NCBI RefSeq assembly: GCF_023701485.1
Contig: NZ_JAMQBK010000017.1
Coordinates: 1 to 64,000, forward strand
Direction of reading: 5' to 3'
Length of the DNA stretch: 64,000 bases
Source of the DNA: Aporhodopirellula aestuarii
GTDB lineage: Bacteria; Planctomycetota; Planctomycetia; Pirellulales; Pirellulaceae
Positions 1-64,000 of the stretch are shown one piece after another. The position numbers and the translations under genes are program-made. Each line of letters starts with the position of its first letter. Position 1 is the first letter of the stretch. Below the pieces are notes generated by a model that was given only the letters and a program-made list of their open reading frames with translations, was not told the origin of the DNA and did no database searches.

Positions 1-48
1 AATGCGACTAAACCTAAGGGCTAGCGCCGTCGGCTCACTAAAACAACA

Positions 49-96
49 GCCCGCTTGCGCCGTTCAGCTAAAAAAGGAACAAAAACAATCAACGTC
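49..96 (+). repeat. Partial copy of the palindromic repeat module (right half)
   Basis: The stretch cgcttgcgccgttcagct, then an A-rich tract and aacaatcaacgtc, matches the right half of the palindromic module seen complete near 18201-18330 and 50998-51115. The left arm is missing or diverged. No gene is visible between base 1 and 190. Confidence 0.6.
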
Positions 97-190
97 GCAT
101 ACCAACGGTCGCGGGTTCGCTTATGAGCACCGCGTGTGGAAACCAAACCAGTAAGTTTCCAAGGGTTCAAAGAACCGTTAACGGATTGAG

Positions 191-3034
191 TTAATGGTTC
201 GGTGCAGTTACAGCCACTGATTCAATCCGCGCGGTGTCGCCGGCAATCAATTTTATCTCGATGGGCGTGTGCGCTGAAATGGTTTGGCTCAACGTAAACA
301 CGCCGTTCTTCATTTTGTTGAGAGACACATCGATCTCGATATCCTCAGCGCCTTCACGTATCGCAAGTTTGAAGGCATCGTCCTTGTCCATTCCCGCAAG
401 TTTCAGCTCGATAGAGGCAATATTCTTGTCGAAAGTAAAACCCCATGCCTCGCCGACATCGAAATGATTATGATCTCCCTTTCCACTGGCGGATCGGATG
501 CTTACTGCGTGATACGCGGCGTGGATATTGAGTTTACTTCCCTTGGTGACCCCATCGATATCGACGATTTCGATGGTATTCATGGTCAACGCATCAACGG
601 TCATTGACGCGCCTACCGATGCGCCGTCAAAGGGAGTTTTGTTGTTAAAATCAAAAAGAACCCTCTCTGCCGCTGCGCCGCTTGTTTCGTCCAGCCCTTT
701 AAAGTTCGGCTTCGTAAGCGAAGAACCCACGCCACGCAAGTCAATTGGCTGAATGCCGAGCTTTTCGGCCGGCGAGCCGTTTTTGAAGCGGTAGATACCT
801 TGTTTAGCGGCATGGGTGTCGAACATCGGATCTGCATAGATGAGTTTTACAGCATCTTGTCCCAGCGTGACCTGTTCGCCGGTGAACAAGTCGCTGCCCA
901 GTTCGCTCTTAGGAACGTAAGAATCGCTCGTATTCTCCGTGAAATAGATGGAATTCTCCATCTTTGGTAGATTCATAAAGAAGGGCCGGTCCGTTGCACG
1001 ACTGTCCGTCAAATAAAGCCCATTGCTCGACTTTGAAGAGGCTGGCGGCATAAAGATATTGCCAACCGGCTCGACTTGCTTGGTGCCACCGAGCCATCCC
1101 GGTAAGGTTCGCCCACGAAGAAAGGTCTCCGTGAAAACAAAGTTATTTGAGAGATCGGCAGGCCCCTTGAGCCCGAACCCTTGCTCCGATTCTCGGACCA
1201 CATTGTTTCTGATGATGGTGAAGCTCGGATTATCGTCTAATCGCACCGTACCGGCCGTACCATAATTTTGATGGAGGTAGTTGTTTTCCACCACGTTGTT
1301 TTCGCCCATGGCGGAGAAATAAATCGCATTGCCGTCATGCAGCTGCAGGAGCACACGCGAGATATCATTCATGCTGATTCTGTTTTCACGGGCGTGCAGA
1401 AGTGGCAGGAAATGTTCGAGGTTGTTGTGATATTGTGCCGCTAACCCCTTCTGAATATACGGTTCGCACTCCTCGAAACGAATGGAAGAAACCCAGGCAC
1501 GCCGGAACGGGATCCGGTTTACAAGATAAAACTCATGAGGCCGGCAACCGCTCACCACAATCCCATTGTAGGGAACGTCCCGGATCGTGTTGTGGGTGAT
1601 TTCATTGTGCCCGCTTTGCGCAACAAAGATGGCTGCCGAATGCAGCAAAAGTTCACCGATATCGTGAATGTAATTATCATGCACCACGTTGTTTTTATTG
1701 ACATCTTTTGTTCCGGGGCCATAGCCGCTGAGCACAACACCTCCGCCGCCGAGATGATGTAGGTGGTTGCGTGTAATGTTTATTCTCTGGCAGTGTAGGT
1801 CCAAACGAATGCCTGTCCCGCTGCTTGATCGGATGACACACGATGCAACATCGCAGTCTTCCGCAAAACGGAAACGAACCACGGCATTGCCCTTGTCATA
1901 CATTTCCCAGTCGTGCTGCAGGCCTTGATCCCCCTCAAGCAAGCTGTCACGCACACCATGGCTAAAGGTTAAACCTTCGAAGTGAAGGTGCTTCACGAAA
2001 GGTCCGTCTTCCGTACCTTCAACCCGGATGAATTCTTGAAGGTACGGCGCAACGATGTGCATGTCTTTGATGTCGCCCTCTGGCCAGAAATAGAGCCGAC
2101 CCTCGGCACTGCTGAACACCCATTCTCCCGGCTCATCCAAGTAGTCAATCGCGTTTTCCACCCAGTAGCGATTGTTCGGATTCATCGCCTGATAAGTCGG
2201 ATCCACGGCCAAATGAGCAATTCTGTTTTGGGTATCAATGCGCTCAAGAGGAATGATGTTGGCCAACCACGGACGATCCTTCAAAATGAGTTCGATATCA
2301 GAGGGGTTAGGCCAATCCTTAATGTCTTCATCCCTGAAGTGGACCGTACGATCAAACGGTGCAACCGGCTCCCCTTCGTACTCCAGCACACTCGTTAGTT
2401 TTTTACCCTGCCGGTTAAAGTCGTTTTCCTTTTCGACATCTGCATAGTGAAAGCCATTTGATCTTGCGCGTTTCAGCAATGTTTCGCTGTCGTAAAGGGA
2501 CTTGATATTCCACTGTTCGTTTAGCGCTCGGGGAATTTCAGCAGCCCACAACTGGCCTTTTGCTTCCGGAGCAACACCTGCAGGATCCTTGGCACACTTT
2601 TTCCAGTTGCTGATTTCGATACCGCCCGTAAACACCGGCGTTTCACCAGGAAACGCTTTGTAAATCACCGGAGCGTCTTGGCTCCCCGAATCTTGCGGCC
2701 CGAAGACAACCGTTTCTCGTAGTTGATAGGTTCCTCCGCGAATCTGCACTTCAATGGTGTCTGCGGGGTTCGTCGTTTTCAATTGACGCACTTTAAGCCG
2801 GGCGGCATCCAATGTGGCCAACGGACCGTCATTCTTTTGGGGCTCAGCCAATCGCCCTGACCATTGGTCGTTCCCAGCTGGAGCTACAAAAAGCGTGGTT
2901 GTTCCTGCTTGGACTGGACCTTGGAACAGAACCATGAATGCAAGAAGCGTCAGGAGTATTTGGGTATTGCCCCGCACGTTTTTCATGGTTGAAAACAAGA
3001 TTACTAACATTGGCTTACTGTGCTCATGGTTCAT
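191..3034 (-). CDS. GH141-like right-handed beta-helix protein, secreted
   Basis: A 947-residue exported protein. A hydrophobic signal segment (about residues 19-43) ends near VQAG. It is followed by LFVAPAGNDQWSGRL and a stretch of the type PLATLDAARLKVRQL..RGGTYQLRETVVFGPQDSG, which is the N-terminal signature of GH141 and related beta-helix enzymes. Repeated N-x-V/I-x-x-N rungs (for example NNVVHDNYIHDIG) continue to about residue 700. A different, non-helical domain occupies roughly 780-947. Known GH141 members act as alpha-L-fucosidases or xylanases on complex glycans. The neighbouring sulfatase, esterase and GH29 fucosidase favour a fucose-containing substrate. The start at 3034 has AGGA upstream; a second Met 16 codons in, just before the hydrophobic segment, is also possible. 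Family-level call is good; substrate is inferred. Confidence 0.75.
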   Translation of the reverse strand: MNHEHSKPMLVILFSTMKNVRGNTQILLTLLAFMVLFQGPVQAGTTTLFVAPAGNDQWSGRLAEPQKNDGPLATLDAARLKVRQLKTTNPADTIEVQIRGGTYQLRETVVFGPQDSGSQDAPVIYKAFPGETPVFTGGIEISNWKKCAKDPAGVAPEAKGQLWAAEIPRALNEQWNIKSLYDSETLLKRARSNGFHYADVEKENDFNRQGKKLTSVLEYEGEPVAPFDRTVHFRDEDIKDWPNPSDIELILKDRPWLANIIPLERIDTQNRIAHLAVDPTYQAMNPNNRYWVENAIDYLDEPGEWVFSSAEGRLYFWPEGDIKDMHIVAPYLQEFIRVEGTEDGPFVKHLHFEGLTFSHGVRDSLLEGDQGLQHDWEMYDKGNAVVRFRFAEDCDVASCVIRSSSGTGIRLDLHCQRINITRNHLHHLGGGGVVLSGYGPGTKDVNKNNVVHDNYIHDIGELLLHSAAIFVAQSGHNEITHNTIRDVPYNGIVVSGCRPHEFYLVNRIPFRRAWVSSIRFEECEPYIQKGLAAQYHNNLEHFLPLLHARENRISMNDISRVLLQLHDGNAIYFSAMGENNVVENNYLHQNYGTAGTVRLDDNPSFTIIRNNVVRESEQGFGLKGPADLSNNFVFTETFLRGRTLPGWLGGTKQVEPVGNIFMPPASSKSSNGLYLTDSRATDRPFFMNLPKMENSIYFTENTSDSYVPKSELGSDLFTGEQVTLGQDAVKLIYADPMFDTHAAKQGIYRFKNGSPAEKLGIQPIDLRGVGSSLTKPNFKGLDETSGAAAERVLFDFNNKTPFDGASVGASMTVDALTMNTIEIVDIDGVTKGSKLNIHAAYHAVSIRSASGKGDHNHFDVGEAWGFTFDKNIASIELKLAGMDKDDAFKLAIREGAEDIEIDVSLNKMKNGVFTLSQTISAHTPIEIKLIAGDTARIESVAVTAPNH

Positions 3035-3075
3035 GCTTCCTGGTCCTTATCTCGTAATGGTTCAGCGGAGCGACT

Positions 3076-3243
3076 AGCAGGACAGCGCCACTTCAATCGT
3101 TCAATAGGCATCTAAAGTGTTGTGGGCGCGTTGTTTGCGAACAATGCATTGGTAACCCGAAGCGTAAGCGAGGGATTCTTCGTAACTCCTTCCCTCGCTT
3201 ACGCTTCGGGTTACCTTTTGCTCGAAAGTGGCGCTGTCCAGCT
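3076..3243. repeat. MITE-like element with 18-bp terminal inverted repeats
   Basis: The ends agcaggacagcgccactt (3076-3093) and aagtggcgctgtccagct (3226-3243) are inverted repeats matching at 17 of 18 positions. Inside lies a perfect 25-bp palindrome, arms 3151-3175 and 3191-3215 with a 15-base loop, built around acccgaagcgtaagcgaggg. The right end overlaps the TAG stop of the sulfatase gene. There is no room for a transposase. The same terminal sequence occurs at 18166 and at 20752-20767. The large hairpin between two genes on the same strand could also slow transcription or protect mRNA ends. Confidence 0.75.
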
Positions 3244-4699
3244 AATTTCCGTATGCTCGGACAACCGCTTCCGAATCCGTATAGGTGTCATCCGTACGCT
3301 CGATCCAGTCTGCTAGCATCTTGCGATGGGCTTCCAGCACATCAGCGAATTCGGGCTCTTGAGCCAAATTGTTCGTCTCACCACGGTCATTGACCATGTC
3401 GAAGAGTTGTTCTCGATTCGATCCGTCACTCCAGCGATGGTACTTGAAATTGGGAGTGCGAACTGACCGACCTTTATACGAAACGTCGTCGTCGACTTCA
3501 GCTTCGGTGACGACGTAGCGGTGAGTCGGTGCGGGCGAATGTTCATCGAGTGCAAATGGAAGTGCGCTGAGGCCGAAATAGGGTCCGTCGGGCATGGGCG
3601 TGCCGACGATTTCAGAAATCGTTGGCATCAGGTCGATGCCCACTGAAACGAGACGATCGTCGATTTCGTTGACTCTTGACTGACCGGGCCAACGAATGAT
3701 GAACGGGACGCGGCAAGACTCTTCGTACAGGATTGATTTCTGGTGCCAACGATGGGCACCGCATCCGTCACCGTGGTCACTCGTAAAAATGACGACAGTG
3801 TTTTCATCGAGGCCGTTTTCTTTTAGCGCTGCGAGAACCTGGCCGATTTCGTTGTCGACTAATTCGACCAGCCGGTTGTACGCCCAACGATATTGTCGCC
3901 ATTGATCGCGATCGAATGACATTGCCATTTTCTGAGCGTTGGGACCTTTTTTGTCGACGATATTTCGTCGCCGCATCACCGCTTCGGCTTCGTCCGCATT
4001 GATTTCGTAGTTGTCAGGCAACGGTGGGCAATCTTCGAGCGGTGGCGAAATCGAGACATCACCGTTTCGCATGGTGGTCGCCTTCTTTTCTTTGACGCCC
4101 GCCTTCTTGCGTCCCCATTCACAAATGTCGTGGGGATTGTAGTACGAGGTGACAAGCAAGAACGGAGTGTCATTGGGTTGGCTAAGGTAGCCAACCGCGT
4201 TCTCGGTGATCGTTGCATCGCGACCTGATGTATAAACGTCAAACCCGTGGTGCTTTCGATCCTTCGTCGAGAATGTCTGGTCCTGAATGTGCCATTTGCC
4301 AAAGTAAGCGGTTCGATATCCAGCTAGCTTGGCCTGATTGCCCAGCGAAACGATCGGCTTGTTTTTGGCATCCGCCAGTCGTCGGGTGCAAGGCAATCTT
4401 CCGGTGTACATCGAATAGCGTTCAGGAAGACAAACAGGATAGTTCACATAGGCGTTGGTAAAACGCACTCCTCTCTTCGCAATTTCGTCCATGGCGGGAG
4501 TATTCAGTCCTTCCGATCCGGCACATCCCATTGCATCCGCAAATTGTTGATCTGTTGTGATCAACAAAATATTTGGGCGAGAATCGCCAGGCTCGGCAGC
4601 GTCCACGGTATCGGACTGCATGGCCAGCAGAACCAAAGGGATCACCAGGAGTGCAACCCGCAAACGTGGGCCGGTGAAGGGTTCGGTAATGTTTTTCAT
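3242..4699 (-). CDS. Formylglycine-dependent sulfatase, secreted (family S1)
   Basis: A 485-residue alkaline-phosphatase-fold sulfatase with a signal peptide over residues 1-35 (ending DAAE). RPNILLITTDQQ (41-52) supplies the first metal ligand. The C-x-P-x-R motif CLPER is at 90-94, where Cys90 would become formylglycine, and FTSDHGDG is the second metal-binding stretch. Length is normal for the family. It would remove sulfate esters from polysaccharide in the periplasm. It lies between two beta-helix proteins on the same strand, 64 bp from the upstream gene, consistent with a shared operon. Its stop codon sits inside the terminal repeat of the 3076-3243 element. No clear Shine-Dalgarno is visible. 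Substrate position cannot be deduced from sequence. Confidence 0.92.
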   Translation of the reverse strand: MKNITEPFTGPRLRVALLVIPLVLLAMQSDTVDAAEPGDSRPNILLITTDQQFADAMGCAGSEGLNTPAMDEIAKRGVRFTNAYVNYPVCLPERYSMYTGRLPCTRRLADAKNKPIVSLGNQAKLAGYRTAYFGKWHIQDQTFSTKDRKHHGFDVYTSGRDATITENAVGYLSQPNDTPFLLVTSYYNPHDICEWGRKKAGVKEKKATTMRNGDVSISPPLEDCPPLPDNYEINADEAEAVMRRRNIVDKKGPNAQKMAMSFDRDQWRQYRWAYNRLVELVDNEIGQVLAALKENGLDENTVVIFTSDHGDGCGAHRWHQKSILYEESCRVPFIIRWPGQSRVNEIDDRLVSVGIDLMPTISEIVGTPMPDGPYFGLSALPFALDEHSPAPTHRYVVTEAEVDDDVSYKGRSVRTPNFKYHRWSDGSNREQLFDMVNDRGETNNLAQEPEFADVLEAHRKMLADWIERTDDTYTDSEAVVRAYGN

Positions 4700-4762
4700 G
4701 ATTGATGGGGCAGAAAGAAAGGTTCTATCCAGTTAATGTAATTGTACGTGATGCCCGGCGTC

Positions 4763-6304
4763 TTACTCCGCTGCGCCTATATTGACAGAGTAACGGGGGA
4801 TGGGACTGCCGAAGAAGTTAGTGGCCTGTAAGCCAGACTCAACTGGGACACCGCGGTCAATCGCTGGCGAACCCGCAATCAGACGATATCCCAACAACGA
4901 TTTCCTCGTCCGCAGATCGATCCCCGTTCCGGTTATCCCGGGTTTGAGAAATCGTGGATCACGCAAGATCGCACTGGCATCCGTTTCTCGCGGCGGGACG
5001 TGAAAGTAAAGATTGTTGTGGAAGGTGGTGTTGATGGCTTTTCCACTATTTCCCCACCGCCCCTTGCCTTCAAAGTAGAAAATGTTGTTCGAAAAGTGCG
5101 TGTTCAGAGGCGTTCGGTTTTCGGGGAAAACAACCGCTTGCAAGCCTTTTCGTGTGTAGTGGGTGTTGTTGTAGATTTGAATGTTTTCTGCATCCAGACT
5201 GCTGTCAAAACCATAGAAATACAACCCGCTTTGCTCATTCTGGCTGATGTTGTATCGGATCGTTACGTTCCGATTTGGCTTTTTCATGATGCCGCAGAAC
5301 CACATGTTGTCGTGGCTGTAGTTGTATTGAATGAACGTATTGACGCAGTTGTAGTCGGCGTCGAAGCCGCCACGATCATGGTGGTCGTCACCAATGTTTC
5401 CATAGGCTTCGTTGTGTTGGATTCGGATCCCGTCGGTGTTGAAGCAAAAGATGCTGTGTCCGGTATCGAATCGACTGCTGTTTGCCAACGTATTGAATTC
5501 GTAAACCGCATCTTTGCTGCACCGGGCGATCACATTGTTTCGTCCTGTTTGATCGACGTGGTTGCCGGCCACATAAACGTTGGTCCACAAGTTCTCAGTG
5601 ACCTCTCGACCAGGGCGGAGCACCACCCGCCCGCACGAGGAATCGTTGCCGATTCCAACGCCGCCCACGCGACGAATGCGATTGTTGGTGATTCGCAAAT
5701 CATCGAACCGTGTCGCTCTGCAATTCATTATGTGAACATGAATTCCACCTCGTTTCTTTCCCGCGACTAGGCCATTGACATCGTGGATGTCGCAGTCATC
5801 GATGTAGATATGCCGAACAATGCCGTCGTTGGTTGCTTTCGAGTCGCCGGTGACCACAACGTAAATCCCAAACAGCGTGCCTTGATCTTGGTCGGTGCCA
5901 TCGATGTTGGTGATTTCCAGACCGTTGACTTCCCAAAAGGTTGAGTCCTGCAGGAGGAAGCCCGCAGGGTGTTTGCCTCCGGCGTCGATTCGTGGCCGTT
6001 TCCCATGTCCGTAAGACTTCACGACGATCGGGTTACCGTCCGTGCCGGAACCGGCGGGCGCGAACATGCCTTTGAACCGTGAACCACGATGAAACAGAAT
6101 CACATCACCAGGCCGGAAAGTAGACGTCCGAAGATGGTCGAACGTTTCCTGAGAGTCGATGCGGAATTCTGCCGCCCAGCAAGGACACAGCCCGACGGTC
6201 AGCAATGCAACGACTGCCCAAATATGGGAAATCCGAAACCTTGTCGAAAACGATCGCAGTGGATCACGCGAGACCCGTGCGAAGATGCCCAAACGCTGAA
6301 TCAT
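4763..6304 (-). CDS. Secreted right-handed parallel beta-helix protein
   Basis: About 513 residues. I chose the ATG at 6304 because AAAGG precedes it at good spacing and a signal segment follows (ISHIWAVVALLTVGLCPCWA). The frame is open further, to 6496, but that would overlap the next gene. After the signal come IDSQETFDHLRTSTFRPGDVI and many beta-helix rungs (NRIRRVGGVGIGN, NYSHDNMWFCGIM, NNTHYTRKG), typical of polysaccharide lyases, epimerases and GH28/GH141-like proteins. The C-terminus has the AGSPAIDRG motif common in planctomycete and Bacteroidetes beta-helix proteins. It is probably a carbohydrate-active or carbohydrate-binding protein of the same locus; I cannot assign a CAZy family by eye. 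Confidence 0.75.
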   Translation of the reverse strand: MIQRLGIFARVSRDPLRSFSTRFRISHIWAVVALLTVGLCPCWAAEFRIDSQETFDHLRTSTFRPGDVILFHRGSRFKGMFAPAGSGTDGNPIVVKSYGHGKRPRIDAGGKHPAGFLLQDSTFWEVNGLEITNIDGTDQDQGTLFGIYVVVTGDSKATNDGIVRHIYIDDCDIHDVNGLVAGKKRGGIHVHIMNCRATRFDDLRITNNRIRRVGGVGIGNDSSCGRVVLRPGREVTENLWTNVYVAGNHVDQTGRNNVIARCSKDAVYEFNTLANSSRFDTGHSIFCFNTDGIRIQHNEAYGNIGDDHHDRGGFDADYNCVNTFIQYNYSHDNMWFCGIMKKPNRNVTIRYNISQNEQSGLYFYGFDSSLDAENIQIYNNTHYTRKGLQAVVFPENRTPLNTHFSNNIFYFEGKGRWGNSGKAINTTFHNNLYFHVPPRETDASAILRDPRFLKPGITGTGIDLRTRKSLLGYRLIAGSPAIDRGVPVESGLQATNFFGSPIPRYSVNIGAAE

Positions 6305-6413
6305 TTTGGTGCCTTTTTTGAAAGGTGAATCATCGGTGTGCGATTGAGACGCGGGAGTTTGGCGAAGAACGTCGTCGAATTTGCAAGCCCGTTTTGAATT
6401 TGCTAGCCGCCGA

Positions 6414-7307
6414 CTAGTCAACAAGACGCAGCATTGCTTGCGCAAAACGTTGGCCCAACAACCACTGGCTCTTGGCGTCGAAATGTGTTCCGTCATCCCA
6501 GGTTGTCGTCCCGTTGCTGGAAACTAAGCCCAGGTTGGGGCCGCTAGTACCGACGGTTTTGATGGCCGCACGCACGCTATCTCGTTTGCCGTTATCAAAG
6601 ACTTCACCAACCACAACAGGAAGATCGGCAACGCCAGTGTCTTCACGAATCCGCGAGATCAGAGACTCGAGTCGCTCGCGATACGTTTTTTCGCTCGACT
6701 TGCTGTCTGATTCACCTTGATGCCAAAGCATTCCTCGCAGTTGATAGGTGTGTCCCTCATCGGTCAGTTGGGATGTTGCCTGTTGGATCGTCTCTAAAAA
6801 ATCGCGATAGCGCGGTCCCTGTGTTTCGGGTTTTCCTTTCTCGCCAGGCGCCCAGTCTTTCCGCAGGCTGGTCCCACCCTTGGAACCTTTGATCAATGCG
6901 ATTTGGCGATCTGGATGTGCCTCGGACATCGCTGATGCGAAACCAATTTCAGGCCCGAACTTGGATGATGGAAGTTCGCCCTTGAATTTTGGTGGCACAC
7001 TGTAACCAGGTTCCAATCGTTTCCAGCCATCCGAAGAGTATGGCGGGTTGCGGTAGAAGATGATTGCTGTATCTGAAGTTGCACTCTGCTGGGCAGTCAA
7101 TTCTGAAGCCGCTCCGCGTCCGTCCATGTTGGATTGGCCAGCCAGCAGGTAAACATCGTACTGATCAGCGTGGACCGAGCAGGATGCAAGGCAAAGTACA
7201 AGAAACAACGCGGGCCGAATCAAAAAGCAGCGTGACGACAGAACACTTGGCGGTGAAATGTTCTTCACCTGAGATGTCCTTGAGCGATGCAGCAAAGTAT
7301 GCGTCAT
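6414..7307 (-). CDS. SASA-type carbohydrate (acetyl) esterase, secreted
   Basis: A 297-residue SGNH-fold esterase of the sialate O-acetylesterase-like (SASA, PF03629) family. The nucleophile motif GQSNM is at residues 57-61. Further on are LWHQGESDS and, near the C-terminus, the catalytic Asp-His pair in DGTHFDAKSQ. A hydrophobic signal (FLIRPALFLVLCLASCSVHA) precedes the domain. The start at 7307 has AGGGTGG just upstream, overlapping the stop of the small lipoprotein gene, which suggests coupling. A longer frame begins at 7370 but has no ribosome site and runs into that gene. The enzyme would deacetylate glycan before glycosidases act, fitting the sulfatase and fucosidases around it. Confidence 0.87.
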   Translation of the reverse strand: MTHTLLHRSRTSQVKNISPPSVLSSRCFLIRPALFLVLCLASCSVHADQYDVYLLAGQSNMDGRGAASELTAQQSATSDTAIIFYRNPPYSSDGWKRLEPGYSVPPKFKGELPSSKFGPEIGFASAMSEAHPDRQIALIKGSKGGTSLRKDWAPGEKGKPETQGPRYRDFLETIQQATSQLTDEGHTYQLRGMLWHQGESDSKSSEKTYRERLESLISRIREDTGVADLPVVVGEVFDNGKRDSVRAAIKTVGTSGPNLGLVSSNGTTTWDDGTHFDAKSQWLLGQRFAQAMLRLVD

Positions 7308-7314
7308 CACCACC

Positions 7315-7509
7315 CTACTTTGCCTCTTCCGCGTTTGCTTTCGCTTGCGCTTCTGCAAGCTTCTTCTCATAATCAGCGATTTCGTCCATCGTTACTTCAG
7401 GAACGTCATTCGCTGAATTACCACAACCAGTGCTCATTCCGAGAGAGAACAGCGAACAACCGAGCAGAATGGACAACAGACTAGAGCGACTAACGAGATT
7501 CACGATCAT
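7315..7509 (-). CDS. Small lipoprotein partnered with a DUF1559 gene
   Basis: A 64-residue protein with a hydrophobic leader and lipobox MSTGC, so predicted to be lipidated at Cys. A charged, Ala/Glu/Lys-rich tail follows (YEKKLAEAQAKANAEEAK), probably helical. It lies directly downstream of a DUF1559 gene, as do two other small lipoproteins here (20274-20459 and 29003-29182). The tails differ but have in common a short acidic/Ala-rich character. I recognise no domain. The ATG at 7509 is preferred over an upstream TTG because it begins the signal peptide. Function unknown; the repeated pairing suggests a joint role at the cell envelope. Confidence 0.7.
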   Translation of the reverse strand: MIVNLVSRSSLLSILLGCSLFSLGMSTGCGNSANDVPEVTMDEIADYEKKLAEAQAKANAEEAK

Positions 7510-7592
7510 GGAATTTGTTTTCAGAAAATGAGGCAAATGAACTGGCGTCCAGGGTGATTGAATTCACCGCGGACGATGAAACTACTGAAGAC

Positions 7593-8840
7593 TTAAATCT
7601 GCTCTTTAATGACTTCCTTAGACGCACGCGTGCCCAAGGCTCCCCAAAGTCCGTAGGGACTTATTGAACCAGACGCGTAAGTACCGCTACCACCTTCGGT
7701 CACCATTCGAGCTCGTCGATCACCCGCTTCGATCGAGTCAGTAATAAACTTAACGGCACCATCGCCCATCAAAACATGAGCACCACCTTGGTGCCTACTG
7801 GACGTTGAGCCTAAGGTAGTGGACGTGGCACTGCGTCCACAGGTTTCCGAATTAGGTGGCAGCATTGTGTAGAAGCAACCGAAGTTTGGCAGATAGTCTG
7901 CCCATCGGTAACCGCGTCCCTCAATCTCTGCAAAAAGCTGGGTGCCGTAGGTAGATCCAGTCACCCAGAATTGCGGACGCGCCGGATCGATAAAGCTCTG
8001 GTCCAAGCAATGCGATGGGTTGTTTCGGAGTGAGTTTTCGGTTCCGGGGTGAGCATACCCGATCGTCCGAATGTCCCTGTCCCCCAAGTCCGTCGCGATT
8101 TCACCTGCCGCGATCGTGTTGGAAAGGCCGTCGAGCACATCTCGAAACCGCGTCACATTATGTGGTTGAAACATTCCGCGGTTTTTGGCGCGGGACGCTG
8201 TCGCGAAAGCCTGCGTTTCGCTGTACGGATACGTTCCACCCGACGACGCCTTGCGAACGAAAAGGGCTCCGTCGCGACCGTCGTAACATGAGTCGCCAAA
8301 GCAGGCCACATAATTCGTGCGTCCCAACGCGGGCAAACCCACGCCAGGATCGCTCGGGCAACGCAAGGCAACAATATTGGTGAACCAGGGAATGTAATTG
8401 ATTTCTTCGGGGGTTGGCCCCATCGCAGGCCATGGGTTCCCTACGACACCTCGAACCGCAGACAGATTTCCATCGGTGCGACCGATGCTGGGATTGGAAA
8501 TCTGCTCCCAGAGTGCCTGTTGCTCCATGAATGGCATGAGGCCTACAAGGAAACTCAGGCGGCGGTTCGACGAATCGTTCCGAGCCGCCCAGATATCTTG
8601 CGGCCCGGTTTGCGTACCGGCCCCGTGGATTGGAATTTGATCATAGGCGGAGTGATAGTTATGGATTGCCAAGCCAATCTGTTTGAAGTTGTTGCTGCAG
8701 CTCATTCGCCGAGCGGCTTCGCGGGCGGCCTGAACAGCCGGCAATAGCAGCCCGACTAAAACCCCGATGATTGCGATCACCACTAGCAGCTCGACTAGGG
8801 TGAACCCATAGGTTCCACGGACTTGTTTGCGAGTATGCAT
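7593..8840 (-). CDS. DUF1559 protein with pilin-like N-terminus (copy 1)
   Basis: A 415-residue protein of the planctomycete DUF1559 (PF07596) family. The N-terminus [19 protein letters not shown] is a type IV prepilin/pseudopilin leader-helix, cleaved after Gly and N-methylated in pilins. It is followed by the family stretch [20 protein letters not shown] and the C-terminal H-x9-DG motif ([12 protein letters not shown]). The ATG at 8840 has GGAG nine bases upstream; the open frame upstream to 9023 lacks support. It heads the minus-strand run lipoprotein, esterase, beta-helix, sulfatase. The role of DUF1559 proteins is not established; they are very numerous in planctomycetes and thought to be envelope- or pseudopilus-like. 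Confidence 0.93.
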   Translation of the reverse strand: MHTRKQVRGTYGFTLVELLVVIAIIGVLVGLLLPAVQAAREAARRMSCSNNFKQIGLAIHNYHSAYDQIPIHGAGTQTGPQDIWAARNDSSNRRLSFLVGLMPFMEQQALWEQISNPSIGRTDGNLSAVRGVVGNPWPAMGPTPEEINYIPWFTNIVALRCPSDPGVGLPALGRTNYVACFGDSCYDGRDGALFVRKASSGGTYPYSETQAFATASRAKNRGMFQPHNVTRFRDVLDGLSNTIAAGEIATDLGDRDIRTIGYAHPGTENSLRNNPSHCLDQSFIDPARPQFWVTGSTYGTQLFAEIEGRGYRWADYLPNFGCFYTMLPPNSETCGRSATSTTLGSTSSRHQGGAHVLMGDGAVKFITDSIEAGDRRARMVTEGGSGTYASGSISPYGLWGALGTRASKEVIKEQI

Positions 8841-9446
8841 GTAAAACTGCTCCACGTGAGAAAATGATGAACGATTGAACGCCAACCCACTTGCATTGAA
8901 TTGAAGGGGACTTCTTGCCTTGTTAAACACAATTTTGCGGTAAGCGGACCGGTGAAAACGACGTTCTTGCATTTCAGGGCCGTTGTTAATCCGGTTTGGA
9001 CAAAAATTTTTAATATCCGTCACGAAAGTCCAATCAGGCTGTCCGCTGCGACAATCGTGTTAGGAAAAATGTCCAAACGCTAACTGGCTGTACACTTGCG
9101 GCGGACGAATCGTCGGTCACAAAAATCCGTATTGACGACGGCGCATTTCCGCACTGCTTTTTAGACGGACGTCCTTGGGCTCCGAACACACTCACGTCGC
9201 TAGATTGATAGCCCTCCCGCCCCCGCATCATGCGGGAAAGCGGAAGTGGCAACGTTCTTCAAGAGCAGGGTGTGGTCTGGGATACGTTGCACGCATCCGT
9301 CGAAGACCTCAGCCGAATAACGATTGGCCGAGAAGTCGGTGCTACCTCAAGAACCATCAAGCTCGTATTCGACTGCGGTGTCGAGGCATTCGTGCTTGCC
9401 CCCTGCCAACTTCCGTTGCAAGAAACCCGAGCAAGTAAACGACTGT
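8841..9446. other. Intergenic region upstream of DUF1559 copy 1
   Basis: About 600 bases without a convincing gene. Short open frames on both strands lack family features and ribosome sites. A 6-bp-arm hairpin (cccgca-tca-tgcggg) lies at 9222-9236 without a T-tract. The stretch probably contains the promoter for the minus-strand DUF1559 gene and the 3' end of the GH36 transcript. Confidence 0.5.
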
Positions 9447-11519
9447 TCAACGGTTGATCGTTAACGTGTTGACGCCTTCGTCCGGTCGCTCGAACTGCCA
9501 GAAACCGTTGCCCAGATCCTTACTCTTGATGCCGTCGGCTTTCGGCATTCCGTCAGCGGACCAGATCACAAGCGGGCCGTTCTCGACCATTTCTACGGTC
9601 AAGTTTTCGGGACTTGTCTCCACTGATTGAACGGCTGCCGGTGACAGGTATTTGTCACGTGCACCGATGACGGCCCAACCGTGCTGGATGGGAGCGAGCA
9701 GCAAGAGTCGGTCTGAGAAACCGGTCAGTTCAAAGGGGTACGCCGTGTCGAGTTTTTGGCCGGTTCCGTTTCGCCAATCAAAAAGGACCAAGCCCTCGTT
9801 GGGAAGCTCCCATGGACCAGCGTAGGGTTGGATCATGCCAGACGCATGGGCATAGTCCGCGGCGGATACTTGGGTGGTGATCGTTTCATCGCCCGGGTGA
9901 AAGAGGTTGTACGTAACGATCGCAGCACAATGGTTGGCAAGTGGTGCGATCACCCGAAACGCCTTGCGGTTCTTGTAGACATCCATCATCACGGAGTCCG
10001 GCAGTGGGAATCCTGGGGCGAGGGGACGCAGCAACTCTCCGTCGCGATACGTAAGTGGGCGGATATACTGCTCGGCAAAGTCCGTCGGATTATCTGAAAG
10101 GTACACCGGGGCACCGGACATCGCCTTGGAAATGGCCATCAGCTCGCCGGCATCCGGGTCGGAGGAGTGAAACATGTCATGATCGGGCCAGACGGTTTGT
10201 CCCTGGAACAGAGTGTTGACATACGACTGCTCGATGTGTGCCTTGGCTTTGGCGAGATCTTTCAGCTTGTAATCGATGCTAACGCGTGACACCGCTGAGT
10301 ATCGCGTACCCAGCACCTGAGGCGTGCCTTGGCTCATGCAGTTGATCATTCCCTGTGGCATTCTCGCTTTGACGGCATGCTCGAGCGATTCGGACATCCA
10401 GCGATTGATTTGCACGCTGCTGTCGACGTTTTTCTGCATGGCGTTGTACAGCGACTGATTGTCAATCTTCACGAAATCGAACCCGTAGTCCGCCACCGAG
10501 CCGATAAACGCATCGTAGAATCGTTGGGTGCCCGCTTTGGATTTGCCTGGTCCGAGATTCTTGCCGAAGGGGATCAAGTCTCGATTAAGGACACCGAAAT
10601 CGTTTTGCTTGTGGATCCCTTTCCAAAGCCCCATGTAGGAGTGCCAGAGGCCAAACCACTTGATCTTGTCTTCGCTGCGCATCGCCAACAGCGGTTCCCA
10701 GCCATTGGGAAACGTCTTGGGGTTGGGGGCGAAGCTTTTCAGCGCAAGTCCTTGCTGGATCTGGAAGCCATCATCGACCAGCACCCATCGAATCGGCACC
10801 CCGCTGTCTTCGATCGTCTTAGCGGCCTGAACGAGCTTGTCACTGTTGATGTTTTTCTTGAAATGCTCCCATGAGCACCATCCCAGGTATTTGAACGCAT
10901 CTGGATAGCTCTTGTTGATCCGCCAGTCGGTGGAACCCTCCAGCGTTTCGATTGCGAGTGCCCACGCATGATGCAGCGATCGATACAGATCCTGATCTTT
11001 CGCCCATGCCAGCAGCGGAGTCGTTCCGCTCTCGGCACCGTTGCCGAAGTTGCCAAGCACCAGATTGACCTCGCCGCTTTTCGACGTATCCAACCAACTC
11101 ATCGTTGAACCGGTGCAAAGCGGGAGCAGCGTCAGATACTCGCCCGATCCCAACTGGTAGAGGGCAAACATGCCCTGTGACTGTGCCCCCTGGCCGATGG
11201 TCTTGCAGGGATTTTTTGCGAAGGGTTCCGCGAACAGGGTGGACATGTCGTTGTTGCTGACAAACCACGGCGTCAACTGATTGGCCAATCGCGGCCACTT
11301 GAAATTGGATCCCAATCCCCCTGCGAAGTACGCGCCCCTCTCGAACTCGGGAAGCGCCAGTTCGCGAGTAAGCACCACGCCGTTACGATTCGATTTTGCC
11401 GAATCGACTTTTCCGAAAATCACACCGGTAGTTTCACCGACGAAATCGTTCGGTTCCGCCCGGCCGGCAGAGTAGGTGAACGCCAGTGCTAAAAACAAAG
11501 AGGTTTGGAGCCATTTCAT
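9447..11519 (-). CDS. GH36-type alpha-galactosidase / raffinose-synthase-like (Sip1) protein, secreted
   Basis: A 690-residue exported protein (signal about 1-22). The (beta/alpha)8 core shows the motifs of the raffinose synthase/Sip1 (PF05691) branch of GH36: KYLGWCSWEHF (210-220), WVLVDDGFQ (245-253), and DFVKIDNQ, with Asp353 in the K-x-D motif as predicted nucleophile. DHDMFHSSDPDAGELMA and SGAPVYLSDNP follow, and a C-terminal beta-sandwich. Bacterial members are often alpha-galactosidases; plant relatives transfer galactose. It stands between DUF1559 copy 1 and the SGNH esterase on the same strand. Substrate unproven; release of alpha-linked galactose from the locus glycan is plausible. 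Confidence 0.82.
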   Translation of the reverse strand: MKWLQTSLFLALAFTYSAGRAEPNDFVGETTGVIFGKVDSAKSNRNGVVLTRELALPEFERGAYFAGGLGSNFKWPRLANQLTPWFVSNNDMSTLFAEPFAKNPCKTIGQGAQSQGMFALYQLGSGEYLTLLPLCTGSTMSWLDTSKSGEVNLVLGNFGNGAESGTTPLLAWAKDQDLYRSLHHAWALAIETLEGSTDWRINKSYPDAFKYLGWCSWEHFKKNINSDKLVQAAKTIEDSGVPIRWVLVDDGFQIQQGLALKSFAPNPKTFPNGWEPLLAMRSEDKIKWFGLWHSYMGLWKGIHKQNDFGVLNRDLIPFGKNLGPGKSKAGTQRFYDAFIGSVADYGFDFVKIDNQSLYNAMQKNVDSSVQINRWMSESLEHAVKARMPQGMINCMSQGTPQVLGTRYSAVSRVSIDYKLKDLAKAKAHIEQSYVNTLFQGQTVWPDHDMFHSSDPDAGELMAISKAMSGAPVYLSDNPTDFAEQYIRPLTYRDGELLRPLAPGFPLPDSVMMDVYKNRKAFRVIAPLANHCAAIVTYNLFHPGDETITTQVSAADYAHASGMIQPYAGPWELPNEGLVLFDWRNGTGQKLDTAYPFELTGFSDRLLLLAPIQHGWAVIGARDKYLSPAAVQSVETSPENLTVEMVENGPLVIWSADGMPKADGIKSKDLGNGFWQFERPDEGVNTLTINR

Positions 11520-11853
11520 GTCATGAATCTTTCAGTGTAACAAACGTTTCGCGTCGCACCTTGCGGGGGAAGCCCCTGCACTGGCCCTTGCGAGACGCGA
11601 TGATTACCGGAGCAACGTCACCCTTACTCGCAGAGAACGTTCTCGATCTGATTGAGGTCGTGGCGGGCTGTGGCGACAAGTACTGCTTGGCCTGGCTGGT
11701 CGCTTGTTGGATCGTCGGCCTGACGTGTTCGTAATTGGGACGCCGCCACGGCGTCTGGTAGCCGCTGGCGGTTTTGGGGTTGCTGGAATCAGTGCTTTTT
11801 TTGTCCGATCGATCGAACAAGGGCATTGCCTACGAGACATCGCACGCGGGATT
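11520..11853. other. Intergenic gap
   Basis: About 330 bases between the SGNH and GH36 genes, both on the minus strand. Overlapping short open frames exist on both strands, but none has a ribosome site, recognisable motif or plausible signal. I see no terminator hairpin with a T-tract. Confidence 0.4.
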
Positions 11854-12621
11854 TCATTGGGTTCTTTGCTTACCAGTGTTGTGTGCCGCCAGCGCGGATG
11901 AAATTTCGCTGACGACCTTCTCCGCCAAGTGCTTGTATCCCTCTTCGGTGAAATGGACATCGCCATCGCGGATTTGAATGCCGGGGAGTTTCGCGATTGC
12001 ATGGGAGTGCAGATCGTTTACCAAGACTCCGTTTGCATCCATGATCGTTTTTGCGACCTGGTTGTATTTGAGGTCATCGTCCAACTTGCGGCCCGCCTCG
12101 TGTTCTGGAACCGGCGTTGTTTCGCACCAGATCAGTGTCGCTCCCGTCTGCTTCAAACGGGCTACGATCTTCTCCATGTTCGCTTGATACTGCTCAAGGG
12201 TGGTCGTCAGCGTCCCGTTTACCTTGTCGCGGTGCCCTTGGGTTTTCGATGTTGGGTTGCGGTAACAGAGGTCCCATAATCCCCAATTGAAGTGAATGAC
12301 ATCCCACTTCGCGGGTTTTTGATTGAGCCACTTATCGAGATTCTCGAGTCCGTACGTCGAGTGCTTGGCATTAGTTGGAATACGAAACACATCAGCTCGC
12401 TCTTTCAGGCGGTTTCGAACATACGGCGTGTAGCCGATCGAAATGGAATCCCCGATCAGAAGGACGTTGGGAAGAGCGGGATTGTCTTTGGGATTGGCGA
12501 ACGCTTTGCCTCGCCCGTCGTAGAGTTCATCCACGCTGGCCAATTCATCGCCGCAACATGCATTGCATCCAATGCATCCGAGGAAAATAGCGAGTATCAA
12601 AATTGGGTGGAGTCGTTGCAT
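11854..12621 (-). CDS. SGNH/GDSL-type esterase, exported (possible lipoprotein)
   Basis: A 255-residue SGNH hydrolase. Block I LLIGDSIS carries the nucleophile Ser59. The Asn/His-bearing stretch HFNWGLWD corresponds to block III, and the Asp-His pair is in DGDVHFTEEGYKHLA at the C-terminus. A short hydrophobic leader ends in LGCIGCNACCGDE, which could be a lipobox or a normal signal cleavage. The ATG at 12621 has GAAGG upstream; the frame is open to 12708 but without a ribosome site. Next to GH29 and GH36 genes, a role in removing acetyl groups from glycan is likely but not shown. Confidence 0.85.
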   Translation of the reverse strand: MQRLHPILILAIFLGCIGCNACCGDELASVDELYDGRGKAFANPKDNPALPNVLLIGDSISIGYTPYVRNRLKERADVFRIPTNAKHSTYGLENLDKWLNQKPAKWDVIHFNWGLWDLCYRNPTSKTQGHRDKVNGTLTTTLEQYQANMEKIVARLKQTGATLIWCETTPVPEHEAGRKLDDDLKYNQVAKTIMDANGVLVNDLHSHAIAKLPGIQIRDGDVHFTEEGYKHLAEKVVSEISSALAAHNTGKQRTQ

Positions 12622-12771
12622 GTTGAGCGATACCTTCGTCTGAATCCATTGGTAAACCGGTGCGTCCGGTCCTGCCACGCCGGCCGGTTGGCGTGGCTGG
12701 TGCGTCACATCTTACCATGCCATCATCAGAACGAAGCCGACGATTGAACAGGAAGCTGCCTGGCGTTGGAG

Positions 12772-14133
12772 CTATTCCTTGGCAAACTCGACATTTTCCA
12801 GTCGCAACACCACCGCGTTTGGCCAGCGGCGGTTGTTGTAAAGTCGCTGGGCACGGACGACGGAGACTTCCAGTCCGTCGTCGGTCTGACGGTGGCGGGT
12901 TCCGATATCGTGCCGCGACGTGAATTTTTCCACGCGATCCTCCTGACCGAGTACCGAAATTTTGGTGTCGGGGGTCGCTTTTAGATCTTTGAGCAACACC
13001 TCTTTTCGGCTGGACCGTCCCCACTGGGTACCGCCCTTTGGATCGTTGTCCGTGAACTGGGTGAGAACAGCGTAGACGTACTTCCCGTCCTTGGACCGCG
13101 TGTAGTAGCCATCTTCCTTGCTGCCGGCGATGACACAGGGACGAGTGTCGTGGATGGCCTCGTCGTTGACGAACATCCAGAGTGCCAACTCACGAAAACG
13201 TTCCTCCTGCTCGAGCGGCACGATTCCTGATGGCATCGGCCCCATATTGATCAGCAGGTTGCCGCCCTTGGCGCGGGTTTCGACCAGCATATTGATGAGC
13301 TGCGTTCCCGATTTGTAGTCTTCGTTGGTCGGTTTGTACTGCCATTGGTTTCCCAAGGTAAAGCAGGTTTCCCACGGACCGGGGATCGGATCTTTGGGAA
13401 GCTTCTGTTCCGGGGTCACCATCTCGCCACGGGTGACGATGCAGCGTGGGGCGATCTGATGAACGTACTGCGTCAATTCTTCTTTGTGGCCGCCGTCCAG
13501 GAAAATCACGTCAATCTCGCCATAGTTGGATAACAGTTCATCGAGGTGCCGCTTGGTGTAGGCGACTAATTCTTCGTGATATTTGCCGGCGTCTTTGCCG
13601 CCACGGGCGGGAACGTCACGTTCGTAATGAAACGCAAAATCCTCGGGGGAGTAGTAAAAGCCGACTTTGATGCCGTGGCGTCGGCAGGCATCGACATAGC
13701 TGGCGACGATATCCTTGCCATACGGCGTGTTCATGATGTTGAAGTCAGTCGTCTTGGTGTCCCACATGCAGAAGCCGCTGTGATGCTTCGTCGTGAAAAC
13801 CATGTACTTCATACCCGCGAGCTTGGCGATTTCCATCCATTTGTCAGGGTCGTACTGTGTCGGATTGAACGTCTTGGGCAGTTCATTGACATAGCGGTCG
13901 AGGTACTTGCGTGAGGCATAGTCCATCGAATGGCTGATCACGCTTCCAAGCTGTGAATCGAGTGACCAGTGCACGAACATGCCCAGGCCCCAGTCGATGA
14001 ATTCCTGCTCCCGGGCTGGATCGTTTTTTAGATCGCCCGCCAGATTCGGTTTGCTGGTTCCTTGCGCGTTGCAAAGTGCTGCCGGACCGATCGTCAGCAT
14101 GGCGATGAACAGGGTGAGTTTTGGAAAGGTCAT
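12772..14133 (-). CDS. Alpha-L-fucosidase, GH29, secreted
   Basis: A 453-residue GH29 enzyme with signal peptide 1-24 (ending CNAQG). Family motifs include WGLGMFVHWS (48-57), KYMVFTTKHHSGFCMWD (109-125), GIKVGFYYSPEDF (154-166) and IDVIFLDGG (207-215), in which Asp213 is the predicted nucleophile. GGNLLINMGPMPSGIV closes the catalytic domain, and a small beta-sandwich follows. The fucosidase cleaves terminal alpha-L-fucose with retention. The ATG has AAGG nine bases upstream. With GH141, sulfatase and two esterases it points to breakdown of a fucose-rich, sulfated polymer in the periplasm or at the cell surface. Confidence 0.92.
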   Translation of the reverse strand: MTFPKLTLFIAMLTIGPAALCNAQGTSKPNLAGDLKNDPAREQEFIDWGLGMFVHWSLDSQLGSVISHSMDYASRKYLDRYVNELPKTFNPTQYDPDKWMEIAKLAGMKYMVFTTKHHSGFCMWDTKTTDFNIMNTPYGKDIVASYVDACRRHGIKVGFYYSPEDFAFHYERDVPARGGKDAGKYHEELVAYTKRHLDELLSNYGEIDVIFLDGGHKEELTQYVHQIAPRCIVTRGEMVTPEQKLPKDPIPGPWETCFTLGNQWQYKPTNEDYKSGTQLINMLVETRAKGGNLLINMGPMPSGIVPLEQEERFRELALWMFVNDEAIHDTRPCVIAGSKEDGYYTRSKDGKYVYAVLTQFTDNDPKGGTQWGRSSRKEVLLKDLKATPDTKISVLGQEDRVEKFTSRHDIGTRHRQTDDGLEVSVVRAQRLYNNRRWPNAVVLRLENVEFAKE

Positions 14134-14804
14134 GTGGTTACGCCTTGGTTGATGTTTACTCGTTCGGACGACTGATAACGGTGATGGAATAGGACTATTT
14201 GCCTCGTGCTTTCGATTGCTCTCATTTCCTTGTCAGCTCGCTCGCTTGCTCGGGATACGGAGCCAGCAAATCATCGGATTCGGTAGGTTTCTTCAGCGTT
14301 CGGACTTAGGCCCGAGCACCCTGTTGGGGCATCGCGCCGAGCATCGGTCCGCCCAACTGATTCAGTTCAGTGTTCTCGCAGCGGGTTCGGAGATTTGGCT
14401 GTTCGCCCCACAAGTTCAGAATCCCGATTGCGGAATCCAAATCTCCTGGTTTCAGTTCTGCGTGAAGCGACGGGGCGGTCGAGGCGTGGACGCTAGCAAG
14501 CGGTGAAAGCGAGACGGTCATTCCCGCGATCCAAACAGCGTCAATTCCTAGGTTTCTCCGGGCCAAACCCGATTCCTTTCTGTGGGGACAATGAGGATTC
14601 GGGGATATCATACACGGGGAAATAGTTGTCCTCTATCGTGTATTTATAGGGGGCGGATCCTGAATTGCCTGGGTGCGATATTTCGTTTCTGCCCCAAAAC
14701 TCCGGTTGCTGGCCGGTGTTGAGAACCGCAACCAAAGCGGCTGACTATCGAAGGCACGAGAAAAAGCTTCGTGTGTTGGCCAATGTCACTACCACAAATT
14801 TCAT
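14134..14804. other. Gene-poor intergenic region between divergent genes
   Basis: Nearly 670 bases between the GH29 gene (minus) and the DUF1080 gene (plus), so both promoters must lie here. Short open frames on the minus strand (14306-14611, 14541-14735) and plus strand (14216-14506) show no family motif. Remains of a decayed gene are possible. Confidence 0.4.
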
Positions 14805-15497
14805 GTGAGCAAGATCATGTGTACGATTCGAAAGATCCAATTCGTTCTCGCCTGCGTGGGGCTGAGCCTTTTGCCGGGTTCATTGGTTCTCGCGGAAGGA
14901 TCCAACACGGAATTCTTCAACGGGCAAGATTTCACCGGATGGGTGACCGAGAAAGGCATGCCGGTTGAGCAGGGGTGGGAAGTCGTCGACGGAATGGTCC
15001 ACCTCAAGCGGGCGAAGGGAGAGCGGCGGGTCGGCCATATCCTGACAACGAGCCAGCACGAAAATTTCGAACTTGAGTTCGAATGGAAACTTACCGAGGG
15101 GACCAACAGCGGCATCAAGTACCGTGTGCGCAACTACGAGGGCAAGATCCTAGGGTGCGAATATCAGATCAATGACGAAACGAAAACGCGATTTGATGAA
15201 CACAGTACCGCTGCTCTGTATGCGTTGTATCCTCCCAACGATCAAAAGGTCTTGAAGCCAACCGGTGAGTTCAAACACGGAAAAATCGTCGTCCAGGGAA
15301 ATCGGATTCAGCATTGGCTCAACGGAAAGCTGGTCGTCGATGTGGAAGTTGGCAGTGAAGATTGGAAAGAGCGAGTTGCCAACAGCAAGTTCGATAACCG
15401 GGCGGGATTCGGAGAGAATCCAGAGGGCCAGATCATGTTGACTGATCATGGCGGTGAAATCTGGTATCGCAATTTGACGTACCGAAAGCTGGATTGA
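14805..15497 (+). CDS. DUF1080 (3-keto-disaccharide hydrolase-like) protein, secreted
   Basis: A 230-residue single-domain protein. The signal peptide ends near LVLAEG, followed by the concanavalin-like DUF1080 (PF06439) fold: FFNGQDFTGWV near residues 37-47, WEVVDGMVHL, a strand run FELEFEWKLTEGTNSGIKYR, GCEYQINDE, and HWLNGKLVVDVE near the C-terminus. DUF1080 proteins are abundant in planctomycetes; some members hydrolyse 3-keto-glycosides and others may bind glycans. Start codons four residues apart (14805 and 14817) are both possible. It is adjacent to and divergent from the fucosidase gene, so it probably belongs to the same glycan locus. Confidence 0.88.
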   Translation: MSKIMCTIRKIQFVLACVGLSLLPGSLVLAEGSNTEFFNGQDFTGWVTEKGMPVEQGWEVVDGMVHLKRAKGERRVGHILTTSQHENFELEFEWKLTEGTNSGIKYRVRNYEGKILGCEYQINDETKTRFDEHSTAALYALYPPNDQKVLKPTGEFKHGKIVVQGNRIQHWLNGKLVVDVEVGSEDWKERVANSKFDNRAGFGENPEGQIMLTDHGGEIWYRNLTYRKLD

Positions 15498-15930
15498 TTG
15501 CGGCCCTTTTACTCTCGGACGGGAAACTCCCACCTCATTCCCATCTTACCGCGCCCCCTTTGCTTTGTTCCCCTTCGTCACGGTAAGGTTTGCTTCGGTT
15601 TGTTTCCCCAGGCCACGGATTCCTGCCATGGCGAATGCATGTCGTCACTTGTGACTAACCATTTGCGGAACACGGGCTCCAACTATCGTGGGTGGCGACG
15701 TGGCCACGCGGTCTGAGCAATGCGGCTTCAAGAAGGGTTTAGCGGCGGTTCGCGCCGGTTGGAATCGTTCTCTTGCATCGGTGTCATGTTTGCGGCACTC
15801 TGGAAGGCATGTTGACGCTCATCACGGTCCGCAGAATTCACTGCAGATTCCAATTCAATTTTGAACCGACGCTGCCCAAAAGCGTCATGGATGTGTGATC
15901 GTTTCGGGTTAATGGTGTAAACTCAAGTCA
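15498..15930. other. Intergenic region with a degenerate repeat
   Basis: No gene seen. The segment around 15575-15665 (tgcttcggtttgtttcccc, then ccacggat...ccatgg and gtgactaacca) is a decayed relative of the sequence around 46050-46130, which has an intact ccacggac/gtccgtgg hairpin, and of the inverted copy near 36540-36610. Confidence 0.5.
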
Positions 15931-17850
15931 ATGAGCCGCTCACGAACACTTTTCCAGTTGATCACGTTATTGCTGCTACTCTCTCCAGGGAATGTGCGCG
16001 CAGCCGATCGCGATTTCGTCCAGAAAGTCCAGCCGTTTCTCAGCACACATTGTGTTCGTTGTCATGGCCCGGATCGAGAGGAGGGGGACGTGCGGGTTGA
16101 TCGACTCAGTTGGGATTTAGATGATCTTGGCAGCGTCGATGATCTCCAAAATATCCTTGACGAAATTGTTATCGATTCGATGCCGCCAGCGGGTGAGCCC
16201 CGCCCTGGCTCGCTAGCGTTGAAAGAGATCACTCAATTGCTGGGCAAACACATCGCTGATGCCAAAGCGAGTCACAGTTCGGGTGGCGGTAAGCCCGTCC
16301 GGCGGCTGACAAGAACTGAGTACGTGAACACGCTCTACGATTTATTGGGTGTGCGAGTTGATCCTGAAGAGCTTCCCGAAGATGGCAGCGTTGGAAGCTT
16401 TGACACCGACGCGACCGAACTCTATACCACGGACATGCACATCGAGCGATGTCTTGAGGTGGCCCGAGAAGCGGCCAGACGCTTTATTGCCAGCCGCCAT
16501 CGCGAGCCGGGGCGCACGCAACTCAAAACCGAACGCTCGCCGTCGGCTAAGAAAGGTGCGTTCTCGGTTACGGCATCGGATGTTCCGCCTGCTGGTTTCC
16601 AGATCGCACGCTTGGTTTGTTGGCAAAAAGACCCCAAGCCCTCCAATCAAGTCTTTTTTGGGCCATCCCGCCAAGCGATCTTCGAGGTCACTGGCACACC
16701 CGATGCGCCGCAGTACATCGACAGAATCTTCTACGAGCCCGCGACGGAAGCTTGGGCTGCCAATCCGGACGTGGTGGTGGGAGAGATTCAAAACATTCAG
16801 GTCATTCATCCGCAGCCGTTCCTGTTTTTCGAAAAGGTTCGAAAGCGTTATGGAGACCAAGTTCCAGACGCCGCAGCGCGGGAGTTGATTCTGGATTATG
16901 TCACACTGATCAACCGTGGACGTCGAGTCGACAGGAAGTTAGTCGGTGATCTGTTTGACAATTTCGTGCTAGGGCGACGGCAGGGCGAGACGTTTTGGGC
17001 GGCGATGGTGGAGCCGATGGCGCTCGCCATGTGCACGATGGAATCGATGTTTCATTTTGAAACACGAGGAACAGCCAAAGAGTCTCGCTACGTTTCCCCG
17101 GTCGAGATGGTCAACCGGGTTTCGTACTTTTTGTGGCGATCGGCTCCCGATGACGAACTGATTCGTTTGGCTCAGTCCGGCAAATGGTATGACGTGGCGG
17201 TTCGGAACCAGCAATATCGCCGGATGGTAGAGGACGAAAAGTTCGAGCGGTTTCTGAGTGACTTTACAACTCAGTGGCTCGAACTTGACAGACAGGATGA
17301 AATCGCTGTCGACGATCGGCTGTTCCCCGATTTTAACGACAACGCAAAAGAGTCAATGAAGGAGGAAACGATTCAGTTCGTGTCCCATGTGATTCGCGAG
17401 AATTTGCCGCTTCGCAATCTGATCGATTCCGACTTCATGTTGGTCAATAACTTTATGGCCGAGCATTACGGCTTAGAGCGAGTGCGAGGCAACGAGTTTC
17501 AGGTTGTGCCGGTTCCTGAGGGCTCAAAACGGGGAGGGATTCTCACTCATGCCGGGATTTTGATGCAGACGGGAACGGGCGATCGAACCTCGATCGTTGA
17601 ACGCGGCGCGTTTGTGCTCCGAAAGCTGTTGAATGACCCGCCGGGCATTCCACCGCCGTTAGTCGATGACCTGCCGAGCACAGGCCCAGCGGTCGCGAGG
17701 ATGACGGGAGCCCAGCTTGTCGCCATGCACCGACAATGCCGCAGTGTGCATCGTGCCACGACAAGATCGATTCCATCGGGACAGGCCTCGAGGAGCTCGA
17801 TGCGGTTGGGCTTTTCCGCACCGTGGACACGCGAATCAATCCGAACCTGA
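15931..17850 (+). CDS. DUF1592-family planctomycete cytochrome, N-terminal part (frameshifted)
   Basis: A signal peptide (1-24) is followed by a c-type heme motif CVRCH (41-45) in the planctomycete cytochrome C domain, and then by the chain typical of DUF1587/1595/1592/1588 proteins (GKPVRRLTRTEYVNTLYDLL, VEMVNRVSYFLWRSAPDDEL, HYGLERVRG, GGILTHAGILMQTG, RTSIVERGAFVLRKLL). These proteins usually run on with a CxxCH block and DUF1585. Here the frame leaves homology after LVAMHRQ at about 17735 and ends at 17850 in unrelated residues. The expected continuation is in the -1 frame (17736-18161). A lost A in the tract at 17735-17736 would explain it. Such proteins pair with DUF1552 proteins, as here; function is thought to be redox-related but is not established. 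Confidence 0.85.
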   Translation: MSRSRTLFQLITLLLLLSPGNVRAADRDFVQKVQPFLSTHCVRCHGPDREEGDVRVDRLSWDLDDLGSVDDLQNILDEIVIDSMPPAGEPRPGSLALKEITQLLGKHIADAKASHSSGGGKPVRRLTRTEYVNTLYDLLGVRVDPEELPEDGSVGSFDTDATELYTTDMHIERCLEVAREAARRFIASRHREPGRTQLKTERSPSAKKGAFSVTASDVPPAGFQIARLVCWQKDPKPSNQVFFGPSRQAIFEVTGTPDAPQYIDRIFYEPATEAWAANPDVVVGEIQNIQVIHPQPFLFFEKVRKRYGDQVPDAAARELILDYVTLINRGRRVDRKLVGDLFDNFVLGRRQGETFWAAMVEPMALAMCTMESMFHFETRGTAKESRYVSPVEMVNRVSYFLWRSAPDDELIRLAQSGKWYDVAVRNQQYRRMVEDEKFERFLSDFTTQWLELDRQDEIAVDDRLFPDFNDNAKESMKEETIQFVSHVIRENLPLRNLIDSDFMLVNNFMAEHYGLERVRGNEFQVVPVPEGSKRGGILTHAGILMQTGTGDRTSIVERGAFVLRKLLNDPPGIPPPLVDDLPSTGPAVARMTGAQLVAMHRQCRSVHRATTRSIPSGQASRSSMRLGFSAPWTRESIRT

Positions 17851-18161
17851 GCAAACTCAACAAGCGGCAACGCCGGAATCTGAATAATTTGACCATTCGA
17901 CTTTCATTGGAAAGCGAAGGCCGGGTCCATGGACGACGTTTTAGCGGTGTGGAAGGGCTTCAAAAAGCTCTTCTTTCGAAGGACGTGTTGCTGGCCGAAG
18001 CGTACATCGAAGCATTGCTATCGATGGCCAACGGCAGGCAATCCGGAGTCGCGGACAAGACAATTGTCCAGGATATTATCAAAAGAGCGAATACGGCGGA
18101 TCTGCCCGCGCTTTCCATCCTGGTAGCCGTCTTGAGATCAGATGCGTTCAGGACACATTAG
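17736..18161 (+). CDS. DUF1592-family cytochrome, C-terminal part after frameshift
   Basis: This 141-residue frame begins exactly where homology in the upstream frame ends. MPQCASCHDKIDSIGTGLE contains a second c-heme motif CASCH and the DUF1588 end, then a DUF1585-like tail (EAYIEALLSMANGRQSG, DLPALSILVAVLRSDAF). It is the missing end of the preceding protein rather than a separate gene; the ATG at 17736 has no ribosome site. If the frameshift is real, the full protein is made only by ribosomal slippage, or the gene is dead. If it is an assembly error, 15931-18161 is one CDS of about 743 residues. Confidence 0.8.
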   Translation: MPQCASCHDKIDSIGTGLEELDAVGLFRTVDTRINPNLSKLNKRQRRNLNNLTIRLSLESEGRVHGRRFSGVEGLQKALLSKDVLLAEAYIEALLSMANGRQSGVADKTIVQDIIKRANTADLPALSILVAVLRSDAFRTH

Positions 18162-18165
18162 TGGT

Positions 18166-18418
18166 AGCTGGACAGCGCAACTTTTCACGTAGCTCGGTCT
18201 CTGGGGACATCGATTTAATTACTGCAGGATTTCAAAAGTAGCGGAACGGCGCGAGCCGTCCGGTAACTCGGGACCGGACGGCTTGCGCCGTTCCGCTAAA
18301 AAAAGCACTAATACAATCAACGTCCCCCGCGACCGAGAATGGCGGGCGTTACCCGCCTCCGGAGCTCGGAGTAACTCAGCTTCTTGAGAGACGAAACTTC
18401 AATACGTCTGCGAGAGCG
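18166..18418. repeat. Composite repeat: terminal-repeat element with a nested palindromic module
   Basis: The left end agctggacagcgc (18166-18178) matches the terminal repeat of the 3076-3243 and 20622-20767 elements. After cacgtagctcggtct the sequence diverges into a palindromic module (about 18201-18330) with 25-bp arms, agcggaacggcgcgagccgt onward (18240-18264) and its near-perfect complement (18273-18297). It then returns to sequence shared with 20664-20755 (gcgggcgttaccc, caatacgtctgc). The layout looks like one repeat inserted into another. It begins 4 bp after the stop of the cytochrome gene. Confidence 0.75.
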
Positions 18419-18496
18419 TGGATTTCCGCCGAATGGGAATGGTGGCTAGATTAGAATCGAGATTGGGAACGAAACCCTCAAAATCAAGGAACACAG

Positions 18497-19768
18497 ATGA
18501 ACGCAGTCAGTCGAAGAAGAATGTTGATTTCAGGATCAACTGCCCTGATGCTGCCCAACCTGGAATCGAATCTGCATGCTGCGCGGGGCTCTTCGGCCGG
18601 TATCCCAAAGCGACTGGTGTTCCTGACGATGGGTTATGGGGTCAACTCGGAAAACTGGTTTCCCTCAACTGATCAAGTGGGAACGGAGTATGATCTGCCG
18701 CCGTTGCTGGAGTCCTTCGGGGACCTAAAGTCCGATTTCTCGATCATCCAAAACTTGACCAATCAACGGTTGGCCGGTCCGCACGCCGGTTCACAGAACT
18801 TCCTCAGTTGTGCCAGCTTGGGAAAGAAAGGTGATGGGAACTCCGTCTCTTGCGACCAACTGGCCGCCCAAGTACTGGGGCAAGACACCCGCCACAGTTC
18901 GCTGGCAATTGCTGGTAGCCGTTGGCGGGTCGACGGACATGGCAGCTACGTTTCTTGGAGCCCTGATGGAAAGCCAGTGGGGACGTATGAAAAGACGTCA
19001 GCTGTGTACACCGCGCTGTTTGGAACTGGAGGCAAGGCCGCAGAAGTATTGGCCAAGATTCAACGCCAACAGAGCAGTCTGGATGCGATCCTCGGAAATG
19101 CTCGGCGTCTCAACGGCGAAATCAGTACCGCAGATCGTCACCGCGTCGATGAGTATTTTACTTCAATTCGCAATATCGAATCGCGGCTGAGCAAAGCGCA
19201 AGATTGGGTTGAGAGGCCGTACCCCACAGCACCATTTCCGCAGCCACCGGGCCGTATTGGTGGTAAGGAGGAAATCGAATTGATGTTGGACATGATGGTG
19301 GTCGCGATGCAGTCCGATTCGACTCGGGTGCTCAGCTACATGATACCCACATTGCGAGTGCTCCAATCGTTGCAGACGCGAGTGAATCCTCACCAAATGA
19401 GTCACAAGGCGTCCGGCGATCTTGACCCGCAATCAGTCCACCAACGTCGCGATCGAATGTTGGCCGAATTGGTCTCAGGGTTCATTCGCAAACTCAAAAA
19501 CACGAAAGAGGCCGACGGAAGTTCGCTGTTGGATCATTCGCTGGTCGCGTACGGATCCTCACTTCGCCAAGGACACGGCACGAGCAATGTGCCTTTACTG
19601 CTCGCCGGACACGGTGGTGGTGGACTGATGCAGGGCCAGAATATTGTTTGCAAGCCAAAGGTCACCCCGCTGGCCAACCTGTGGTTGTCCATGCTCCGCC
19701 ATGTTGGAGTGCAAACGAATCAATTCGCCAACAGCGATCGCGTGTTAACCGAGGTTGGGTTTGCGTAG
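18497..19768 (+). CDS. DUF1552 protein, exported
   Basis: A 423-residue protein of the DUF1552 (PF07586) family, the usual partner of DUF1592-type cytochromes in planctomycetes. The N-terminus SRRRMLISGSTALMLP resembles a Tat signal (twin Arg before a hydrophobic stretch). Family segments include RLVFLTMGYGVNSENWFP, GPHAGSQNFLSC, EYFTSIRNIESRLSKAQDW, DSTRVLSYM and a C-terminal LLAGHGGGGL. AGGA lies seven bases before the ATG. The fold is predicted to be related to alkaline-phosphatase/DUF1501-like proteins, but no activity is known. Its operon partner is the frameshifted gene 336 bp upstream, separated from it by the repeat element. Confidence 0.92.
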   Translation: MNAVSRRRMLISGSTALMLPNLESNLHAARGSSAGIPKRLVFLTMGYGVNSENWFPSTDQVGTEYDLPPLLESFGDLKSDFSIIQNLTNQRLAGPHAGSQNFLSCASLGKKGDGNSVSCDQLAAQVLGQDTRHSSLAIAGSRWRVDGHGSYVSWSPDGKPVGTYEKTSAVYTALFGTGGKAAEVLAKIQRQQSSLDAILGNARRLNGEISTADRHRVDEYFTSIRNIESRLSKAQDWVERPYPTAPFPQPPGRIGGKEEIELMLDMMVVAMQSDSTRVLSYMIPTLRVLQSLQTRVNPHQMSHKASGDLDPQSVHQRRDRMLAELVSGFIRKLKNTKEADGSSLLDHSLVAYGSSLRQGHGTSNVPLLLAGHGGGGLMQGQNIVCKPKVTPLANLWLSMLRHVGVQTNQFANSDRVLTEVGFA

Positions 19769-20273
19769 GCAGTTGGTCGCGAGCAATGCCTAGCTTGATC
19801 GCTGATTTTCTCGCGTCGTGGAATTCGTCGATCCATCCCAACGCCGCAAGCGCAGAAACTCTCGCCAAGCCTAATGACTCGACACTTCGTGCCAGACGTT
19901 TAAACGACGAAGCGTTCGGGCTCCCTTTGTATCCGGCGTTGGCGTGTCTTTAGAGCATTTCCATTATTGTTGTAGCCACCGTCGCCCGACGGTGGACCAC
20001 GTTCTGGCGAACGTAGCTACCTTTGAAAACCTACGTCATTTATAGAAACGCTCGAGAACATCTTTCGTGTAGTGGCGTGTTCCCGCCGCCAATGGACGAT
20101 CGATGGCGGCTGGAAGCCACCACTACTGGTTCGCATCGACTCAGAGAGGGCTGTGTCGATTGAGATCGCGGTTGCAAACTCCGGAAGTGGAAAGCCGCAA
20201 TCCAAAAATGACGGAACGATCGGCGCGATGTTTCGTTCACGTCATGATGTTCTTGCTTCCGGTAATCGGCGAA
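19769..20273. other. Intergenic region with one copy of the accgtcgcc...ctggcgaacgtagctac repeat
   Basis: About 500 bases without a gene. At 19971-20020 lies tgtagccaccgtcgcccgac followed by ggtggaccacgttctggcga and acgtagctac, a repeat found again in multiple copies at 39428-39560. The rest shows no recognisable feature. Confidence 0.6.
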
Positions 20274-20459
20274 TTAGCCCGCGTTGGGTTCGAGAACGGT
20301 CTTTGCCGCCTCCGCTTCTGCCTGCGATTGCATTTCTTTGTACTTGTCGCGTTCGCTTTGCGACGCTTCCGGCACGCCTGAAACATGTCCACTGCATCCA
20401 GCCAACGGTACGATTGTAAAGTTAATGAGTAGCAAGCCGGCGGCGAGTTTTCGATTCAT
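20274..20459 (-). CDS. Small lipoprotein partnered with DUF1559 copy 2
   Basis: A 61-residue protein: MNRKLAAGLLLINFTIV, then a good lipobox PLAGC, and a short charged tail (SERDKYKEMQSQAEAEAAK). The ATG at 20459 begins the signal; the frame is open to 20573 but the extra residues are not signal-like. It lies downstream of DUF1559 copy 2 on the same strand, separated by a repeat and a terminator at 20555-20595, so some of its transcription must be read-through or from its own promoter. The Ala/Glu/Gln-rich tail is like that of the lipoprotein at 7315-7509. No known domain. Confidence 0.7.
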   Translation of the reverse strand: MNRKLAAGLLLINFTIVPLAGCSGHVSGVPEASQSERDKYKEMQSQAEAEAAKTVLEPNAG

Positions 20460-20554
20460 GAGATTCCAATCAAGAGCGAGGGAGGCAGCGCTGCACAACG
20501 CAGCGCCGTACAACGCATTGGAGTGAACACCGTGCGTTGAAGTGAGTTCGAGAT

Positions 20555-20595
20555 GAAAAAACAAAGCCGCCAACGCAAACGCTTCAGCGGCTTTG
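20555..20595 (-). terminator. Rho-independent terminator on the minus strand
   Basis: Read on the minus strand, caaagccgc (20595-20587) pairs with gcggctttg (20570-20562) in a 9-bp stem with a 16-base loop, followed immediately by six T residues (20561-20556). It follows the DUF1559 copy 2 gene and precedes the small lipoprotein gene. Confidence 0.7.
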
Positions 20596-20621
20596 ATTAC
20601 GTGTTAAATGATAGATCTTCT

Positions 20622-20767
20622 AGCTGGGCATCACCACTCTTCACGTAGCTCGGTCGCTTCGAGACCAAGAATTGCGGGCATTACCCGATTTCGAAGCCTC
20701 GGAAAGCCTCAACTACGGCAGAGGCGAAGACTCCAATACGCCTGCCAGAGAGCGACGCTGTCCAGCT
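20622..20767. repeat. Terminal-repeat element, copy without the nested palindrome
   Basis: It starts agctgggcatca (a decayed end) followed by ttcacgtagctcggtc, and finishes gcgacgctgtccagct (20752-20767), the inverse of the end seen at 18166. The interior (gcgggcattacccg, ccaatacgcctgcc) matches 18331-18418. It ends 10 bp from the stop codon of DUF1559 copy 2. Confidence 0.7.
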
Positions 20768-20777
20768 CAATCAAGAC

Positions 20778-21998
20778 CTAAAAATCGGAGGAGATGACTT
20801 CCTTGTTGGCTCGAGTGCCCAAGGCACCCCACAGGCCATAAGGGCTAGCCGATCCCGCTGCACGGGTTCCCGTTCCGCCATTGTAGACACCGCCCGCCGA
20901 GGAGTTACCGGCCTCGATCGAGTCGGTGATGAACTTCACCGCCCCGTCGCTCATCAACACGTGAGCACCACCTTGGTGCCGACTCGCGGCGCTGCCGTAG
21001 TTGGTCTCGTTGTGATCCTTGTTAGTGCACATCTCGGAATTGGGTGGCAGAATGGTTCGCATCCCGGTTTGGCATTCACGCGACATGGCCCATTGATAGC
21101 CACGACCGTAGATCTCAGCGTGGAAAGGGCGACTCGAATTAGGAACCGCTTTCCAGAATTGGGGACGGTCGGGATCGACGTTTTGCCGGCAATACAGGGG
21201 ATTATTGGAAACTGCGGTCTGGCTTTGGTTGTGGTGAATCCCAATGGTTCGTTTGTCTTTATCCCCTAGATCCGTTGCGATTTCTCCCATGATGATCGTG
21301 TTGGCAAGACCATCGAGAATGTCACGGAACTGCATTGGTTCGTGAAAGACGAAAACGCCCCGGTTCTGTACTCGCGAATGTTCCGCCGTACTCTGAACAA
21401 CAAGCCGTAGATTGGTATGTGACCGCGTTCCACAGAGGGTGGCGAGGTTATTGTAGGCCGCGTCGCCGAAGCAGACCGCATAGTTGGTTCGGCCCAGAGC
21501 AGGCAACCCGACCCCCGGATCGCTAGGGCATCGCAATCCTGGTATTTCGGTCGACCAAGGGATGTAGTCGCGGTTGTCAGGGCACGGCCCCATGGCGCTC
21601 CAAGGCGTGGCGGTGCCAGGTTCTCCCGTCGTTCCTCCGACGCGTCCGAGCATGGGATTGCTGATTTGTTCCCAAAGCGCCTGTTGCTCCATGAACGGGG
21701 TTAATCCCACGAGCGCGCTGAGGCAAAGGCTGTTTGAAATTTGCGATGAGCTGTTCCAGTCGTCACCTGCATTGTCGATTGTGCCGCTGCCCTGAATCGG
21801 AAGCTGGTTGTACGCGGCATGGTAGTTGTGAACGGCCAAGCCGATCTGTTTGAAATTGTTGCTGCAACTCATCCGACGCGCTGCTTCACGTGCAGCCTGG
21901 ACGGCGGGCAACAGGAGTCCAACGAGCACTCCAATGATTGCGATTACGACAAGCAGTTCCACCAAGGTGAAACCCCTGACTCTTTTTGAATGGACCAT
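20778..21998 (-). CDS. DUF1559 protein with pilin-like N-terminus (copy 2)
   Basis: A 406-residue DUF1559 protein. [20 protein letters not shown] is the prepilin-like leader and helix, then [20 protein letters not shown], the central WEQISNP and [18 protein letters not shown] blocks, and the H-x9-DG motif [12 protein letters not shown]. The ATG at 21998 has AAGG six bases upstream. The blocks are nearly identical to copy 1 and copy 3, while the segment after the helix varies. It is followed by a terminator and a small lipoprotein gene, repeating the arrangement at 7315-8840. Confidence 0.93.
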
Positions 21999-22752
21999 TT
22001 GGTACCTTATTTTTCTAAAATCTGATTTGAAGACCTTGAACCGTACAATTGACGAAAGGTTCAAGACGGAAGGAATTGGCAGAGAGTCCGCCTTCCTAAG
22101 TAAACCAAGGGTGCCGAGATCGGTTCTGCTAAAAATAATCTTTTCTATAGAAACAATATCCAGCCCAGCATTCTTGGCAAAGGTGAACGAATAGTTGCTG
22201 CGTCAAACGGACACACTTAGGCACTTGAAGACGGCAAGGAGCCAGGTCTTTGTCAGTGCTTGCAGATGTTCACTGGATCTGGACGTCGACGGGGGAGTAG
22301 CGTCACGCCTGCCATGCTCACCAAGCCTTCGATGTTTTTCGATGTTGCTGCGAACGGGCGTGGTTTGAGCTTTGCTTCGAAGCCCGACATGGTGTTCGTC
22401 CGCAATTTCACATGGATCTCTGTTTTCGTTTTTGGCGATCCACAGAACACCGAGTTGGGACCACCCACGCTCGCCCAAAACCCGAATCTGAATGCCCGAA
22501 CCGAAGTCGCCAAAACAGCTGCGGACGATCGTAAATCGCATCGGCCTATAACCTGCCGCACTCCAAAATGTGACAGCTATCCACTTGCTTGCTGGTCGGG
22601 ATTGCGGTTGGCGAGACCGGGTGAAGGTTGGTGCTTCGCTGACAAATGTCGGCTGCGCGATCGATCGACTCGTCAGGGTGCTCGGAATCGTCGCGGGCAA
22701 AGTCTATGATGTGGGTCGGTTTTTCACCTTGGTCTCACATTGAGGTTGTGTA
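21999..22752. other. Divergent intergenic region upstream of DUF1559 copy 2 and the HSP90-like gene
   Basis: About 750 bases between two divergent genes. Overlapping open frames of 100-165 codons occur on both strands (22203-22700 minus, 22253-22561 minus, 22260-22709 plus), but none has a recognisable motif or good ribosome site, and mutually overlapping frames are expected in GC-rich DNA. It should hold the promoter of the HSP90-like/TPR operon. Confidence 0.4.
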
Positions 22753-24600
22753 ATGGGCGATTGGACACGCCGGATTCCGTTCAAGGTCGATATCTCGGGC
22801 ATCATTCAAATTATGGGATCGGCGTTGTACAGCCGCCCAGACGCCGCCGTCCGTGAGCTTGTGCAGAACAGTCATGACGCGGTCATGCGTCGGCGTCAGA
22901 CGGAACTCGGGTACCAAGGTCGAATCGATATTCAACAGTTTCCCGACGAAGGGATCATCGAATTTCGCGATGATGGATACGGGCTCAGTGCGGATGATGC
23001 CGAGCAGTATCTCGGCACGCTTGGGATCGGTTTGACCGGTTTGCTCAAAGGCGAGCATCCATCGTCGGCGTTGCCCAAGGGGGATCAACAGGACTTGATC
23101 GGCATGTTCGGCATCGGGCTGTTCAGCGCCTTCATGCTGGCCGAGCGGATGATTGTGGAAAGCCGCCGAGTTGATTGTGACGAAGCGATCCGCTGGGACG
23201 CCGAGGGTGGAACTGACATTGAATTGTCATCATGGAAACGCGAGCATCCCGGGACGACCGTGCGATTGGTGTTGAAGCCACATTTCCGCCGCTTTGCTGA
23301 GGTCGACGAATCGATTGAGAACGTGTTGAAAGAGTACACCGATTTTCTCACCATTCCGATTCATTTGAACGGCAGTGCCGCCCGCGTCAACGTGATCCAC
23401 GCGACTTGGTTTGATCCAACTCCGGAGCCCGAAGCGATCGAATTGGAGCTCGCCAGTTATTTTGATGAAACACCTTTGGATGTGATTCCGGTGCAGATCA
23501 ACCGCCCCGCGATCAGCGGTGCGTTGTACGTTTCGCCGCAGCGGACGCCTGGATTTGCTGATGAAGCCGTGGTGACCGCGACGCTGCGGCGGATGGTCAT
23601 CTCGCGTCGTTTACGGGGTCTGTTGCCTGACTGGGCATCGTTCCTGCGGGGTGTGTTGGAACTCAAGGAGTGTTCGCCGACTGCCAGTCGCGAGGATCTG
23701 GTTCGTGACGAGAACTTTGCGGCCGCTGCGTTGGCACTCGAATCGCATCTATTTGACCATCTGGAGCAGATCGCCGAACAAGAGCCTGCGAGGTTGCAGG
23801 CGATCCTTTCGTGGCATCGTTACACCTTCGCCGGTTCGGCATTGACCGAAACGCGATTACGATCGCTGTTGCGTCGTGCCTATCAATTTCCAACGTCGCA
23901 GGGACTTTTGACGTTCGATCAGATTCTCGAACGCAGTGACGCGAATCCGATTTTCGAATTGGAAGCCGATCAAGTGGTGTGGTACAACAGCGATCGCCGC
24001 CAAGAGGGATGGATCAATTCCTTATTCGCTGATCACGAGGCACCTTGCGTTCACGCGTTGCGTAGTTTCGAGGAGTCGTTGTTAGCGAGCATGGTGGCCG
24101 ATAGTGGTGAGCGTGCCGAGTTGCGATTCGCTAGCCCCGGTTCGCCAGGGTTCGCTGCGGAAATCCTTCATCTGGACGATATGCAGGACGCGTCACCGGA
24201 ATGGGCGGACTTCTTTGGCGATACCGAGGCGATTGTGCGTGTGGCTGCGTTTGATGAGAACCAACCGGTGATGGCTTTCTTAAACGAACGTCATGAACTG
24301 ATGAAGACGTTTGAAGAGCTGAAGAAGGGTGGCGTTGTGCCGGCCGGTTTTCAACGTTTGATCGATCGTCACTTCGAACAAGGTGAGCAGGCCAGCAATG
24401 AGGTATTGCTCAACCGAAATCACCGCCTCGTCGCGCGTGCGATGGAACAGAAGACAAACTCGCCGCTGGCCAGCGTTCTGCGGTTACTCGTCGTGAATGC
24501 GTTACGAACTGCCGGTGCGTCGTTGCCATCGACCGCCCTGACACAACAACAAGGTGACCTGGACTGGATCGCCGATTGCCTTTGGGGACAAAAATCATGA
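22753..24600 (+). CDS. HSP90-family (HtpG-like) ATPase
   Basis: A 615-residue cytoplasmic protein with the GHKL ATP-binding fold of HSP90. The N-box is RELVQNSHDA (34-43, with Glu35 and Asn39), the Asp-x-Gly motif is in RDDGYGLS (72-79), and the glycine lid/G2 box is GMFGIGLFSAFML (117-129). The middle and C-terminal parts are only loosely HSP90-like. HtpG itself is normally about 620-630 residues, so the length fits, but the sequence belongs to a divergent branch, not the housekeeping HtpG. GAGG lies seven bases upstream of the ATG. The stop overlaps the start of the TPR gene (ATGA), so the two proteins are made together and probably interact. Confidence 0.85.
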   Translation: MGDWTRRIPFKVDISGIIQIMGSALYSRPDAAVRELVQNSHDAVMRRRQTELGYQGRIDIQQFPDEGIIEFRDDGYGLSADDAEQYLGTLGIGLTGLLKGEHPSSALPKGDQQDLIGMFGIGLFSAFMLAERMIVESRRVDCDEAIRWDAEGGTDIELSSWKREHPGTTVRLVLKPHFRRFAEVDESIENVLKEYTDFLTIPIHLNGSAARVNVIHATWFDPTPEPEAIELELASYFDETPLDVIPVQINRPAISGALYVSPQRTPGFADEAVVTATLRRMVISRRLRGLLPDWASFLRGVLELKECSPTASREDLVRDENFAAAALALESHLFDHLEQIAEQEPARLQAILSWHRYTFAGSALTETRLRSLLRRAYQFPTSQGLLTFDQILERSDANPIFELEADQVVWYNSDRRQEGWINSLFADHEAPCVHALRSFEESLLASMVADSGERAELRFASPGSPGFAAEILHLDDMQDASPEWADFFGDTEAIVRVAAFDENQPVMAFLNERHELMKTFEELKKGGVVPAGFQRLIDRHFEQGEQASNEVLLNRNHRLVARAMEQKTNSPLASVLRLLVVNALRTAGASLPSTALTQQQGDLDWIADCLWGQKS

Positions 24601-27203
24601 GTGACCAACCCGAACTGGATATTGACGAACAACTCAAAGAATTGGATGCCAAGGAAACGGAGTTCACCCGACTCTGTTTATTGGAATCGGCTAATCGAGT
24701 GGCGAGCGAAATTCGTCGGTTGGCAAAAGCCGAGCGGCGATTTGTTCCTTATCTCCAAGCGACGTTTACGTTGATGAACAACGCCGCGGATCGACTCGAT
24801 CCGCAATCTGGTCGTGATGCGTCCATCGAAATCATCGGACTGCTCGAAAGCAATGAGTTGGCGCGAGCGATCCAGCCTAACTTGTCCGAGCACGAGTACG
24901 ATTGGGCGGTTCATTGGTATTCGGCGTGCGGTTATGACAACCTCGCCAAGGCAACGGCGGAGCTCGGTGGGCACAATTCTGAGGGGATTCACGCATGCAT
25001 CAGCGAAGGGATCGAAGTCTGTCGCCGCACCGGCAAGACCCAGTGCATCACCTGTTTTCGAGAGTACGCTACCGACGTCTATCGATCGGCGGATGATCCC
25101 GACATGGCGCTGCATTACGCACGCATGGGAATCGCGGCGGTCGATCAGGGGCCGCATGATCGACGTTGGGCTGGCGCACGCGACTTGGTCGAAATCCTGC
25201 TCGCTCGCGGTGAGCTTGCCGCGGCGGCGGAGAACGTGGATGCGGTGATCGAATTCGCCGACATTTGGCATACGCCGATCCGCGCCCGCTTGATTACGAA
25301 AACACGCATCACCGAGATCGCCCATTTGATCGGCGAACCGCAGCGGTGGGCGGATCAGTGTTGCGAGGACGCACCACCGGCAGGAGAGTTCTTGGCGTAT
25401 GAATTACATACGGATCATACGCAAGCGACAATCGAGTGTATGGCCGGTGACTTCGAGCCGGCGATCAAACGATTGACGCATTGGGATCAATTCCTGACGC
25501 GGCGGCAGTGTTTCGTGCAATGGACTCTAACGCGATTGCGGTTGTTAGCGGCGCATCGCATGGCGGGCAACCAACGTGTGTTTGAGAAACTCGCTGATCA
25601 TTTGCAGAAGAAGGCGCAAGCGGCGCGTGACTGGCATGCGCTGCGATGCTTGAAACATTTGCGTGATGAATCGGCAACCACGGTACCCGTGCCAGTAACG
25701 TGCAACCTCGACGCGGGGCCTTTGGCAGGGACGACCCAAACCGAGGTTCCCGCGGCGTCGGTTGCGCCGGTCGCCTCGGTGGAGATGCCGAGCGAGGTGG
25801 AGGCGGCCGCTGCGAAGGACAAGCAGGAGGGTCGGGAACTTCCCGACGCGATCGCGGCGATTCACTCACGACTGGCCGCGTTATCTGAGGAAGAGTGGGA
25901 GAACGGCGGAGACAGTGATTCGCTTGACCAAATCATTAGCGACTTACTCGCGATTGATCCGTCTAACGTCGGTTCCGATGAGGAGCAACAGACGTTCCGA
26001 CATTGGGCGTTGCACACGATTTCGTTTCTGCTGCGAGATGCCGAACGAGCAACTGAAATTTGGGATTGGGCGGGGCGTTGTCTCGCGGCGCAACGTCAAG
26101 ACGCGGTGACGTTAAGTCTGTATGCACGGCTCGGCTGTCGATTGCGGTACAACTGCGCCGAACAAATGTCGGATCGGATTGACGAATCGCAATTGGAAAG
26201 CTGGTTCCGCGAGTCGCTGGATCTGGATCCGGAAAAGGCCAGTAACTTTGGTCGCGCGGGTGACTTCTTTTTGTTTTTGGAGAATCTCGGCGAAGCGGAA
26301 CGTTGTTACGCACGCGGATTCCGTCTCGATCGTAGCCATGCCGAATTGGCCTCCAAACTGGCGCGTGTCTATCGTCGGACTGAGCGAGAACGTGACGCCT
26401 TGGCTGTTTTGGACATGGCGATTCGTGCTGGCGCGGACGAGCCGGATCTATTTTGGGAAGCTGCCCTGTCGGCACAGAATCTGGATCAGCATGAAGCGAC
26501 TCTCACGTATCTTGACGGGTTCGAGAAACGGACGCCCAACCAAGCTTGGGTCAACTACTATCGAACCGTCGCGTTGCTTGAGCTGCAGCGGTTCCCCGAG
26601 GCGCTCGCCGCAGCCGAGCGAGAGTCGGAACTGAATCCCGAATGTCCGTTTCCCGTACTCGTTCACCGGGCCGCCGTCGCGGCGGGGACCGGTGAACTCG
26701 ATGAGCTGCGACGGTTGTTGGGCGAGGTTCTCGCGATTCCATTGGCATCGATCGATTATCTCAGCATCAGCGGTATCGAGAAAGTATTGGTGAGGTTATG
26801 GGCATCGACCGAGGCACTTGGTGAAGACGACGAACTGCGAACGCAAGTTAGCAATCGTTTGCTGGCATCGAGTTTGGCGCCCGATCGATTATTCGAGGTA
26901 CAGCGTGAGAAACGTGAACCGGTCGAGCAGGTGAACTTCTATCGTTGCGTGATCAAGCAGCCACTCGATGAGCGTTGGTTGACATGGCCCGGTCGTCTAG
27001 CCGGTGAAGAAGAACTGCAGTGTTATCAGGCAACCTGGGGCGTGCTCGCGAGATCCGATGAGGAAGCGGCGGAACTCGCCTCGCAGTGGCAGTCTCATTG
27101 CTATCCGCTGGACGGCGAAGTCGTTGGCGTTGAACTCGTCGGCGAAGGCTATACCGAGCGAACCGGCGTCGTCTGGCAACGTTTTCGTGAAGCGGCCAAT
27201 TAG
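24597..27203 (+). CDS. Large TPR protein coupled to the HSP90-like gene
   Basis: An 868-residue soluble protein beginning MSDQPELDIDEQL; its ATG overlaps the HSP90-like TGA. The N-terminal half (to about 380) is helical with degenerate repeat pairs. A low-complexity linker rich in Ala, Pro, Val and Glu spans about 385-430. Recognisable TPR units lie near 520-690 (for example NFGRAGDFFLFLENLGEAER, SHAELASKLARVYRRTERER). The last 90 residues form a separate small domain (FYRCVIKQPLDERWLTWPG ... GVELVGEGYTERTGVVWQ). No membrane segment or signal is seen. TPR proteins are classical HSP90 co-chaperones in eukaryotes; here the coupling suggests a dedicated client adaptor. The C-terminal domain is unrecognised. 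Confidence 0.82.
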   Translation: MSDQPELDIDEQLKELDAKETEFTRLCLLESANRVASEIRRLAKAERRFVPYLQATFTLMNNAADRLDPQSGRDASIEIIGLLESNELARAIQPNLSEHEYDWAVHWYSACGYDNLAKATAELGGHNSEGIHACISEGIEVCRRTGKTQCITCFREYATDVYRSADDPDMALHYARMGIAAVDQGPHDRRWAGARDLVEILLARGELAAAAENVDAVIEFADIWHTPIRARLITKTRITEIAHLIGEPQRWADQCCEDAPPAGEFLAYELHTDHTQATIECMAGDFEPAIKRLTHWDQFLTRRQCFVQWTLTRLRLLAAHRMAGNQRVFEKLADHLQKKAQAARDWHALRCLKHLRDESATTVPVPVTCNLDAGPLAGTTQTEVPAASVAPVASVEMPSEVEAAAAKDKQEGRELPDAIAAIHSRLAALSEEEWENGGDSDSLDQIISDLLAIDPSNVGSDEEQQTFRHWALHTISFLLRDAERATEIWDWAGRCLAAQRQDAVTLSLYARLGCRLRYNCAEQMSDRIDESQLESWFRESLDLDPEKASNFGRAGDFFLFLENLGEAERCYARGFRLDRSHAELASKLARVYRRTERERDALAVLDMAIRAGADEPDLFWEAALSAQNLDQHEATLTYLDGFEKRTPNQAWVNYYRTVALLELQRFPEALAAAERESELNPECPFPVLVHRAAVAAGTGELDELRRLLGEVLAIPLASIDYLSISGIEKVLVRLWASTEALGEDDELRTQVSNRLLASSLAPDRLFEVQREKREPVEQVNFYRCVIKQPLDERWLTWPGRLAGEEELQCYQATWGVLARSDEEAAELASQWQSHCYPLDGEVVGVELVGEGYTERTGVVWQRFREAAN

Positions 27204-27625
27204 CCGTCGCGGTTTGGAAACGAGAGTCATTTCATCTTTTGACAAATGGGGCAAGAAATCGAGCGGAAGGGTACTGTCCGATTCGCGAGGGCGGACTCCA
27301 AAACTTTCTTGCCTCGATAACTTCTGGCCATCTCGTCGTCGTCGTTTCATCCCCGGTCGCTTTTGACTGGACATGCATACCCCTCTGCGGAAGCTTGAGG
27401 CCGCATTTGCGGGTTTTTTGAGGGAGCTTGGCACGCGTCGTCGCGTCTCTAGGCCAAGCCATCATCTAGGGTCGCCTGATCTTGTGAGCGTGCTGGTGCT
27501 CCAGTCTCGGAACGATTTTCCAAAAAGACTTGCTAGATACAGTATGATTGTTAACATAGTCTGCGTTGCCGTTGCGGTCTCGTTGCGGTGTTTTGTTTTC
27601 CTTTGTGTTTAAGTGGGGTATGTAA
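27204..27625. other. Intergenic region upstream of DUF1559 copy 3
   Basis: About 420 bases. A weak hairpin ccgc-attt-gcgg followed by a run of six T (27401-27419) could be a minor terminator for the HSP90-like/TPR operon. Otherwise nothing recognisable; the promoter of the DUF1559 gene should be here. Confidence 0.35.
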
Positions 27626-28915
27626 ATGTCAAGATTCTCTGAGGGACGAAAGCTTGGTTTCACCTTGGTGGAACTCCTCGTCGTTATCGCGATTATTGGC
27701 GTCTTGGTAGGTCTGCTGCTTCCCGCCGTACAAGCGGCTCGGGAGGCCGCACGGCGAATGAGTTGCAGTAACAACTTCAAACAGATTGGGTTGGGGCTGC
27801 ACAACTATCACTCCGCCTACAAACAACTGCCGCGTCACATGGGAGGCAGCCGATCACCAACCAATAAACAGTGGTACTCCGGCGGCGATGGCGCGCAAGC
27901 CGCGAATGCGAGTTCGTTGAGTATCTTTGTCGGTTTGCTTCCGTTCATCGAGCAGCAGGCATTGTGGGAGCAGATTGCCAATCCGAACGATTCCTACTGG
28001 AACGGGTCGAGGGTTGTCAGCCCGATGCCCGTCAGTCCGTGGAACTCCATGGGACCTTCACCACACGAGTCACGCTATGTGCCTTGGCGAACTCAGGTTC
28101 CTGCGTTCCGATGTCCGAGTGATCCGGGGACGGGTGAACCTTCTTACGGGCGGACGAATTATGCCGCCTGTCTGGGCGATGGCATCAGCTACACCTCGAC
28201 TGGTGTGGGCGCCTACAATTCCGCAGGATGGCTGGATGAAGTATCGGTCGGGAGCAATTTGTGGCAAACGCCGGAAGGCCGAGCCCAGTACACACGTGCG
28301 GGTTGTCGTGGTGTGTTCGTGCCTCGGCACGATAGCAGGTTCCGTGACATTCTCGATGGCCTCGCCAATACGATTATGGGCGGCGAAATCGCAACCGACC
28401 TAGGCGATATGGATAAACGCACCATTCCGATGCGCACGGGTAGTCACAACAGTGCGACGACTGGACCGTTGCGAGAGCCCGATGCGTGTTCGGACTTGGG
28501 ATACATCGATCCGAATCGACCCCAGTTCTGGGTTTCGAGTGCGGCGTATTCAGGTTCGGGCGCTCCGAGCAATGGGATGGTGGAACGTCCCCAATTCGGA
28601 CGTGGCTATCGCTGGGCCGTCGGCTCACCGACGATGACGGGGATGATGACGATCCTGCCGCCTAACCGTGAACTTTGCAACGCTTACAACCACGATGGCG
28701 AATCAACCGCAACGGCGAGCAGTCGTCACCAAGGTGGCTGCCACGTCCTGATGGCTGATGGAGCGGTGAAGTTTGTGACTGATTCGATTGAAGCGGGTAA
28801 TTCGAGTGCAGATGGCATCTTCCTCAACAACCAACCAGGCGGTAAGAGCCCATATGGACTCTGGGGTGCGTTGGGATCGCGGGCTGCGAAAGAAGTCATC
28901 GACGAAAGCTTCTAG
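27626..28915 (+). CDS. DUF1559 protein with pilin-like N-terminus (copy 3)
   Basis: A 429-residue DUF1559 protein. [20 protein letters not shown] sits at residues 10-29, with only a nine-residue leader, then the conserved [20 protein letters not shown], the central [20 protein letters not shown] block, and C-terminal [12 protein letters not shown] (H-x9-DG) followed by [16 protein letters not shown] lies seven bases before the ATG. It is followed 87 bp later by a small lipoprotein gene and then a strong terminator, so here the pair is clearly a two-gene transcription unit. Confidence 0.94.
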
Positions 28916-29002
28916 CTCCGATAGGTTCGTTACACTGTTACCGGAGGTCTTGCGAGGCGTCCGGTATTTCATCTCTCTCACTTCAATCTACATGGATTCC
29001 AA

Positions 29003-29182
29003 ATGGTTCTAGTCCGCTTTGTGCTGTTGGCGTTGCTGACGCTGCCACTTTTTAGCACCGTCGGTTGTGGCGGTAGCAGCGAACCGCAGCTTATTGAAGG
29101 CGCCGTCATGGATAACGGCGGTATGTCGGAAGCTGAACTCAATAACGAAGTCCCGCCCGAAGAGACGTCAGGCGCCTACTGA
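29003..29182 (+). CDS. Small lipoprotein partnered with DUF1559 copy 3
   Basis: A 59-residue protein read by eye: MVLVRFVLLALLTLPLF, lipobox STVGC, then a short acidic tail (GAVMDNGGMSEAELNNEVPP) ending TSGAY. An ATG 12 bases upstream is in the wrong frame and stops at once. Position, size and lipobox repeat the arrangement after the other two DUF1559 genes, though the mature tails share little sequence. No domain is recognised. The terminator at 29219-29260 closes the unit. Confidence 0.75.
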   Translation: MVLVRFVLLALLTLPLFSTVGCGGSSEPQLIEGAVMDNGGMSEAELNNEVPPEETSGAY

Positions 29183-29218
29183 GAACTCTGAAGAAGGTTC
29201 GACAACTAATGACCACGT

Positions 29219-29260
29219 CAATCGATGCCTGCAAGCGTTTTGCAGGCATCGATTGTTTTT
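29219..29260 (+). terminator. Strong rho-independent terminator
   Basis: A perfect 16-bp stem, caatcgatgcctgcaa (29219-29234) and ttgcaggcatcgattg (29240-29255), with a five-base loop and a following T5 run (29256-29260). It ends the DUF1559 copy 3 / small lipoprotein unit. Confidence 0.92.
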
Positions 29261-29380
29261 GCCGGACTGAGGATGATTGGGCCGCTTCCTACCGGCCACT
29301 TTGATAGCATCCGGTGGGAACCGGACCTACGTGTTTGACGGAGAAGGTCTCGCGTCGCAATTGATCGGGCATCTGCGATC

Positions 29381-32300
29381 TTATCCGTGGTGTTGCAACA
29401 GGTCGATCGTGGAATCGCTCTGCCGTAATAGTTCATCTAGCGCGAGGTCGTATTCGTCTGCCTGTGGTACTTCCGAGGGGAAGATCACTGCGTCCGCGAT
29501 CTCAGCTACCGCAGGACCCGGCATCTGAACGAATTTGCTTGCTGCCAGTAACTCGTCTACCACCCACTCTTCTTGGAACGTCTTGGTTGGTTGAGCGGTG
29601 GAAGCAAAATTCGCCAGAGGAGCGACCGGTTCGGGCTCTGCGGTCGGTTGAGTCGCCATTGCGTCATCTCTGTTGAGACGATTGATGACGATTAACGCGT
29701 CAAGTTCAGTAACCAATCCACTGGCGTTGACGTCGAGGTAATAGAACCTCGGCCCGGAATTACTCGGTGTCCCACCACTCGATAGCAAGTTCAATCGATT
29801 GATGATCACGAGGGCGTCCAAGGCGGTTACAAATCCGTCAGCGGTCGTGTCGGTTGGCAGGAAAATGTTCGTGGATGCATTGATCGACAACGCGGCTGAT
29901 CCCGCCGACGAAGTGACGGAATAAGTCCGCTGAGTGGTTTGGGAGGGCAGCACGATCGCGTACGTTTGACCGCTGATCAGGCTCGCCGTCACCGTCGCCC
30001 CGTTCTGGCTTCCGATCGGATTGGTGGTGGAATCAACGATCTGCATGGAGTCGGCTGGTGGCGTGAAATTTATCGGCGAAACCGAGAGTGTTGTATTGCT
30101 AACCGCTCGAAAGATAATCGCCGTCGGGTTCGTCGACGCGGGAATGGTTTGTGTCTGAGCCACTGACGTCGGTTGAACGATGTTGACGCGGTATTCGCTA
30201 ACGTCATCGTTGCGTATCACACCTGTTGCATTCCCATTCTGGATGACGGTATTGCTGCTGGCGTTGGAGAGGGTAACGACGAAACTCTCGTCGGGTTCCT
30301 TCAGCGAATCCCCGACGACTGGAATCGAGATCGATTTGGTTGTTTCTCCGCTCAAGAAATTCACCGTGCCACTGGGGAACACACCGCCAGCAAAGTCGGC
30401 CGCGTTGGCTGGGCTCGTGCCTGTGCCTGTTACGGCATACGAAACCGATGCTGCACCCGAAGTGTTGCCCGCTCGGGTGACGGTGAACGTGTAATTGGTC
30501 ACTCCGCTGTTGCCTTCATTGCGATCGGCATTGGTCGCTGCGATCGAAAGCGTGGACGATGGCGTATTGTCGTCATCGCGGATGATGCCCTTCGCGGACG
30601 CGTTGGCGATTGTCGCGCCATTGGTCGGGTTGCTCAGCGTGACCGTGAATTCTTCGTCATTTTCGACTGTGAAGTCACCGGTTACCTGGATCGTAATCGT
30701 TTTGGATGTCTGGCCGCTGAAGAAGATTACCTGGCCGCCGGGAAACGTGTTGCCGTTGAAATCACTCGCCGTTGCGGGGGCACTTCCGCTGCCGATGACA
30801 GTGAAATCCACCGACACAGAACTGCTCGTATCGCCGGTGCGAGTGACGGTAAACGTGAATGGAGTTGTGCCTGTGTTACCTTCACTGCGGTCGGCATTGG
30901 ATGCGGCGATGGACAGGATAGGAACCGGGGGAGTGTCATCATCGCGGATTATGCCCGTTGCCGTGGCATTCGAGATCACGGCACCGCCAGTTGGATTACT
31001 GAGCGTGACCAGGAATGACTCATCGGCTTCCACGGTGACGTCGCCGCGAACCGGAATCTGAACAGTCTTTGATGTTTCGCCGTCGTTAAATTGCACGCTT
31101 CCACTTGGGAACACGCCACCAACGAAATCGGATGCGTTGGCTTGATTCGATCCTGTCCCCGAGACGGTATAGTTCACGATGACAATCCCAGACGTGACGC
31201 CGCCACGCGTGACGTTGAATGTGAAGAAAGTGGTGCCGGTATTGCCTTCGGCTTGATCCGCTGCCGCCGGGGCGATCGAGAGACTAGGTACCGGGGCGGC
31301 GTCATCGTTGCGGATGGTGCCGGTCGCCGATGCGGTCGAAATCGTCGCACCGCCGGTAGGATTCGAAAGCACCACGAGGAATGTTTCGTCTTGCTCCTGG
31401 ATCACGTCACCGCTCACCGGAATGGAGATCGTCCGCGTGGTCTCGCCGGCAGCAAACACGACGGAGGCCGAAGGAAGTGATCCACCGACGAAGTCGCTGG
31501 CGCTAGCAGGGTTGGTTCCCGAACCAACGACGGTGTAGGTGGCGGACACGGCACCCGCGGTACTTCCGCTACGGGTGACGGTGAAGGTGAAGTTGGTCGT
31601 GCCGCTGTTTCCTTCGTTGCGGTCGGCGTTCGTCGCGGAAATTGCCAAAGTTGGCGGGGCAATCTGGTCGTCATTTCGGATCATTCCGGTTGCCGACCCG
31701 GTCGCAATTGTGGCTCCACCGGATGGGTTACTGAGCGTGACGGTGAACGTTTCATCGCTTTCAACGCTTACGTCCCCAGCCACGTTGATTGTAATGGTCT
31801 TGGATGTCTGGCCAGCGAAAAAAGTTACCTGCCCAGTTGGCAGAATACCGCCATTGAAGTCACTGGCGGACGCCGGATTGGATCCACTTCCCGAAACGAC
31901 GTAGTCAACCGTGGTGCCGCCCGAGGTGTCGCCGCTGCGAGTGACCGTGAAGGTGAACGGGGTGACGCCACTGTTGCCTTCATCGCGATCCGCATTCGTT
32001 GCAACAATCGCGAGTGACGGAGTGGGAGGTGTGTCGTCGTCGCGAATCGTTCCGGTTGCCGAAGCGGTTTCGATGACGGCTTGGCCTGATGGATTGCTCA
32101 GCGTGACGGTAAATGTTTCGTTATCTTCGATGTTGAAGTCACCCGAAACATTAATGGTGATCGTTTTCGACGTCTGACCACTAAAGAACGTTACTTGCCC
32201 GGAGGGCAGCACGTTTCCGTTGAAGTCGTCCACGTTTGCCGGGGAAGAGCCACTGCCGGTGACGGTGTAGTCGACCGTCGTCGCACCCGACGTATCCCCG

Positions 32301-32947
32301 CTACGAACAACGGTGAACGTGAACGGGGTCGAGCCACTGTTGCCCTCCTCTCGATCTGCGTTCGTCGCCGCAATCGCCAGAGTCGTCGGTGGGGGAGCGT
32401 CATCGTCCCGAATCGTGCCTCCGGCCGTACCGTTGCCGATCGAAGAACCGCTCGACGGGTTGGTTAGGTTAACGGTGAAAGTCTCGTCGCTCTCGACGAT
32501 GCGGTCACCGGTGACGTTGATGGTAATCGTCTTCGAAGTCTGCCCGGCAAAGAAGAGCACCTGACCGCTTGGCAGCGTGTTGCCGTTGAAATCATCGACG
32601 TTCGCGGGGTTGGCACCGCTGCCGGTCACAAAATAGTCCACTGTGGCCGATCCACTCGTATCTCCGACACGGCTGACTTCGAAGGTAAACGAAGTCGAGC
32701 CGGTATTCCCTTCTGGTCGGTCGGCATTTGCTGCCGCGATTGTCATGACGGCTAACGGACGGCGGTCCTCCAAACACTCGCCGAGAAGCCGATGAAAACG
32801 AGAACGGTTTCGACGAGATCGTTTGCTCAACGCCCGTCGTTCGCCGATCGCCCAATGAGCGATGTGATTGATTTGACGCCTGCCAAACACGCTATTTTCT
32901 CCAAAGAAAAAAGTACGCTGGTGCCTAACGAGAACGATCGAATTCAC
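29381..32947 (-). CDS. Large surface protein: LEPR-XLL-like N-terminus, seven Calx-beta repeats, dockerin-like end
   Basis: An 1188-residue protein. The N-terminus is basic and carries LLGECLEDRRPLAV (about 54-67), a variant of the planctomycete LEPR-XLL signal. Seven tandem Calx-beta domains of about 120 residues follow (each starting NADR-x-EGN-(T/S)-G and containing SKTITI, ETFTV-x-LSNP and GTIRDDD), covering roughly residues 68-920. After a beta-rich linker come two dockerin type I-like calcium loops (DGFVTALDALVIINRLN and GLVTELDALIVINRLN), common at the ends of planctomycete giant proteins. Start is GTG at 32947; a later start is possible. Probably exported and calcium-binding, in adhesion or envelope structure. 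The repeats are also tandem at DNA level (about 360 bp). Confidence 0.87.
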   Translation of the reverse strand: MNSIVLVRHQRTFFFGENSVFGRRQINHIAHWAIGERRALSKRSRRNRSRFHRLLGECLEDRRPLAVMTIAAANADRPEGNTGSTSFTFEVSRVGDTSGSATVDYFVTGSGANPANVDDFNGNTLPSGQVLFFAGQTSKTITINVTGDRIVESDETFTVNLTNPSSGSSIGNGTAGGTIRDDDAPPPTTLAIAATNADREEGNSGSTPFTFTVVRSGDTSGATTVDYTVTGSGSSPANVDDFNGNVLPSGQVTFFSGQTSKTITINVSGDFNIEDNETFTVTLSNPSGQAVIETASATGTIRDDDTPPTPSLAIVATNADRDEGNSGVTPFTFTVTRSGDTSGGTTVDYVVSGSGSNPASASDFNGGILPTGQVTFFAGQTSKTITINVAGDVSVESDETFTVTLSNPSGGATIATGSATGMIRNDDQIAPPTLAISATNADRNEGNSGTTNFTFTVTRSGSTAGAVSATYTVVGSGTNPASASDFVGGSLPSASVVFAAGETTRTISIPVSGDVIQEQDETFLVVLSNPTGGATISTASATGTIRNDDAAPVPSLSIAPAAADQAEGNTGTTFFTFNVTRGGVTSGIVIVNYTVSGTGSNQANASDFVGGVFPSGSVQFNDGETSKTVQIPVRGDVTVEADESFLVTLSNPTGGAVISNATATGIIRDDDTPPVPILSIAASNADRSEGNTGTTPFTFTVTRTGDTSSSVSVDFTVIGSGSAPATASDFNGNTFPGGQVIFFSGQTSKTITIQVTGDFTVENDEEFTVTLSNPTNGATIANASAKGIIRDDDNTPSSTLSIAATNADRNEGNSGVTNYTFTVTRAGNTSGAASVSYAVTGTGTSPANAADFAGGVFPSGTVNFLSGETTKSISIPVVGDSLKEPDESFVVTLSNASSNTVIQNGNATGVIRNDDVSEYRVNIVQPTSVAQTQTIPASTNPTAIIFRAVSNTTLSVSPINFTPPADSMQIVDSTTNPIGSQNGATVTASLISGQTYAIVLPSQTTQRTYSVTSSAGSAALSINASTNIFLPTDTTADGFVTALDALVIINRLNLLSSGGTPSNSGPRFYYLDVNASGLVTELDALIVINRLNRDDAMATQPTAEPEPVAPLANFASTAQPTKTFQEEWVVDELLAASKFVQMPGPAVAEIADAVIFPSEVPQADEYDLALDELLRQSDSTIDLLQHHG

Positions 32948-33586
32948 TAACTGCCGATTTCCGGCTGATTCCTATTATTACATCAAATGCTTTTCGATCC
33001 TCGAATTTTTTCGTCGAGTGTCACCAACTGACGACTCAAAGATTGGCATTTCGTGTGCCGAACGACGCTGTCTGGTTGTTTTTGCCGGTGCCATGAACCA
33101 CAGACACCCAACTGTCGCGGGCCGGTATTCTGCCGTCATGACGCCAGCGATCTCTCGGCGGCGGTTTCGAAATCGCTGAACCGTCAAACCGCTTTCTTGA
33201 TCCACGAATCAGCGGGTCGATTGAGGCGAGGGGCAAACGCCAGCATCTGCATCACCTGAACTGGATGATGTGACAAGCCGGGCGGTATGGAGGCGGTTGA
33301 GTCAATTGAGAAAGTTGCGTTTGTTGCCGTTGCTCTGAGCCTGGACGACAAGACCGCGAGTCTGGACGACGAGAATGCCCGGTTGCCAAGCCCGCGTCGG
33401 CTGTGAATCGCATCGCCAGTATTTATTGGGATATCTGCCCGCCCAGCCTGCTTATGGCCGCCTACCGCTGCCACTATGCAGCGTTGTCGATTGCGGATAC
33501 GAAACGCTGAGCACATCCGATACGAAGTGAACGAATTCTTCGCCATTCCCGCAGGAGACGCTCGCCTCTGATCCAAAGCGATTCAA
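32948..33586. other. Gene-poor intergenic region
   Basis: About 640 bases between a minus-strand and a plus-strand gene. A minus-strand frame (33184-33576) has no motif and no ribosome site. A plus-strand stretch near 33335-33390 encodes a repeated SLDD peptide before a stop and may be a gene remnant. No RNA gene or repeat is recognised. Confidence 0.4.
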
Positions 33587-34255
33587 ATGATGATTAAAAA
33601 CAGTCCGCTAAAACTCAATGTCTCCTATCGCGGCTATCCATACCGTTTGGTGAGCTTTGGCATCTTCAGCGTTATTGTGTACCAATTCACTTACTGGGGA
33701 GTGACGTCTTGGGGGGTGGAGGCGATGGGCCGCGAGAACGGCCTCATCGAAAATACTCAAGTTGTGTTGGCGACTGTCACGGCGTTGTGCCTATTTTATG
33801 CCGCTTTGATCGCAAAGATTGGTCAAGCCGGATTGGTCGCATGCGCGTCAATGACTGGCTACGCGGCGGCGCGCGAAGCGGACACATTCTTCGAGATGTT
33901 TTTCTTTGATGACGCCTACAAGTGGTTGGTCGGGTTGCCACTGCTACTGGTCACCCTGGTCACCATTTTCCGGTTGCGACGGACGTTCATCAAAGAGTCG
34001 TTATGGTTCATGCAACAACCGGCTGCGACGCTTTTTGTGATCGGAGGCGTCTTTCTGTGTGGGTTTTGTCAGATCCTGGATCGACCCGATATGTGGGCCA
34101 GTGCTGGTCGTCCCGAACAGATGCAGCCGACCAAGGAGCTGATGGAAGAACTCGCCGAGCTCTTTGCCTATCTGTTGCTGGCGTACTCGGGGGTAGAGAC
34201 GATCATCGTGGCACGTTCGACTCACGTAGGTCGGTCTCTCGGGACGTCGGTTTAA
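33587..34255 (+). CDS. Six-helix integral membrane protein of unknown function
   Basis: A 222-residue inner-membrane protein with about six hydrophobic segments (around 21-42, 55-76, 80-98, 110-130, 142-164, 186-208). Charged residues lie near the membrane (MGRENGLIENTQ, AAREADTFFEMFFFDDAYKW, MEELAELFAYLLL), suggesting a transport or sensing role, but I recognise no family. The last dozen residues, THVGRSLGTSV, are encoded by sequence matching the intergenic repeat at 18186-18210, so the natural C-terminus seems to have been replaced when the repeat inserted. It is followed by the repeat and then the Na/Pi cotransporter on the same strand. Confidence 0.65.
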   Translation: MMIKNSPLKLNVSYRGYPYRLVSFGIFSVIVYQFTYWGVTSWGVEAMGRENGLIENTQVVLATVTALCLFYAALIAKIGQAGLVACASMTGYAAAREADTFFEMFFFDDAYKWLVGLPLLLVTLVTIFRLRRTFIKESLWFMQQPAATLFVIGGVFLCGFCQILDRPDMWASAGRPEQMQPTKELMEELAELFAYLLLAYSGVETIIVARSTHVGRSLGTSV

Positions 34256-34310
34256 TCACCGCGGGATATTAAATGTAGTGCAACGGCGAGAGCCATCGGG
34301 AAATGCGGGG
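34217..34310 (+). repeat. Diverged copy of the cacgtagctcggtc / palindromic module
   Basis: tcacgtaggtcggtctctcgggacgtcggtttaatcaccgcggga aligns with 18187-18229 and runs on into gcaacggcgagagccatcggg, a decayed palindrome arm. The first 39 bases are coding for the preceding membrane protein. The rest of the gap to 34668 has no recognisable feature. Confidence 0.65.
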
Positions 34311-34668
34311 CAGGCCGGCTCGCGCGGGAATCGTTCATCACCGCATACTGCGAACGAACGTCCACCACTACCAACCACCCGAAAAGCCCGTTGCGGTGGA
34401 ACACGCGGACCCATGCTCGTGAGCCTGCTGCGCGGTCCAAAGCTCCTCCCTGTGTAGGTGAATCGCTCACCTTCGCTGGCGGGGTGGGCTTGCGGGGGTT
34501 ACGGTTCCGCAGCGATTCACACCGTGATTTTCACTGAAAACAATCAGGGAAACCGTTTTCGCGGGTCGCAAACTCAACCAACCGCTCGTTTTATGGTTCG
34601 TTGCCAAAACCGTTCGACAGATTTACACTCTCCAATCTTCAGCGATTTTTAACAAAAGCTCCCCAGTA

Positions 34669-36369
34669 TTGAACGGCGGTATAGTGGCCTTTTCCTCATT
34701 GATCGAACTGGTTTTCACGCTCGCTGGTGGGTTAGGGATTTTTCTGTTGGGCATGAAAAACATGTCTGACGGGATGCAAGCCGTCGCCGGAAATAGCTTG
34801 CGGCGGCTGATCGGTGCCGTCACGAACAACCGATTTCTAGCGTCCATTGTTGGCGTGATCGTCACCTGCATCGTCCAATCAAGTTCGATCACCACGGTGA
34901 TGGTGGTGGGCTTCGTCAACAGCGGGGTCATGGGATTGGCTCAGGGGATCGGCGTGATCATGGGGGCCAACATCGGTACCACGATCACTGGATGGATTTT
35001 GGTGCTCAAAGTCGGCAAGTATGGGTTGCCGATCCTGGGATTTTCGGCGTTCGCCTATCTCTTTTCCAAAGGTGATCGTTGGCGATACTGGGCGATGTTC
35101 TTGATGGGCATCGGGATGGTCTTTTTTGGGCTGGAACTCATGAAGGAGGCCTGCTCGGCGATTAAAGACGTGCCGGACTTCGAGGCTTGGTTCGCCAAGT
35201 TCAATGCAGACAGCTACGTGGGAGTGCTCAAGTGCGCGGCCGTCGGTTGCATCCTCACAACGCTCGTCCAGTCTTCATCGGCAACGTTGGGAATCACGAT
35301 CTCGCTGGCGACCCAGGGGGTCATCTCCTATCCGACCGCTGCCGCCTTGGTGCTTGGCGAAAACATTGGTACCACCATCACCGCTTTTCTCGCGTCGTTG
35401 GGCACGACTACGCATGCTCGGCGGGCCGCGTATTTCCATGTGATCTTCAATCTCTTTGGCGTGTTTTGGATCACGCTAATTTTCCAGTGGTACATTCGCC
35501 TGATCCAGTCGATTGTTGGGGTAGATGTTGGCCAGTCCGTGATGGTGGACGGGAGTGCAACCTATCCAAATGTTGTGGCGGCGATCGCGGCGACGCATAG
35601 CGTTTTTAATGTTGCCAACACGCTTTTGTTTCTGCCTTTTTTGCAACCGATGGTTCGCTTCCTTGAATGGGCGGTGCCTGCGCGAGCCTACAAGGAAAAG
35701 CCTCGGTTGACGGATCTCGATGTGCTGATCCTGGAAACGCCTTTGTTGGCGATCGAACAATCCCGTAAGGAAATCCTCAAAATGGGCGACGGTTGCCTCA
35801 AAATGATGGATTGGTTGTTGGAACTGATGAACGCAGACGAACCCGACAAAGTGCTCGCCGATCGCTTGAAGCAACGTGAACGCGTGCTGGATACCGTTCA
35901 AGACGAAGTCGCCGAGTTCATCACCGGACTTCTCTCCTCGGGTAATGTTTCTCATGCGACAGCGGAAGAAGCGCGGCGTCAGTTGCGGCTTGCCGACGAG
36001 TATGAGTCGATCAGTGACTACATCGCGAACCTGGACAAGTTCGACCGCAAACTCCGGCGAGATGGTTTCCGTTTTAGCGAGTCACAGCGTGCCGATTTGG
36101 CGCAGCTCAATCGCCACATCACCGAATACGTTGCCGCTGTCCATGAAGGGCTGGCGAACGGCAATCGGAATATCGCGGCGGCCACGGGGCCTGCTGTCAC
36201 GCGGATCCGTAGCGAAATCAAATCGCTGCGTCGTAAGCACTTGGAAGAGCTATCCACGGGACCGATGGCACCCGTGATCAGCGTCGCGTTTTTGGCGGCG
36301 CTCAACGCGTATAACCGCGTCCGCGATCACTCACGCAATATCGCGGAAACGATTTCTCAAGATAAATAG
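34669..36369 (+). CDS. Na/Pi cotransporter family protein with PhoU-like C-terminal domain
   Basis: A 566-residue membrane protein of the NptA/Na-Pi cotransporter II family (PF02690 twice). The two inverted halves each carry the QSSS signature (70-73 and 201-204) and the GANIGTT / GENIGTT motifs (99-105 and near 229-235). Residues from about 345 on form a soluble helical PhoU-like domain (KEILKMGDGCLKMMDWLLEL ... SDYIANLDKFDRKLRRDGF). It imports phosphate using the sodium gradient. No ATG lies at the right place: TTG at 34669 and GTG at 34684 are the candidates, the latter with GGCGG four bases before. An alkaline phosphatase gene lies convergently 474 bp downstream. Confidence 0.9.
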   Translation: MNGGIVAFSSLIELVFTLAGGLGIFLLGMKNMSDGMQAVAGNSLRRLIGAVTNNRFLASIVGVIVTCIVQSSSITTVMVVGFVNSGVMGLAQGIGVIMGANIGTTITGWILVLKVGKYGLPILGFSAFAYLFSKGDRWRYWAMFLMGIGMVFFGLELMKEACSAIKDVPDFEAWFAKFNADSYVGVLKCAAVGCILTTLVQSSSATLGITISLATQGVISYPTAAALVLGENIGTTITAFLASLGTTTHARRAAYFHVIFNLFGVFWITLIFQWYIRLIQSIVGVDVGQSVMVDGSATYPNVVAAIAATHSVFNVANTLLFLPFLQPMVRFLEWAVPARAYKEKPRLTDLDVLILETPLLAIEQSRKEILKMGDGCLKMMDWLLELMNADEPDKVLADRLKQRERVLDTVQDEVAEFITGLLSSGNVSHATAEEARRQLRLADEYESISDYIANLDKFDRKLRRDGFRFSESQRADLAQLNRHITEYVAAVHEGLANGNRNIAAATGPAVTRIRSEIKSLRRKHLEELSTGPMAPVISVAFLAALNAYNRVRDHSRNIAETISQDK

Positions 36370-36842
36370 CAGGCTGACGAGAGTCTTTTGGTAGATCTGT
36401 CGCTTGATGCTGAGTACGGTTTCCACTTTCAAGCCAGGCTATCGCTGGAGCGGCAAAGATTCGTCGCGGACAAGACGCGTCGCTCTCCCCTCTGCGTTTA
36501 GTCGGATCCAGTGTTGCGTGGACGGTCAGTCACGATAGTGACGATATGCAATAGCCACGGACGTGAGTCCGTGTTTTGGAAAAACGAAACAAAGCCAAGC
36601 GAGTCACAGAGACGTTAATCGTTTTGGTGCTTGTTTTAGCGGAACGGCGCGAGCCGTCCGGTCCCGAGTCATCGGACGGCTCGCGCCGTTCCGCTACATG
36701 GGAAATCTCGCAGTAGTTAAATCAATGTCCCGTGCGACGACACAGAGAATGTGCGCGGGCAAAAATGATCCACCGTCAGCGGGATCTGTCAACTCGGATT
36801 GAAAACTTCCCCTGCCCCAATCCGTGACAGGTCGGTCTGCTT
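36370..36842. other. Convergent intergenic region containing repeats
   Basis: No gene. Two repeats are present: ccacggacgtgagtccgtg with flanking gttttggaaaaacgaaacaa (about 36553-36592), an inverted copy of the 46050-46100 family, and the palindrome at 36638-36695. The rest is unremarkable. Confidence 0.55.
36638..36735 (-). repeat. Palindromic repeat module, inverted copy
   Basis: Perfect 23-bp arms, agcggaacggcgcgagccgt onward (36638-36660) and the exact complement (36673-36695), with a 12-base loop. The flank cgcagtagttaaatcaatgt (after 36708) is the reverse complement of the flank at 18201-18230, so the module is in the opposite orientation. It lies between convergent genes. Confidence 0.85.
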
Positions 36843-38489
36843 TTACGGTTCGGTCGTGGTTGGCACGAAGGCTTCGGGGCGATCGAGAGTGAAGTAATGG
36901 CCGTGATCGGCAGTGAGAATTAACGCGGTCTCGTCCCAGCCACCGTTCCGCTCGATCCACTCCACGATAGTTGCAAACGCTTCGTCGCCACTGAGGACGG
37001 CACCGATCGAGTTGTCGATGTTGTTGGAATGGTTTGCCCAGTCGACGTCGCCGCTCTCGATCATCAACCACCAGCGATCAGAACGTGAATCAAGAACTTC
37101 GATCGCTGCCAAGGCCGCGTCTTTCAGTTTAACGTTCTCGTGTAAGTCGGCTTTGCTATAAACCTCTGCCTTCACCGGCTTTTGATTGCCGTAGCTGACC
37201 ACCGGATCGTAGTTGCCGTCAGCCGTTTGAAATGGCAGGTGGCCGGCTTGCGCGCCGAAGAAGCCGAACAATCGTTTGTGGTTTTGTTTTGCCTTCTGAA
37301 CCGCTTCGGTCAGCACGTCCGGGCCGGCAACACCGCTCGTTCGCAGAGCCACGACGTACTCGCCACCGTTGTTGACGTCGATCGCGGCTAAGTCGTCAGC
37401 GGCGATGTACTTGTTGCCCGGCACATAGTTCTTGCCTTGGGCGGCGTCTTTGTCTTTGTCGATTCCCCAGCCACCGCCGATGAGCACATCAACACCTGGC
37501 AATCCACCGGGATGAAAGATCGACGGACGGCCGATCAAGTCACGCGTCAGATCTTGGTAGTCATTGCGATGCACGTTGTTGGCATACGCGCATCCCGGCG
37601 TCGCGTGGCTGATTGGCACACTCGTTACCACGCCGATCGCAAAGTCTTCGTTCTGCAATGTTCGAGCGATGGGGAGTACTTCGCGACCCATGAAGTCGAC
37701 ATTCATGGCGTCGTTATAGGTCTTGATCCCGCAAGTCATGGAAGTCGCGGTGGCAGATGATTCAGCGAAGGCATGTACGGTCTGCTTGCTCTTTCCGATC
37801 GGGTACTCGGCATCCGTGATTGGCCGCCAAGGTGCATCGCCCCCGAGTGCAGCGTGATAACCACCGGGTACCTTTCCTTCTGGATTCACGACGGTCTGAT
37901 CGTCGACGTTTACCCTCGTGCCCTCAGTTCGTGGGCTGGTGACGCAATACCCAAAGTCCGTCATCGCACCCCGGTAGTCCAGAAAGTGCAGTCCTTCGCC
38001 CCGCCCCTCGTCGTAGATCTTTCCTGACTTTGCGATCGCGGCCACGCGAGTGGTATCCCAATCCATGCCGTCAAACACGAACAAGATCACACGCTTCTTG
38101 CCCGACTCGATCGCCGACTTTTGTAGGCGGTAAACGTCGGTTTGATCAAAATACTCGGCTTCGGGATTGAGCGTCTCGTCAGGAAGAAAGCCGTATAGTG
38201 CTTCGATCGCAGTTGCATCGCGATACAGACTGTTTTGACCACAGACCGATCGAAGGTCGATCCCAAATGTGTAGACAGGAATCAAGCGGTTGCTGTGTGT
38301 TTTCCAGCTCGAGTAAGTCTTTGGGTTGGGACCCCAGTGTCCCCAGTCGGCTCGCCGGGTCGCGACCGCATCAGCCTGCATCTTGGCGATCGGATCGGAG
38401 CCTTGCGCGAACACAGGCTGCCAGAACTCGACAATCAGCAGGAGGGCGAGACAAGATACACAAAACCTGATACCGGAGTTTGGGTGCAT
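36843..38489 (-). CDS. Alkaline phosphatase, exported
   Basis: A 548-residue PF00245-type alkaline phosphatase. A signal peptide at the N-terminus (CVSCLALLLIVEFWQPVFAQ) starts from the ATG at 38489; the frame is open upstream to 38633 but that part is not signal-like. Active-site features: VILFVFDGMDWDTTR (first metal Asp), AESSATATSMTCGIK (nucleophile Ser region, like the TDSAxxAT motif), SHATPGCAYANN, MIESGDVDWANHSNN (metal ligands) and LTADHGH. It would release phosphate from organic esters in the periplasm. The Na/Pi cotransporter gene is convergent and next to it, giving a plausible scavenging pair. Length is within the family range. Confidence 0.9.
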   Translation of the reverse strand: MHPNSGIRFCVSCLALLLIVEFWQPVFAQGSDPIAKMQADAVATRRADWGHWGPNPKTYSSWKTHSNRLIPVYTFGIDLRSVCGQNSLYRDATAIEALYGFLPDETLNPEAEYFDQTDVYRLQKSAIESGKKRVILFVFDGMDWDTTRVAAIAKSGKIYDEGRGEGLHFLDYRGAMTDFGYCVTSPRTEGTRVNVDDQTVVNPEGKVPGGYHAALGGDAPWRPITDAEYPIGKSKQTVHAFAESSATATSMTCGIKTYNDAMNVDFMGREVLPIARTLQNEDFAIGVVTSVPISHATPGCAYANNVHRNDYQDLTRDLIGRPSIFHPGGLPGVDVLIGGGWGIDKDKDAAQGKNYVPGNKYIAADDLAAIDVNNGGEYVVALRTSGVAGPDVLTEAVQKAKQNHKRLFGFFGAQAGHLPFQTADGNYDPVVSYGNQKPVKAEVYSKADLHENVKLKDAALAAIEVLDSRSDRWWLMIESGDVDWANHSNNIDNSIGAVLSGDEAFATIVEWIERNGGWDETALILTADHGHYFTLDRPEAFVPTTTEP

Positions 38490-38731
38490 CGTTTGGGCTT
38501 CGATTCGTAGGTGGGGAGTGTGGGTGGGGAAGCTTTGAAGGAGAGGCTTGAGCATCCATAATAGCCGAACGCGCTTCAAAAGACAGCGCGGCGACGCCGT
38601 TTCCATCCTCAATGGCGGTCCGTCTAAGATCACTCGGTCGATCGAGGTCTGTCATGCCCAAGAACGCCTCCCCGAGTTAACTGGATAAATGTGCCCATCG
38701 CGTTGTTCGAATCGTTAACCATCGATAAGGA

Positions 38732-39046
38732 TTATCGATCGAAGCTGGATCCAGCATCCGGCGAGACGTCGTACATCAGTGCATCGGGGTGGAACCAAAG
38801 CACGAGCAAAAGGAACATCAAGGGAATGATCGACAGTAGCAAAAACGGAATAAGCATCTTGAGGAGATACGCCGCTTCGTCGTCGTTATCGCTTTTCCAG
38901 TCCACGCGCTTCGGCGTTTGATAAGCTTCATCGACAAAACGTTGCGTCTCCGCTGATTGGCGTCGATCTTGCGCCCGGTCGTTCGCTATCGTGGTCGTTA
39001 GCTCGGGCGAATCGAGACGAGGCTGAACGATCAGTAGCGTAACCAT
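38732..39046 (-). CDS. Small single-pass membrane protein, unknown function
   Basis: A 104-residue protein starting at 39046, with a strong ribosome site AAAGGAG six bases upstream; the longer open frame to 39220 has no such site. The first 65 residues are polar (ANDRAQDRRQSAETQRFVDE, TPKRVDWKSDNDDEAAY). One strongly hydrophobic helix follows (LLKMLIPFLLLSIIPLMFLL), then a short tail. It lies 240 bp upstream of the alkaline phosphatase on the same strand. I recognise no family. Confidence 0.65.
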   Translation of the reverse strand: MVTLLIVQPRLDSPELTTTIANDRAQDRRQSAETQRFVDEAYQTPKRVDWKSDNDDEAAYLLKMLIPFLLLSIIPLMFLLLVLWFHPDALMYDVSPDAGSSFDR

Positions 39047-39564
39047 ACATAGCTCCTTTGCAGGAAGTTGATGGCGAACGCTGAAACTGAGGAACTCGTC
39101 CGCTGCGAACCGCGATCGCCGACTCGTGGAGATGGCTATTGAAGAATGCACGCGACATGCCGTTGGGGTCTCGACGCAACGACGACCTGGCAAACCCATG
39201 GAAACGCAGTGTTTTTGCACGGTTTATGAGGCGTGAACGGAAACCAGACGCCGTCGAGCGTCAACTCGAGTTTCCGCCTGCAAACCCGAGTTGACTGCTC
39301 GTGAAGATCTGATGCCGCTGGTGATTAAGACCCGCGTCGACAGAATCTGAAGATGGATTCAAACGCATTCAGGATCAAAACGACGCAAGGCACTTTCTTG
39401 CGAAGCTAGGTCTATACGAAGCATTTTCGCCGTAGCTACCGTCGCCAGACGGTGGACATTTTCGCTGTAGCTACCGTCGCCAGACGGTGGGCCACGTTCT
39501 GGCGAACGTAGCTACTTGTCGGGAGTGGACCACGTTCTGGCGAACGTAGCTACCTGTCGGGAGA
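39047..39564. other. Intergenic region with tandem-like repeats
   Basis: Contains the repeat described at 39428-39560. The 39047-39427 part shows no gene; the upstream promoter of the small membrane protein should be near 39060-39250. Confidence 0.5.
39428..39560. repeat. Clustered repeat: accgtcgccagacggtgg / ccacgttctggcgaacgtagctac
   Basis: Two copies of gtagctaccgtcgccagacg (from 39432 and 39467) and two copies of ccacgttctggcgaacgtag followed by ctac (39492-39515 and 39529-39552), arranged head to tail. A single copy lies at 19971-20020. The unit contains the small dyad accgtcgcc-agacggt. Confidence 0.75.
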
Positions 39565-40704
39565 TTAACCGGCGGAGGGCACGACGGTTGAAGTGCGAGC
39601 TTCTTCGTTTCGGTGGAGCCAATTGCGGCCCGCCGGCGTCTGGTTGTAGGCTCGTCTGACGTTGGCCAAAGCTTGTCGCTCGGGGAGCGATAAGGCTGGA
39701 TGCCACGCATTGAAGAACAGCACGATGCGTACTTGGTCACTCTGATTCCAGACTTCGTGCACGAATGAATCATCAAACACCAGGACCTTCCCTTCTGTCC
39801 AAGTGATCTCCTCGCCACCGACTCGCAGTCCGCAGTTATCGGGGACCAACAGCGGTAAATGGCAACGCAAAATTCCGTTGATCGGTCCCACGTGCGGCGG
39901 GATGTAAGACCTTGGGTTGAGCGACGAAAGCATCGTCAGCTCACCCTCTTCATATGCGATCATCGCGTCGGCGACGTCGGCTAGCCGTGGGGCACGCTCG
40001 CAACTCTTGGCTTGCCGTCGTCCGTTGGCATAAAAGATGAACGTGTTCCAGCCGTCGACGGTTCCGTCGATTTCTGTTCGAAAGATTCCGAATTGATCGC
40101 AATGATCGGATAGCAGTTGCAGAACTTCTTCATGTGCTTGCGGGAAACTCTGTTCAACAAAATCTTTCCATTCAAACTCGTCGGGATCATACCAGCGACT
40201 CGAAGGAATGCCGGCAACAAAGTACTGAGGTTGCTGCAGCGGATGCGTGGTCTCGGTGATCTCCCACGGCCCCTGGGCGAAGAACGGGTCTAAGAAGGAT
40301 CCGCGGTAAAACGTAGCGTCGAGTGAGTTGCGAAAATTCAATTCCGCACATCCGTTACGAAACGTCGGGTGTTGATCTAGCTCGGCAAAAGCTTTCCCCA
40401 AACGAAGACCATCGCGGAGCGTGAACTGCCAAGCAAGTTCGGACCAGACCTTGGCAAGTGGATTGGAATGTCGGCGCCCGATGAAACCCCACGTGCGATG
40501 CAGCACCCATAAAACGAAGGCAAAGATGCGATAGTCAAGCGATGCAAACCGGGACACCCATCGGCGAACAATCGCGGGAAAGACAAACGGAGATCCCTTG
40601 ATGTCGTAATCCTCGTACGAGGTTCGCATCAACTCGTCCAGCGTCATCGCGTCAGCGTCGCTGCTTGAACGCGTATCGGATTGTTTCGATTCGATCATTT
40701 GCAT
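39565..40704 (-). CDS. Aspartyl/asparaginyl beta-hydroxylase-like oxygenase
   Basis: A 379-residue protein whose C-terminal half is an aspartyl/asparaginyl beta-hydroxylase domain (PF05118), a cupin-fold Fe(II)/2-oxoglutarate oxygenase. PPHVGPINGILRCHLPL carries the first metal His and the Arg for 2-oxoglutarate. GGEEITWTEGKVLVFDDSF is followed by HEVWNQSDQVRIVLFFNAWHP with the second His. The region around residues 60-75 (DYRIFAFVLWVLHRTWGFIG) is hydrophobic and may anchor the enzyme to the membrane. Bacterial relatives hydroxylate lipid A or peptide substrates; the target here is unknown. Both Met1 and Met3 could be the start; neither has a clear ribosome site. Confidence 0.85.
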   Translation of the reverse strand: MQMIESKQSDTRSSSDADAMTLDELMRTSYEDYDIKGSPFVFPAIVRRWVSRFASLDYRIFAFVLWVLHRTWGFIGRRHSNPLAKVWSELAWQFTLRDGLRLGKAFAELDQHPTFRNGCAELNFRNSLDATFYRGSFLDPFFAQGPWEITETTHPLQQPQYFVAGIPSSRWYDPDEFEWKDFVEQSFPQAHEEVLQLLSDHCDQFGIFRTEIDGTVDGWNTFIFYANGRRQAKSCERAPRLADVADAMIAYEEGELTMLSSLNPRSYIPPHVGPINGILRCHLPLLVPDNCGLRVGGEEITWTEGKVLVFDDSFVHEVWNQSDQVRIVLFFNAWHPALSLPERQALANVRRAYNQTPAGRNWLHRNEEARTSTVVPSAG

Positions 40705-42001
40705 TCACAGCGATGCGAGGGAAAGCGGGCGGATGACGAGTATAGTTTCTCCCGTTCGAATTCTCTCAAGAGACGGCACGAGTTTTCTGCCAGATCGGCT
40801 ATTTTTTATGCGGCGCAACGGGAAAACGGCACGCAAGAAATTATCGGACGGTGGGCGTTCATCACTCGCCGAGCGGACGCTCAGGGTGCTGGTTCGGACG
40901 CAATATTGATGTCCACGTAGGTGAAGCTGCCCTGCGTCCGATCCATACGTCTTTTGGCGTCAACGCCGTCGCTCGCGAGTCAATCGGAGTGCGTCGTCTA
41001 TCCGGAAATGATGAGTGGCTCGAATAGGAGGGTTCGCGGGATACCCCAAAAAAGCCTAGCAGAACGGCGCGAGCCGTCCGGTCTCACCCCATTTCGAATG
41101 TTGATAATGCACTTGGCTTACCCGGCAGAAAGCCGTCCATCTCCCGATCGAAAGCCGCCTCGAACCCGCACTGGTAATGCTCTGACTCAATTTCGAATCT
41201 GTGCGGAGGAGCCAGGAAAGCCATTCGGAGAAAACGTTGCGGCAAGGTCGTTCCATGTATTTGCCCGCCTCCGACGTCTGGTCGCGCAAACAAAAAAGCC
41301 GCTGACCAAGCTTCTGCGTTCTCTGTCCAGGCTGTCCTGGTCGTTTTTGTGTTCTCCTGCCCAATAAATGATTCGCGCCGTCGCCGGACCTGCACGCCCA
41401 GGATCTGGTAAGTCCGGTGCGAAACGAATCATTCTCGAAAACGTAATGTGTTTGGCGGCATCGGTCGGTGGAACCGGAGCGTTCAAAACAAAGAACATGT
41501 CGCACCGGTGTCGGCCGCCGTAGCGCGGTCTGCCTCGCACCAGAATAGACAAGAAAGAGTTCGCGTACCTTCTCTTTTCGCGTAGCTTTTCTTCCCCGAC
41601 TGGGTTTTCTGCTGCGCAGGAGCGATCCCTCCCCTTGCTTTTGCTCTGAAGAACCCGCGATTCGGTCATCTTGAGGGTCCCATACTCTCTCACGTCACAC
41701 TCGCGATTCGCTGTGATTACTCAGGAATATGGGTGGCCCTAAATTCTCGCTAAATGCGGACCCTATTTGCGCCGTTTGCACTCCCTATTCGCCCCATGGG
41801 GCCGAGGTGACGATTCTGTCTCGTTGACTTCCGAGAGTCACAGCAGCAAACGACCGGGGTAGATTCGGTATGTTCGTTACGAACGGACTGGGCTGGCGGC
41901 GGTGCATAGTAAATTCTGCAGCCCCAAACCTGCGTGCGAACTCTCTGAGGGACACTTAGAGAACAAGTATCTACCAGCGACGCTTCACTTAGAGAGTCAG
42001 C
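40705..42001. other. 1.3-kb gene-poor region
   Basis: No gene that I can support. Open frames of 100-170 codons on both strands (40921-41367 plus; 41056-41505, 41187-41693 and 41750-42157 minus) overlap each other and show no motif. A half copy of the palindromic repeat (agaacggcgcgagccgtccg, 41062-41081) is present. Decayed genes or an unrecognised RNA are possible. Confidence 0.45.
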
Positions 42002-43534
42002 ATGCCATCGGTCGCCGAAAGCTATGACGAGATGCCGTACGAAAACGGCACACTTCCTTGGTCCCACCCGGAACGCATGGCGACGATCGGTACGCTGTTT
42101 GGTCTCAATCCTGCGGACATCAGGCGGGCTCGGATCCTGGAACTCGGCTGCGCACATGGCGGAAACCTGTTGCCGTTGGCCGCTTCAATGCCGCAAAGTG
42201 AATTCATTGGAATTGATCTTTCTGGGCGGCAAATTGAAATGGGACAGCAACTTGTCGCCGAAGCGGGGCTGACGAACGTTCGACTTCTGCAATTGGACCT
42301 GATGGAGTTGGATGCCACCTTTGAGCCGTTCGACTACATCATCTGCCACGGCCTCTTTTCCTGGGTGCCCGCTGTCGTGCGAACTGGCATTCTCAATCTG
42401 TGCACCCAGCTCCTGCGGCCTCAAGGTATGGCGTTTGTCAGTTACAATACCTTTCCTGGCTGGCATATGCGCAGTGTGCTGGGAAAGATGATGCGGTATC
42501 ACACACGCGACATCGCCGACCCGGTCGCTGCAGTCACGGAATCTCGTGAATTCGCACGCTTCCTGAGCGACGCGGCACCCAGCGGAAACGCGGCCTACCA
42601 AGCCACATTGCAAAAAGAATACGAGTTGATTCGCGACGTTCCGAGTTGGTACCTGCATCACGACCATTTGGCTGGTGAGAACCAACCGCTGTTCTTTCAT
42701 GAATTTGCCGAGTCGCTGACCGAACACAAATTGCAGTATGTGGGGGAGGCCCGCTTCCAAACCATGTTCGCCGAAAACATGGACGACGACGTTGCAGCGC
42801 AATTGCAACGGTATGCCAACGATCCGATTGAATACGAACAGTATCTCGACTATCTCTCCAACCGTTCGTTTCGGGAATCATTGATCTGCCACAGTGACCT
42901 GCTTGTCGATCGCAATGTATCGACTAATCGCCTCGAGCATTTGCATGCGGCGACGTCTTTGAAGCGAGAGCAAACCACAGGTGATACGGCTGAATTTGTT
43001 CACAGTGATGGGCGCCGTTTGAAATGTTCGTCCGATGCCACATCCCAACTGCTCGGACGATTGGCCGATGCTTGGCCCGGCACCGTATCCGTACAATCTC
43101 TACTCGAAGCGGAAGGTTTACCGTCAGAGTTGAGTGGGCAGGATGAGGGTCGACTGGCCGACTTCTTGTTACGAGGGTTCGCAACGGGAATGATCGAATT
43201 GCGAACGACGCCCATCCGTCTTCCCGATCAGCAACAAGAAAGACCTCAAACCAACGCAATGAATCGAGTTTTGGCGAAATCGATGGGACAGGTAGTCAGT
43301 GCGCGGCATACGACCATCTCCCTAAACGACTTGAACCGCAGGATCGTCCCACTACTTGACGGATCCAGAGATCGAGCCGAGCTCGCACGCGAGTTGTGCA
43401 CGCAATTGGAAGGCATTGACATGACGATCGGCGATCCGAGCGCCAAACCGGTCCCAGCAACACCCGCACTCGTTAAATCACTTGTCGACAAACAACTGAA
43501 TTCGCTGGCCTTGCAAGGTGTTTTGCAGGCCTGA
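42002..43534 (+). CDS. SAM-dependent methyltransferase with regulatory domain
   Basis: A 510-residue protein. A class I methyltransferase domain comes first: motif I ILELGCAHGGN (45-55), then FIGIDLSGRQIEMGQ, LLQLDLMEL and YIICHGLFSWVP. It is followed by a methyltransferase regulatory domain (PF10119, roughly 220-310, around YLHHDHLAGENQPLFFHEFA) and a C-terminal winged-helix-like region (about 400-510). This architecture is common in planctomycetes and proteobacteria; the substrate is not known. AGAG lies about seven bases before the ATG. It stands alone, flanked by gene-poor DNA. Confidence 0.88.
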   Translation: MPSVAESYDEMPYENGTLPWSHPERMATIGTLFGLNPADIRRARILELGCAHGGNLLPLAASMPQSEFIGIDLSGRQIEMGQQLVAEAGLTNVRLLQLDLMELDATFEPFDYIICHGLFSWVPAVVRTGILNLCTQLLRPQGMAFVSYNTFPGWHMRSVLGKMMRYHTRDIADPVAAVTESREFARFLSDAAPSGNAAYQATLQKEYELIRDVPSWYLHHDHLAGENQPLFFHEFAESLTEHKLQYVGEARFQTMFAENMDDDVAAQLQRYANDPIEYEQYLDYLSNRSFRESLICHSDLLVDRNVSTNRLEHLHAATSLKREQTTGDTAEFVHSDGRRLKCSSDATSQLLGRLADAWPGTVSVQSLLEAEGLPSELSGQDEGRLADFLLRGFATGMIELRTTPIRLPDQQQERPQTNAMNRVLAKSMGQVVSARHTTISLNDLNRRIVPLLDGSRDRAELARELCTQLEGIDMTIGDPSAKPVPATPALVKSLVDKQLNSLALQGVLQA

Positions 43535-43660
43535 CTCGACCATTGGACTGTGCCTAGTCGTTTCCTCTACCAAATTGGCGTGGCGGTTTTTCGAATCTAG
43601 AATCTGGAGTAAGCGATCCTCGTCTGTCTCTACCTTGCGGATCAGATTAACCGGATCGAA

Positions 43661-45226
43661 TCAAGACACGGTTCTGGGCAACGTGCCGGGTGAGTCAATT
43701 CCGGAACCCGCCGCATGATCGGTGCCCGCGATGTCACCGAGCTTGATGTAGGCGGCGTCGTTGCTGGCGACTTCAATCTTCATGAACTCATCGGCGGCAG
43801 CAATGTCACCCAACTTGATGTAGGCGGCGTCGTTGCTGGCGATTTCAATCTTCATGGATTCATCCGCGGCGGCAATGTCACCAAGCTTGATGTAGGCGGC
43901 GTCATTGCTGGCGACTTCAATCTTCATGAACTCATCGGCGGCAGCAATGTCACCCAACTTGATGTAGGCAGCGTCGTTGCTGGCGATTTCAATCTTCATG
44001 AACTCGTCCGCGGCGGCAATGTCACCGAGCTTGATGTAGGCGGCGTCATTGCTGGCGACTTCAATCTTCATGAACTCATCGGCGGCAGCGATGTCGCCCA
44101 GCTTGATGTAGCCCGCATCGTTGCGGAGCCCGTCGAGTTTCAGGAATTCGTCCGCAGCGGCAATGTCACCGAGCTTGATGTAGGCGGCGTCATTGCTGGC
44201 GACTTCAATCTTCATGAACTCATCCGCGGCAGCGATGTCACCCAACTTGATGTAGGCGGCGTCGTTGCTGGCGACTTCAATCTTCATGAACTCATCCGCG
44301 GCGGCAATGTCACCCAGCTTGATGTAGGCGGCGTCGTTGCTGGCGATTTCAATCTTCATGAATTCATCCGCGGCGGCAATGTCACCCAGCTTGATGTAGG
44401 CGGCGTCATTGCTGGCGACTTCAATCTTCATGAACTCATCGGCGGCAGCGATGTCACCCAACTTGATGTAGGCGGCGTCGTTGCTGGCGATTTCAATCTT
44501 CATGAACTCGTCCGCGGCGGCAATGTCCCCCAGCTTGATGTAGGCAGCGTCGTTGCTGGCGATTTCAATCTTCATGAACTCATCGGCGGCGGCGATGTCG
44601 CCCAGCTTGATGTAGCCCGCATCGTTGCGGAGCCCGTCGAGTTTCAGGAATTCGTCTGCAGCAGCAATATCACCGAGCTTAATGTAGGCGGCGTCGTTGC
44701 TGGCGATTTCAATCTTCATGAACTCGTCCGCGGCAGCAATGTCACCGAGCTTGATGTAGGCGGCGTCGTTGCTGGCGATTTCAATCTTCATGAACTCATC
44801 GGCGGCAGCGATGTCACCCAGCTTGATATATTCCGCATCGTTGCGGAGCCCGTCGAGTTTCAAGAATTCGTCTGCAGCAGCGATGTCACCGAGCTTGATG
44901 TAGGCGGCGTCGTTGCTGTTGGTGTAGTTTTTGAAGAACTCATCGGTGGCATCCGGACTGATGTCATGGACTGGTCGATCGGGATCGCCTTCCAGAAATC
45001 CTTCATGCAATCTGAGGTCGTGAGGGGACTCCACAATGGCTGGCCCATGCGACTCCACTGGCGCCAAATCCCGGGTGTGAAGGTCAGTCGGCATGACCCA
45101 TCCGACGGACGTCAATAGGTTTCGATTTTCGAGTGACTCGAATTGCATCGAGCGACGTACTTGCGAAGAAGTCGATTCGCGTTGAGAACTGGATTCTCTG
45201 ATGAATCCTAGGAGTCGTTTGAACAT
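43661..45226 (-). CDS. LEPR-XLL protein made of seventeen 24-residue repeats
   Basis: A 521-residue protein. The ATG at 45226 follows AAGAGG at good spacing. After a basic N-terminus comes the planctomycete motif FESLENRNLLTSVG, then a unique region of about 65 residues with HDISPDATDEF. Seventeen tandem repeats of 24 residues follow, consensus DEFMKIE(I/V)AS + NDAAYIKLGDIAAA. Three carry a variant DEFLKLDGLRNDA(G/E) half, and one has DESMK. It ends in a short Pro/Ser tail. The net charge is acidic, and repeats are almost identical, also at DNA level (72 bp, about 43725-44945). The strings YIKLGDI and FLKLDG recall the first strand of Hcp (T6SS tube) proteins, but no complete Hcp domain is present. 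Probably exported; function unknown. Confidence 0.8.
   Translation of the reverse strand: MFKRLLGFIRESSSQRESTSSQVRRSMQFESLENRNLLTSVGWVMPTDLHTRDLAPVESHGPAIVESPHDLRLHEGFLEGDPDRPVHDISPDATDEFFKNYTNSNDAAYIKLGDIAAADEFLKLDGLRNDAEYIKLGDIAAADEFMKIEIASNDAAYIKLGDIAAADEFMKIEIASNDAAYIKLGDIAAADEFLKLDGLRNDAGYIKLGDIAAADEFMKIEIASNDAAYIKLGDIAAADEFMKIEIASNDAAYIKLGDIAAADEFMKIEVASNDAAYIKLGDIAAADEFMKIEIASNDAAYIKLGDIAAADEFMKIEVASNDAAYIKLGDIAAADEFMKIEVASNDAAYIKLGDIAAADEFLKLDGLRNDAGYIKLGDIAAADEFMKIEVASNDAAYIKLGDIAAADEFMKIEIASNDAAYIKLGDIAAADEFMKIEVASNDAAYIKLGDIAAADESMKIEIASNDAAYIKLGDIAAADEFMKIEVASNDAAYIKLGDIAGTDHAAGSGIDSPGTLPRTVS
43725..44945 (-). repeat. Coding tandem repeat, 72-bp unit, about 17 copies
   Basis: A 72-bp unit (for example catgaactcatcggcggcag, caatgtcacccaacttgatg, taggcggcgtcgttgctggc on the plus strand) repeats without indels. 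Substitutions are mostly synonymous (gcg/gca, gtc/gtt), apart from three divergent half-units at about 44105-44140, 44608-44645 and 44835-44865. The strong homogeneity implies recent expansion or gene conversion. Confidence 0.92.
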
Positions 45227-46452
45227 GGAAGCCTCTTGACGAATAGCACCAGCGGCAGGGCATTTGGGAATGCCGTAGCGCGGATGGTCAACCGACTGAA
45301 TAATGGATGAGATAAGCGAAATGGGCGGATAGAGGTGGTACAGGCATTGCGATGCAGTATCCGCCAATGAAACCGTAGGTCACGTAACAGCGTTTGGCAA
45401 ATAAAACGACAATATTCTGATCCACCGACAAAGAGGTCGTTGTTACTACAATCCATTTGTCGAATTAATTGACCGTAGCGAAGAAGGTCAGCAAGTAAGG
45501 ATTCTCCGAGCCATTCGAGTCTGCGTCTCTATTTGCATCTGGTGAGGAATCATGGATTGAATCGACGGCACACCGCGTGGACTTGGAATCAACCTTGTGG
45601 CTTCGCGGACACCTAAGAAAACGCCCGCTACCAAACAATGGCTTCTGACATGAGTGGCACTGGCATAAGCCTAAGCTGCTGGGGCGTAACGGCTTTGCCT
45701 CGGGTTGCGCGGACAAGTCATGAGCCGGTAGTTCTTCGGGCGACGCTTGAGTTCTCTTTTTTCTTGTCGGCCGGGCCGGTTACCTACTATCAACTCGGAA
45801 ATGATTTCCAGCAGACTGTTCCACAGTTGATCTCGACGATCTGCCCCAACTCGAAGTGACGAGGAGAATTCTTCAAGGCCACGCCAGTATTGCTTCCATT
45901 CCAAGTCGCGATAGCGACGGCAGGCGAAAGCCCCGGACGCGAGTCCGGGGGCGACGTCGCCTCCACACATCCCAAGTCGCGAAGCGTTGACAGATGCCGC
46001 TCCCGGCGATTCATTCGTGCGCACGCAGGGGTTTTGTGTCGTCGCGTTGCGACTTGCTTCGCTTTGTTTTCCCAAACCACGGACTCACGTCCGTGGCTTT
46101 TGGATCTCGTCACGACCGTGACTAACCAGTCGTGAAACTCTGGATCCAGCTAAACGAAAAAGGCATAGCGACGCGTTTTGTCCCTAACGAATTTTGGCAG
46201 TTAAGCGATAGCTTTGGTTGGACGTAGGAACCACGGTTAGCAACAAATGACAGATAGACCGAACGTCTCCAGCCTACGTGTTTGGCAGTCATTTCTTGAG
46301 GAAAAATCGAGTGCTTCCCATTCGTTTGCTCTGGGGTTAATCGACTCACGCCGGCAGACCGCGTTCCTGCCTGAATTCTGAATGACGAACCGGCGGAGTC
46401 GATTGACATGGCAATGCAATGATTGGCTGGAAATGCTCGCTTGTTTGAATCC
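45227..46452. other. 1.2-kb gene-poor region with hairpin repeats
   Basis: No supported gene; open frames on both strands (for example 45671-46075 minus) are compositional. Palindromes ccccggac-gcga-gtccgggg (45931-45950) and ccacggac-tcac-gtccgtgg (46077-46096) belong to an intergenic repeat family with copies near 15575 and 36553. The first 400 bases upstream of 45226 probably hold the promoter of the repeat-protein gene. Confidence 0.5.
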
Positions 46453-49400
46453 CTATTTCCGCGTTTGGAACATTTCCATAATCAGATCTTCTCTCGAAAA
46501 GAAATCATCGTGTTCGTCTCGCTTGGAGCTCTCGTCCTCTTGCTGCCAAACCACGAAGGTATCACGTCCGGAACCTCCCCGTAAATCATCGCGAGACGAA
46601 TCTTTTCCGCCATCGAGGAAGTCATTTCCAGCACCACCGATGATTTTGTCACAGTTTGTTCCGCCGAATAGCTCATCATCTCCATCACCACCCTCGATCA
46701 CCGACGCGAGTGTTGTTTCGTTGCGGATCACATCATTCCCAGCACCCCCGATCACATGGATTGATTGGACTTTTGAGAACGTCTGCTTGTCCAAGAGGTT
46801 GCCTTTGGCGTCCATTTGAAGCAGATAGATCGCCTTGGCGTCCTGCGTGAAACCAACGGATTGTCCCCCATCATTGAGTCGAACATTTAGAACGCCATCG
46901 ACGACCGCTGCGCGTACTTTTGACTCCTGGTCCACCGCTGCCGCGTCGGTCTCGGATTCGTCTGCGTGTGTGTCGTGGTTGCCTTCTAACGTTGTCGTCA
47001 TGGAGATCAGGACATCGCCGGGGCCGCCAAAGGGATTGTCTCGATTTTCACGCCAGAGTTGATAAGGGTTCTCGCCATCTTGATACAGTTGGTTGACAGC
47101 TTCGTCGAGTTCACTCTCATCCTGCAGTTCGCCGAGACCGGAAGCGTAGTCCAGGCCTGAGCCGCCGGTTGCACTAGCCGAAGCATTCAAATACATCCAA
47201 TCATCGCCTTCGCCACCGTGTAATTCTACCGCCCCATGTCGAGCGTACAGCTCATCATGGCCCTCACCTCCCTGTAGCAAATCATTGACGGTCTGGGGTC
47301 CATCGGCCAAGCCCGAATCAAGATGATCATTTCCCTCATCTCCGTGAAGTTCATCCGAGCCACTGCCGCCATCTAAGAAGTCATCTCCGCCACGACCTTC
47401 CAGGATGTCGTCACCCGCGTCACCGTAGAGGTGGTCTGAGAGCGAACCGCCATAAATCCAATCGTCGCCCGCGCCCCCGTGAGCTTCGTTCTGATACGTC
47501 ACTCCATCGTTGACTGAACTCGTCCCCGAGGGAATCAACGAGTCGACAAAGATCACGTCGGCGTCGGCGTCACCGAACAGATGGTCCCTGCCTTCACATC
47601 CGGCAATCAAGTCCGATCCACTTCCGCCATAGAGTCGATCATTACCGGAGCCGCCCTCAATGCGTTCCATCAGTGTCAACATTTCATCGAGTTCCAGCGG
47701 CGCGGAGGGATCATAGACGAACGGGTTTTCGCCGCCATGGATTTCGTCGTCGCCATCGTCGCCAAAGAGCACATCCGTGCTGCCTCGACCGTAGATCAAA
47801 TCGTCGCCATCACCGCCTTCAATGTGATCGGCCGCATCCCCGCCAATCAGGAAGTCCCGTCCGTTGCCGCCGAAGAGTTGCGAGGGGATGTTCGTCTGGT
47901 TCAAGAACCAGTCCGCCCCGGCGCCGCCGTCGAAGATGATCTCATTCACGTTCGCGAACGTCACTTCATGGAACACACCGCTCCAGGTCTGATCGCTAAT
48001 GACTCCGACAGGAGACGTGAAGCCTGAGTAAATGCTCTGTCGAAGGACAACGTTACCAAAATCATCTGGTGTGACGAAGACGGCGTCCCCAATCGCGGAT
48101 CCATGGATGGTGAGCACGCCATTCTCGTACTCAGTATGGACGATCGCGTGAACCCAATCGGCGTTATCTGTTTCATCCGACATGGCGGTGCCATCCATCC
48201 AAACGTCTTGTTCGATCAAGAACCGGCCTTCGCTCTCGCTAAACGCTGGCATCCCATCCAAGTGATCGCTACCTTCGCCAGAGTAGTACGTGTCAGCTCC
48301 CAGCCCACCACTCAGGTCATCATCCAAGTGGCTGCCAATCAGAAGATCATTTCCGGTGTTGCCGAATAGTGAGACCGAACTGTGGTTGAGCGCAAACGGT
48401 CCCAGGATGTCGTCGCCTGCTCCGCCATCAACGAGATCTTTCCAGTCTCCAGCCATGATCACATCTTGTCCCGATCCACCCGCCAAGTAGTCTCGGTCAC
48501 CATCGTCGGCTGCGACCAACACGTCGGCTCCTTCTTGCGAGCCAGCGAACTGCAAGAGAGCATAAGGGCTGGTAGGAAGATCGACGTTGCTGACCATTTC
48601 GGGGTTGTCACCCCCGAACAAATAGTCGATGCCATCACCGGCAATCAACACGTCGGCACCCTGATCGCCGGTTAGGTAATCATTGCCACTGCCGCCATCC
48701 AGGTGATCATCGCCAGAGCCACCTTGAAGGACGTCCTCGATGCGGATTCCCACGGCCTGAGCAAAGAAGCTGGGCATGTTGTCGATGAACGCGGCGTCTT
48801 CAAATCCGTGAACGGCTACATAATCCTGTATCGATTGTTCGGTGTACTCAGGAAACTCTTCACGAAGCCATTCTAAGTCTTCCTCATCGATACCCGCGAC
48901 TTCGTCAAGGAAGTCGTTATCGAGAACGTGGATGGCGTACTCACCATTGTCATCCCCGTAACCGTTGGCTCCGTGCAGGAAAGAGCCCGATGTGCTTGCC
49001 ATCAGATTGTCGACGATCTCGTTCTCTTCGGCGTCGTCACCATACAAGGCATCGTTTCCTTGGTTGCCTGCGAGCGCGTCGGGCCCGTTTCCTCCGACCA
49101 AGATGTCATTGCCCGTGCCGCCGATCACTTCGTCAGCATCTCCCTGTCCCAGCAGATAGTCCGCATCAGCGCCGCCCAAGAGTTGATCTCGTCCGTCGCC
49201 ACCGAACATGACCTGAGTGCCATCATCGCCAACCAATTGGTCGTCTCCGCCTCCACCGAAAAGAATATCCCCCGGCAGATCCATCGTCGCGATGGTTGAA
49301 ATCTGATTCAGATCATTCATCGCGATCAGCGTCGCATCGGCAATGGCGGGATCCGCAAAGGTCGTCACGGTGGAACTGGATCCCGATTCGATGACGTCGT

Positions 49401-49779
49401 TTCCAGACCCACCGATGATCACATCGTCACCGTCACCACCTGACGCAATAACTGGAATCGAAGTCCGATTCGCAAAGACGTCGTCACCATCCTTGAGGTC
49501 GACCTCAATGGAGGTGACTTGATCGAAGCTGTGGGACTGGATTGGATTATCGAAAGCGTCATATTCCGTCACGACCGTTTGCCCATTTTCAGTCGCCACG
49601 ACGACATAGTCTGGATCGTTTGTCCCGTCGATCTCCAGTTCACCGGTGGTGTTGTCGAACAGGACCGCAGTCAACATCGCACGACGCTCAAGCGATTGAA
49701 TTTTCAACTGTCCCCGTTTTTGCGATTTGGTCCGATTTCTTTTTTTTGCAGGGATTTTCGCGAATATTTGGCGCAACAT
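46453..49779 (-). CDS. RTX-type (hemolysin-like) calcium-binding surface protein
   Basis: An 1108-residue acidic protein. The basic N-terminus ends in IQSLERRAMLTAVLF (about 28-42), a LEPR-XLL-type motif. At least five clusters of RTX nonapeptides (GGxGxDxUx) are visible, for example GGSGNDVIESG, GGGGDDQLVGDDG, GGSGNDYLTGDQG, GGAGDDWIYGGS, GGAGNDVIRNE and GGAGNDFLDGG, giving parallel beta-roll blocks that fold on binding calcium outside the cell. Between them are non-repeat stretches that occur twice (QTVVTEYDAFDNPIQ- and VHTEYENGVLTIHG-like). The ATG follows AAGGGGG. RTX proteins are normally exported by type I secretion, and a TolC/ABC/HlyD set lies at 58034-64000. No catalytic domain is recognised. 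Confidence 0.9.
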   Translation of the reverse strand: MLRQIFAKIPAKKRNRTKSQKRGQLKIQSLERRAMLTAVLFDNTTGELEIDGTNDPDYVVVATENGQTVVTEYDAFDNPIQSHSFDQVTSIEVDLKDGDDVFANRTSIPVIASGGDGDDVIIGGSGNDVIESGSSSTVTTFADPAIADATLIAMNDLNQISTIATMDLPGDILFGGGGDDQLVGDDGTQVMFGGDGRDQLLGGADADYLLGQGDADEVIGGTGNDILVGGNGPDALAGNQGNDALYGDDAEENEIVDNLMASTSGSFLHGANGYGDDNGEYAIHVLDNDFLDEVAGIDEEDLEWLREEFPEYTEQSIQDYVAVHGFEDAAFIDNMPSFFAQAVGIRIEDVLQGGSGDDHLDGGSGNDYLTGDQGADVLIAGDGIDYLFGGDNPEMVSNVDLPTSPYALLQFAGSQEGADVLVAADDGDRDYLAGGSGQDVIMAGDWKDLVDGGAGDDILGPFALNHSSVSLFGNTGNDLLIGSHLDDDLSGGLGADTYYSGEGSDHLDGMPAFSESEGRFLIEQDVWMDGTAMSDETDNADWVHAIVHTEYENGVLTIHGSAIGDAVFVTPDDFGNVVLRQSIYSGFTSPVGVISDQTWSGVFHEVTFANVNEIIFDGGAGADWFLNQTNIPSQLFGGNGRDFLIGGDAADHIEGGDGDDLIYGRGSTDVLFGDDGDDEIHGGENPFVYDPSAPLELDEMLTLMERIEGGSGNDRLYGGSGSDLIAGCEGRDHLFGDADADVIFVDSLIPSGTSSVNDGVTYQNEAHGGAGDDWIYGGSLSDHLYGDAGDDILEGRGGDDFLDGGSGSDELHGDEGNDHLDSGLADGPQTVNDLLQGGEGHDELYARHGAVELHGGEGDDWMYLNASASATGGSGLDYASGLGELQDESELDEAVNQLYQDGENPYQLWRENRDNPFGGPGDVLISMTTTLEGNHDTHADESETDAAAVDQESKVRAAVVDGVLNVRLNDGGQSVGFTQDAKAIYLLQMDAKGNLLDKQTFSKVQSIHVIGGAGNDVIRNETTLASVIEGGDGDDELFGGTNCDKIIGGAGNDFLDGGKDSSRDDLRGGSGRDTFVVWQQEDESSKRDEHDDFFSREDLIMEMFQTRK

Positions 49780-49895
49780 GTTGTGGCCCCCTTCTAAAAG
49801 GTGGTGTTCGACATCCGTTCATGCGGATGGAAACATTCTTGCTCGATCTAAAGGAGCAAGCGGAAGCCACGCGATGGTGTTACATTTCATTGAGC

Positions 49896-50997
49896 AGGAA
49901 GGTCCTTCCCAATTTGCGTTTGCACGCGGATAGGTATTTCGATGCTGGGGCTCTGCGGGGCGTCGCATACTCGGGCGTAGATGGGTGTGGGATGGAAGCC
50001 GCAGCGAAGCATCTCGACAGTTCTGTCGTTAACCACATCGTTTCGATCATTGACCGCGATGACGATCGGCCAGTCTGGTTTTGCACTTGGGGCGGCGGCA
50101 ACACACTCGCGGCGGCTGTGGTGAAGGTCAAGAAGGAACGGACAGCCGCAGAGGCGAATGCTCTCGTAGCGACGATTCGTGGATACGAAATTGGTATTCA
50201 AGACGAGGGCTTCGCGTATATCGCTCACGAGTTTCCCGACGCGAAGCTGATTTCGGCAAAGCTGCTGTGGCGTGGAATTTCATGTACGACGCCAAAGTTC
50301 AACAAGTGGCCGGAGACCAGGGGAGGTAACGATGAAATGTTTGATGCCGAGTGGGTACAGCGGAACGTGCAAGCGGGGCACGGACCTCTCGGCGAACAGT
50401 ATTTGCCCGCAGAGTATTTGCACGAAGGCGATACGCCGTCGTTCTCGTACCTGATTCCAAACGGGCTGCACTTTCCTGAACACGTTGACTTCGGTGGCTG
50501 GGGAGGTCGCTTCGCACCGAAACGACAGTTGAATGTTCGCACCGGAACAGGGAACGAGACTGTTGATCCGCTGCTGGACCAACAACGAGACTACGCGGTG
50601 TTTTCAGACACGAAAGATTCGTGGACGTACAACGGAAAGACGTATGGCAACGAGTTCTGCACGATCTTTCGTTGGCGGGAAGCATTTCAGAACGATTTCG
50701 CCGCTCGCATGGACTGGTGCGTCAAGCCGTACGACCAAGCCAACCACAATCCGGTCGCGATCGTCAACGGTGACAAAACTCGCGGACTCATCGAAGTGAA
50801 AGCGTCCGCGGGAACGGAATAGGAACTCGATGCGTCATCGTCGAGAGATCCGGATGGCGACAGGCTCAACTATTCCTGGTGGGTGTACGACGAATCGGGG
50901 GCATACGAAGGTACCGTCAAGATTATAAATTCAGCAGCGTCCAAGTCGCTTGTTCAGATTCCGAGTGATGCTGCGGGCAAGGACTTTCATGTCATCG
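49896..50997 (+). pseudogene. DUF1593 (nucleoside-hydrolase-like) gene remnant
   Basis: From about 49896 the plus strand encodes VLPNLRLHADRYFDAGALRG, DRDDDRPVWFCTWGGGNTLA, EANALVATIRGYEIGIQDEG and HFPEHVDFGGWGGRF, all typical of DUF1593 (PF07632) proteins. The N-terminal part with the Asp-rich nucleoside-hydrolase motif is missing; upstream codons overlap the RTX gene on the other strand and are unrelated. An in-frame TAG (50820-50822) interrupts the C-terminal Ig-like domain, which continues as SRDPDGDRLNYSWWVYDESG and SDAAGKDFHVIG. Homology stops at about 50997, where a palindromic repeat begins. The gene is thus cut at both ends and has a nonsense mutation; almost certainly not functional. 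Confidence 0.82.
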
Positions 50998-51115
50998 GGA
51001 CGTCGATTGTATTACTGAAGGATTTCAAATGTAGCGGAACGGCGCGAGCCGTCCGGTGACTCGGGACCGGACGGCTTGCGCCGTTCCACAAAAAAAGGCA
51101 CTAAAACAATCAACG
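50998..51115 (+). repeat. Palindromic repeat module disrupting the DUF1593 remnant
   Basis: cgggacgtcgattgtattac, tgaaggatttcaaatgt, then arms 51033-51056 and 51067-51087, an A7 tract and cactaaaacaatcaacgtc: the same order as at 18201-18325. The remaining stretch to 51247 has no gene. Confidence 0.85.
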
Positions 51116-51247
51116 TCATCCTGACATTGACCGATGATGGCAGGCCACAACTGACGAGCTATCGCCGAATGCTGGGGCGTGTTGACTAGCGAATTGCGAT
51201 TGCTTCGTTGGCATCCAAGACCGTAGCAAGAATTCTGACGAACTCCA

Positions 51248-51916
51248 CTAGACTTCAACGTCAAACCCCGCCGCTCTCCACTCAGGCACGCTGAATCTCA
51301 GCCGTTGAGATTTGAAACGGTGGTCCCGTAACCAATGGGTGCCTGCCATCGCGGCGGCACAGTAGGGACCACGACAATAAACAAACATCGGCGAGGATTT
51401 TGGCAACTGATTTGCTTGTTCCGTGAGTACAGCAAAGGGGACGCTGCGTGCTTTGGGTAGATGCCCCTCCGCGAATTCATTGGTTGGCCGCAAATCGACC
51501 AGCGTGAACCGTCCGCGATCCAATTTCTGGTGAAATTCCTCGATTGTCAGTGGCGACAGGGCATCGTCGGCATCAAATTCTTCTCGAACGACTTCGCGAA
51601 TCTCTGGCACGATGGTTTCTCCCAAGTCGCGAAACCTGAGCCACAGTTCGGCAACTATCGGATCTGCTAACGAACAGAAAACGCTGCGTCCCCGTTTGTC
51701 CGTCTTCACTAGATGTGAGTTTCGCAAAACCTTGACGTTGGCGCTGGCCGCCGCGAGCGACTGGTCTGTCAATCGTGCCAGCTCGTCGATCGACTTCTCG
51801 CCCTGCGTCAGGCTGCCCACCATTTTCAGGCGATGCGGATTGGATAATGCTCCACCGATTTCAGCGAGTTGCTGAAAGATCGCAGCCTGCCTTGTTTTGT
51901 CGAGCACGGTCGTCAC
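51248..51916 (-). CDS. ArsR-family regulator fused to a rhodanese domain
   Basis: A 222-residue protein. Residues 12-100 are an ArsR/SmtB winged helix (LAEIGGALSNPHRLKMVGSL, recognition helix near SLAAASANVKVL, wing TDKRGRSVFCSL). Residues 120-222 are a rhodanese domain with LVDLRPTNEFAEGHLPKARS and active-site loop VYCRGPYC (Cys181, Cys186). The fold is known from regulators of sulfur metabolism genes; ArsR relatives such as SqrR/BigR sense persulfides, and here the rhodanese Cys could do so, with Cys81 in the wing. The start is GTG at 51916. It is divergent from the persulfide-dioxygenase operon and probably represses it and itself. Confidence 0.9.
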   Translation of the reverse strand: MTTVLDKTRQAAIFQQLAEIGGALSNPHRLKMVGSLTQGEKSIDELARLTDQSLAAASANVKVLRNSHLVKTDKRGRSVFCSLADPIVAELWLRFRDLGETIVPEIREVVREEFDADDALSPLTIEEFHQKLDRGRFTLVDLRPTNEFAEGHLPKARSVPFAVLTEQANQLPKSSPMFVYCRGPYCAAAMAGTHWLRDHRFKSQRLRFSVPEWRAAGFDVEV

Positions 51917-51954
51917 CAGGATCGGGAAATAAAAGTCTCAGTAAAAATACTAGC

Positions 51955-52063
51955 TGAATGACGACAGATAGTCAATGAATGTCTTGAACGTTTGAGTTTT
52001 CGGTTTTCCGTTTGGCGGATGAATGACTGCGATGCTCATAGACTCAAAGAAGTCATTGAATGT
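51955..52063. promoter_or_regulatory. Candidate ArsR operator repeats in the divergent promoter region
   Basis: TGAATGAC occurs at 51955-51962 and 52020-52027; agtcaatgaatgt (51970-51982) and agtcattgaatgt (52051-52063) match at 12 of 13 bases. Within the first pair TGAATGAC and GTCAATGA form an imperfect dyad (51955-51978), of a size and AT content usual for ArsR operators. They lie between the divergent regulator and operon (gap 51917-52196). Binding is inferred. Confidence 0.45.
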
Positions 52064-52196
52064 TGGCGAGGGAGCCTGCAATTGGCCCTGAATTTGCAAT
52101 CACTGACCGGAGCGGGTTCGCCGGAACAGTTCGCCCACGAAGAATTTCTAGCGAAGCCCACAAATCCGCCCTTTCCCTTTCACGGAGACCCTATTG

Positions 52197-53756
52197 ATGG
52201 CTACGTTCAACCGCCGCGAAGTCTTGCAGCACTCTGGAGCCCTGGGGCTGGGTGCGGCTTTCCTTCCCGCTATTGCGTCAGTCGCAACGGCTGCGGAGAA
52301 ATCCACTGCAGCGAAACCGCCTAGCAACGTCATTTTGGAAACGATCAAGTCGGGCGGGTTGTCGCACTACTCTTATTTCATCGGTGACAAAGACGCCGGG
52401 GTGGCGGTCGTCATCGACCCTCGCCGTGACGTGCAAGCCTATTTGGATCTCGCCAAGAAGCATGGCCTGAAGATCACACATGCCATCGAAACCCACGTCC
52501 ATGCAGATTTTGTTTCGGGGGCACGCCAATTGGCAAAGCAATCCGGAACCGCGCGAATCGCAGCCAGTGTCGAAGGGGAGCCAGGGTACGGATTCAAGGT
52601 TGATCGACCGCTTCGTGACGGTGACGAAATCAAGGTTGGCAGCATCCGCCTGCGTGGCATTCACACGCCGGGACACACTCCCGAGCACATGTCGTATCTG
52701 GCGTCGTCGGGCGACAAGAGTTGGGGGATCTTCACGGGCGACTTCTTGTTCATCGGTAGCGTCGGACGTCCCGACTTGATGGGCGTCGAGAACACGGACT
52801 CGCTCGCCAAAGCTCTATATCGCAGCGTGCAGAATGCGTTCACCCAATTACCGGGGGAACTGATGATTTATCCGGCCCACGGCCCCGGTTCACCTTGCGG
52901 TGCTGGAATTAAGGCTCCCGAAGGCGATCCGACACTGGCCCAAGAGCGAAAGGGGAATCCCTACTGGCGAATGAACGATGAAGACATGTTCATTGAAGCG
53001 TTGTTGGAGGCTCAACCGCCGGTGCCCTACTACTGGCCGCGGATGAAGAAGGAGAACGCGGCAGGTCCAGAATTATTGTCGACTGATCGGCAGCCCGAGC
53101 TGGTCAGTCCCGACAAATTTGAAAAACTGATTCAGTCAGGCGACATTCAATTGCTCGACACGCGGTCGATGCACGCTTTCGCGGGCGGTCATGTCAGCGG
53201 TGCGATGAACATTGGCTACAACGAAGTGATTTCCATGTGGGGTGGCTGGATGCTGGACCCTGACAAGCCGATCGCGATGATGAAACCAGCGGAAGGGAAC
53301 TACCGTGATCCCGTCGATTGGTTGGCTCGCGTCGGTTTGACAAACGTCACGACCGGATTGAAGGGCGACATGAAAGCGTGGGTCAACTCAGGACGTTCGT
53401 TCGACTCGTATGCGACCATGACTGTCCAGGAAGTTCACGAGCGTTTCCCGAGTGATCAGATGACGTTGTTGGATGTGCGGCAGCCCTCGGAATGGGACAT
53501 GGGACATCTGCCGGGAGCTCAGTATTTGTTTTTGCCAGAGATTCCCAAGAAGCTCGATCAAGTCGACAAAAGCAAACCTGTCGTCGTGTACTGCGGAAAC
53601 GGCTACCGAGCGAGCATAGGGACGAGTGTGTTACGCGCCAATGGATTCGATGCCCGTAGCGTACCGGGATCGTGGGACGCATGGGTGGCGGCCGGATACG
53701 ACGGCGTGAAACCGGATCATCCCGGCAAGGCCAGCGATACGTCGAGGACGGCGTAG
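52197..53756 (+). CDS. Exported persulfide dioxygenase-like metallo-beta-lactamase protein with two rhodanese domains
   Basis: A 519-residue protein. The N-terminus NRREVLQHSGALGLGAAFLP is a Tat-type signal ending about residue 34. Residues 45-290 are an ETHE1/persulfide-dioxygenase-like metallo-beta-lactamase domain: THVHAD (99-104), HTPGHTPEHM (third His) and TGDFLFIGSVGRPDL. Two rhodanese domains follow. The first (about 305-405) lacks the active-site Cys; the second (about 415-510) has VVYCGNGYRAS. Fusions of this enzyme with rhodanese are known in sulfide/persulfide oxidation, but export is unusual. The ATG at 52197 has GGAGA upstream. First gene of the putative sulfur operon; 52 bp precede the next gene. 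Confidence 0.88.
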   Translation: MATFNRREVLQHSGALGLGAAFLPAIASVATAAEKSTAAKPPSNVILETIKSGGLSHYSYFIGDKDAGVAVVIDPRRDVQAYLDLAKKHGLKITHAIETHVHADFVSGARQLAKQSGTARIAASVEGEPGYGFKVDRPLRDGDEIKVGSIRLRGIHTPGHTPEHMSYLASSGDKSWGIFTGDFLFIGSVGRPDLMGVENTDSLAKALYRSVQNAFTQLPGELMIYPAHGPGSPCGAGIKAPEGDPTLAQERKGNPYWRMNDEDMFIEALLEAQPPVPYYWPRMKKENAAGPELLSTDRQPELVSPDKFEKLIQSGDIQLLDTRSMHAFAGGHVSGAMNIGYNEVISMWGGWMLDPDKPIAMMKPAEGNYRDPVDWLARVGLTNVTTGLKGDMKAWVNSGRSFDSYATMTVQEVHERFPSDQMTLLDVRQPSEWDMGHLPGAQYLFLPEIPKKLDQVDKSKPVVVYCGNGYRASIGTSVLRANGFDARSVPGSWDAWVAAGYDGVKPDHPGKASDTSRTA

Positions 53757-53808
53757 CTTTTCCGAAGCTGATCCCACTACGAGTATCACTCACACAAGGA
53801 ATCCAAAC

Positions 53809-55491
53809 ATGAATATCACCTTCGGCGTTGCTGCCGTTCTGATCGGATGCTTCACCATGATCGGTGTGGTATCCGCTACGGAACCAAACTCAAACGAAGA
53901 AAAGGCAGACGGGCGTGTGAAAAAGTTTTCGATCGCGTTCGTCAACGACATTCACGCTCAGCTTGAACCTCATCCAGAACTTTACTGGAACGAAGACGAG
54001 GCACAACGTGAATTACGAGCCGGCGGATTGAGTCGCATTAAAACCGCATTCGACCAACTCGCCGCTGACCGCCCCGACGGAATGTTAAAGATCGACGGAG
54101 GCGACACGTTTCAAGGTAGTGGCCCCGGCGCATGGACCGAAGGCGAAGTCATGATCCGTCCGCTCAATGCCTTGGGACTCGATATGGCGATCCCCGGCAA
54201 CTGGTCGGTGGTCTACGGTGCCGAGCGTCTGCGCGCGATTCGCGACGAAGTGAATTATCCGATCATTGCGGCGAACATCTACGATGAAAGCTCGGGTGAA
54301 CGAACATTCAAGCCAACGATGGTCAAAGAAATTGGCGGCGTGAAGGTTGGGCTGGTCGGATTCACCGATCCCGATGTGCCTTCACGCCAACCCCCGTTCA
54401 TGAGTGAGGGGTTGAAGTTCAAAGCCGATGAAGTGTTGCAACCACTGATCGACGATCTGCGTCAGAACCAAAAGGTCGACATCGTCGTGCTGGTCAGCCA
54501 CATCGGATTGCACAAAGCGGTACCGCTTTCCGCGAAGCTCAATGGTGTCGATATTCATCTGTCGGCGGACACGCACGAGCGGACCTACGAACCGATCGTG
54601 GTCGGTGACACGTGGGTCGTCGAAGCGGGGGCATTCGGATCGTTGGTTGGTGTGATGGATGTCCAGGTTCGCGACGGCAAGGTCGTCGACCGCAAGTGGG
54701 AACTGGTCGAGTTGCGGGAAGACAAGTTCCCAGAAGACAAGCAAGTCAAACAGATCGTCGATGACGCTCTCTCACCGCACCGCGAGCGGATGAATCGCGA
54801 GATCGGGCACACGGACATCTGGCTCGAACGCTACAACGTGATGACATCGTCGATGGACCGCTTGATCGCCAATGCAGTGAAAGAGGCAGCCGATGTCGAT
54901 GTCGGGCTGAGCAACGGATACCGCTTCTCACCTCCCACGGCTCCCGGCCCAATCACCGAAGCGGATTTGTGGAATTGGTTGCCGATCAAGCTAGACCTGA
55001 AAACAGGCGTCGTCAAAGGGCAGCAGTTCATCGACTACTGGGAGAGCGAATTTGAAAACGTGTTCTCGTCCGACCCTGACCGGCTTTACGGTGGTTGGTT
55101 GGCGCGGCCGTCGACGAACATGCAGGTACGTTTCGATTCGACCGCAGAATCGGGAGATCGCCTGCGAAGTTTGACGATTGACGGCGACGACGTTGATCCT
55201 AAGCAGGACTACACGATTGCCGCAGGTGCGAGGAAGGGCCAGCCCGAGAATCAAATCCATCGTATGCAAGAATGTCGCACGACGAAAACGTTGAAGAAAA
55301 CGACACATGATGCGGTTCGCGATCATCTCGCCAAACCGCACGACTCGGACCACGACTCCGAACCACCGGTGAAGTGCGTGGTGCGAGGCGATCAATTGCG
55401 ATCGCAATACCAGACGTTCATCAAGGAGCGTCAGAAGGCGCGCAAGCAAGACAAGTTAGAGGGTGAGTCGGTGCTGCCCCCGAAAAAATAG
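53809..55491 (+). CDS. SoxB-like / 5'-nucleotidase-family metallophosphoesterase, exported
   Basis: A 560-residue protein with a signal peptide (1-23) and the two-domain 5'-nucleotidase architecture. Metal ligands are seen in FVNDIHAQLEPH (Asp47, His49), IDGGDTFQGSG (Asp99), IPGNWSVVYG (Asn131), LVSHIGLH and SADTHERT. In nucleotidases the loop reads GNHE; here it is GNW, and the flanking WxxxYG resembles the SoxB sulfate thiohydrolase loop, as does the DGGDTFQGSG form. The C-terminal domain spans about 340-530. SoxB releases sulfate from the SoxY carrier in thiosulfate oxidation, but no soxXYZA genes lie here. In this sulfur context a SoxB-like hydrolase is more likely than a nucleotidase; not certain. 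Confidence 0.8.
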   Translation: MNITFGVAAVLIGCFTMIGVVSATEPNSNEEKADGRVKKFSIAFVNDIHAQLEPHPELYWNEDEAQRELRAGGLSRIKTAFDQLAADRPDGMLKIDGGDTFQGSGPGAWTEGEVMIRPLNALGLDMAIPGNWSVVYGAERLRAIRDEVNYPIIAANIYDESSGERTFKPTMVKEIGGVKVGLVGFTDPDVPSRQPPFMSEGLKFKADEVLQPLIDDLRQNQKVDIVVLVSHIGLHKAVPLSAKLNGVDIHLSADTHERTYEPIVVGDTWVVEAGAFGSLVGVMDVQVRDGKVVDRKWELVELREDKFPEDKQVKQIVDDALSPHRERMNREIGHTDIWLERYNVMTSSMDRLIANAVKEAADVDVGLSNGYRFSPPTAPGPITEADLWNWLPIKLDLKTGVVKGQQFIDYWESEFENVFSSDPDRLYGGWLARPSTNMQVRFDSTAESGDRLRSLTIDGDDVDPKQDYTIAAGARKGQPENQIHRMQECRTTKTLKKTTHDAVRDHLAKPHDSDHDSEPPVKCVVRGDQLRSQYQTFIKERQKARKQDKLEGESVLPPKK

Positions 55492-55635
55492 ACTCGCTTT
55501 CCGTATGCACGCTCAACGTATTGGGCTTCGCCAGAAGTCCCTGTTGCTGCCGGAACCTGCTTGGACCGTTGTAAATCGACTTCACTAGGGAACTCTGACG
55601 AGTCCCACCACTCACGTAACTCTAGGAAAACTACC

Positions 55636-56178
55636 ATGACCAAGAAAATACTCACATCGTTGACGCATGTTTTTATCATCGCCGTCACCTTCTTCACCGC
55701 ACCGACCTTCGCCGCACCTCCGGCACCATCGCTCGAGTCAGATACCGACGATCGCCCTGTCATCCAGCTCGAACACAAAGGGCCAGTGAAAGTGGTCTAT
55801 CAGGTGAGCGAAGACAAATGGAAAGACGGCGTTGGCAAGGCGTTTCTCTATTTGAAGAACCTTCGCGGCTATTACGCAAAACAGGGCATCGAAGGTGACC
55901 AATTAGACATTCATGCCGTCGTTCACGGCGACGCAGCGACGCACGTTTTGACCGACGAAGCTTACAACCGCGTCAAGGGAGTCGACACAGGCAACCCGAA
56001 TACGAAGTTGCTTTCAGAGCTGAAGGAGATGGGGATCCAGGTTGAACTGTGTGATGTACGTCGGCAACGCGAAGGCTGGTCAAAGTCGGACATCCACGGC
56101 GACGTTCAGTTGGCCGCTGCGGCGTACGCCAGAATCATTGACTTGCAGCTCCAGGGCTACGCGTACATCAAGTTTTAG
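55636..56178 (+). CDS. Exported DsrE-like sulfur-carrier protein
   Basis: A 180-residue protein with a signal peptide (TSLTHVFIIAVTFFTAPTFA) followed by a DsrE/DsrF-like domain (PF02635): VKVVYQVSEDKWKDGVGKAF, LDIHAVVHGDAATHVL, ELKEMGIQVELCDVRRQR, LQLQGYAYIKF. The single conserved Cys in VELCDVR occupies the place of the persulfide-bearing Cys of DsrE/TusD proteins. The ATG at 55636 has AGGA at nine bases. It lies 144 bp after the SoxB-like gene and 53 bp before the thioredoxin. A periplasmic persulfide relay from the rhodanese domains is the natural reading, inferred from context. Confidence 0.85.
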   Translation: MTKKILTSLTHVFIIAVTFFTAPTFAAPPAPSLESDTDDRPVIQLEHKGPVKVVYQVSEDKWKDGVGKAFLYLKNLRGYYAKQGIEGDQLDIHAVVHGDAATHVLTDEAYNRVKGVDTGNPNTKLLSELKEMGIQVELCDVRRQREGWSKSDIHGDVQLAAAAYARIIDLQLQGYAYIKF

Positions 56179-56231
56179 GCCGATCTTGTGTCTTGCGAAT
56201 CCCACTACGAAGAGACGAAAGCAGGAATGCT

Positions 56232-56783
56232 GTGAACGAAGAACGAAGAGTCGCGTTGGCAACGATCAAGGAAGTCCAACGCGGAGTTGATTTGGCCAAT
56301 CGCGTCCCCCGCTTTCGAGCGATCACCGTACTCGCAATGGTCGCCGTGAGTAGTGGTGTGTTTTGCATCGGTACTTCTCACTGTGCCGAAACAAAACCGC
56401 TCCTGTCGACCTCCGGTGTTTCAGCTGACGCAGACACTAGCGAGGTCAAATGGCTCACCGACTTTGAGCAAGCGATCGTCAAAGCGAAACGACTTGAACG
56501 TCCGCTACTGATCGACTTCGCCGCCTCCTGGTGTGTGCCGTGTCGAATCATGGACAAGAAGGTATGGCCCGACGCATCGGTTCAAAAAGCTCTCGAAAAT
56601 GAAGTCGTCCCGTTGCGGGTCGACATGGACGGGAAACACGCCCCGCCGCTGATCGAGAAATTCAAGGTCGAATTCGTGCCAACGATTCTGATCGTGGACC
56701 AAAACGAGAACGAACTTGCCAGAGAGGGATTCGTCAATGCAGAGGAGTTCCTGGAGATGACTAGAAAGCTACGCAAAGAATAG
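56232..56783 (+). CDS. Exported or membrane-anchored thioredoxin-like protein
   Basis: A 183-residue protein. GTG at 56232 with AGGA upstream is the preferred start; a TTG at 56193 extends the frame without support. A hydrophobic segment (RAITVLAMVAVSSGVFCIGT) anchors or exports a thioredoxin-fold domain: LLIDFAASWCVPCRIMD with the redox pair C-V-P-C, the cis-Pro region FVPTILIVD, and a final helix. This form resembles the DsbD gamma domain and TlpA-like thioredoxins. As the last gene of the sulfur operon it could reduce rhodanese or DsrE persulfides or disulfides outside the cytoplasm. Confidence 0.87.
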   Translation: MNEERRVALATIKEVQRGVDLANRVPRFRAITVLAMVAVSSGVFCIGTSHCAETKPLLSTSGVSADADTSEVKWLTDFEQAIVKAKRLERPLLIDFAASWCVPCRIMDKKVWPDASVQKALENEVVPLRVDMDGKHAPPLIEKFKVEFVPTILIVDQNENELAREGFVNAEEFLEMTRKLRKE

Positions 56784-57121
56784 CATTTGCCAACAGGTTC
56801 ATCCCGTTAATCGTGTTTGCTTCTAGGCTGCCTTCCGGGATTGAATCGAAATACCGCTGGAACAAGCCACTCAACCGCATCTGATCTTGCCGCAGTGGGC
56901 GCTGGTTGAGCTTTCCATCCGACAGCAGGAACACAGGCGGGTCGGCCGCTTCCGGAACTTCCAGTCGCCCGCTCGCGACGAGTTCAATGTTCCTGCAACC
57001 GACGCAGCTTAGTTTCGGCCCGACCAAGCACTTTCGTCTTGAGCGATCGCTTGTACCTGTGGCCGCCGTAGCGGAAGCACACGTGATAGTTGCCGGACGG
57101 ATCAGTCTGTAGTGAAGCCAT
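56784..57121 (-). pseudogene. Truncated, frameshifted tyrosine-type integrase
   Basis: The ATG at 57121 has AGGGAG eight bases upstream. The first frame reads MASLQTDPSGNYHVCFRYGG and YKRSLKTKVLGRAETKLRRL, an N-terminal arm-binding domain of phage-type integrases, then stops after LQEH. A shift to another frame at about 56990 continues with IELVASGRLEVPEAADPPVF, LLSDGKLNQ and YFDSIPEGSLEANTINGM, the start of the core-binding domain. The catalytic domain is absent; the remnant ends against the thioredoxin gene stop. It lies 171 bp from the 3' end of tRNA-Leu, the normal place for an island integrase. Confidence 0.8.
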
Positions 57122-57242
57122 GTTTGCTCTCCCTTGGATTGGGACGTGAGCGTAGGCAGGGCGACGTTGCCCAGACCAGCGACGCAGATGCAATGCAGGT
57201 GCAAGGTTGCCACTGATTTGTCACTGATCTTTCTGAGCGACC

Positions 57243-57278
57243 AAAAAAAAGGACTCAGGCCAATCGACCTAAGTCCTT
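57243..57278 (-). terminator. Rho-independent terminator after tRNA-Leu
   Basis: On the minus strand aaggacttagg pairs with cctgagtcctt around a short loop (arms 57268-57278 and 57249-57259, one G-T pair), followed by a run of T residues (57250-57243). It lies 13 bases downstream of the tRNA 3' end. Confidence 0.85.
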
Positions 57279-57291
57279 AACTCGTAAAGAG

Positions 57292-57375
57292 TACCGAAGG
57301 AGGGACTCGAACCCTCACTGGATTGCTCCAACTGGATTTTGAATCCAGCGCGTCTGCCAATTCCGCCACTTCGGC
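57292..57375 (-). tRNA. tRNA-Leu (anticodon CAA)
   Basis: An 84-base class II tRNA. The acceptor stem is gccgaag/cttcggt (G1-U72 wobble, discriminator A73, CCA not encoded). The anticodon stem-loop ctgga-ttcaaaa-tccag gives CAA, reading UUG. There is a long variable arm, and the T-arm is gaggg-ttcgagt-ccctc. The integrase remnant lies just past its 3' end, making this gene the likely attachment site. Confidence 0.96.
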
Positions 57376-57584
57376 TTGTGAGTGGGGATTATTGTGGACG
57401 GGGCGGGTTCTTGCAAGAGCCGTTAGAGACATCCTTTTGGCTTCCAAAAAGGACGTTTTGACCGCGGTCTTTCAATCGGCAAGATCGTCAAATTCGCCCG
57501 GTTTTCGACCGTCTGTGCCCTTTTTCGATCGGGGGCAACCGGTCGCTTGATCGCAAAGACGCGTGTTTCGTCCAACCTGAACTT
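57376..57584. other. Intergenic region upstream of tRNA-Leu
   Basis: No gene or repeat seen; should contain the tRNA promoter on the minus strand. Confidence 0.4.
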
Positions 57585-58010
57585 GAGGGTTGCTGGAACC
57601 GGAGGGCTCGCGCCCTGCCGCTAAAAAGCTTAGCGGAACGGCGCGAGCCGTCCGGTGTCACCCTGAGTCTTAAAGTTTACTAGACAGAAGACATGGCCAT
57701 GAGGGTTGCTGGAACCGGAGGGCTCGCGCCTTGCCGCGAAAAAACTTAGCGGAACGGCGCGAGCCGTCCGGTGTCACCCTGAGTCTTAAAGTTTACTAGA
57801 CGGAAGGCATGGCCATGAGGGTTGCTGGAACCGGAGGGCTCGCGTCCTGCCGCGAAAAAACTTAGCGGAACGGCGCGAGCCGTCCGGTGTCACCCTGAGT
57901 CTTAAAGTTTACTAGACGGAAGGCATGGCCATGAGGGTTGCTGGAACCGGAGGGCTCGCGTCCTGCCGCTAAAAAACTTAGCGGAACGGCGCGAGCCGTC
58001 CGGTTTCACG
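57585..58010. repeat. 116-bp tandem array carrying the palindromic repeat core
   Basis: Units starting gagggttgctggaaccggag at 57585, 57701, 57817 and 57933 give a period of exactly 116 bp for about 3.7 copies. Each unit contains gcggaacggcgcgagccgtc, the arm of the dispersed palindromic module, opposed by ggagggctcgcg, and a spacer with cctgagtcttaaagtttact. Units differ by only a few bases. The array lies just downstream of the tolC-like gene stop. Confidence 0.92.
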
Positions 58011-58033
58011 CCAACTTTTTACGTTGAACACGA

Positions 58034-59734
58034 CTAGAACGTGACTGGGAATTCGTATGCGAGTGCGGCGGTGTAGTAGGCGCGGGCGACGAAGTATTCG
58101 AGCTTAGCGTCGACCAGATCGCTGGCCGCTTCAATCGCGATCTGTTCTCTCAGGAAAACGGCCAACAAATCGCTCTCGCCGAGCTCGAACTTTCGCCGTT
58201 CGATCTGAGCCAAGTTGTTAGAGATTTGGACGGCATCGGCAATTTGATTGACGCGTCGATAGGCGGCGTCGATCGCGGCAACCGCGGTTTGAACTTCGAC
58301 CGCGATCTTCTCGATCGTGAAATCGCGTTTGACCGTGATCTGGTTCAATTTAGCCCGAGCCGACCGCATTTTGCCGAACCCTTTGCGTCTCTGGACCGGC
58401 ATTTCGAACTCGAATCCGAGTTCGAGTTCGAGTTCTGATTTGTCACGTTTGGAACTGGTCGGTTCCCCGACATCTTGTGACACGTTCGAGAACGCATCAA
58501 GGACCGGCAATGTCTGATTGCATGCCTCGGCATAGTCGACTTGGACGCGTCTGTATTCGGTGTTGAGGGCCGTCAATTCCGGGCGCATTCTAGCTGCGTA
58601 CTGGATGTCCGCGTTGAGCTGCGACAGCTCATAGGGAACGACTTCAGGAAAGTTTGGCAATTCGTTGTCGGAGGGGATGCGTGGCTCGGACATCCCGTCT
58701 CGCAGGAACAGCGAAAGCTTGGCAGCGGTTTGTGTTCGCTTCCGCGTTAGGTCGATCAGTTTGCCTTGACGCTGCATGATCGCGCGTTGGTTATCGGCGA
58801 GGTCGGGATCGCCGAGATCACCTTCCTCGACGCGACGTGCGACTTGGCGGTTGCGGCGTTCGGCGAGTTGTAACGCAGATTCTCCGATTTGAACTTGGTT
58901 GCCGGCGGCGACCCATACCCAATATGCGATCGTCGCGTCGCGGATAGTTTCGATGACGGCCGAGCGGATTCTGGGTTCGGCGAGTTGGCGATCGTAGGTG
59001 GCTCGCCATAGTTCCGCCCGCCGAGCGTCAATCTCTCTGTCACGCAGGAGAGGCAATTGAAATCCCGCCTTGAATTCTCCTCCTTCGTTGGTTTGTCGCT
59101 CGCCATACCAGGGTTCAAAAACACCACGACCGATCCGATAACCACTGTAAACCTCGCCGCCCCGGTACAACGGTTGGTTCACACCGGCAGCGTTTTGATA
59201 GTTTTCGTAGTAGCCGAGTGGTTGGCTTTCGGAACGCGCCTTGAGCTTGGTGTCGAACTCTCCCCAGGCGGCGAGTTGATCTCCCGAGGTGCGGTCTCGC
59301 TCGAGGTAGGCAACCTGCACCGTGGGGAAGTAGCTCTGCACGGATCCGACGACATCCTGTAGTGGCAACCCCGACGTGATTTCAACGGCTGCCGGAAGTG
59401 CTGGCTGCAGAGGTGGCGCGGTCGATTGCACAGAGCCGTCATTGTCGGTCGCTCGCGGATCCGCGGGATTTTCCGGTGTTGCATTCGAGCCGGAAACGGC
59501 GGGGGCATCGAGATCGGTGGACTCACTCCGGGCCGATACCAGGCGAACGACGCTCGTGTCCGACGCTGTGGCGAGTTCTTCGGCCGAGCCCGGTTCGATC
59601 GCGGTCGCAGGCGCGGCGACCGAAACCGCTTCGCTCTTGGGGACATTCGAATCCGCCATCCGCAAGCGTCCATCGGTGGCGCAGCCTAATGCGACGACGC
59701 CACCGAGGCAAATGATCCACCCACGGGAAATCAT
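58034..59734 (-). CDS. TolC-family outer membrane efflux/secretion protein
   Basis: A 566-residue protein; the ATG at 59734 has GGAG six bases upstream. A lipoprotein-like signal (IICLGGVVALGC) is followed by a long disordered linker rich in Ala, Ser, Thr and Pro (to about 130), then an outer membrane efflux protein domain (PF02321) with long helices (for example ARRAELWRATYDRQLAEPRI, ALQLAERRNRQVARRVEEGD, LAQIERRKFELGESDLLAVF). It ends in AYEFPVTF, a C-terminal aromatic as in beta-barrel proteins. It is divergent from an ABC transporter/HlyD pair and would form the outer membrane channel of that type I system. Confidence 0.88.
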   Translation of the reverse strand: MISRGWIICLGGVVALGCATDGRLRMADSNVPKSEAVSVAAPATAIEPGSAEELATASDTSVVRLVSARSESTDLDAPAVSGSNATPENPADPRATDNDGSVQSTAPPLQPALPAAVEITSGLPLQDVVGSVQSYFPTVQVAYLERDRTSGDQLAAWGEFDTKLKARSESQPLGYYENYQNAAGVNQPLYRGGEVYSGYRIGRGVFEPWYGERQTNEGGEFKAGFQLPLLRDREIDARRAELWRATYDRQLAEPRIRSAVIETIRDATIAYWVWVAAGNQVQIGESALQLAERRNRQVARRVEEGDLGDPDLADNQRAIMQRQGKLIDLTRKRTQTAAKLSLFLRDGMSEPRIPSDNELPNFPEVVPYELSQLNADIQYAARMRPELTALNTEYRRVQVDYAEACNQTLPVLDAFSNVSQDVGEPTSSKRDKSELELELGFEFEMPVQRRKGFGKMRSARAKLNQITVKRDFTIEKIAVEVQTAVAAIDAAYRRVNQIADAVQISNNLAQIERRKFELGESDLLAVFLREQIAIEAASDLVDAKLEYFVARAYYTAALAYEFPVTF

Positions 59735-60341
59735 CTTGAGCTCCGTTTCTGCCGTTCGGTGTTGCCGGAATGGTCGTTGCTGACGTTGCATACTCGAGTC
59801 AATTGGTTTCTCACGATTCTGTCACCGGACGCGGGGAAGACGCACCAAGTGATGAGGACGGGTGCGGATGACCCGCATGGCCCTCACGCTCGTCATGTTC
59901 GCGGCGTCCGGAAGCACGGGGATCCGTGTTGCAACCGGTACAACTGGCTTCGGCTGAATCGTGCAAGAAATTGCAGTTTGCTCCCGCGTTTACCGCCGAC
60001 TACGTATCTTGCAGACGGGTTTTACAGCTGGTGCGGGCTGGGTAATTCTAAAAAGGTCTACCGATTAGCTAGGGAATTACTTACTATTTCGACTTGTCCG
60101 CCCGATACATGAGGGTAAAGTAAGTAATGTAATTCACGACATTTACTTCGTGAGAAAAGTTGCAGACACCAGTGTGAGAAGGCCAAAGCCGCTGATGCGG
60201 TACGCAAGATGCTCTCCCGCATGGGCTTATTAGGTTGCCTGACGCGGTTGCGAGCGGTGAATGAGTTACTTGAGGCCAGATTCGGGTCGGTATATTGGAC
60301 GTGGACAAAAGAACAGAGTCTTCTAGGAATCGGTACCACAC
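59735..60341. other. Divergent promoter region of the type I secretion genes
   Basis: About 600 bases between tolC and the ABC gene. It contains an inverted repeat attacttact (60076-60085) / agtaagtaat (60119-60128) with a 33-base spacer in locally AT-rich DNA, a possible operator. Open frames on the minus strand here lack any motif. Confidence 0.4.
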
Positions 60342-62591
60342 ATGATCACTCCTGACGATCGGGCGACGCCACCGATTGGTCCGGCTGCCCAGCAAAGGCT
60401 CGCCGGTGAAGGGGCCGCTACGTTGGAACGTTTGGTCCGTGACCGCGTGAAGATGGAGCGGACGACTGTTCTTCGCACCTTTCATCTAACTCTTGAGAGC
60501 CACGAGGGAACGCTCCCTGATCAGTGGTGGCAGATTTTCACTGACGCCGCGTCTGGGTTGCAGCTGCGACCCGCTGTGCTGGATTGTTCAGTGGATCAGG
60601 TGGTCCGTCTGATTTCCGACGGCGCCGACGTGGTTGCGTTCTCACGCGGAAAGTTGGAGCCGTTGTCTGCGGACGTCACCGCGGAGGGGCAGGCATCGTG
60701 CGTCGAATTTCCGCGATGGTTCCTGATTCATCAAAATGCGAAGTCTCGGACCGTTATTTGGGAATCGAATCACGATAAGGAAGAAACCGTCTCCGAACGC
60801 GAACTCAGGCGGCGTCTCGAACCGTTAGCGGAGGATGAGCGGATCCGCTGCATCGCGTTTGATTGGCGCGAGTTATCGATTTCGGGCGGGGAACATGGCT
60901 CAGCGGCACCGATGAAGCCGCTCACTCGGTTGGTGCATTTGGTCCGTCCGGAATGGACTGACATTTGGCTGGTGATCGTCTTCGCCTTCGTCGTCGGCTT
61001 GTTCACGTTGGCGACACCGATTGCGGTGGAGGCGTTGGTGAATACGGTTGCCTTCGGGCGGTTTGTGCAACCGATCGTGGTGCTGGCGTTGATCTTATTG
61101 TTCTTTCTAAGCGTTTCCGCCGCGATGCTGGCGTTACAAACGTACATCGTCGAAATCATCCAGCAACGATTGTTTGCGCGTGTAGCCGGGGATCTCGCTC
61201 ACCGGTTGCCGCGAGTTTCGACTGAGGGTGTCGAGGATCAATATTTGCCTGAGTTGACCAATCGTTTCTTCGACGTGGTCACGGTGCAGAAGGCGACCGC
61301 GTCCATCTTGCTTGACGGCATCGCGCTGGTGATGAGTGCCGCGATTGGGATGATCGTGCTCGGCTTTTACCACCCATTCCTATTGGGGTTCGACGCGCTC
61401 CTGGTAGCCTCGATTGTGTTTCTGATCATCGTCCTGGGACGCGGCGCGGTGAAGACCGCGGTGAAAGAATCCAAGAGCAAGTACTACATGGCGGCTTGGT
61501 TAGAGGATGTTTCGCGGTGCCATACGACTTTTCAATCCGCCGCCGGTAAACGTCTTTCGGCAAGTCGTTCGGATCGGTTGGTGTATGACTACCTGGTCAA
61601 TCGAAAGCGGCATTTCCGTGTGCTGTTGCGGCAAATCTTGTTTGCCCTTGGGTTGCAAGCGATCGCGAGCACGGCATTGCTGGGTTTGGGCGGATATCTT
61701 GTCATTGCCGGTGAACTCACGCTCGGGCAGTTGGTGGCCGCCGAGTTGATCGTGGCGGTCATCGTCGGTGCGTTCGCAAAGATGGGCAAGCACCTCGAAG
61801 GATTTTACGACTTACTTGCGTCCGTCGATAAACTGGGCGTGCTCTTTGATCTTCCCATGGCTCGGCAAGGCACCGGGCTGCACATGACATCGGACGAACC
61901 GGTTGCCGTTGAACTCGATAACGTTACTTACCATCGTGCGGGGACCAAGAACATCTTCGCACCGGTGACGGCGCACCTGCCCGCGGGCAGTTCCACGGCC
62001 GTCGTCGGACGTTCGGGGGCGGGTAAATCGACAATGCTCGACCTGATCCACGGCGTACGCAGGCCCACTGCGGGAATCGTTTTAGTCGATTCGTCGCAGC
62101 CCAGCGATTTTCAATCCGATGATTTTTGGAATCGTGTCGAATTGGTTCGTGATGGAGAGGTGTTTTCGGCGAGCGTGGAGGAGAACGTGCACGTGCAGCG
62201 TACTGACGTTTCCGGTCAAGATGTCGAGGATGCTTTGCAGGCGGTTGGAATTGCCGATACCCTGAATGCGTTGCCCGACGGGATGCAGACGCATCTGGCT
62301 AGCAGCGGAGCACCATTGGCTTCCAACCAGGTTCGCTTGGTGTTGCTCGCACGGGCGATCGCGAGTCGTCCGAATCTGATGTTGATTGATGGTTTGCTCG
62401 ATTCATTGAGCGACGAGGAGGCGGAACGAATCCTCAACCATTTGCTCGCCCCGGAGCGGCCTTGGACGATTATCATCGCGACCGGGCGACAATGGATTGC
62501 AAATCGATGTGATCATACGATTGAGTTACGTTCTTCGCGGATCGGAAAACAGCTCGATACCTACGCAAGCACAACGGCGGAGAAGGTCTGA
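60342..62591 (+). CDS. ABC transporter (permease plus ATPase) with degenerate ATPase motifs
   Basis: A 749-residue HlyB-like exporter half. Residues 1-205 are soluble, of unknown fold. About 210-470 hold six membrane helices (IWLVIVFAFVVGLFTLATPI, IVVLALILLFFLSVSAAMLA and others). About 520-749 is the nucleotide-binding domain. Walker A GRSGAGKST is intact. The Q-loop Gln is not seen (ELVRDGEVF), the signature reads LASNQ instead of LSGGQ, the Walker B region is LMLIDGLLDSL with Gly where the catalytic Glu should be, and no switch His is seen (IIIATGRQW). ATP hydrolysis would be weak or need a partner. The stop overlaps the HlyD start. Confidence 0.87.
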   Translation: MITPDDRATPPIGPAAQQRLAGEGAATLERLVRDRVKMERTTVLRTFHLTLESHEGTLPDQWWQIFTDAASGLQLRPAVLDCSVDQVVRLISDGADVVAFSRGKLEPLSADVTAEGQASCVEFPRWFLIHQNAKSRTVIWESNHDKEETVSERELRRRLEPLAEDERIRCIAFDWRELSISGGEHGSAAPMKPLTRLVHLVRPEWTDIWLVIVFAFVVGLFTLATPIAVEALVNTVAFGRFVQPIVVLALILLFFLSVSAAMLALQTYIVEIIQQRLFARVAGDLAHRLPRVSTEGVEDQYLPELTNRFFDVVTVQKATASILLDGIALVMSAAIGMIVLGFYHPFLLGFDALLVASIVFLIIVLGRGAVKTAVKESKSKYYMAAWLEDVSRCHTTFQSAAGKRLSASRSDRLVYDYLVNRKRHFRVLLRQILFALGLQAIASTALLGLGGYLVIAGELTLGQLVAAELIVAVIVGAFAKMGKHLEGFYDLLASVDKLGVLFDLPMARQGTGLHMTSDEPVAVELDNVTYHRAGTKNIFAPVTAHLPAGSSTAVVGRSGAGKSTMLDLIHGVRRPTAGIVLVDSSQPSDFQSDDFWNRVELVRDGEVFSASVEENVHVQRTDVSGQDVEDALQAVGIADTLNALPDGMQTHLASSGAPLASNQVRLVLLARAIASRPNLMLIDGLLDSLSDEEAERILNHLLAPERPWTIIIATGRQWIANRCDHTIELRSSRIGKQLDTYASTTAEKV

Positions 62592-64000
62592 TGAACACCA
62601 TTACAGATTCACAACCGAAGCCCGCTGATTCACCCGAAACCACGACTCGGAAATCGTCTGTTCAAGCAGATCCGAAACGGCGCCGTCGTCGGGCAATGAT
62701 TTTGCCGGAAGCGTATGACGAGCGCGCTATGCCGTCGTTGAAACTGACGCGTTCGTCTAAGAAGGCGCGAATGATCGGACGCACGTTGGTGGTTCTGATC
62801 GTGATCGGCTTTATCGTTGTCGCGATTGCGCCGTGGCAACAATCGGTGAAAGGTAGCGGATCGGTGATCGCCTTTTCGCCACGTGATCGAACGCAGACGA
62901 TTGAGTCACCGACGAAAGGGCGAATCGTGTCGTTCGGGGAAGGCATCTACGAGAACGCCCACGTCACCGAGGGCGAAGTGATTGTCGAGATTCGAGATCT
63001 CGATGAGTCGTATTACGGCCGCTTGCAATCGCAGCTCAATGCCGGTCAAGAACAAATCAGGTCGCTCGAGAGCGTCGTCGCGGCGGGACGTCGGAACCTG
63101 GTCAACGCCGAAACCATGGTCGAGACGCTGCAAGCACAACTGCGTTCCTACGAGAGCGTGAAAGAGCAGATCATCGCATCGGCCGACGCGAGTGTTGAAG
63201 CGTCGATAGCCAAGGTTGTTTCACAGGAACAAAAGCTCGCCGAAGTGAAGGCGACACTGACTCAGGCACGCGCCGACTATGAGCGTCAGCGAACGTTGTT
63301 CAACGAACGGATCGCGTCCGAGTTGAAGTTTCAAACTTCGGAACAAAAATTCCGTGAAGCCGAAGCCAAACTCGCTCAAGCCGAAGCCGACTTGGACGCC
63401 GCTAAGGCAGCTTTGGACGAGAAGCGTCGGGATCGCAATGCAAAGGAACAGAAGGCACAAGCTGATATCGAATACGCCCGCTCGACGCTGAATAAGGCGC
63501 AAAGCGACGTCTCCAAGGCTGAAAGCGACATCGCAAAAGCAACTTCGGAACTGAACAAGTCGCAGAAGGACTTGCTCGATATCGAGACCAAACTCGCTCG
63601 ACAATCCAATCAAACTATCCGTGCCCCGTTTGACGGATATTTGACGCAAATTGTTCCCAATCTAGGAAGTGCGGTACTCAAGGAAGGCGATCCGATTTGT
63701 GTGATCGTTCCCGACACCGCCGATCGTGCGGTGCAAATTTGGTTGGACGGTAACGACGCTCCGTTGGTCAGTCCGGGCCGGCACGTGCGATTGCAGTTCG
63801 AAGGCTGGCCGGCGGTTCAATTCGCGGGTTGGCCTAGCGTCGCAGTCGGCACCTTTGGCGGCGAAGTCGTCTCGGTGGATGCGACCGATAACGGCAAAGG
63901 AAAATTCCGAGTCTTGGTCCGGCCCGAGGATATGAACAGTTGGCCCGAAGACCGTTATCTGCGTCAGGGCGTTCGCGCTAACGCTTGGGTGCTAATCAAC
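62591..64000 (+). CDS. HlyD-family membrane fusion protein (partial, runs off the window)
   Basis: The ATG at 62591 overlaps the ABC gene stop (TGATG). All 470 codons to base 64000 are open. The first 60 residues are cytoplasmic and basic (PKRRRRRAMILPEAYDERAM). A single membrane helix follows (TLVVLIVIGFIVVAIAPW), then a lipoyl-like half-motif (GSVIAFSPRDRTQTIESPTKG, IVSFGEGIYENAHVTEGEVI), a long coiled coil (about 140-340, rich in Ala, Glu, Lys and Gln), the second lipoyl half (IRAPFDGYLTQIVPNLGSAV), and the start of the beta-barrel (VRLQFEGWPAVQFAGWP). It bridges the inner-membrane ABC protein to TolC in type I secretion. Confidence 0.92.
   Translation, partial: MNTITDSQPKPADSPETTTRKSSVQADPKRRRRRAMILPEAYDERAMPSLKLTRSSKKARMIGRTLVVLIVIGFIVVAIAPWQQSVKGSGSVIAFSPRDRTQTIESPTKGRIVSFGEGIYENAHVTEGEVIVEIRDLDESYYGRLQSQLNAGQEQIRSLESVVAAGRRNLVNAETMVETLQAQLRSYESVKEQIIASADASVEASIAKVVSQEQKLAEVKATLTQARADYERQRTLFNERIASELKFQTSEQKFREAEAKLAQAEADLDAAKAALDEKRRDRNAKEQKAQADIEYARSTLNKAQSDVSKAESDIAKATSELNKSQKDLLDIETKLARQSNQTIRAPFDGYLTQIVPNLGSAVLKEGDPICVIVPDTADRAVQIWLDGNDAPLVSPGRHVRLQFEGWPAVQFAGWPSVAVGTFGGEVVSVDATDNGKGKFRVLVRPEDMNSWPEDRYLRQGVRANAWVLIN

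Follow-up and report, generated by a model that had tools for sequence, protein, structure and literature searches.

We found that five adjacent genes in a stretch of Aporhodopirellula aestuarii DNA (64,000 nucleotides, all of which we call the window) probably form, with a likelihood that we put at about 55%, a sparsely distributed module that is regulated by sulfane sulfur and, with no SoxYZ, oxidizes reactive sulfur outside the cytoplasm. The module consists of an ArsR-rhodanese regulator, a persulfide dioxygenase with a metallo-beta-lactamase (MBL) fold and two rhodanese stretches, a SoxB-like hydrolase (SoxBL), a DsrE-family protein, and a thioredoxin (Table 1). The open reading frames of all five genes were at the places named in a first-pass annotation, which had read them correctly. 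Profile matches bore out its domain calls (ArsR plus rhodanese, MBL plus two rhodanese stretches, SoxB-like, DsrE, and thioredoxin) and the gaps that it gave between the genes (53757–53808, 55492–55635, and 56179–56231) agree with the start codons in Table 1.

Table 1. Features of the sulfur module and its flank, in window coordinates.
Feature	Position	Strand	Basis
ArsR-type repressor fused to rhodanese (loop CRGPYC)	51248..51916	-	ORF list and domain profiles
Candidate operator GTCAA-N8-TTGA(A/C), divergent promoter	51971..51988		Motif recurrence
Tat-type persulfide dioxygenase, pseudo-rhodanese, rhodanese (CstB-like), predicted exported	52197..53756	+	Start ATG
SoxB-like hydrolase (SoxBL), predicted exported	53809..55491	+	Profile, tree, residues
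DsrE-family protein, predicted exported, single Cys C139	55636..56178	+	Start ATG
Thioredoxin (CVPC), predicted exported or membrane-anchored	56232..56783	+	Start GTG 56232; TTG 56193 also possible
Tyrosine integrase remnant, tRNA-Leu-associated	56794..57121	-	Matches residues 1–110 of relative, two frames
tRNA-Leu (caa)	57291..57375	-	tRNA call

A neighborhood check for co-occurrence of the five genes had been proposed, and this showed that other genera share the gene order, though rarely. Ortholog searches, one of them with two peptide patterns on GTDB r220 that may miss near records, gave five other loci with a close SoxBL ortholog: two from Rhodopirellula maiorica and one each from Roseimaritima sediminicola, Alienimonas chondri, and the genome G497. 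All five have the same gene order as far as their contigs extend. The full order (divergent regulator, Tat-type dioxygenase, SoxBL, DsrE, thioredoxin) is seen in the window and in loci L034 and L021. Loci L032 and L033 contain dioxygenase, SoxBL, DsrE, and thioredoxin, with the contig of L033 beginning within the dioxygenase gene, and L035 has the regulator, dioxygenase, and SoxBL followed by the contig end. SoxBL is present in all six copies of the module, and the DsrE and thioredoxin genes are kept in four of the four other copies with a long enough contig, the thioredoxin frame of L033 being interrupted. For the alignments, L033 was omitted from the thioredoxin and dioxygenase sets (interrupted or cut) and L035 from the DsrE and thioredoxin sets (contig end). 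Recurrence of the order in other genera indicates that the arrangement is more than chance. The module is nonetheless rare. A SoxBL search found it in 2 of 392 Planctomycetota genomes, counting that of A. aestuarii, which was the sole species of its genus in the set; among 146 genomes of the order, only A. aestuarii has a close SoxBL. Genome G118 encodes a SoxB-clade protein with no further module match on its 10.3-kb contig, and no relative was found among viral contigs.

SoxBL matched the SoxB model TIGR04486 (4e-84) with 282.8 bits, far short of the equivalog cut-off of 550. In a tree of 35 rows, all of which were kept, it was placed inside a 22-row side with SoxB and other SoxB-like proteins (support 100/99), with the 5'-nucleotidases apart. 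In 5'-nucleotidases, the catalytic His follows the metal-binding Asn (GNH). This position is Trp in 22/22 rows of the SoxB side and His in the 13 others; Trp follows the Asn in all six module proteins and His in UshA and nine of nine planctomycete nucleotidase-like rows. As judged from the tree, SoxBL belongs to the SoxB lineage in the broad sense, apart from the nucleotidases. Both the side of the tree and the Trp led us to reject SoxBL as an ordinary 5'-nucleotidase. SoxB was also its best PDB sequence match. In a Foldseek search with the SoxBL model, the nucleotidase 3ive was the top hit and SoxB followed from rank 4, the scores being similar, so the groups were not separated with these poor models (AlphaFold mean pLDDT of 57.9 for SoxBL and 49.1 for DsrE). 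SoxB-like matches of 27–29% identity across the phylum were rejected as relatives of the module; GNH is found in the nine aligned nucleotidase-like rows and also in the type-2 SoxB-like genes of G497 and G432.

In the dioxygenase, H100, H160, D182, and the rhodanese Cys C466 are invariant in 8/8 rows, and the His/His/Asp set presumably binds iron, by analogy with ETHE1. Among solved structures, its closest relatives by sequence are 3tp9 and 3r2u, which cover almost the full profile length. The first-pass annotation had assigned export signals to all of the enzymes. This is supported by an N-terminal hydrophobic stretch in all four (maximum 15-residue hydropathy of 1.91, 2.59, 2.05, and 2.23, compared with 0.97 in the regulator) and by an RR pair at the start of the dioxygenase that is kept in five of five module copies complete at that end; Pfam Tat models gave no match to the module proteins at 0.001. 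From these N-termini, we predict that the four enzymes are exported. The only Cys of the window DsrE protein, C139, is invariant in 5/5 module orthologs, and a PDB sequence search with this protein gave no match at 0.01. DsrE matches occurred in 24 genomes, with at least 39% identity in only four (G000, G497, G490, and G428) and weaker matches in the rest; the relative in G490 (53% identical) has no recognized sulfur neighbors. The thioredoxin CxxC is present in 4/4 complete rows, and the nearest solved relative of this protein is the C-terminal domain of DsbD.

The regulator is 55–61% identical to three other module copies, and its ArsR helix-turn-helix matched NF033788 with 61.4 bits (cut-off 55). 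C181 and C186 are invariant in five of five rows, including a row from a Bosea plasmid. The inverted repeat of the candidate operator has no other match within the 64-kb window and recurs in the corresponding intergenic stretch of L034, L035, and L021, and thus in 4/4 module loci with an intact regulator. It was not found in L032, which has only a remnant of the regulator, or in the Bosea locus L040, which has an intact ArsR-rhodanese gene. A promoter-like match that faces arsR (51975–51947, minus strand) shares bases of its –35-like hexamer with this candidate operator; between 51100 and 57450 there were 4 promoter-like matches versus 2.6 in shuffles.

Profiles for SoxY and SoxZ (PF13501 and PF08770) had no match in six planctomycete genomes, five with the module and G432, which has only the second-type SoxB-like gene; a Paracoccus plasmid used as a control was positive. 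The earlier remark that no SoxYZ carrier lies near the module therefore holds, and none was detected by profile in the rest of the genome. The best scores for the SoxA cytochrome in this genome were 32.4 bits (a TsdA homolog) and 19.5 bits, under the cut-off of 110, with 237.6 for the control. This TsdA homolog is unlinked to the module (C99:212598–213425; 4wq7 at 8e-34), and no cytochrome is encoded inside the module. There is a TsdA-like protein in G000 and G527 and a fragment in G526. A search with the SoxA/TsdA domain gave no match in G497 and A. chondri (G528), both of which have the module, suggesting that TsdA need not accompany it. TsdA is characteristic of the family, occurring in 24 of 146 genomes of the order, 14 of them in the family of A. 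aestuarii, itself included.

The predicted export, the putative substrates, the order of reactions, and the proposed sensing would fit together as follows. Persulfide would be sensed by the rhodanese cysteines of the repressor, releasing the divergent promoter. The DsrE cysteine or small thiols would hold sulfane sulfur as persulfide, with the sulfur coming from a persulfide or polysulfide or from the inner sulfur atoms of tetrathionate or thiosulfonate. From an S-sulfonated sulfane (tetrathionate or thiol-S-sulfonate), SoxBL would hydrolyze off the terminal sulfonate as sulfate and leave the sulfane sulfur exposed. The dioxygenase, exported by the Tat route, would convert persulfide and O2 to sulfite, its active rhodanese could combine sulfite and sulfane sulfur into thiosulfate, and thioredoxin would reduce spent disulfides. 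Overall, the scheme would resemble the TsdA-SoxB-Sdo pathway of Erythrobacter flavus, wholly relocated to the outside. We are doubtful about a more specific version in which the exported DsrE protein is a one-cysteine carrier that replaces SoxYZ, with sulfur on C139 oxidized in place by the dioxygenase and released by SoxBL in a minimal extracytoplasmic cycle without cytochromes. The invariance of C139 and the presence of DsrE near 7/10 viewed plasmid SoxB-like genes are compatible with such a role.

It is possible, at clearly less than even odds, that the genes serve a tetrathionate route that needs no carrier and is the very one of Erythrobacter, where the unlinked TsdA would form tetrathionate, SoxBL would yield sulfate and zero-valent sulfur, the dioxygenase would oxidize this sulfur, and DsrE and thioredoxin would be accessory. 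The genetics reported for Erythrobacter (PMC7608252) favor this, as do the TsdA-like cytochromes of A. aestuarii and Roseimaritima and, in Runella rosea, a cytochrome with a SoxA/TsdA domain directly before DsrE and the SoxB-like gene. However, G497 and A. chondri have the module but gave no match to such a domain, and DsrE and thioredoxin are retained wherever the contig reaches them. Detoxification of persulfide or polysulfide, or repair of envelope thiols, seems unlikely to us; thioredoxin, DsrE, and the dioxygenase would then clear sulfane sulfur and SoxBL would be a minor phosphatase. Sulfide detoxification typically involves CstB-like enzymes and ArsR repressors, and a second locus in the A. 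aestuarii genome (C148) encodes a CstB-like protein that has no signal, together with YeeE/YedE-like proteins and DsrE but no SoxB match. Against this, SoxBL is without the nucleotidase catalytic His and is present in each of the six module copies.

An integrase scar beside tRNA-Leu had also been noted, and we recovered it as a match to the start of a 387-aa tyrosine integrase frame, ending approximately 10 bases from the thioredoxin stop. The remnant starts 169 bases from tRNA-Leu, compared with 145–198 in five relatives (of seven other places matched) that each adjoin a tRNA-Leu. A 45-aa integrase piece gave no Pfam match, only one copy of the tRNA end (attachment site) was found in the window even when 3 of 24 bases were allowed to differ, and a search for the empty site via the TolC-side neighbor gave relatives that were too divergent (best 51%). 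The scar, the tRNA gene, and the rarity of the module in the phylum would suit chance neighbors gathered in an island. We consider this very improbable and rejected it, because it is contradicted by the order conserved in other genera, where the loci, as fetched, have no tRNA gene and no match to the integrase.

The reading that we prefer, a regulated module oxidizing sulfur outside the cytoplasm, would mean that Planctomycetota have enzymes of the SoxB lineage that work with no SoxYZ, and that a persulfide dioxygenase lies outside the cytoplasm. A literature search of open-licence papers returned no title on such a pathway in this phylum. Surveys that count soxB, or that require soxYZ, would miscount such organisms, and the question of what carries sulfur where SoxYZ is missing becomes testable.

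Like the Sox system (SoxXA-YZ-B-CD), the module has a SoxB relative that is predicted to be exported, and ArsR and thioredoxin genes flank the viewed Paracoccus sox genes as well. Unlike that system, SoxY and SoxZ were not found and SoxA only under the cut-off. Plasmid clusters in Runella, Pontibacter, Hymenobacter, and Sphingobium are similar to the module in combining a SoxB-like gene with DsrE, often with an MBL-rhodanese protein and thioredoxin, and no soxYZ is listed in the viewed stretch. In ten such loci (10 of the top 12 of 280 records), the gene tables, which are incomplete, list DsrE in seven, an MBL-fold hydrolase in five, a thioredoxin/TlpA/Dsb protein in seven, and soxY/soxZ in none; DsrE is absent from these incomplete tables in three. 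Unlike the module, several of these clusters also contain YeeE/YedE, TauE, cytochromes, or a porin, and two Runella rosea plasmid dioxygenases have an N-terminus without a signal.

The dioxygenase shares its MBL domain, Cys-less rhodanese, and Cys-containing rhodanese with CstB and other MBL-rhodanese persulfide dioxygenases (3r2u and 3tp9). It differs in its predicted export signal: 12 other places align only from residue 34, and the 25 plasmid records listed, of 128, only from residue 28. Relatives of the dioxygenase are reported as predicted cytoplasmic proteins (PMC5584763, PMC11507549). The substrates of such enzymes are glutathione or CoA persulfides, and these may be in short supply outside the cytoplasm.

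The first-pass annotation knew of no described pathway with this set of genes, and this has to be corrected. Erythrobacter flavus 21-3 has TsdA, a SoxB homolog without a Sox complex, and the MBL-rhodanese dioxygenases SdoA and SdoB (PMC7608252, PMC9426585). Its SoxB homolog, annotated as a bifunctional metallophosphatase/5'-nucleotidase, and its dioxygenases with MBL and rhodanese domains resemble those of the module, a likeness that for the former is by description. The module combines two features of the TsdA-SoxB-Sdo pathway, a SoxB homolog without SoxYZ and an MBL-rhodanese dioxygenase. It differs in the Tat-type signal on the dioxygenase, in TsdA being unlinked or not found, and in having DsrE and thioredoxin, both predicted to be exported, and an ArsR-rhodanese regulator in the cluster. 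The main text of PMC7608252 does not name DsrE, ArsR, or a signal peptide, which may appear in its Fig. 3b gene map or supplements. From its sequences, the module looks like an exported variant of this known pathway, in which the dioxygenase has a Tat-type signal and is regularly accompanied by DsrE and thioredoxin proteins that are also predicted to be exported.

The window comes from a planctomycete draft genome of 9.07 Mb (contig C75). Open reading frames were found wherever the first-pass annotation had placed the five genes of the module, and profile matches of the five proteins upheld its domain calls. The regulator joins an ArsR HTH to a rhodanese domain, and the second protein an MBL domain to two rhodanese stretches; the best solved sequence relatives of this dioxygenase are the MBL-rhodanese proteins 3tp9 and 3r2u. 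The SoxB-like hydrolase (SoxBL) matches the SoxB model at 4e-84 with 282.8 bits, short of the cut-off of 550. The fourth protein is DsrE-like and the fifth thioredoxin-like, the latter being nearest among solved structures to the DsbD C-terminal domain.

Locations of the module and of other features (window positions unless a contig or locus is named)
Feature	Location	Strand
72-bp tandem repeat array	44000-45019	
1108-aa protein	46453-49779	-
Sde182-type protein	49542-50822	
32-nt repeat, left	51027-51058	
ArsR-rhodanese regulator	51248-51916	-
Candidate operator	51971-51988	
Dioxygenase	52197-53756	+
SoxBL	53809-55491	+
DsrE	55636-56178	+
Thioredoxin	56232-56783	+
Tandem array with the 32-nt repeat, right	57584-58000	
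Further exact repeat cores	18243; 36641	
TsdA homolog, own genome	G000:C99:212598-213425 (L102)	
Second sulfur locus, own genome	G000:C148:33017-37959 (L071:7018-11960)	
Type-2 SoxB-like and DsrE genes, G497	L020:15586-17977	convergent
Type-2 SoxB-like and DsrE genes, G432	L023:8910-11366	same strand

SoxBL matches at 1e-20 occur in 8 of the 146 genomes of the order, and at 1e-30 in 11 of 392 phylum genomes, the own genome being included in both counts. The other seven order-level matches are 27–30% identical; in the phylum search the only close SoxBL besides the own one is in genome G497 (62%), with the rest 27–29% identical. A scan of GTDB r220, which sampled a single genome for each species, gave four loci: two in Rhodopirellula maiorica SM1 (L032 and L033), one in Roseimaritima sediminicola (L034) and one in Alienimonas chondri (L035), whose SoxBL is the nearest tree row to that of G497. 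Module order is retained at these loci and in G497 (L021). The dioxygenase gene is upstream of SoxBL at all five, one being cut by the contig start, and the DsrE and thioredoxin genes are downstream in 4/4 whose contig extends there, although the L021 thioredoxin is merely 33% identical. Three of the four loci covering the place have the divergent ArsR-rhodanese gene. The R. maiorica loci are two paralogous copies; in L032 the regulator is just a 20-residue remnant match and the operator-like site is missing, and in L033 the thioredoxin frame is interrupted. As to whether the five genes would rarely co-occur, the set is rare, yet wherever a close SoxBL was found the other genes accompany it.

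In an alignment of 35 proteins, the position of the catalytic His of 5'-nucleotidases is Trp in 22/22 SoxB-side rows (six module, eleven plasmid SoxB-like and five SoxB-clade) and His in the 13 others (UshA, nine planctomycete nucleotidase-like and three type-2). The preceding residue is a nucleotidase-like Asn in the six module and five plasmid rows and a SoxB-like His in the remaining SoxB-side rows; the Asn-Trp motif of the module rows is mixed between nucleotidase and SoxB. In the tree, SoxB, SoxB-like and module proteins are on one side (support 100/99), the SoxB-like set and module have 98/95, and two Runella proteins and a single Pontibacter protein join the module in a 100/99 group. 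A PDB sequence search agrees with this placement, with SoxB 2wdc at 174 bits vs 123.5 for the best nucleotidase. The predicted SoxBL structure is poor and its Foldseek list is headed by a nucleotidase, with SoxB from rank 4, so the structure search is non-decisive. The type-2 SoxB-like genes of G497 and G432 have the nucleotidase-like GNHD motif.

SoxY (PF13501) and SoxZ (PF08770) were found in none of six genomes, some of them drafts (own, G497, R. maiorica, Roseimaritima, A. chondri and G432, the last with only the type-2 SoxB-like gene); a Paracoccus plasmid used as a control matched both. SoxA matches were found, none up to the cut-off. We also viewed ten plasmid SoxB-like loci, from the best 12 of 280 records (Bacteroidota, Bacillota and Alphaproteobacteria). 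Neither soxY nor soxZ is listed at any of the ten, DsrE and thioredoxin/TlpA/Dsb proteins are each listed at seven, and MBL-fold hydrolases and c-type cytochromes at five each. The Runella order is cytochrome, DsrE, SoxB-like, porin, YeeE/YedE, and the R. rosea cytochrome carries a SoxA/TsdA domain. A DsrE gene also adjoins the type-2 gene of G432. Taken with the plasmid loci, this makes the DsrE-SoxB link a recurrent one, which keeps alive the idea of DsrE as carrier. The DsrE genes beside the type-2 genes of G432 and G497 are of a second type. The second sulfur locus of the own genome contains a signal-less CstB-like protein, small YeeE/YedE-looking membrane proteins and an exported-looking second-type DsrE; genome G519 (L074) has a similar set.

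The dioxygenase N-terminus reads MATFNRREVLQHSGALGLGAAF, and its RR pair is present in all five module copies complete there. Twelve other dioxygenase-like places in the phylum scan align from residue 34 or later only, and plasmid relatives (25 listed of 128 records) from residue 28 or later only. The signal part is therefore unshared in these alignments, which does not mean that every relative is signal-less. The particular bacterial relatives covered by PMC5584763 and PMC11507549 are described in those papers as predicted cytoplasmic. Counting against full novelty, a periplasmic enzyme of Acidithiobacillus ferrooxidans purified in 1987 was named sulfur dioxygenase (recounted in PMC5584763), and a phrase search of the literature returned 'periplasmic sulfur dioxygenase' in five papers. 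The same search returned no 'periplasmic', 'secreted' or 'exported persulfide dioxygenase'.

The integrase scar reported beside tRNA-Leu was confirmed as a remnant in two frames that matches residues 1–110 of a relative whose frame spans 387 aa; roughly ten bases separate its end from the thioredoxin gene. A search with its first 45 residues found 7 other places among 40 related genomes; tRNA-Leu is beside all five that were fetched, at 145–198 bases vs 169 in the window. This indicates that an element once used this tRNA, and it is plausible that such an element delivered the module. There is no second tRNA end within the window, and no tRNA gene or integrase match at the other module loci within the stretches fetched. 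A 32-nt repeat with core GGAACGGCGCGAGCCGTCCGG flanks the module on both sides, the right-hand one lying in a 116-bp tandem array that separates tRNA-Leu from an outer-membrane efflux gene. Further left are the 72-bp array (11 register copies in the searched stretch), a protein with many calcium-binding-type GGxGxD repeats read from its translation, and a nucleoside-hydrolase-like protein that matches profile positions 56–268 only and seems truncated at its N-terminus.

Alignment of the divergent promoters yielded GTCAA-N8-TTGA(A/C). A pattern scan found a single match in the 64-kb window, inside the divergent promoter. L034 (with two sites), L035 and L021 likewise carry the motif nowhere but there; as the last two are closely related, this counts as about three independent cases. 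The scan found no site in L032, L033, L020, L071 or the Bosea plasmid locus (L040). The Bosea ArsR-rhodanese gene is intact (37% identity), so the site is not common to relatives that distant. A promoter-like match pointing toward arsR, of a kind barely above shuffles, overlaps the candidate operator. The regulator may repress its own gene.

The module most likely serves sulfane sulfur oxidation outside the cytoplasm, each reaction step being predicted from protein families. The closest published comparison is Erythrobacter flavus 21-3, where TsdA converts thiosulfate to tetrathionate, which SoxB then converts to sulfate and zero-valent sulfur; further oxidation of the latter falls to SdoA and SdoB, which carry dioxygenase and rhodanese domains (PMC7608252, PMC9426585). 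That SoxB is annotated as a bifunctional metallophosphatase/5'-nucleotidase, and the Sox multienzyme complex is reported to be absent from the strain (PMC7608252). The TsdA homolog of the own genome, a TsdA-like dihaem cytochrome, matches 4wq7 at 8e-34. Homologs occur in 24/146 order genomes, of which the own one alone has the module; the own family accounts for 14 of the 24, counting the own genome. The G497 and A. chondri genomes gave no match to the SoxA/TsdA domain. In view of the published TsdA-SoxB-Sdo pathway, the first-pass claim of no described pathway is better narrowed to none with exactly this set, and even the narrower claim may hold only as far as the main text of PMC7608252 goes, which names neither DsrE nor ArsR, both of which the module has. 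The module appears to be a variant of the SoxYZ-independent SoxB-type pathway, and what looks new relative to that known pathway is the export signal on the dioxygenase and the presence of DsrE and thioredoxin as fixed partners.
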